Source: a bacterium (GTDB lineage Bacteria; Spirochaetota; UBA4802; UBA5550). From it: DNA of 16,868 bases. How positions within the stretch are numbered: position 1 is the stretch's first letter; each line of letters begins with the position of its first letter. The position numbers and the translations under genes are program-made. The notes under the pieces were generated by a model that was not told where the DNA came from, searched no databases, and saw nothing but the letters and a program-made list of their open reading frames with translations. Below, piece by piece: positions 1 through 16,868 of the stretch. The DNA lies in NCBI GenBank assembly GCA_024224995.1, contig JAAENB010000364.1, positions 1-16,868 on the forward strand, read 5' to 3'.

Positions 1-248
1 ACAAAGGGTATGGTTTTATTAATAATCATACTCCTGAAATTGCCATGGCCGTGAAAAAAGATTTTAGAAATATAGGCCTGGGCACAAAACTGCTTCTTAC
101 TCTCATGAATAAAATAAAATCGGATGGGTATTCCGCTGTTAGTTTAAGTGTTGATAAAAGAAATAGAGCCGTTAATTTATATAAAAGAGTGGGGTTTGCC
201 ATAGTCGAAGATCCGGAGAACGACTTTATTATGACTAAGCAATTATAA
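1..248 (+). CDS. GNAT-family N-acetyltransferase, C-terminal part (5' end outside window)
   Basis: The reading frame is already open at the window edge (codons from base 3), so the first methionine at base 45 is internal. The visible 82 residues carry the acetyl-CoA-binding motif A of GNAT enzymes: a beta strand (EIAMAV), then the pyrophosphate-binding loop RNIGLGTKLL, followed by a helix. The end has the usual motif B pattern VDKRNRAVNLYKRVGF followed by a last strand. GNAT enzymes transfer an acetyl group from acetyl-CoA to an amine of a small molecule or protein. The substrate-binding half lies upstream and cannot be seen, so the substrate is unknown. The protein ends at a normal distance after motif B, so the 3' end looks intact. 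Family assignment is firm; function is not. Confidence 0.85.
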   Translation, partial: KGYGFINNHTPEIAMAVKKDFRNIGLGTKLLLTLMNKIKSDGYSAVSLSVDKRNRAVNLYKRVGFAIVEDPENDFIMTKQL

Positions 249-333
249 ACATGCCCCGCCATTACGGGAAGGAAGTTTTTTTAAAAGTTCATACTTCAAT
301 TAATAAATTTAATAAGAACTCATCTCTCTATAC

Positions 334-813
334 ATGGATTTACCGCATTGCCACGAATCTTTTATATGTATATGTACACAGCGCCTCGCTGAAAAAGTCT
401 TGATATTTTATTCGCTTGCGTCCAGAATGCCTGCTATGTATGAAATAGATGACTATGAAATTTTCCACTGGAAGTGTTTAAGCTGCAGCCACCAGTTTTC
501 CTTTTGTTGGAACACTATGGACATGAAACATAATTTTGACAGATTTTTTAAGTGTTGTGAATGTGACCGCTTATATTATATTGATTGCCATGAGAACAAA
601 GATATTGTTGATAGTATTTTTGCTGCCGCTAACGACGAAGCCAAAAGAGGTTTGGAACTTGAAAAACATTTACCGCCCTGCGACTGCGGCGGCGCAATAA
701 AATTTTATGATAAAAACTGCCCCAACTGCGGTGAACAGGATTTTCAAAATAAATTTGAAACTATTGAGCTTATTAAGGCTTCCCGCGAGATTAGCCGTGT
801 TCACTTAATTTAA
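334..813 (+). CDS. Cysteine-rich zinc-ribbon-like hypothetical protein
   Basis: I do not recognise this gene. The 159-residue frame is rich in paired cysteines: KCLSC, KCCEC, then CDCGG and CPNCG near residues 115-132. That is the pattern of two or three zinc ribbons or rubredoxin-like knuckles. No membrane segment or signal peptide is visible, so it is probably cytosolic. The start is uncertain. No convincing Shine-Dalgarno precedes the ATG at 334, and ATGs at 427 and 436 would give a protein beginning MPAMYEIDD or MYEIDDYEI, just before the first CxxC. The first 31 residues look less protein-like, so I lean to the shorter form (about 125-128 residues). The next cysteine-rich gene begins 27 bases after its stop, so the two are probably co-transcribed. 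Possible roles include nucleic-acid binding, but nothing in the sequence decides this. Confidence 0.6.
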   Translation: MDLPHCHESFICICTQRLAEKVLIFYSLASRMPAMYEIDDYEIFHWKCLSCSHQFSFCWNTMDMKHNFDRFFKCCECDRLYYIDCHENKDIVDSIFAAANDEAKRGLELEKHLPPCDCGGAIKFYDKNCPNCGEQDFQNKFETIELIKASREISRVHLI

Positions 814-840
814 AATAACACTTCCTATAAAGGCAAACAA

Positions 841-1134
841 ATGAGAACTAAAGAAGAATTTTATTCGATGGTTAAAGACTTACGAAAAATTGCCGCGGAC
901 CCTGCAAATCAAAAATGCTCGTGCCCGAAAGTCAAGTGTGAATGGCACGGCAGATGCCTGGAGTGTGTTACTCTGCACAGACATTTTAAAGATCATGTTC
1001 CGAGCTGTTTTCAGCAGTTTATTAACGATAAAATCAAAGCCATTGTTTCGATTGGTGAGATGGATGTTGTTGAAAGGGAGAAGACTCCCGGGGAGTATTG
1101 GGATTATGTGAGGGAGCAGGATGAGCAGGGTTGA
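841..1134 (+). CDS. Small cysteine-rich protein (97 aa), possible metal-binding protein
   Basis: The 97-residue protein has a compact metal-ligand block at residues 26-56: C26, C28, C33, H36, C39, C42, H46, H48 and C56, in the pattern CxCPxxxCxxHGxC..C. This resembles the short CxCP/HGxC proteins grouped in domains of unknown function (DUF6485-like), though I cannot confirm membership. The first 20 residues form a charged helix, and the tail after residue 60 is mostly acidic and helical. It follows the cysteine-rich 334-813 gene by 27 bases on the same strand and probably shares its transcript. The Shine-Dalgarno is weak (AAAGGC about 7 bases before the ATG). After its stop comes a long repeat-rich non-coding region. 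Function unknown; zinc or Fe-S binding is inferred from the ligands only. Confidence 0.65.
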   Translation: MRTKEEFYSMVKDLRKIAADPANQKCSCPKVKCEWHGRCLECVTLHRHFKDHVPSCFQQFINDKIKAIVSIGEMDVVEREKTPGEYWDYVREQDEQG

Positions 1135-1185
1135 TTTTTGAGACGTTTGTTCTCTGGGGATGTTGAGCCGGGGTTCTGCTCTGCT

Positions 1186-1210
1186 GCCCTTTGGGGTTAA
1201 AACCCCGGGC
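1186..1210 (+). repeat. GC-rich imperfect hairpin downstream of the cysteine-rich genes
   Basis: Outer arms GCCC (1186-1189) and GGGC (1207-1210) enclose a GGGGTT/AACCCC stem with an AA loop; a TTT bulge interrupts the left arm. It lies 52 bases after the stop at 1134. It could end the upstream transcript, but no U-tract follows (TAAAATGGG), so a repeat-family palindrome is at least as likely as a terminator. Confidence 0.5.
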
Positions 1211-1240
1211 TAAAATGGGTTCTCTTTCCAAAAACTCTTT

Positions 1241-1288
1241 CGCCCCCTTTTGGGGGTGCGACCCCTGCGAGGGGTGCGACCCCTGCGA
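1241..1288. repeat. GC-rich hairpin plus two tandem copies of an 18-bp repeat
   Basis: A CCCCC-TTTT-GGGGG hairpin (1243-1256) runs into two perfect tandem copies of GGGGTGCGACCCCTGCGA (1253-1270 and 1271-1288). Each copy contains an internal GGGG/CCCC dyad. The same 18-mer occurs inside the coding sequence of the large oxidoreductase subunit at 14348-14365. Open frames cross this block on both strands, but they read only the repeat and have no ribosome-binding site or recognisable protein, so I treat the region as non-coding. Nothing else gene-like is seen in 1135-1382. Confidence 0.8.
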
Positions 1289-1382
1289 AGCATCTCCACA
1301 AACCCAACCCGGTATAACCACAGTTTCTTCCGTATTTTTTCCTATACGCAGTGTGTCTGTGCCTGTTCTGCGGGAATCCAAT

Positions 1383-1491
1383 TGTTACGGTAGTGTAAAT
1401 TTTTCTTTCCTGATGTTACAGTAGCGTAAACTTTCTCCCTATTATCTTTTAAACATTCGTTCTGTTATGCGATTGTTACGCCGGTGTTAAA
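1383..1491. promoter_or_regulatory. Three operator-like TGTTAC-N5/6-GTAA boxes upstream of amt
   Basis: Three related near-palindromes lie upstream of the amt promoter. Two agree at 15 of 17 positions: TGTTACGGTAGTGTAAA (1383-1399) and TGTTACAGTAGCGTAAA (1414-1430). A third, looser copy starts at 1474 (TGTTACGCCGGTGTTAAA). Each has TTAC facing GTAA (GTTAA in the third). Starts are 31 and 60 bases apart, close to three and six helical turns, which suits proteins bound on one DNA face. I cannot name the regulator. The NtcA consensus (GTA-N8-TAC) and the sigma-54 promoter pattern do not fit. Confidence 0.5.
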
Positions 1492-1527
1492 TAGGCCTCG
1501 AAATACCCTGTTTTATGCCTCGCGCGG

Positions 1528-1556
1528 TTGACAAACGGAGCGGTAAGTATTATTTT
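1528..1556 (+). promoter_or_regulatory. Sigma-70-type promoter of amt
   Basis: TTGACA at 1528-1533 is followed after exactly 17 bases by TATTTT at 1551-1556. The predicted transcription start is near 1563, giving a leader of about 80 bases that contains the 10-bp hairpin at 1584-1617. No GG-N10-GC sigma-54 element was found in this spacer. Confidence 0.65.
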
Positions 1557-1583
1557 TAACTCATTAACAATTTGAAAATTATG

Positions 1584-1617
1584 CCATGCGCGCGGCGTCC
1601 GGGGAAAGCGCGCATGG
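1584..1617 (+). promoter_or_regulatory. Perfect 10-bp stem-loop in the amt leader
   Basis: CCATGCGCGC (1584-1593) pairs perfectly with GCGCGCATGG (1608-1617) across a 14-base loop. It lies between the predicted transcription start and the Shine-Dalgarno GGAGGT (1631-1636), which is 6 bases from the amt ATG. No U-run follows, so it is not a standard terminator. It may be a leader structure affecting stability or translation, or a protein-binding palindrome. Confidence 0.55.
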
Positions 1618-1642
1618 TTTATAAAAAACAGGAGGTCTTTGT

Positions 1643-2869
1643 ATGAGTAACGTAAACCTTATTGACACAACCTGGATGCTGGTTGCCACAGCCCTGGTTA
1701 TGATAATGATTCCAACCCTGGCATTCTTTTATGGCGGTCTTGTTCGAAAGAAGAATGTTCTCTCTGTCTTAATGCAGACAATGGTTATTTTAGGTGTCAT
1801 CTCTATCCAGTGGGTTCTTTTTGGATACAGTCTCGCCTTTGGTCCCGACAAGGGAGGTCTTATTGGCGGACTCGATTTCGTGTTCCTTAACGGTGTGGGT
1901 CTGGCTCCTATTGAAGGTCAGACTATCCCGCACCAGCTTTTTATGATGTTCCAGATGATGTTCGCGGTTATTACACCGGCGCTTATTGTTGGCGCTTTTG
2001 TTGAACGAATAAAATTTTCAGGATTCTTGCTGTTTACTGTTATCTGGTCTACTATTATATACGATCCCATGGCTCACTGGGTCTGGGCCGAAGGCGGCTG
2101 GCTTTATGACCTGCACGCGCTCGACTTCGCGGGCGGTACGGTTATTCACATAACAGCTGGTGTGTCTGCCCTGGTTATGGCACTGATGCTGGGAAAACGA
2201 AGCGGGAATGCCGCAATGAGCAGCTCTCCTCATAACCTGCCTTTTTCCGTTCTGGGAGCCGGGTTTCTCTGGTTTGGCTGGTTTGGGTTTAACGCGGGAA
2301 GCGCGCTTGGAGTAAACGGCCAGACTATTGCTGCGTTTGTGAACACTAATACCGCGGCTGCGGCAGCGGTGGTTGCCTGGCTTATAATGGACCGTATGAT
2401 CAATAAAGTTCCTACCATGCTGGGAGTTATTACCGGTATTGTTGCCGGGCTTGTCGCCATCACTCCGGCTGCGGGTTTTGTTACCCCTATGGCCGCTATT
2501 GTGATTGGTATTGGCGGGAGCGTGTTCGGGTTTATTTTTGTTACCTACGTGAAAGAAAAGTTTGGATATGATGATTCTCTGGATGTGTTCGGGGTTCATG
2601 GCGTTGCCGGAATATTCGGTGCCATTGCTACCGGGATCTTCGCGGATAAAGCTATTGGCGGTACCGATGGCCTGTTAAACGGTAATGCCGGACAGCTTGG
2701 AGTTCAGGCGCTTACTGTCCTGGTTGCTATTGTTTTTGCCGGTGTTGGTACGTTTATTATTTTTAAAGTAGTGGACGCCCTTGTTGGCATGAGAGTTGAC
2801 TCGCGTGAAGAGAATATCGGGCTGGATTTAACCCAGCACCATGAAGCCGGGTATACCTTAATTGACTAA
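1643..2869 (+). CDS. amt: Ammonium transporter (Amt/MEP/Rh family)
   Basis: This 408-residue inner-membrane protein conducts ammonium/ammonia into the cell. It has the expected Amt/AmtB features: the FFYGGLVRKKN signature (28-38), the QMMFA segment with the pore phenylalanine F107, W148 in HWVW, D161 in DFAGG, and the twin pore histidines H169 (VIHITAG) and H319 (VFGVHGVAG). F214/F216 lie in FGWFGFNAGS. The C-terminal tail ends in the conserved GLD...EAGY region used for contact with PII. The segment count fits the usual 11 membrane helices. There is no N-terminal signal peptide like that of E. coli AmtB. The start is well placed: GGAGGT lies 6 bases upstream. It has its own promoter (1528-1556) and precedes a PII gene by about 175 bases, the classic amt-glnK pairing, so it is probably blocked or released by that PII according to nitrogen status. 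Confidence 0.97.
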   Translation: MSNVNLIDTTWMLVATALVMIMIPTLAFFYGGLVRKKNVLSVLMQTMVILGVISIQWVLFGYSLAFGPDKGGLIGGLDFVFLNGVGLAPIEGQTIPHQLFMMFQMMFAVITPALIVGAFVERIKFSGFLLFTVIWSTIIYDPMAHWVWAEGGWLYDLHALDFAGGTVIHITAGVSALVMALMLGKRSGNAAMSSSPHNLPFSVLGAGFLWFGWFGFNAGSALGVNGQTIAAFVNTNTAAAAAVVAWLIMDRMINKVPTMLGVITGIVAGLVAITPAAGFVTPMAAIVIGIGGSVFGFIFVTYVKEKFGYDDSLDVFGVHGVAGIFGAIATGIFADKAIGGTDGLLNGNAGQLGVQALTVLVAIVFAGVGTFIIFKVVDALVGMRVDSREENIGLDLTQHHEAGYTLID

Positions 2870-2876
2870 AGAGTAA

Positions 2877-3024
2877 GGTGATCGGTGGCCCGGAGGGCCG
2901 GGTTATCGGTGATCGGATAAGAGAAGAAGCCCGTAGAGGCGTTAAAGACAGGTGCAAGGAGCAAGGTGAAAGGAAAAAGGAAACCGCTGCGGCGGCAAAA
3001 AACCTCGAACCTTGAACTTTTTTG
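2877..3024. repeat. Repeat-rich spacer between amt and the PII gene
   Basis: The spacer holds two copies of GGTGATCGG (from 2877 and near 2909) flanking a GGCCC-GGA-GGGCC hairpin. An AAGGAGCAAGGTGAAAGG purine block (from about 2956) follows, then a CCGC/GCGG hairpin and CCTCGAACCTTGAAC. The last is an approximate inverse complement of the purine block and resembles the heptamer repeats of the downstream operon. No ORF is supported here. Transcription probably continues from amt. Confidence 0.5.
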
Positions 3025-3044
3025 TAATATTTAAGGAGGATTGT

Positions 3045-3386
3045 ATGAAATATATAATAGCAATAATTCGTCCCCATAAGCTGGAAGACGTAAAGAAAGA
3101 ACTCGACGCAGTTGATGTTCATCTTATGACCGTTGTTGATGCCCTGGGCTGCGGCAGGCAGAAAGGGGAAACCGAAATATATCGAGGCGTTAAAGAAGTT
3201 GAAAACCTTCGACGTAAGATCAAACTGGAGATCGCGGTAAACGAAGAATACGAAGAAAAAACAATTAACGCTATTGTCAAAGGGTCCAGAGAAGGCGAAA
3301 TTGGCGATGGGAAAATATTTGTTTTTGATATGTCCGAATGCGTGAGGATCCGGACCGGGGAACGGGGGAAAGAGGCCATTGGCTGA
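3045..3386 (+). CDS. glnK: PII nitrogen-regulatory protein, GlnK-like, lacking the T-loop tyrosine
   Basis: A PII trimer protein of 113 residues, the normal family length. PII senses 2-oxoglutarate, ATP and ADP and controls targets, here most likely the adjacent transporter. Clear signatures are the N-terminal strand, [13 protein letters not shown] (T-loop start, 36-48), the B-loop [10 protein letters not shown] (84-93) and the C-terminal RIRTGERG (101-108). I chose the ATG at 3045 because AAGGAGGA (3033-3040) sits 4 bases upstream and the family begins there; a longer TTG frame from 3012 would be non-homologous. The T-loop is unusual. In the ungapped alignment with E. coli GlnK, Y46 is kept but position 51 is Glu rather than the uridylylated Tyr, and the usual LPKVK is RRKIK. 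Regulation by uridylylation is therefore unlikely; ligand binding alone may suffice. The symbol rests on family and neighbourhood. Confidence 0.93.
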
Positions 3387-3398
3387 TTTCTGTTTTCT

Positions 3399-3427
3399 TA
3401 CAACGAGGAGTAAAGCTCCTCGTTGTA
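3399..3427. other. 12-bp perfect stem-loop downstream of the PII gene
   Basis: TACAACGAGGAG (3399-3410) pairs perfectly with CTCCTCGTTGTA (3416-3427) across TAAAG. It lies 12 bases after the PII stop, where a terminator would be expected, between convergent genes. The left flank is T-rich and the right flank A-rich, the opposite of an intrinsic terminator on either strand. It may stabilise the 3' end or terminate without a U-tract. The rest of 3428-3589 shows no gene. Confidence 0.6.
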
Positions 3428-3589
3428 AAAACGTCCCCTGTATCCTGCATCTGCTTCAACGCTTTCTTCGCGGAACCTTTGCAATGAGTTTCTTACTTCC
3501 ATATTTGGGTATGTGAGAAAGTATTCCTGCCTTATATACTTAAATATAATTCAGTATTCGGAATAATCACACTCTTGTAAAGTAGAAAT

Positions 3590-4924
3590 TTATGGTCCAC
3601 CCGTAGTGAAAAACTGAAAATATCCCGCGCTGGTATCACTGGCATGATACTCCCCATAAGTGGTCCACCCGCTGCCGCTCATATCATCCATATATATAAT
3701 CCTGTTTGTTTTTGTATCGGCAGTATCTTCATCAATAAGGTATATCTTTCCGTTTATTGCGCCCACAAAACGCTGAGGGCCGTAAAAGTCGCCTACGTCA
3801 GTGGCGGAATCGGCAACTGCTCCATAGGCGGCCACAAGAGTCGAAAGATCCGCGCTGAGCTGTAATAACCGGTACCCGGCTGCTCCGGCTTTGTTTGCCA
3901 CATATAGAGACCCGTCTTTAAGTAAAACATCTTTTGAAGCAGCTAAAGAGGAGCTATAGGATTTTCCCACTGAGCTTGCTTCTATCCTGGAACCTGACGC
4001 TGCTGAGGGATTAAATTTATATATGGCACTGGCACTGATATTAGCATTCGCAAGATATACATATCCCTGCTGGTCGGCCGCCAGTCCCCGGATATCCTGG
4101 CTCGATAAACCTTCCGCGGAAAGCGTAAAGGTTTCCTCTGATGTGGAGAGATCTGTTTTTCTCCGGTACAGGTTGGTCCCCTCTGTATAATAGACATAGC
4201 CGTTGGCCCTGTCTACAGTTACCGCGTGATAATAGTTCATACCTCCTACTGACACTTCCTCCGCAGTGGTGTCGGTGATATTGTTTAAACGAACTACCCT
4301 CGCTTCTCCGGTTGATGGTCCTCCGCTTGCGATATAGATCCTTCCACTGGCATCAAAATCAATATCTCCCGTACTAAATCCAACACTGGCAAAATAGGGG
4401 AGTTCGGCTTTTGTCAGCTCCTGCCACGTGGCGTTGATTGCAGTGTCGCCCCCTTCCATGTTGTTTATCTGCACTATGCGGCTGTTTAAATAATCGGGGA
4501 TTACCAGCTTCGTGGTGTTTGTTATCATCTTTATTGCCACGGTCTTTTCCTCACCGGGTTTCAGGTTTTCAGTTGTACTTCCTTTATAGGTGAGAACCGC
4601 GCTCACAATCGCCGGGTTCATTACCGCCGTTACCTCAATGAGCCTGTTCTTCCCGGCCGGTACCCGCAGGTTTATTGCGGACGTGTTCCCTCCGTAGTTA
4701 CCCTCAATTGGCTGCATGCCGGGACCGGAAGCTCTTACGATAATTCCGGTAATACCCCCGGGAGCAGTTCCTGCTTTGCTCCCTGCCCGGTTTAAACCCA
4801 GATCAATTGAAACGACCGCGTCGTTATCTGAATTGATGAAACATCCCGGCAGGGTTATTGCTGCTGCTGCCGTAAATAAAAATATTGTTATGGTTATAAT
4901 AAATGCGAGTTTGTGGTTATTCAT
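3590..4924 (-). CDS. Beta-propeller lipoprotein, function unknown
   Basis: The 444-residue protein starts with a lipoprotein signal peptide: basic MNNHK, a hydrophobic stretch, and a lipobox LPGC with the lipidated Cys at residue 28. It is therefore anchored in a membrane on the outside of the cytoplasm. Residues about 35-130 look like a beta-sandwich domain (PGGITGIIVRASGPG). From about residue 145 come about six repeats of the form D..G.(I/V)Y(I/L/V), each followed by a strand such as ARVVRLNN or SAIYKFNP. This is typical of NHL/SMP-30-like beta-propellers. No catalytic motif is evident, so binding of a ligand or polymer is the safest guess. It has its own promoter (4972-5000) and a GGGGGAG Shine-Dalgarno, and is convergent with the PII gene. 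The propeller type is my reading of repeat spacing, not a confirmed match. Confidence 0.8.
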   Translation of the reverse strand: MNNHKLAFIITITIFLFTAAAAITLPGCFINSDNDAVVSIDLGLNRAGSKAGTAPGGITGIIVRASGPGMQPIEGNYGGNTSAINLRVPAGKNRLIEVTAVMNPAIVSAVLTYKGSTTENLKPGEEKTVAIKMITNTTKLVIPDYLNSRIVQINNMEGGDTAINATWQELTKAELPYFASVGFSTGDIDFDASGRIYIASGGPSTGEARVVRLNNITDTTAEEVSVGGMNYYHAVTVDRANGYVYYTEGTNLYRRKTDLSTSEETFTLSAEGLSSQDIRGLAADQQGYVYLANANISASAIYKFNPSAASGSRIEASSVGKSYSSSLAASKDVLLKDGSLYVANKAGAAGYRLLQLSADLSTLVAAYGAVADSATDVGDFYGPQRFVGAINGKIYLIDEDTADTKTNRIIYMDDMSGSGWTTYGEYHASDTSAGYFQFFTTGGP

Positions 4925-4971
4925 GGCTCCCCCTTCGTATGACAGTTCTTATTTATTTTTTTATCAATTTT

Positions 4972-5000
4972 ATATTAACAAAATTTATGGGACAAGTCAA
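4972..5000 (-). promoter_or_regulatory. Sigma-70-type promoter of the lipoprotein gene
   Basis: On the minus strand, TTGACT (5000-4995) is followed after 17 bases by TAATAT (4977-4972). The lipoprotein ATG at 4924 lies about 40 bases downstream of the expected start, with GGGGGAG just before it. Confidence 0.6.
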
Positions 5001-5024
5001 TAAATATCCTTATTTTTATGAGAT

Positions 5025-5044
5025 AAGGGCATACCAGTGCCCTT
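5025..5044 (+). terminator. Hairpin with T-tract between the lipoprotein and RHH genes
   Basis: AAGGGCA (5025-5031) pairs with TGCCCTT (5038-5044) across six bases. On the plus strand it is followed by GAATTTTTTCTTT, the form of an intrinsic terminator. There is no plus-strand gene upstream, so it would stop antisense transcription. On the minus strand it sits just after the RHH gene and may act weakly as its 3' end. Confidence 0.4.
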
Positions 5045-5082
5045 GAATTTTTTCTTTGGGGCTGTTTTTTGGTTTCCGGCTC

Positions 5083-5565
5083 CTAATCGAAGTGCTTCCC
5101 GAGCTCTTCCGTGCCCGGAAACCCCCAAAACGTGACGAATCTCTGTATACTACCGGAGTCCCTTGCCGTAAAGAAATATTGTTGAAGATAATTATCGGCA
5201 AAATAGGGGTCCCTGGTAAGGGTAGACTGCATCAGTACGATATCCAGGTATTCGTGAATGGCAAAGGCTATTATGGCAGAAATAGACATTTTATGAAACT
5301 TTCTCAGATCCTGCCAGGATTCATACACCTCAGGCGGCAGCCACACATGGACCCTGTGCCAGTTAGCGTCTTCCATGCGAGCCTGATAATGAACCTGGTG
5401 AAACATCACCACAGGCAGATCTTTATTTTCAATAACCCGTCTCATAAGCAGGATAATAATCTTATTGCGGGATAGCCCCATTTCTGCGGAAGCATCAAGC
5501 AGTTTCTCCAGCAATTCACCCTTTATATTTATAGTAGTATCAATATTTATTATTTTATCAGTCAT
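5083..5565 (-). CDS. Protein with two ribbon-helix-helix-like domains, probable DNA-binding regulator
   Basis: This 160-residue protein has two successive segments with ribbon-helix-helix character. The first, residues 10-46, has a short strand (TTINIKG), a helix (ELLEKLLDASAEM), the turn GLS and a second helix (RNKIIILLMRRVI). The second, residues 70-108, repeats the plan: HRVHVWLPPEV, a helix, then KMSISAIIAFAIHEYL. RHH proteins bind short DNA repeats through the strand, usually as dimers; two copies in one chain could form a pseudo-dimer. A C-terminal segment (120-160) is aromatic (QRFVTFWGFPG) and of unknown role. I chose the ATG at 5565 because GGAG lies 6 bases upstream. The gene is divergent from a 45-residue ORF, and the spacer holds paired 11-bp repeats that could be its operator. 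I associate such proteins with spirochaete genomes from memory only. Confidence 0.7.
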   Translation of the reverse strand: MTDKIINIDTTINIKGELLEKLLDASAEMGLSRNKIIILLMRRVIENKDLPVVMFHQVHYQARMEDANWHRVHVWLPPEVYESWQDLRKFHKMSISAIIAFAIHEYLDIVLMQSTLTRDPYFADNYLQQYFFTARDSGSIQRFVTFWGFPGTEELGKHFD

Positions 5566-5623
5566 TATTTTCTCCATTATTATTATCAAAATAAAAAAAA
5601 ATCTAAAAATTAAAATTAATCAC

Positions 5624-5652
5624 TTGACTCATAAATAGATGTGTAGCATATT
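5624..5652 (+). promoter_or_regulatory. Promoter for the 45-residue small ORF
   Basis: TTGACT (5624-5629), a 17-base spacer and CATATT (5647-5652). The -10 region overlaps the end of the first 11-bp operator-like repeat, so a bound repressor would block it. A possible divergent minus-strand promoter for the RHH gene (TTTACA-17-TATTTA) overlaps the same stretch. Confidence 0.5.
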
Positions 5653-5664
5653 CATGTAAAGCAT
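5639..5664. promoter_or_regulatory. Paired 11-bp operator-like repeats between divergent genes
   Basis: ATGTGTAGCAT (5639-5649) and ATGTAAAGCAT (5654-5664) match at 9 of 11 positions and start 15 bases apart. Each begins ATG and ends CAT, giving weak dyad symmetry. They lie in the divergent spacer next to a ribbon-helix-helix gene and overlap the plus-strand -10 element. Autoregulation is inferred from position. Confidence 0.4.
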
Positions 5665-5707
5665 AAAAATGTTTATTTTGAAATAAAAGAATAAAAAAGG
5701 TGAGATT

Positions 5708-5845
5708 ATGAATAATAAACAGGTAAGAGTAAAGTCATATAAAAGGTCACTGCCAAACTCTTCTTTTGATAAAGGTCCGGGGTACAGGCCCTATGTGAAA
5801 GAAGTCTATGTAAAAGGGCATAAACGCTCAAAGCCAAACAGGTAG
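5708..5845 (+). CDS. 45-residue highly basic small protein
   Basis: A short frame encodes MNNKQVRVKSYKRS... ending YVKGHKRSKPNR. It has 13 Lys/Arg against 2 acidic residues, with several Tyr, Pro and Ser, no hydrophobic helix and no cysteine. The start is supported by an AAGGTGAG Shine-Dalgarno a few bases upstream, and a plausible promoter lies at 5624-5652. A 9-bp hairpin at 5920-5946 could end the transcript. The closing VKGHxRSxPN pattern recalls small basic proteins whose C-termini repeat 'V+xHxR' motifs, but I cannot assign a family. Charge suggests nucleic-acid or ribosome binding. It is divergent from the double ribbon-helix-helix gene and may be its target. Expression signals are better than expected by chance for an ORF this short. 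Confidence 0.6.
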   Translation: MNNKQVRVKSYKRSLPNSSFDKGPGYRPYVKEVYVKGHKRSKPNR

Positions 5846-5919
5846 AAGCCAAACAAATAAATATTCATCATACGTATCTAACAGGGAAGATCTAAGGAAA
5901 GCATTTATCTTTTTAATAA

Positions 5920-5946
5920 GCCGCAAGGTCGACTCACCCTTGCGGC
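5920..5946. terminator. 9-bp stem-loop between convergent transcripts
   Basis: GCCGCAAGG (5920-5928) pairs perfectly with CCTTGCGGC (5938-5946) across nine bases. On the plus strand a moderately T-rich ATCAATTTTAT follows; on the minus strand no T-run is seen. It lies where the small plus-strand gene and the minus-strand phosphatase transcript should both end. Confidence 0.5.
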
Positions 5947-5972
5947 ATCAATTTTATATGAAATTTAATTCA

Positions 5973-6098
5973 TTAATCACTGGCAAGTTTTTTTATTTTA
6001 ATAGCATAAGCCATTACCCGCCCGGAGCTTGCGCGAGTATGATCTGTTGAGAGTGCTCTCATACTATAGCCGTCCAGGGGATACATGCCCATTAACAT
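5973..6098 (-). CDS. Possible 41-residue hypothetical protein or gene remnant
   Basis: A short frame (MLMGMYPLDGYSMR... ending IKIKKLASD) follows the phosphatase gene by 70 bases on the same strand. A purine-rich GGAAGAGGG lies shortly before the first ATG. The composition is protein-like, with alternating hydrophobic residues near the end, but I see no family. It could be a small co-transcribed protein, the C-terminal remnant of a lost gene, or chance. Confidence 0.25.
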   Translation of the reverse strand: MLMGMYPLDGYSMRALSTDHTRASSGRVMAYAIKIKKLASD

Positions 6099-6168
6099 GC
6101 GGCCCTCTTCCTGCAAGGGGGCTGATCCCTTTTTTATTTTGATAATATGCCTGAGTAGTAGAACCGGA

Positions 6169-8289
6169 TTAAACAATCCGTTTTACCGCAATGACAGTAA
6201 GGTCGTCATCAAGTTTCTCGCCGCCAAGAAAGTCATAAAAATCATGAACAATATGGTCCAGGACCTGTTTCGCGGACCCGGCAGGAGCTTTTTCAAAAGA
6301 AGAGATAAGCCGTTCGTTAAATGAAATATCCTGACTGTTCATGCTTTCGGTTAAGCAATCGGAATAGAGCAGTATGATATCACCCTGAGCCATAGAAAAT
6401 TCTATTTTACCAAAAGAGCCGGCAACTTTTTGAATACCCAGGAGAGCGCCTTTAAAACCGGGATCAATTGAATCGATAATCGTTATTTTGCCGGAAGAAC
6501 CGCTTTTGCTCAGTAAGGGCGGATGCCCGGCATTCACGTATTCTACCGTATTATTATTAAACCTGAGAAAGATGCCCGTAAGATAATTATCAACAGAGTC
6601 TATTTCCGCGATAAGATTGGTATTGGTTTTTTCAATTATGGCATTAAGCGGTTTGTCCCGGTTGCGGTGAAAATTCCTGAATAGAATGGGTTTCGCGATC
6701 ATGGTAATGAGAGCCGAAGCTATCCCGTGTCCCGAAACATCAAGAAGAGAAAGCCCTGTCAGTGTTTCATCTTTTTGGTAAAAATCGTAGAAATCACCGG
6801 AAACCCCGCTCATGGGTTTATATAAAAAAGCAATGTCCCATTCCTTGCTCCGGGGAGGCAGTTCCGGAAATAATGACGCCTGTACATTTGTGGCCATCAT
6901 CATATCTTTATTGACAATACGCTGCACCCGCTCAAGATCCAGGTTGGTATCAACAAGGGCTTTATTCATTAATTCCATCTCTTTTACTGTAGCTTCAAGC
7001 TCCCCGGTTCTTTCCGTAACCTTGTTCTCCAGGCCGAGATTTAATTCTTCCACCTCGTCGCTGAGGCTCACGAAGTGGTTGGCCAGTATTGTGGCATAGG
7101 TGATCAGAAACGCGAAAAATCCAAAATGGCCTATTCGCCCCCATGTTAAAAGTCCTCTATTCACCAGCACATCATTAAAAAGAGCCGCAAGACCGGGGAG
7201 AAATCCCAGAAGCATATATATAGCGTCCCTGTTTTTTCTCAGAGCGTTTTTTATAAGGGTCCAGGCGGCAAACGCAAGGGGGATAATCCATAAGGGCTGA
7301 ACAACTGTTATATAAAACCGGAACCAGGTAGTACTATCATTGGATACCAGGGGGACAGCAATAAAACATAGAGCGATAACATTGTTTATTTGTATTATTT
7401 TTTTTTCTATTTTGGCAAATTTTTTTTCGGTTTTTGCGTAGTAGAAATAGATGAAATTCATAAATAAATAGATCATGGTAAAAAGAAATATATATTCAAT
7501 TCTTTTCATTATATAATAGTCTTCAAAGAAGTAGTATTTAATCTGGGTTCTTAAAAAGAAATATGCCGCAAACCAGAGGCTGGTTAATCCAAAAAAAAGA
7601 TTCTCGTATAATTGTGCTTTTTTAAAGTATAGGAATAGGTAAAAATATGCAACCATGAGAAATATCGCAACAATAAAGAAAATGACAAGGTTTTCCATGA
7701 AGAATGATTCAAGGATCTTTTTTTCCTGTCCCAGGAAAACCGTGCAGAAAGCAAGATCAAAACCGGCGTAATCCGCGAACAGAGCCTGTACCCGGATTGC
7801 CAGGACATTATCTTGCCCCGGTTTTATTGAGCCCAGGGGGACGGGGTAAAGACGAACCTTGTCGTACGCGCTGATAGTTGGCCTGTTTTTCCCGGGGGCG
7901 ATCTCTCCTGATTTTCCAATAAGCTGTCCGTTGAAGAAGACTTCATCAGCGTCATCAACAGGACCGATTCGAAACATCAGGGGCTTGTAATTGTGTTTTT
8001 CCGGAATACGTAAATGGATCCGGTACCATGCAAAATTACTGTTAGAGTGGGGGGAGACTGCGGGATCCTTCCAATTGTGAGGCAAAGAAGCAACTGTTTC
8101 CCAGGAGCTGTCGTCCCACTCCGGAAGCCGGTAATCAAGGTTGTCTCCCGGTATAAACTTCCATTCATTGGGCGCTGTACCCAGGTTAAGCGCTGTTCCC
8201 AGGTCATTGGGAACTATAATCTCCGCGCGCAGGTTATGCGTAAAAAAAAACAATATGAGTAAAAAAGTAATTTGTACTATTCTTTTCAT
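6169..8289 (-). CDS. Membrane sensor with SpoIIE/RsbU-type PP2C phosphatase domain
   Basis: A 706-residue signalling protein. Residues 1-22 form a signal peptide. Residues 30-185 form a periplasmic jelly-roll, galactose-binding-like domain (RLPEWDDSSWETV, LPHNW, WYRIHLRIP, VFFNGQLIGKSGEI). Residues about 198-408 hold seven membrane helices of the 7TMR-DISM type. A coiled coil (410-458) links to a SpoIIE/RsbU PP2C domain (465-706). The metal-binding acids are present: D499 and D502 in GDFYDF, D517 in LLDVSGHG, D644 in YSDCLTES and D695 in DDLTV. Such phosphatases dephosphorylate anti-sigma-factor antagonists, so an extracytoplasmic ligand may switch a sigma factor or similar output. I chose the ATG at 8289 because of GGAGA just upstream and the signal peptide. 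It has a promoter at 8322-8350 and a decayed paralogue immediately upstream. No antagonist or anti-sigma gene is in the window. Confidence 0.9.
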   Translation of the reverse strand: MKRIVQITFLLILFFFTHNLRAEIIVPNDLGTALNLGTAPNEWKFIPGDNLDYRLPEWDDSSWETVASLPHNWKDPAVSPHSNSNFAWYRIHLRIPEKHNYKPLMFRIGPVDDADEVFFNGQLIGKSGEIAPGKNRPTISAYDKVRLYPVPLGSIKPGQDNVLAIRVQALFADYAGFDLAFCTVFLGQEKKILESFFMENLVIFFIVAIFLMVAYFYLFLYFKKAQLYENLFFGLTSLWFAAYFFLRTQIKYYFFEDYYIMKRIEYIFLFTMIYLFMNFIYFYYAKTEKKFAKIEKKIIQINNVIALCFIAVPLVSNDSTTWFRFYITVVQPLWIIPLAFAAWTLIKNALRKNRDAIYMLLGFLPGLAALFNDVLVNRGLLTWGRIGHFGFFAFLITYATILANHFVSLSDEVEELNLGLENKVTERTGELEATVKEMELMNKALVDTNLDLERVQRIVNKDMMMATNVQASLFPELPPRSKEWDIAFLYKPMSGVSGDFYDFYQKDETLTGLSLLDVSGHGIASALITMIAKPILFRNFHRNRDKPLNAIIEKTNTNLIAEIDSVDNYLTGIFLRFNNNTVEYVNAGHPPLLSKSGSSGKITIIDSIDPGFKGALLGIQKVAGSFGKIEFSMAQGDIILLYSDCLTESMNSQDISFNERLISSFEKAPAGSAKQVLDHIVHDFYDFLGGEKLDDDLTVIAVKRIV

Positions 8290-8321
8290 GTTCTCCGGTT
8301 TCCTGCCCCTGGTAACCACTT

Positions 8322-8350
8322 AGACTACATTGTTTTTTGAATTCTGTCAA
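8322..8350 (-). promoter_or_regulatory. Promoter of the intact phosphatase gene
   Basis: On the minus strand, TTGACA (8350-8345) is followed after 17 bases by TAGTCT (8327-8322). The -35 box overlaps the stop codon of the upstream decayed paralogue. The stretch AAGAAAGATTTGACA is identical to that at the paralogue's own promoter. Confidence 0.6.
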
Positions 8351-9864
8351 ATCTTTCTTTTGATGACTATCACCGTAAGGTCGTCTTTAATTTCAGCGCC
8401 TTCCATGAAAGCATAAAAGTCCTTTAGTATTGAATCAAGTATTTGCTGCGCCGAACCGGCAGGTGCTTTTTGAAATGAAGGAACCAGGCGGCGTTCGTAT
8501 GGGATCATATCGGCCTTCATGCTTTCAGTGAGACAGTCGGAATATAACAGGAGTGTATCGTTTTTTGCCATGTCCCACTCCGCAGTTTGGGGAGGCTCTT
8601 TGGGAAAGAGTGTGGTTTGTACATTGGCAGCCATACGCAGATCCCTGTCGGCTATGGTTTGGGCTGTTTCAAGATCAACATTTATATCAATCAGTTGATT
8701 GTTCAGTGATTCCATTTTGTCCATTGCTTCTTCAAGTTCCCCGGTCCGTTCATCTACTTTTTTTTCCAGGTTGAGGTTTAATTCTTCCACTTCATTGTTG
8801 AGCCGAACAGAGCGATTTGCCAGTATAGCCGCGAAAAGGATGAGGAAAACGAAAAAGGAAAAATGACCAATACTTCCCCAGGGCAAAATGTCCCGGTCGG
8901 ACAGGATATCATTGATTATAGACAAACTTCCTATAATAACACCACTCATTATATACCAGGCATCCCGTTTTTTTTGACGGTGTTTTTAATAACAATCCAC
9001 AGGCTCAGGCCTAAGGGAGTATCCACAATGGCTGTACAATGGTTTTGTTAAACCAATTCCAAAAAGTAATATCTCCGGAAAGAATAGGAACCGGTATTAC
9101 TGAAAATAATGCTATATTGTTTATATATAATAAGCGTTTTTCGAGTTTTTCGAACCTGCTTTCGAATTCGGAGAAGAAGAAATAGATAAAATTGCACAGG
9201 ATAAATACAGCAGAAAAAAAAGTTATATATTCAAGCCTTTTAAAAAGCAGGTATTCGGATGAGAGATAGAATTTGAACTGGGTTCTTAAAAAGAAATAGA
9301 GCGCGAAGAGAATCGCGGCTGCACCAAAAAATAGAATTTCGGGCCTTTTTCTTGTTCTAAGGAACAGGATAATAAAATAAAATCCAACGGTAAAAAATAT
9401 AATTACGGTTGAAAAGGGAACCAGGTTTTCTTTAACAAAATTATCCATGATCTCCGGGTAGTATCCCAGTAGAGCCCGGCTGGATCTTGCCTTAAAGCCT
9501 CCTGACTCTAAATAAAGAGACTTCATCCGCGCTGTTGATGGGACCTAAACGGAACATCAGGGGTATGGAGTGCAATTTTTGGGGAAAGCGCAGGCGTATG
9601 CGGTACCAGCCGAAGTTTCCCTGGCAGTCTGCCCGGGGAGATCGTTCCCCCCAATTATGGGGGATTGACGCAATAGCCTGCCACTCTTTGTCGTCCCACT
9701 CCGGAAGCCGGTAATTGAGATTGTCGCCCCTGGTAAATTTCCATTCTCCCGGGACCGCGCCAAGATCAAAGGAACCATCCGGTTCGGAAGGAATGGGAAC
9801 CGCACTGTAAAGATTGAGAGAAAAAAGGGGGATAAGAATAATCAATATAATATTTTTTTCTCAT
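8347..9864 (-). pseudogene. Decayed tandem paralogue of the sensor/7TM/SpoIIE phosphatase
   Basis: Three minus-strand fragments align in order with the intact neighbour. Bases 9492-9845 encode the signal peptide end and the first part of the sensor domain (RLPEWDDKEWQAI, IPHNWG). Bases 9011-9526 encode the first 7TM helices (ALYFFLRTQFKFY, IVQPLWILP). Bases 8347-8949 encode the last helix, coiled coil and ends of the PP2C domain. Damage is multiple. A frameshift in a 7-base homopolymer (9853-9859) separates the ATG at 9864 from the signal peptide. About 60 residues are deleted with a frame change near 9500. A stop lies at 9011 and a further frameshift at an 8-base run (8968-8975). In-frame, about 150 residues of the PP2C core are lost: EWDMA joins directly to KNDTLLLYSD, removing the GDFYD and DVSGHG acids. 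Phosphatase activity is impossible even if the frames were repaired. Its promoter (9901-9929) looks intact. Confidence 0.88.
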
Positions 9865-9900
9865 AGCTTCTTGTTCATGCTCTATCTCCGGATAGATAAA

Positions 9901-9929
9901 AGTGTACCTGATTTTATCACCTGTGTCAA
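9901..9929 (-). promoter_or_regulatory. Promoter of the decayed phosphatase paralogue
   Basis: On the minus strand, TTGACA (9929-9924), a 17-base spacer and TACACT (9906-9901). The ATG at 9864 lies 36 bases below the -10. Preserved although the gene is broken, so transcription of the remnant may persist. Confidence 0.6.
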
Positions 9930-9978
9930 ATCTTTCTTAATTAACAACTTATATAATAATTTTGAGCTAAATTAATAG

Positions 9979-10012
9979 TTGAATTTGCCTATTCCCTTTT
10001 ATATATTATAAT
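9979..10012 (+). promoter_or_regulatory. Promoter region of the imino-acid catabolic operon
   Basis: An AT-rich stretch allows two overlapping readings: TTGAAT (9979-9984)-17-TATATT (10002-10007), or TTGCCT (9985-9990)-16-TATAAT (10007-10012). Either would start transcription near 10015-10020, just before the heptamer repeats and the first gene. Confidence 0.55.
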
Positions 10013-10040
10013 TAGACGCGGTTTCGCCGGGGGAAAAAAG

Positions 10041-10077
10041 GTTTGAAGTTTGAAGTTTGAAGTTTGAAGTTCAAGAG
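10041..10077 (+). repeat. Four tandem GTTTGAA heptamers in the operon leader
   Basis: Bases 10041-10068 are four perfect copies of GTTTGAA, followed by a degenerate GTTCAAG. They lie between the promoter and the Shine-Dalgarno (GAGGGGAG, 10075-10082) of the first gene. The frame through them is open, which would extend the protein by ten residues from a TTG, but this is repeat sequence and not part of the ALDH family. Related repeats occur at the other three junctions of the operon. Confidence 0.85.
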
Positions 10078-10086
10078 GGGAGTGTT

Positions 10087-11634
10087 ATGAAAGGGACTAT
10101 TGATAGAGATTTTTTGGAAGAGCTTGGAATAAAAGAGGTTAATAATGGAGCTACCGTGGGGACCAGTGACGGGTGGCTCTCTACTAAAGGGAAGGAGCTT
10201 GTTTCGGTGTCGCCTATAGACGGGCAGCCCATTGCTTCTATTGTACAGGCAACGGGGGAGGAGTATGAGCAGGTTATGCGGGAAGCGGAAGAGGGGTTTA
10301 AGAAATGGCGGATGATGCCCGCGCCGCAAAGAGGGTTGATCGTGCGGGAGATTGGGGACGCGCTTCGGAAATATAAAGATCCCCTGGGAAAGCTGGTTAC
10401 TCTTGAAATGGGAAAAATTTACCAGGAAGGGCTGGGTGAAGTGCAGGAAGCAATTGATTGCGCCGATTTCGCCGTAGGGCTTTCCCGGCAATTGTACGGA
10501 CGTACCATGCATAGTGAACGGCCTCTTCACCGGATGTACGAACAGTGGCATCCCCTGGGGATTGTGGGAATTATTACAGCGTTTAATTTTCCCGTGGCAG
10601 TATGGTCCTGGAATTTTCTTATTGCCGCCGTATGCGGAGACACGGTTCTCTGGAAACCCAGTTCAAAGTCGCCGCTAACCGCGGTTGCGGTCCATAATAT
10701 TCTCGCTCCTGTTGCCGACAAACATGGTCTTAGCGGCGTCTTTAATCTTGTAATAGGAAGCGGCAAAGAAGTCGGAAACACGATGACTACAGACAAACGC
10801 CTTCCGCTAATAAGCGCCACCGGAAGTTGTGCCATGGGCCGGAAAGTGGGGCAGGCTGTTGCGGGCCGGCTTGGCAGAACGCTGCTTGAACTTGGCGGGA
10901 ACAATGCCATTATCGTAACGGAAGATGCCAACCCGGATCTTGCGATACGGGCAACGCTCTTTGGGGCCGTGGGAACCGCGGGACAGCGCTGTACTTCCAC
11001 GCGCAGGATCATTATACATAAGAGTATGCGGGGAAAGTTTGTAGAGTCTCTGGTTAAGGGGTATGAACAGGTGAAAATAGGAAATCCCCTTGATGAAGGA
11101 GTTCTCATGGGTCCGCTGGTAGACCGGGAAGCGGTTAATACCATGATGCAGGTGCTTGAGAATATTAAAAAAGAAGGCGGTACTATTTTGCATGGCGGCA
11201 AACCCGCAACGGTTCCGGGCTTTGAAAATGGTTTTTATGTTGAACCCACTATCGTGGCAGCATCAAAAGACCTGCCTTCGATGAAAGAAGAAACCTTCGC
11301 GCCAATTCTCTATATTATTGAATATAATGACCTGGACGAAGCCATGACCATTCACAACAATGTAGACCAGGGCCTCTCGTCCGCGATTTTCACAAACTCT
11401 CTTATCAATTCCGAACGCTTCCTCTCTCATGAAGGCTCCGACTGCGGAATCGCCAATATCAACATCGGTACCAGCGGCGCCGAAATCGGCGGTGCCTTTG
11501 GCGGAGAAAAAGACACCGGCGGTGGTCGCGAAAGCGGCTCAGACTCCTGGAAAGCGTATATGCGTCGGCAGACGAATACCATTAATTGGAGTAAAGATAT
11601 GCCGCTTGCGCAGGGGATAAAGTTCAAAGTTTAA
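10087..11634 (+). CDS. ALDH7-type aldehyde dehydrogenase (alpha-aminoadipic semialdehyde dehydrogenase-like)
   Basis: A 515-residue NAD(P)-dependent aldehyde dehydrogenase that closely follows the ALDH7/antiquitin pattern, from DFLEELGIKE to the typical end PLAQGIKF. Catalytic residues are C302 (GTAGQRCTSTRR), the general base E268 (LLELGGNN) and N167 (AFNFP). K190 of LWKPSS binds cofactor. ALDH7 enzymes oxidise alpha-aminoadipic semialdehyde (in equilibrium with piperideine-6-carboxylate) to alpha-aminoadipate in lysine/pipecolate breakdown. The substrate here is inferred from the family. I chose the ATG at 10087 because GAGGGGAG ends 4 bases upstream. It is the first gene of a four-gene run with 31, 58 and 101-base gaps. 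The last codons (KFKV-stop) are written in the heptamer-like sequence that fills the following junction. It could also act on a different semialdehyde produced by the operon's oxidoreductase. Confidence 0.93.
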   Translation: MKGTIDRDFLEELGIKEVNNGATVGTSDGWLSTKGKELVSVSPIDGQPIASIVQATGEEYEQVMREAEEGFKKWRMMPAPQRGLIVREIGDALRKYKDPLGKLVTLEMGKIYQEGLGEVQEAIDCADFAVGLSRQLYGRTMHSERPLHRMYEQWHPLGIVGIITAFNFPVAVWSWNFLIAAVCGDTVLWKPSSKSPLTAVAVHNILAPVADKHGLSGVFNLVIGSGKEVGNTMTTDKRLPLISATGSCAMGRKVGQAVAGRLGRTLLELGGNNAIIVTEDANPDLAIRATLFGAVGTAGQRCTSTRRIIIHKSMRGKFVESLVKGYEQVKIGNPLDEGVLMGPLVDREAVNTMMQVLENIKKEGGTILHGGKPATVPGFENGFYVEPTIVAASKDLPSMKEETFAPILYIIEYNDLDEAMTIHNNVDQGLSSAIFTNSLINSERFLSHEGSDCGIANINIGTSGAEIGGAFGGEKDTGGGRESGSDSWKAYMRRQTNTINWSKDMPLAQGIKFKV

Positions 11635-11645
11635 ACTTCAAACTT
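11621..11645 (+). repeat. Heptamer-family repeat overlapping the end of the ALDH7 gene
   Basis: AAGTTTAAACTT (11627-11638) is a perfect 12-bp palindrome containing the TAA stop at 11632-11634. AGTTCA precedes it and TTCAAACTT follows. It belongs to the GTTTGAA/TTCAAAC family. The Shine-Dalgarno AAGGAGG of the next gene comes after the repeat. Confidence 0.75.
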
Positions 11646-11665
11646 AAAAAAAAGGAGGCTATTTT

Positions 11666-13297
11666 ATGACCAACGCATTCTTCTCTACGCCAATTCCGCA
11701 TAACGAACCGATATATTCTTATGCTTCGGGTACTAAAGAGCGAGACTTTTTAAGGCAGGAACTTGAGAAACAATACAATCATGAAATAGAGATTCCGCTT
11801 ATCATCGGCGGGAAAGAGATAAAGACCGGTAACATGGGGACGTGTATTTGCCCGCATGAACACGGGCATGTGCTTGCGCGGTATCATAAGGCCGGAAAAA
11901 AAGAAGTGGCAATGGCCATAGACGCGGCCCTGGAAGCGAAGAAGATGTGGGAGGCGCTGCCCTGGGAAGAGCGGGCTGCCGTGTTTTTAAAAGCAGGGGA
12001 GCTGTTGTCGACAAAGTACCGGTATATAATTAATGCCGCCACAATGCTGAACCAGAGCAAGAATCCTTACCAGGCCGAGATAGATGCCGTCTGCGAACTG
12101 GCCGATTTTTTGCGTTTTAATCCTTATTATATGCAGAAGATTTACAGTGAGCAGCCCATGTACAGTCCCGGAGGCATGTGGAACCGGGCCGAGTTCCGTC
12201 CCCTTGAGGGATTTGTTTTTGCGGCAACCCCTTTTAATTTTACCTGTATTACGGCAAATCTCGCTGCAACACCGGCATTGATGGGAAACGTTATTTTATG
12301 GAAACCGGCTTCCACTGCGGTCCTTTCGGCGTATTACGCGGCTTTGCTTTTTAAAGAAGCAGGCGTTCCCAATGGCGTTCTAAACTTTATACCCGGTCCG
12401 GGGGCTGCGGTAGGCGACCCGGTCTTTGAAAGCGAGCACCTGGCAGGAGTCCACTTTACCGGTTCAACCGCCACGTTTCGAGGAATGTGGAAAAAGATCG
12501 GGGATAATATTCACCGGTATAAAACCTATCCCCGGATAGTGGGAGAAACCGGGGGAAAAGATTTTGTCGTGGTTCATAATTCGGCAAACGCGCGTGAGGC
12601 TGCTGTGGCCCTGGTGCGGGGAGCTTATGAATACCAGGGACAAAAATGCTCCGCAGCTTCCCGGGCCTATATCCCGGAATCCCTCCGGGACGAGGTAGAA
12701 AAAGAATTAGGCAGTATGATAGAAGATATTAAAAAGAATACCGGAGACCCCAGGGATTTTAAATTTTTTAACGCCGTGATCGATGAAACTGCTTTTGATA
12801 GAATAATGGGCTGCATCGAAAAAGCCAAAAATTCTCCCGAGGCCGATATAATTTTTGGCGGAACCGGCGATAAAACGAAAGGATATTTTATTGAACCAAC
12901 AGTAATTCGAACGCGGGACCCCCACTTTGTTACCATGGAAGAGGAAATCTTCGGCCCGGTCCTTACGGTTTATGTATATGATGATAACAAATTTGAAGAG
13001 ACCCTGGAAATATGCGACAGCACCTCACCCTACGCCCTTACGGGTTCAATTTTTTCAAGGGACCGCCAGGCCATTGTCAAGGCAGCGGAAGTGCTGCGCC
13101 ATGCTGCCGGTAATTTTTATATTAACGACAAACCAACAGCAGCAGTAGTGGGGCAGCAGCCCTTTGGCGGTTCCCGGGGCTCCGGAACAAACGACAAAGC
13201 AGGCTGGCACCTGAACCTGCTTCGATGGACAAGCCCCAGGGCAATAAAAGAAACCTTTTGCCCGCCAAAGGATTATGGGTATCCTTTTATGGAGTAA
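11666..13297 (+). CDS. pruA: L-glutamate gamma-semialdehyde (delta-1-pyrroline-5-carboxylate) dehydrogenase
   Basis: A 543-residue protein matching the ALDH4/PruA class over its whole length. It oxidises glutamate gamma-semialdehyde, the open form of pyrroline-5-carboxylate, to glutamate with NAD. Hallmarks are an N-terminal RNEP-like segment (HNEPIYSYASGT), PFNFT with N191, LWKPASTA, the base E294 (VGETGGKDF), the nucleophile C328 (YQGQKCSAASR), EEIFGPVL, and the class-specific end NFYINDKPT..VVGQQPFGG..GTNDKAG followed by LRWTSPR. AAGGAGG lies 10 bases before the ATG. It sits between the ALDH7-like gene and a two-subunit FAD oxidoreductase of the type that can make P5C from proline, so it probably performs the second step of proline use. 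It is a stand-alone enzyme, not part of a PutA fusion. A perfect Shine-Dalgarno-like AAGGAGGAG directly follows its stop. Confidence 0.95.
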   Translation: MTNAFFSTPIPHNEPIYSYASGTKERDFLRQELEKQYNHEIEIPLIIGGKEIKTGNMGTCICPHEHGHVLARYHKAGKKEVAMAIDAALEAKKMWEALPWEERAAVFLKAGELLSTKYRYIINAATMLNQSKNPYQAEIDAVCELADFLRFNPYYMQKIYSEQPMYSPGGMWNRAEFRPLEGFVFAATPFNFTCITANLAATPALMGNVILWKPASTAVLSAYYAALLFKEAGVPNGVLNFIPGPGAAVGDPVFESEHLAGVHFTGSTATFRGMWKKIGDNIHRYKTYPRIVGETGGKDFVVVHNSANAREAAVALVRGAYEYQGQKCSAASRAYIPESLRDEVEKELGSMIEDIKKNTGDPRDFKFFNAVIDETAFDRIMGCIEKAKNSPEADIIFGGTGDKTKGYFIEPTVIRTRDPHFVTMEEEIFGPVLTVYVYDDNKFEETLEICDSTSPYALTGSIFSRDRQAIVKAAEVLRHAAGNFYINDKPTAAVVGQQPFGGSRGSGTNDKAGWHLNLLRWTSPRAIKETFCPPKDYGYPFME

Positions 13298-13306
13298 AAG
13301 GAGGAG
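13298..13306 (+). promoter_or_regulatory. Stranded Shine-Dalgarno separated from its gene by a repeat
   Basis: AAGGAGGAG directly follows the pruA stop. No start codon lies at a workable distance. The next ATG (13356) is 49 bases on, after a GTTTGAA palindrome, and is preceded only by the weak GTTGGA. The simplest reading is that the repeat entered between the site and its start codon. Confidence 0.5.
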
Positions 13307-13342
13307 TTTGAAGTTTGGAGTTTGAAGTTTAAACTTCAAACT
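13307..13342 (+). repeat. Heptamer repeat with 24-bp perfect palindrome
   Basis: TTTGAAGTTTGG leads into a perfect 24-bp palindrome at 13319-13342, centred on GTTTAAAC between 13330 and 13331. It can fold as a 10-bp stem with a TTAA loop, or serve as a symmetric binding site. It occupies most of the 58-base gap between pruA and the large oxidoreductase gene. Confidence 0.85.
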
Positions 13343-13355
13343 ATAAGTTGGAACT

Positions 13356-15449
13356 ATGAACAGAATAAAAGACCATCCAATCTTAGAGCCCACGAAGGAA
13401 CGGGAATTGGTTTCTTTTTTCTTCGAAGGGGAGGAACTGTCCGGGTATGAAGGAGAGCCTGTTTCTTCCGCTCTTATTGCTAATGGGATAACTTCGTTTT
13501 CGGTCCATAAAAAGGATAATTCGCCTCAGGGGATTTTTTGCGCGAACGGGCAGTGTTCACAGTGTACTCTTATTATTGATGGGGTGCCGCTGAAGTCATG
13601 TATTACGCCCTTACGGAAGGGAATGAAAATTTTACGGCTGATTCATCTTCCGGCATTGCCCGAGGATAACAGGGGAGCGGCTCAAACAAAAGACCTGGAG
13701 GTAAAAACGGGTGTGCTTGTTATTGGGGCGGGGCCAGCCGGACTTACGGCCTCTCTTGAGCTGGCAAAGCTTGGATTTTCTGTTTTATTGGTAGACGATA
13801 AATCGCGGCCCGGAGGCAAACTGCTTTTGCAGACCCATAAATTTTTTGGTTCAATAGAAGACTGTTATGCCGGAACCAGGGGCGTGGATATAGCAGCCCG
13901 GCTCGAAGAGGAAATATCCGGGCATGAGAATATCATCCTTATGCGTAACGCCACTGTTGTTGGTTTTTACACCGACAAAAAGGCCGCCATATTTAAAAAT
14001 AACGAAAGTTATATGATAGTTGAACCTGCGGGAGTTGTTGTCTCCGCCGGGGCTCGTGAACGGTCTCCGCTTTTTAAGGGGAACGGGCTTCCCGGAGTCT
14101 ATGGCGCGGGAGCGTTCCAGACCCTGGTAAACCGTGACCTCACGGCAGCGGCAAAGCGGGTTTTTATTCTGGGAAGCGGAAATGTTGGGCTCATCGCGGC
14201 CTACCACGCGGTCCAGGCCGGGATCACTGTCGTTGGCATCGCCGATATCCTGGACAGAACTGCCGGGTACAAGGTCCATGCCGATAAAATTAAACGGGCC
14301 GGAGTGCCCATCTATTTGAACTCAACTGTAATCGCGGCAGAAGGCGAGGGGTGCGACCCCTGCGACCCCTGCGAGGGGAAGGTCGAGCGGGTTACTATTG
14401 CTGAAGTAGACAGCGCCTGTAATCCCCTTCTTGAAACAGCCCGGACCTTTGAAGTTGATACCCTGCTTACGGCAGTGGGGCTTACCCCGGTAAATGAATT
14501 ATATTCTATCGCGCAAACGGCAGGAGTCCCGGTGGTTACTGCCGGAGATGCCGGAGCAATCGCAGAGGCATCAAGCGCCATGTTTGAAGGGCGTATTGCC
14601 GCTCATGAACTGGCAAAACTTCTGGGAACGAAGACCGGTCAGCATGATAACTGGACAAAGAAACAGGAAGAACTCAAGTCGAAACCGGGAAAAACTTTTC
14701 CGTTTATAGAGCCGGAGCTTTCAAAAGAATTTGTACCGGTTTTTCATTGCGTACAGGAGATTCCCTGTAATCCCTGTACCTCGGTCTGTTCTATTAAAGG
14801 GATTAGCCTGAAAAAAAGCAGGGGCACTATTCTGGATGTACCCTTTTTCAAAGGAAGCTGTATTGGGTGCGGTAACTGTGTGGCGGTTTGCCCCGGGCTC
14901 GCGGTGACCCTTGCCAAAAAAATCGATGATACTTTCGCGGAAATTATACTGCCCCATGAATGCGTCCCGCGTTTTAAACCCGGAGAGGCCATTGAGCTCA
15001 CGGGAATGGAAGGGGATATTCTCGAAAGGGGCGAGGTATTAAAAATAAGACTGAATAAACAATATAAGACCTGGCTGGTATCGGTGAAGGTTAGCCGGAG
15101 TAACGCTGCTCATATAGCCGGGATCAGGATCCAAAAAGATACTGAAACCGCGCCCCTGCGGGAGCCGCTCTTTAATTACGCGCCCGGGAAAAGTATTGTA
15201 TGCCGCTGTGAGCGGGTAACCGTAGATGAAATTGTTGCTTTTATTAAAGAACATGAAGTGCGTGACGTAAACCAGCTGAAACAAATCCGTGTTGGTATGG
15301 GAGCATGCGGCTCAAAAACCTGTTCTGTTTTAATGCCCCGGATCTTTGCAATGGCTGGCGTAGACTGGGACACGGTCGCAGAAGGAAAAAAACGTCCCCT
15401 GGTGGTTGAGGTGCCTATGGGGAGGGTGGTTAATGAAGAAAAAGAATAG
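13356..15449 (+). CDS. Multidomain Fe-S/FAD oxidoreductase, alpha subunit of a proline/opine/sarcosine-type dehydrogenase
   Basis: A 697-residue protein that fuses parts found as separate subunits elsewhere (HcnA+HcnB, opine oxidase, dye-linked proline dehydrogenase). Residues 17-95 are a 2Fe-2S ferredoxin domain with C62, C67, C70 and C82. Residues 118-425 are a two-dinucleotide-fold flavoprotein: VIGAGPAG at 122-129, RPGG, and a second fold ILGSGNVG at 271-278. Residues 465-515 hold ferredoxin-type 4Fe-4S ligands (C471, C474, C478; C502, C505, C508, C512-P). The C-terminus has a BFD-like 2Fe-2S site (C616, C618, C651, C656). It probably passes electrons from the neighbouring FAD subunit to a carrier or NAD. 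Residues about 331-341 (EGCDPCDPCEG) are encoded by a genomic repeat and look like an insertion between strands. An in-frame stop at 13344 fixes the start; its Shine-Dalgarno is weak. Confidence 0.9.
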   Translation: MNRIKDHPILEPTKERELVSFFFEGEELSGYEGEPVSSALIANGITSFSVHKKDNSPQGIFCANGQCSQCTLIIDGVPLKSCITPLRKGMKILRLIHLPALPEDNRGAAQTKDLEVKTGVLVIGAGPAGLTASLELAKLGFSVLLVDDKSRPGGKLLLQTHKFFGSIEDCYAGTRGVDIAARLEEEISGHENIILMRNATVVGFYTDKKAAIFKNNESYMIVEPAGVVVSAGARERSPLFKGNGLPGVYGAGAFQTLVNRDLTAAAKRVFILGSGNVGLIAAYHAVQAGITVVGIADILDRTAGYKVHADKIKRAGVPIYLNSTVIAAEGEGCDPCDPCEGKVERVTIAEVDSACNPLLETARTFEVDTLLTAVGLTPVNELYSIAQTAGVPVVTAGDAGAIAEASSAMFEGRIAAHELAKLLGTKTGQHDNWTKKQEELKSKPGKTFPFIEPELSKEFVPVFHCVQEIPCNPCTSVCSIKGISLKKSRGTILDVPFFKGSCIGCGNCVAVCPGLAVTLAKKIDDTFAEIILPHECVPRFKPGEAIELTGMEGDILERGEVLKIRLNKQYKTWLVSVKVSRSNAAHIAGIRIQKDTETAPLREPLFNYAPGKSIVCRCERVTVDEIVAFIKEHEVRDVNQLKQIRVGMGACGSKTCSVLMPRIFAMAGVDWDTVAEGKKRPLVVEVPMGRVVNEEKE
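14344..14378 (+). repeat. GC-rich 18-mer repeat inserted in frame inside a coding sequence
   Basis: GGGGTGCGACCCCTGCGA at 14348-14365 is identical to the two tandem copies at 1253-1288. A half copy CCCCTGCGA (14366-14374) and GGGG follow. It encodes GCDPCDPCEG, keeps the reading frame, and adds three cysteines between AAEGE and GKVERV, a point where related oxidoreductases have a short turn. Confidence 0.85.
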
Positions 15450-15460
15450 TTCGAGGTTTA

Positions 15461-15524
15461 AAGTTTCAAGTTTGAAGTTAAAAATTTCCCTGAACTTCAA
15501 GCATCAAACTTCAAACTTCAAACT
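15461..15524 (+). repeat. Heptamer-family inverted repeat, 18-bp arms with one mismatch
   Basis: AGTTTCAAGTTTGAAGTT (15462-15479) pairs with 15507-15524 at 17 of 18 positions (C-C mismatch at 15467/15519) across a 27-base loop. It fills most of the 101-base gap between the alpha and beta subunit genes, before the purine-rich AGAGAGG. Confidence 0.85.
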
Positions 15525-15550
15525 AAATAAAGAGAGGCTCATGAAAAAAA

Positions 15551-16699
15551 ATGAAAACCCCGGATATATTGTTAATAGGTGCCGGAAGCGTTGGTCTTCC
15601 CCTGGCGTATAACCTGGCGGATAAAGGTGTCCGGGTGCTTGTTATTGAAAAAGAGGTCTCGCCCGGAAGGGGGCAGAACAGGGCTGCCATAGGCGGGATT
15701 CGGGCCACGCATTCGGTTCCTGGTAAGATTGTTATTGGCAAGCGTTCTATTGAAATCGTGAAAAGAATGGAAGAGATATTCGGCAGCGATGTGGACTGGT
15801 TCCGGGGAGGGTATCTTTTCCCGGTTTACGAAAAGGGAACCGAAGAAAAATTGAAAGATCTTCTGGTGAAGCAGCAGTCCTATGGGCTCGATATTAACTG
15901 GATAGGGCCGGAAGATATCGCGGAACTGGTTCCGGGGATAAACAGCAGGGAGCTTCTTGGCGGGACCTGGTCGCCGGGAGATGGGTCCGCTAATCCTTTA
16001 AAGGTGCTGGGGCAGTATTATAAGGCTGCCAGGGAGAAAGGAGTTGTTTTTTCTTTTGGTGAAACAGTGACCGCTGTTAAGAAAAAGGGAAACCGGGTTG
16101 TGACGGTTGAGGGCTCCCGTGATACCTATACTCCGGGGTTTGTTGTTAACGCGGCCGGGGCGCATGCCTCCGGTATTGGCAAACTTATTGGAGAGACTGT
16201 TCCGGTCTATCCCGCTCCCCATGAAGCCGGAGTTACGGAGCCGGTGAAACGCTTTTTTAACCCAATGATTGTGGATACCCGTTCTATTGAAGGGTCGGAC
16301 AATTGCTATTTTTATCAGAATAAAGAAGGGCCGGTGATTTTTTGCGTCACTCCGAACCCGGAGATTACGGGAAACAATAACGAAAACCGTTCCAATTTTC
16401 TACCCGGTGTTATACGGAGAATGCTGTATGTATACCCCCGTCTCAGAAATCTCCGGGTACGAAGAACCTGGCGGGGCCTGTATCCCATGACCCCGGACGG
16501 GCTTCCTATTGTTGGTTTTTCGCAGAAAATAGAGAACCTGTTTCACCTGGGCGGGATGTGCGGCCAGGGATTTATGCTGGGCCCGGGCCTGGGAGAGATC
16601 CTGGCAGAAGTCCTTGTTGAAAAGACTCAGGAGTATAATTCTATTCTTGAAGAGTTAAGCCCGCACCGGGATTTTTCCGGTGAGGAATTGTTGAAGTAA
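15551..16699 (+). CDS. DAO-family FAD-dependent dehydrogenase, probable catalytic (beta) subunit for proline or related imino acid
   Basis: A 382-residue flavoprotein with the FAD-binding ILLIGAGSVG (GxGxxG at 10-15), VLVIEKE at the end of the second strand, WFRGGYLFPV, and the C-terminal RTWRGLYPMTPDGLPIVG and GQGFMLGPGLGE. This organisation matches the beta subunit of dye-linked L-proline dehydrogenase, HcnC/D-hydroxyproline dehydrogenase and sarcosine oxidase beta. It oxidises a C-N bond of an amino or imino acid. With pruA in the same operon, proline to pyrroline-5-carboxylate is the favoured reaction; pipecolate, hydroxyproline or sarcosine remain possible. The start is odd. AGAGAGG is best placed for the ATG at 15541, which is out of frame and closes after 23 codons, while the in-frame ATG at 15551 overlaps the end of an A8 run and lies 13 bases away. 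One A fewer would join them as MKKMKTPDIL. Confidence 0.9.
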   Translation: MKTPDILLIGAGSVGLPLAYNLADKGVRVLVIEKEVSPGRGQNRAAIGGIRATHSVPGKIVIGKRSIEIVKRMEEIFGSDVDWFRGGYLFPVYEKGTEEKLKDLLVKQQSYGLDINWIGPEDIAELVPGINSRELLGGTWSPGDGSANPLKVLGQYYKAAREKGVVFSFGETVTAVKKKGNRVVTVEGSRDTYTPGFVVNAAGAHASGIGKLIGETVPVYPAPHEAGVTEPVKRFFNPMIVDTRSIEGSDNCYFYQNKEGPVIFCVTPNPEITGNNNENRSNFLPGVIRRMLYVYPRLRNLRVRRTWRGLYPMTPDGLPIVGFSQKIENLFHLGGMCGQGFMLGPGLGEILAEVLVEKTQEYNSILEELSPHRDFSGEELLK

Positions 16700-16705
16700 G
16701 GAGGT
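16698..16705 (+). promoter_or_regulatory. Shine-Dalgarno without a following start codon
   Basis: AAGGAGGT overlaps the stop of the last operon gene (TAA 16697-16699). No ATG, GTG or TTG follows within about 20 bases; instead the 77-bp tandem repeats begin. A fifth gene may originally have followed here. Confidence 0.4.
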
Positions 16706-16710
16706 AGCTG

Positions 16711-16868
16711 CTCTCAGAACCCACCCTTGCCGGAATCTCCATAGCCCTTGCCTGAAACCAGCCAGTAAAGACGTTGCACTGCAACGTCTCTCAGAACCCA
16801 CCCTTGCCGGAATCTCCATAGCCCTTGCCTGAAACCAGCCAGTAAAGGCGTTGCACTGCAACGTCTCT
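16711..16868. repeat. 77-bp tandem repeat containing a 21-bp dyad, running off the window
   Basis: Two complete units (16711-16787 and 16788-16864) and the start of a third (16865) are seen. The two differ at one base (A versus G in the left arm of the dyad). Each contains AGACGTTGCA-C-TGCAACGTCT (first copy 16769-16789), a near-perfect inverted repeat with a one-base centre. The period is not a multiple of three and the open frames through it lack start signals, so it is non-coding. The array length cannot be judged. Confidence 0.9.

What the first reader, a model, noticed from the sequence alone, without database searches (positions are those of the whole stretch)
14344..14378. An intergenic 18-mer repeat has entered a flavoprotein gene in frame, adding a cysteine-rich loop
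GGGGTGCGACCCCTGCGA is tandem twice in the non-coding region at 1253-1288 and appears exactly at 14348-14365 inside the 697-residue oxidoreductase, with a further half unit. It encodes GCDPCDPCEG and leaves the flanking protein (AAEGE and GKVERV) continuous. This resembles the palindromic elements of Rickettsia that insert into ORFs without breaking them. Because the unit is 18 bp, tandem expansion always keeps the frame, and each unit adds cysteines to an Fe-S protein. That the segment is a later insertion is inferred.
Basis: partly seen in the sequence, partly recalled or inferred. Interest (0 to 1): 0.72.

Follow-up and report, generated by a model that had tools for sequence, protein, structure and literature searches.

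The report
Tiny hairpin repeat inserted inside genes
An 18-letter DNA repeat that can fold into a small hairpin has been added, as one and a half units, inside a metabolic gene without breaking it, and the same repeat sits inside core genes of other uncultured bacteria, which makes it an unusually small relative of known gene-invading palindromic repeats.

Summary
The 18-mer lies exactly at 1253-1270, 1271-1288 and 14348-14365 (0.01 expected). The gene copy is a 27-bp, 1.5-unit insertion: 119 of 119 aligned homologues lack the nine residues. It falls in a predicted disordered beta-turn. The window's own genome is not held, so copies there could not be counted. Elsewhere the repeat is dispersed in two Candidatus Troglogloeales MAGs (26 and 36 copies; reversed-pattern control 0). 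There, 21 of 50 arrays lie inside genes, in five of six frames. Related loci of RNase R, an aminotransferase, RecG and CarA lack them: 15/15, 19/19, 16/16, 16/16 that cover the site. The unit is a 5-bp stem, 3-nt loop and TGCGA tail, open in all six frames. Insertions prefer purine^GNNG, and the array's own junction fits that site. I read this as a self-targeting, REP/RPE-like mini-hairpin: a new variant of a known kind. The cysteines are a by-product of frame. The copying enzyme is unknown.

The parts
14348..14374 (+). Inserted 1.5-unit array GGGGTGCGACCCC-TGCGA-CCCC-TGCGA (27 bp) inside the oxidoreductase gene; encodes about nine residues, EGCDPCDPC (ends ambiguous by +/-4 nt)
   Evidence: 119 of 119 aligned homologues lack it
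14348..14365 (+). Exact 18-bp unit: stem GGGGT/ACCCC, loop GCG, tail TGCGA
14366..14374 (+). Half unit CCCCTGCGA
1253..1288 (+). Intergenic tandem of two exact units, upstream of the ammonium transporter gene
13356..15449 (+). Host gene: 697-aa FAD/NAD and Fe-S oxidoreductase of the sarcosine oxidase alpha / L-proline dehydrogenase alpha type
10057..11634 (+). L-piperidine-6-carboxylate dehydrogenase (NF050084 above cut-off), same cluster
11666..13297 (+). L-glutamate gamma-semialdehyde dehydrogenase (TIGR01236 above cut-off), same cluster
15551..16699 (+). DAO-family FAD oxidoreductase, probable partner subunit
   Evidence: partnership inferred

Best explanation
The 18-mer is one unit of a very small dispersed hairpin repeat: a 5-bp stem, a 3-nt loop and an unpaired TGCGA tail. 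It spreads like REP or Rickettsia palindromic elements. It is copied, most likely as a folded single strand, into sites of the form purine^GNNG without duplicating target bases. The junction it creates, CTGCGA^GGGG, is itself a good target, so new units land next to old ones and tandem arrays grow in 18-bp steps. Because the unit is a multiple of three and has no stop in any frame, copies that fall in a surface loop of a protein survive as neutral insertions. In the window one and a half units were added this way to an amino-acid dehydrogenase-like gene. Shown: the insertion, dispersal in two other genomes, unit anatomy, target preference and an 18-bp length difference between two near-identical stretches. 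Inferred: the single-stranded copying step, the enzyme, and neutrality.
For: Window gene: 119 of 119 aligned homologues lack the nine residues, and excising the 27 bp fits them better than not (353.9 against 334.9). Dispersal: 26 and 36 copies (<=2 mismatches) in two Troglogloeales MAGs, 0 for the reversed pattern; of the other 16 genomes of the order 12 have none and four have 1-3, a level the reversed pattern also reaches in some. Insertions: RNase R array (4 units) absent in 15/15 relatives, aminotransferase (2 units) in 19/19 loci of 17 genomes (three are distant paralogues), RecG (1 unit) in 16/16 including the other Troglogloeales MAG, CarA (1 unit) in 16/16 that cover the site. PDB relatives have gaps at the array: 6 residues for CarA, 6 (1gm5) or 2 (9wm0) for RecG, 12-13 for the aminotransferase, 5 for an AMP-ligase, and a longer broken gap for DnaX. 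Excision fits best within 5 nt of the array ends in 5 of 5 genes (offsets -15 to +15 tried). Anatomy: in 169 kb of one MAG, TGCGA ranks first among pentamers following a perfect 5-3-5 hairpin (6 of 344, z 8.2; AGGGT is second at 8.1); stems covary (3 pairs changed on both sides, 6 of 500 shuffles as high). Target: +1 G 36/42, +4 G 28/42, -1 purine 39/42, no signal beyond +4. Array junction CTGCGA^GGGG scores in the top 0.3% of random sites, window gene site AGGCGA^GGGG in the top 0.5%. Length: two near-identical G004 stretches (117 of 122 bases alike upstream) differ by exactly 18 bp in the array.
Against: The window's genome is not held, so dispersal in that organism rests on two arrays in 17 kb. 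No match of the window gene at E<=1e-80 was found in 148 genomes of the Troglogloeales phylum (the tool warns that this empty answer had no positive control), so how one 18-mer reached unrelated bacteria is unexplained. The window's intergenic array does not fit the target (48.6% of random sites score as high), and the target is degenerate: 5% of random sites beat the median real site. In G002 arrays are depleted in genes (5 of 20 against 51% of random sites, p 0.024). Glutamine synthetase carries a unit without a clean insertion. TGCGA leads in the 5-3-5 and 4-5-4 hairpin shapes but not in three others (ranks 145, 201, 813), and is fourth when shapes are pooled. A Y1 transposase gene exists once in each MAG but has no consensus-like unit beside it. 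The longer of the two near-identical stretches holds a variant, partly inverted unit, so it is not a plain unit count. I have no expression data.
Confidence: 0.75

Rival explanations
1. No dedicated mobility (a rival only to the copying step above): short arrays spread by replication template switching. A nascent strand ending in a G/C run anneals to a G-run array elsewhere, copies 18 nt or a multiple, and returns to the same G run.
For: Right flanks begin with the unit's own GGGG more often than chance: 14 of 50 arrays share 4 or more bases with their array's start, against about 0.6% of random sites. No consistent target duplication. No dedicated enzyme found. Half units occur (window).
Against: Strong preference on the left flank as well (-1 purine 39/42, T 0/42, and -4 to -2), which microhomology on the right does not predict. 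TGCGA-tailed hairpins with unrelated stems exist.
Confidence: 0.4
2. The insertion is adaptive: the CDPC-CDPC loop binds a metal or acts as a redox relay in this Fe-S flavoprotein.
For: Three added cysteines (C333, C336, C339) in a protein with other Fe-S motifs.
Against: None of the 119 aligned homologues has it. The loop is predicted disordered, pLDDT<50 at 335-339. Elsewhere the repeat gives AGVAPL, SQGSHP, GATPAR and GVRPLR as well as GCDPCE, so cysteines follow from frame.
Confidence: 0.05
3. Local slippage only: the array arose from the gene's own GAGGGG and its likeness to the intergenic copy is coincidence.
For: GAGGGG flanks the insert on both sides; a tandem half unit is present.
Against: An exact 18-mer shared with an unlinked site is expected 0.01 times, and the same 18-mer is dispersed in other genomes. 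Slippage can explain growth of an array, not its arrival.
Confidence: 0.06
4. The repeat is a fixed regulatory or protein-binding site (terminator, methylation or nucleoid site) that also happens to occur in genes.
For: Palindromic, G+C-rich, in arrays; 29 of 50 arrays are not classed as intragenic by the criterion.
Against: Relatives lack it in conserved genes, strands are mixed (9 same, 12 opposite), frames too, and 12 of the other 16 genomes of the order have none.
Confidence: 0.07

Closest known systems
Rickettsia palindromic elements (RPE; Ogata et al., as reviewed in PMC2229807, passages read)
   Same: Palindromic repeat in intergenic DNA and in frame inside conserved protein genes.
   Different: RPE is 105-146 bp and in Rickettsia. 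Here the unit is 18 bp, in arrays of 1-4 units, in unrelated uncultured bacteria, and open in all six frames.
GTAG- and CGTC-tagged REP repeats, especially Thauera GTAG-1 (PMC3733652; section 15, part 1 of section 17 and passages read)
   Same: Short unpaired tag plus hairpin; Thauera GTAG-1 has 5-bp stems and is largely clustered; intragenic units occur in unrelated proteins, many in DNA synthesis and repair.
   Different: The tag here is TGCGA (TCGCA), neither GTAG nor CGTC. Neighbouring units are mostly head-to-tail at 18 bp, an arrangement that paper finds absent or rare in most genomes. No transposase gene found beside a unit.
REPINs with RAYT transposases (PMC3116915; start of abstract and passages read)
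   Same: Small non-autonomous hairpin DNA spread within genomes.
   Different: A REPIN is a REP doublet forming a hairpin, linked to a RAYT; here inverted neighbours are rare (2 of 50 arrays) and no linked RAYT was found.
Cyanobacterial small dispersed repeats (Elhai et al. 2008; not held; recalled, seen only as a citation)
   Same: Recalled as elements of about 20-27 nt with evidence of mobility, some within genes.
   Different: Different sequences and hosts; the tandem 18-bp hairpin plus tail design is not recalled there.
PARCELs (PMC2996958; abstract and outline read)
   Same: Tandem coding repeats with dyad symmetry, probably spread horizontally.
   Different: A 25-residue amphipathic protein motif in ORFs without assigned function, not an insert read in many frames of core enzymes.

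Membership tests
Rickettsia palindromic element | Length of about 105-146 bp | tested here: not met
   18-bp unit, arrays of 1-4 units; RPE size from PMC2229807
Rickettsia palindromic element | In-frame copies inside conserved protein genes | tested here: met
GTAG/CGTC REP super-families | Terminal GTAG or CGTC tag not in the stem | tested here: not met
   Neither tetranucleotide occurs in the tandem on either strand; tag-like tail is TGCGA
GTAG/CGTC REP super-families | Stem 5-13 bp and loop 2-20 (GTAG), or stem 8-9 bp and loop 4-5 (CGTC) | tested here: met
   5-bp stem, 3-nt loop: within the GTAG range, outside the CGTC range; ranges from Table 1 of PMC3733652
GTAG/CGTC REP super-families | Predominantly inverted (head-head) dimers | tested here: not met
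   10 of 50 arrays have 2-4 head-to-tail units; 2 of 50 have a perfect-stem inverted unit within 60 bp (L004, L086) and 2 a further same-strand one
GTAG REP / REPIN | Associated RAYT (Y1 transposase) gene flanked by the repeats | tested here: inconclusive
   PF01797 once each in G002 and G004, no consensus-like unit in the loci around either; in G002 the nearest known unit is on the same contig about 1.6 kb away
MITE | Target-site duplication | tested here: not met
   Excision of whole arrays fits relatives best within 5 nt of the unit edges; flanking bases are not regularly duplicated
MITE | Terminal inverted repeats of a parent IS | not tested
   No parent element was searched for
PARCEL | 25-residue amphipathic coding repeat | tested here: not met
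   6-residue period, five frames used

The most novel reading that the evidence does not exclude
A third class of tagged mini-hairpin, marked by TGCGA and variable stems, is among the smallest mobile DNA known. Its own junction is its target, and its 18-bp, stop-free unit writes six-residue modules into core proteins of bacteria of unrelated groups and of a phage.
Probability: 0.4. Interest if true: 0.75.

Novelty: new variant of a known kind. Interest (0 to 1): 0.6.

Why it matters
It extends gene-invading palindromes, known from Rickettsia and some REP-rich genomes, down to an 18-bp unit in uncultured groups, with five genes (the window's and four others) in which homologues show the empty site. 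The target rule and self-made target give a testable account of how tandem arrays start and grow, and of why some repeats can cross coding sequence freely: length divisible by three, no stop in six frames. It also warns annotators that short cysteine-rich or Pro-Gly loops in such MAG proteins may be repeat DNA, not function.

Tried and rejected
Own-genome count: not possible. Placing the window: no match at E<=1e-80 in 148 genomes of the G004 phylum (no positive control). In the phylum of G010 the best is 57% identity (100 genomes), and the 18-mer with up to 1 mismatch is in 1 of 392 genomes there, the starting genome itself, so that single Spirochaetes match may be chance.

Single matches elsewhere: an exact 18-mer is expected about 7.5 times by chance in 257 Gb. 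I therefore give no weight to single hits in Curtobacterium (6 records with similar flanks, so probably one conserved coding site), Rhizobium, Pacificimonas, Propionibacterium, Thermoanaerobacterales, Thermoflexus, Lentisphaerae or Spirochaetes.

RAYT link: looked for, not supported. Glutamine synthetase: unit present, but PDB relatives show no clean gap. UvrD: no PDB match at 1e-20, so its three units (L085) are not validated. Target duplication: considered and not supported. The covariation test uses units chosen by likeness to the consensus; the tail test does not, but its sample is the 20 contigs C1-C23 of G004 left after C3, C6 and C9, which I had fetched before because they hold units. 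That test scanned about a thousand pentamers in several hairpin shapes. In one search, 8 of 50 arrays with unit-like flanks were dropped before the count. In one search, 1 of 17 CarA relatives did not cover the site. In some searches the 20 ORFs read were chosen by me for high coding score; one of the 20 (L033) has no Pfam family. An earlier wish to call the arrays strictly head-to-tail failed: one search found 2 inverted neighbours.

Literature: no paper in the library holds the 14-mer core or its complement. In the listings (titles and starts of abstracts) I saw REP, RPE, MITE and PARCEL papers and none that describes this repeat; the library lacks most subscription journals.

Full report
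The observation. The 18-mer is at the stated places, exactly, three times, and the shuffles give 0.01. Inside the 697-codon ORF it is one unit plus a half unit, 14348-14374. The ORF stays open.

The insertion is real. The 120 listed proteins of the homologue search are the window's own and 119 others, 58-63% identical (which scored the 8000 candidates sharing most words and listed the best 120). A MAFFT alignment shows that all 119 pass straight from an AEG-like strand end to a GKVERV-like strand, where the window has nine more residues, EGCDPCDPC. Excising 27 bp at the array raises the mean score against the 119 from 334.9 to 353.9; offsets from -4 to +4 tie because GAGGGG flanks the insert on both sides. 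The AlphaFold2 model (43 aligned sequences, mean pLDDT 81.6) puts the loop between strands 323-329 and 345-351, with pLDDT below 50 at 335-339. The host protein is nearest in sequence and fold to the alpha subunit of heterotetrameric sarcosine oxidase and, by fold, next to L-proline dehydrogenase of P. horikoshii. It lies after L-piperidine-6-carboxylate dehydrogenase and glutamate semialdehyde dehydrogenase genes and before a DAO-family gene, so an amino-acid catabolic role is likely (inferred).

Where else the repeat is. No genome is held for the window. An exact scan of the genome collection (one genome for each of 84,980 species) gave 38 stretches; 22 are in Candidatus Troglogloeales MAGs, 10 each in SBBA01 and JACPZM01. 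With up to two mismatches these two genomes, G002 and G004, hold 26 and 36 copies and the reversed pattern 0. Of the 18 genomes held for the order, 12 have none, and the four besides G002 and G004 that match have 1-3, no more than the reversed pattern has in three of the 18. The window's gene has no match at E<=1e-80 in 148 genomes of that phylum (without a positive control), so the window is probably from another group. Two Nitrospinota loci carry pairs of units at 19-bp spacing. Of three viral stretches, two are on one 90-kb contig: one has three units, the other has a unit in the last codons of a RecA-family ORF.

Inside genes. In G002 and G004 I counted 50 arrays with 69 units. By a fixed criterion (open frame and coding score on both flanks) 21 are intragenic: 16 of 30 in G004, where 60.5% of random sites pass, and 5 of 20 in G002, where 51% pass. 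So genes are not clearly avoided in G004 (p 0.46) but are in G002 (p 0.024). Of 20 array-bearing ORFs that I chose for high coding score, 19 match Pfam families, among them those of TamB, UvrD, an aminotransferase, RecG, a DDE transposase, RNase R, a DsbH-like protein, RpoD, CarA, an AMP-ligase, cytochrome c, BamA, a CusB-like protein, a kinase, glutamine synthetase and DnaX (protein names beyond the Pfam names are mine). The frames of the 21 are AGVAPL 7, SQGSHP 5, GCDPCE 4, GATPAR 3, GVRPLR 2 and RRGRTP 0; zero of 21 in a given frame has probability 0.02 under equal use.

Empty sites. Four genes were aligned with relatives from the order. RNase R's four units are absent in 15 of 15, the aminotransferase's two units in 19 of 19 loci (17 genomes; three loci are distant paralogues), RecG's unit in 16 of 16, including the G004 orthologue at 69% identity, and CarA's unit in 16 of 16 that cover it, one of 17 not covering. 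PDB relatives have gaps there too: six residues for CarA, six (1gm5) or two (9wm0) for RecG, 12 and 13 for the aminotransferase, five for an AMP-ligase; DnaX shows a longer, broken gap that takes in neighbouring sequence. Glutamine synthetase shows none that is clean. Excision of whole arrays fits best within five nucleotides of the array ends in all five genes tried, offsets -15 to +15.

Anatomy. Folded as single-stranded DNA the unit is a 5-bp stem with a 3-nt loop and a free TGCGA (8 of 200 shuffles fold as well); two units fold into one longer hairpin, and 0 of 200 shuffles fold as well. Because the tail T-GCG-A equals the loop with its closing pair, the array is also an alternation of TGCGA with GGGG and CCCC every 9 bp. 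Of 36 distinct units, four carry changes on both sides of a pair, while 16 of 180 pair positions are broken. In 169 kb of G004 (20 contigs, three unit-bearing ones left out), TGCGA is the first-ranked pentamer after perfect 5-3-5 hairpins (6 of 344, z 8.2; AGGGT second at 8.1) and after 4-5-4 ones, but not in three other shapes; with shapes pooled it is fourth. The hits include stems unlike the consensus such as GGGCA/TGCCC. Neighbouring units are mostly head-to-tail: 10 of 50 arrays have two to four units, and 2 of 50 have a perfect-stem inverted unit within 60 bp. Tandem arrays are open in all six frames; that is not rare in itself, since 64% of shuffled units share it.

Target. Flanks of 42 arrays (8 of 50 with unit-like flanks dropped) show G at +1 in 36, G at +4 in 28, a purine at -1 in 39 and no signal beyond +4. 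The 17 intragenic ones agree (+1 G in 15). The preference is degenerate: 5% of random sites beat the median site. The array's own junction CTGCGA^GGGG is in the top 0.3% of random sites and the window's gene site in the top 0.5%, but the window's intergenic site is ordinary. There is no regular target duplication.

Length change. Two stretches of G004 with near-identical flanks (117 of 122 bases upstream) differ by exactly 18 bp in the array; the longer one includes a variant unit in inverted orientation. They may be strain variants or paralogues.

How it works. I think the unit is copied as a folded single strand into purine^GNNG sites, and that its own junction draws further units, giving arrays. 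Whether a transposase in trans or replication template switching does the copying is open. A Y1 transposase gene is present once in each MAG but not beside consensus-like units. Intragenic copies persist because they cannot shift or stop the frame and, as modelled in the window, sit in loops (inferred for the rest).

Known or new. Intragenic palindromes are known: RPE in Rickettsia (PMC2229807, passages) and GTAG/CGTC REPs, including a Thauera family with 5-bp stems, with many intragenic copies in DNA synthesis and repair genes (PMC3733652, section 15, part 1 of section 17 and passages). This repeat fails the tag and dimer criteria of those REP families and the size criterion of RPE, so I file it as a new variant of the known kind.

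Noticed in passing
window 10034-10074, 11618-11654, 13299-13352, 15442-15534: The gaps before or between the genes of the catabolic cluster carry heptamer arrays of GTTTGAA/AACTTCA in both orientations, like short tandemly repeated sequences of cyanobacteria (recalled).
   Followed up: no
window 16711-16868: A 77-bp unit in tandem (2.1 copies, 98%) at the contig end, carrying the palindrome AGACGTTGCACTGCAACGTCT, with one base changed in the second copy.
   Followed up: no
G004 contig sample L325-L344: Hairpins followed by CCCTA or CCCCT are strongly enriched, which may be GTAG-tagged REPs read from the other strand in the same genome.
   Followed up: partly
L040, L041 (viral contig UViG_3300027891_000005): A viral contig carries three tandem units at one place and, at another, a unit in the last codons of a RecA-family ORF; both are followed by another 18-nt hairpin-plus-TGCGA unit with a different stem.
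   Followed up: partly
window 8347-9845: Three ORFs that look like a second, frame-broken copy of the gene at 6169-8319 (repeats such as 73% over 101 nt).
   Followed up: no
L001 2764-2853: A Clostridiales MAG has five tandem units, two of them degenerate, in the ORF of a periplasmic-binding-protein gene ahead of its Pfam domain, and two more arrays with other stems; possibly independent slippage.
   Followed up: partly
G002 and G004 intragenic arrays: Three of 21 intragenic arrays sit in UvrD, RecG and DnaX, echoing the published note that intragenic REPs often hit repair genes; not tested for significance.
   Followed up: no
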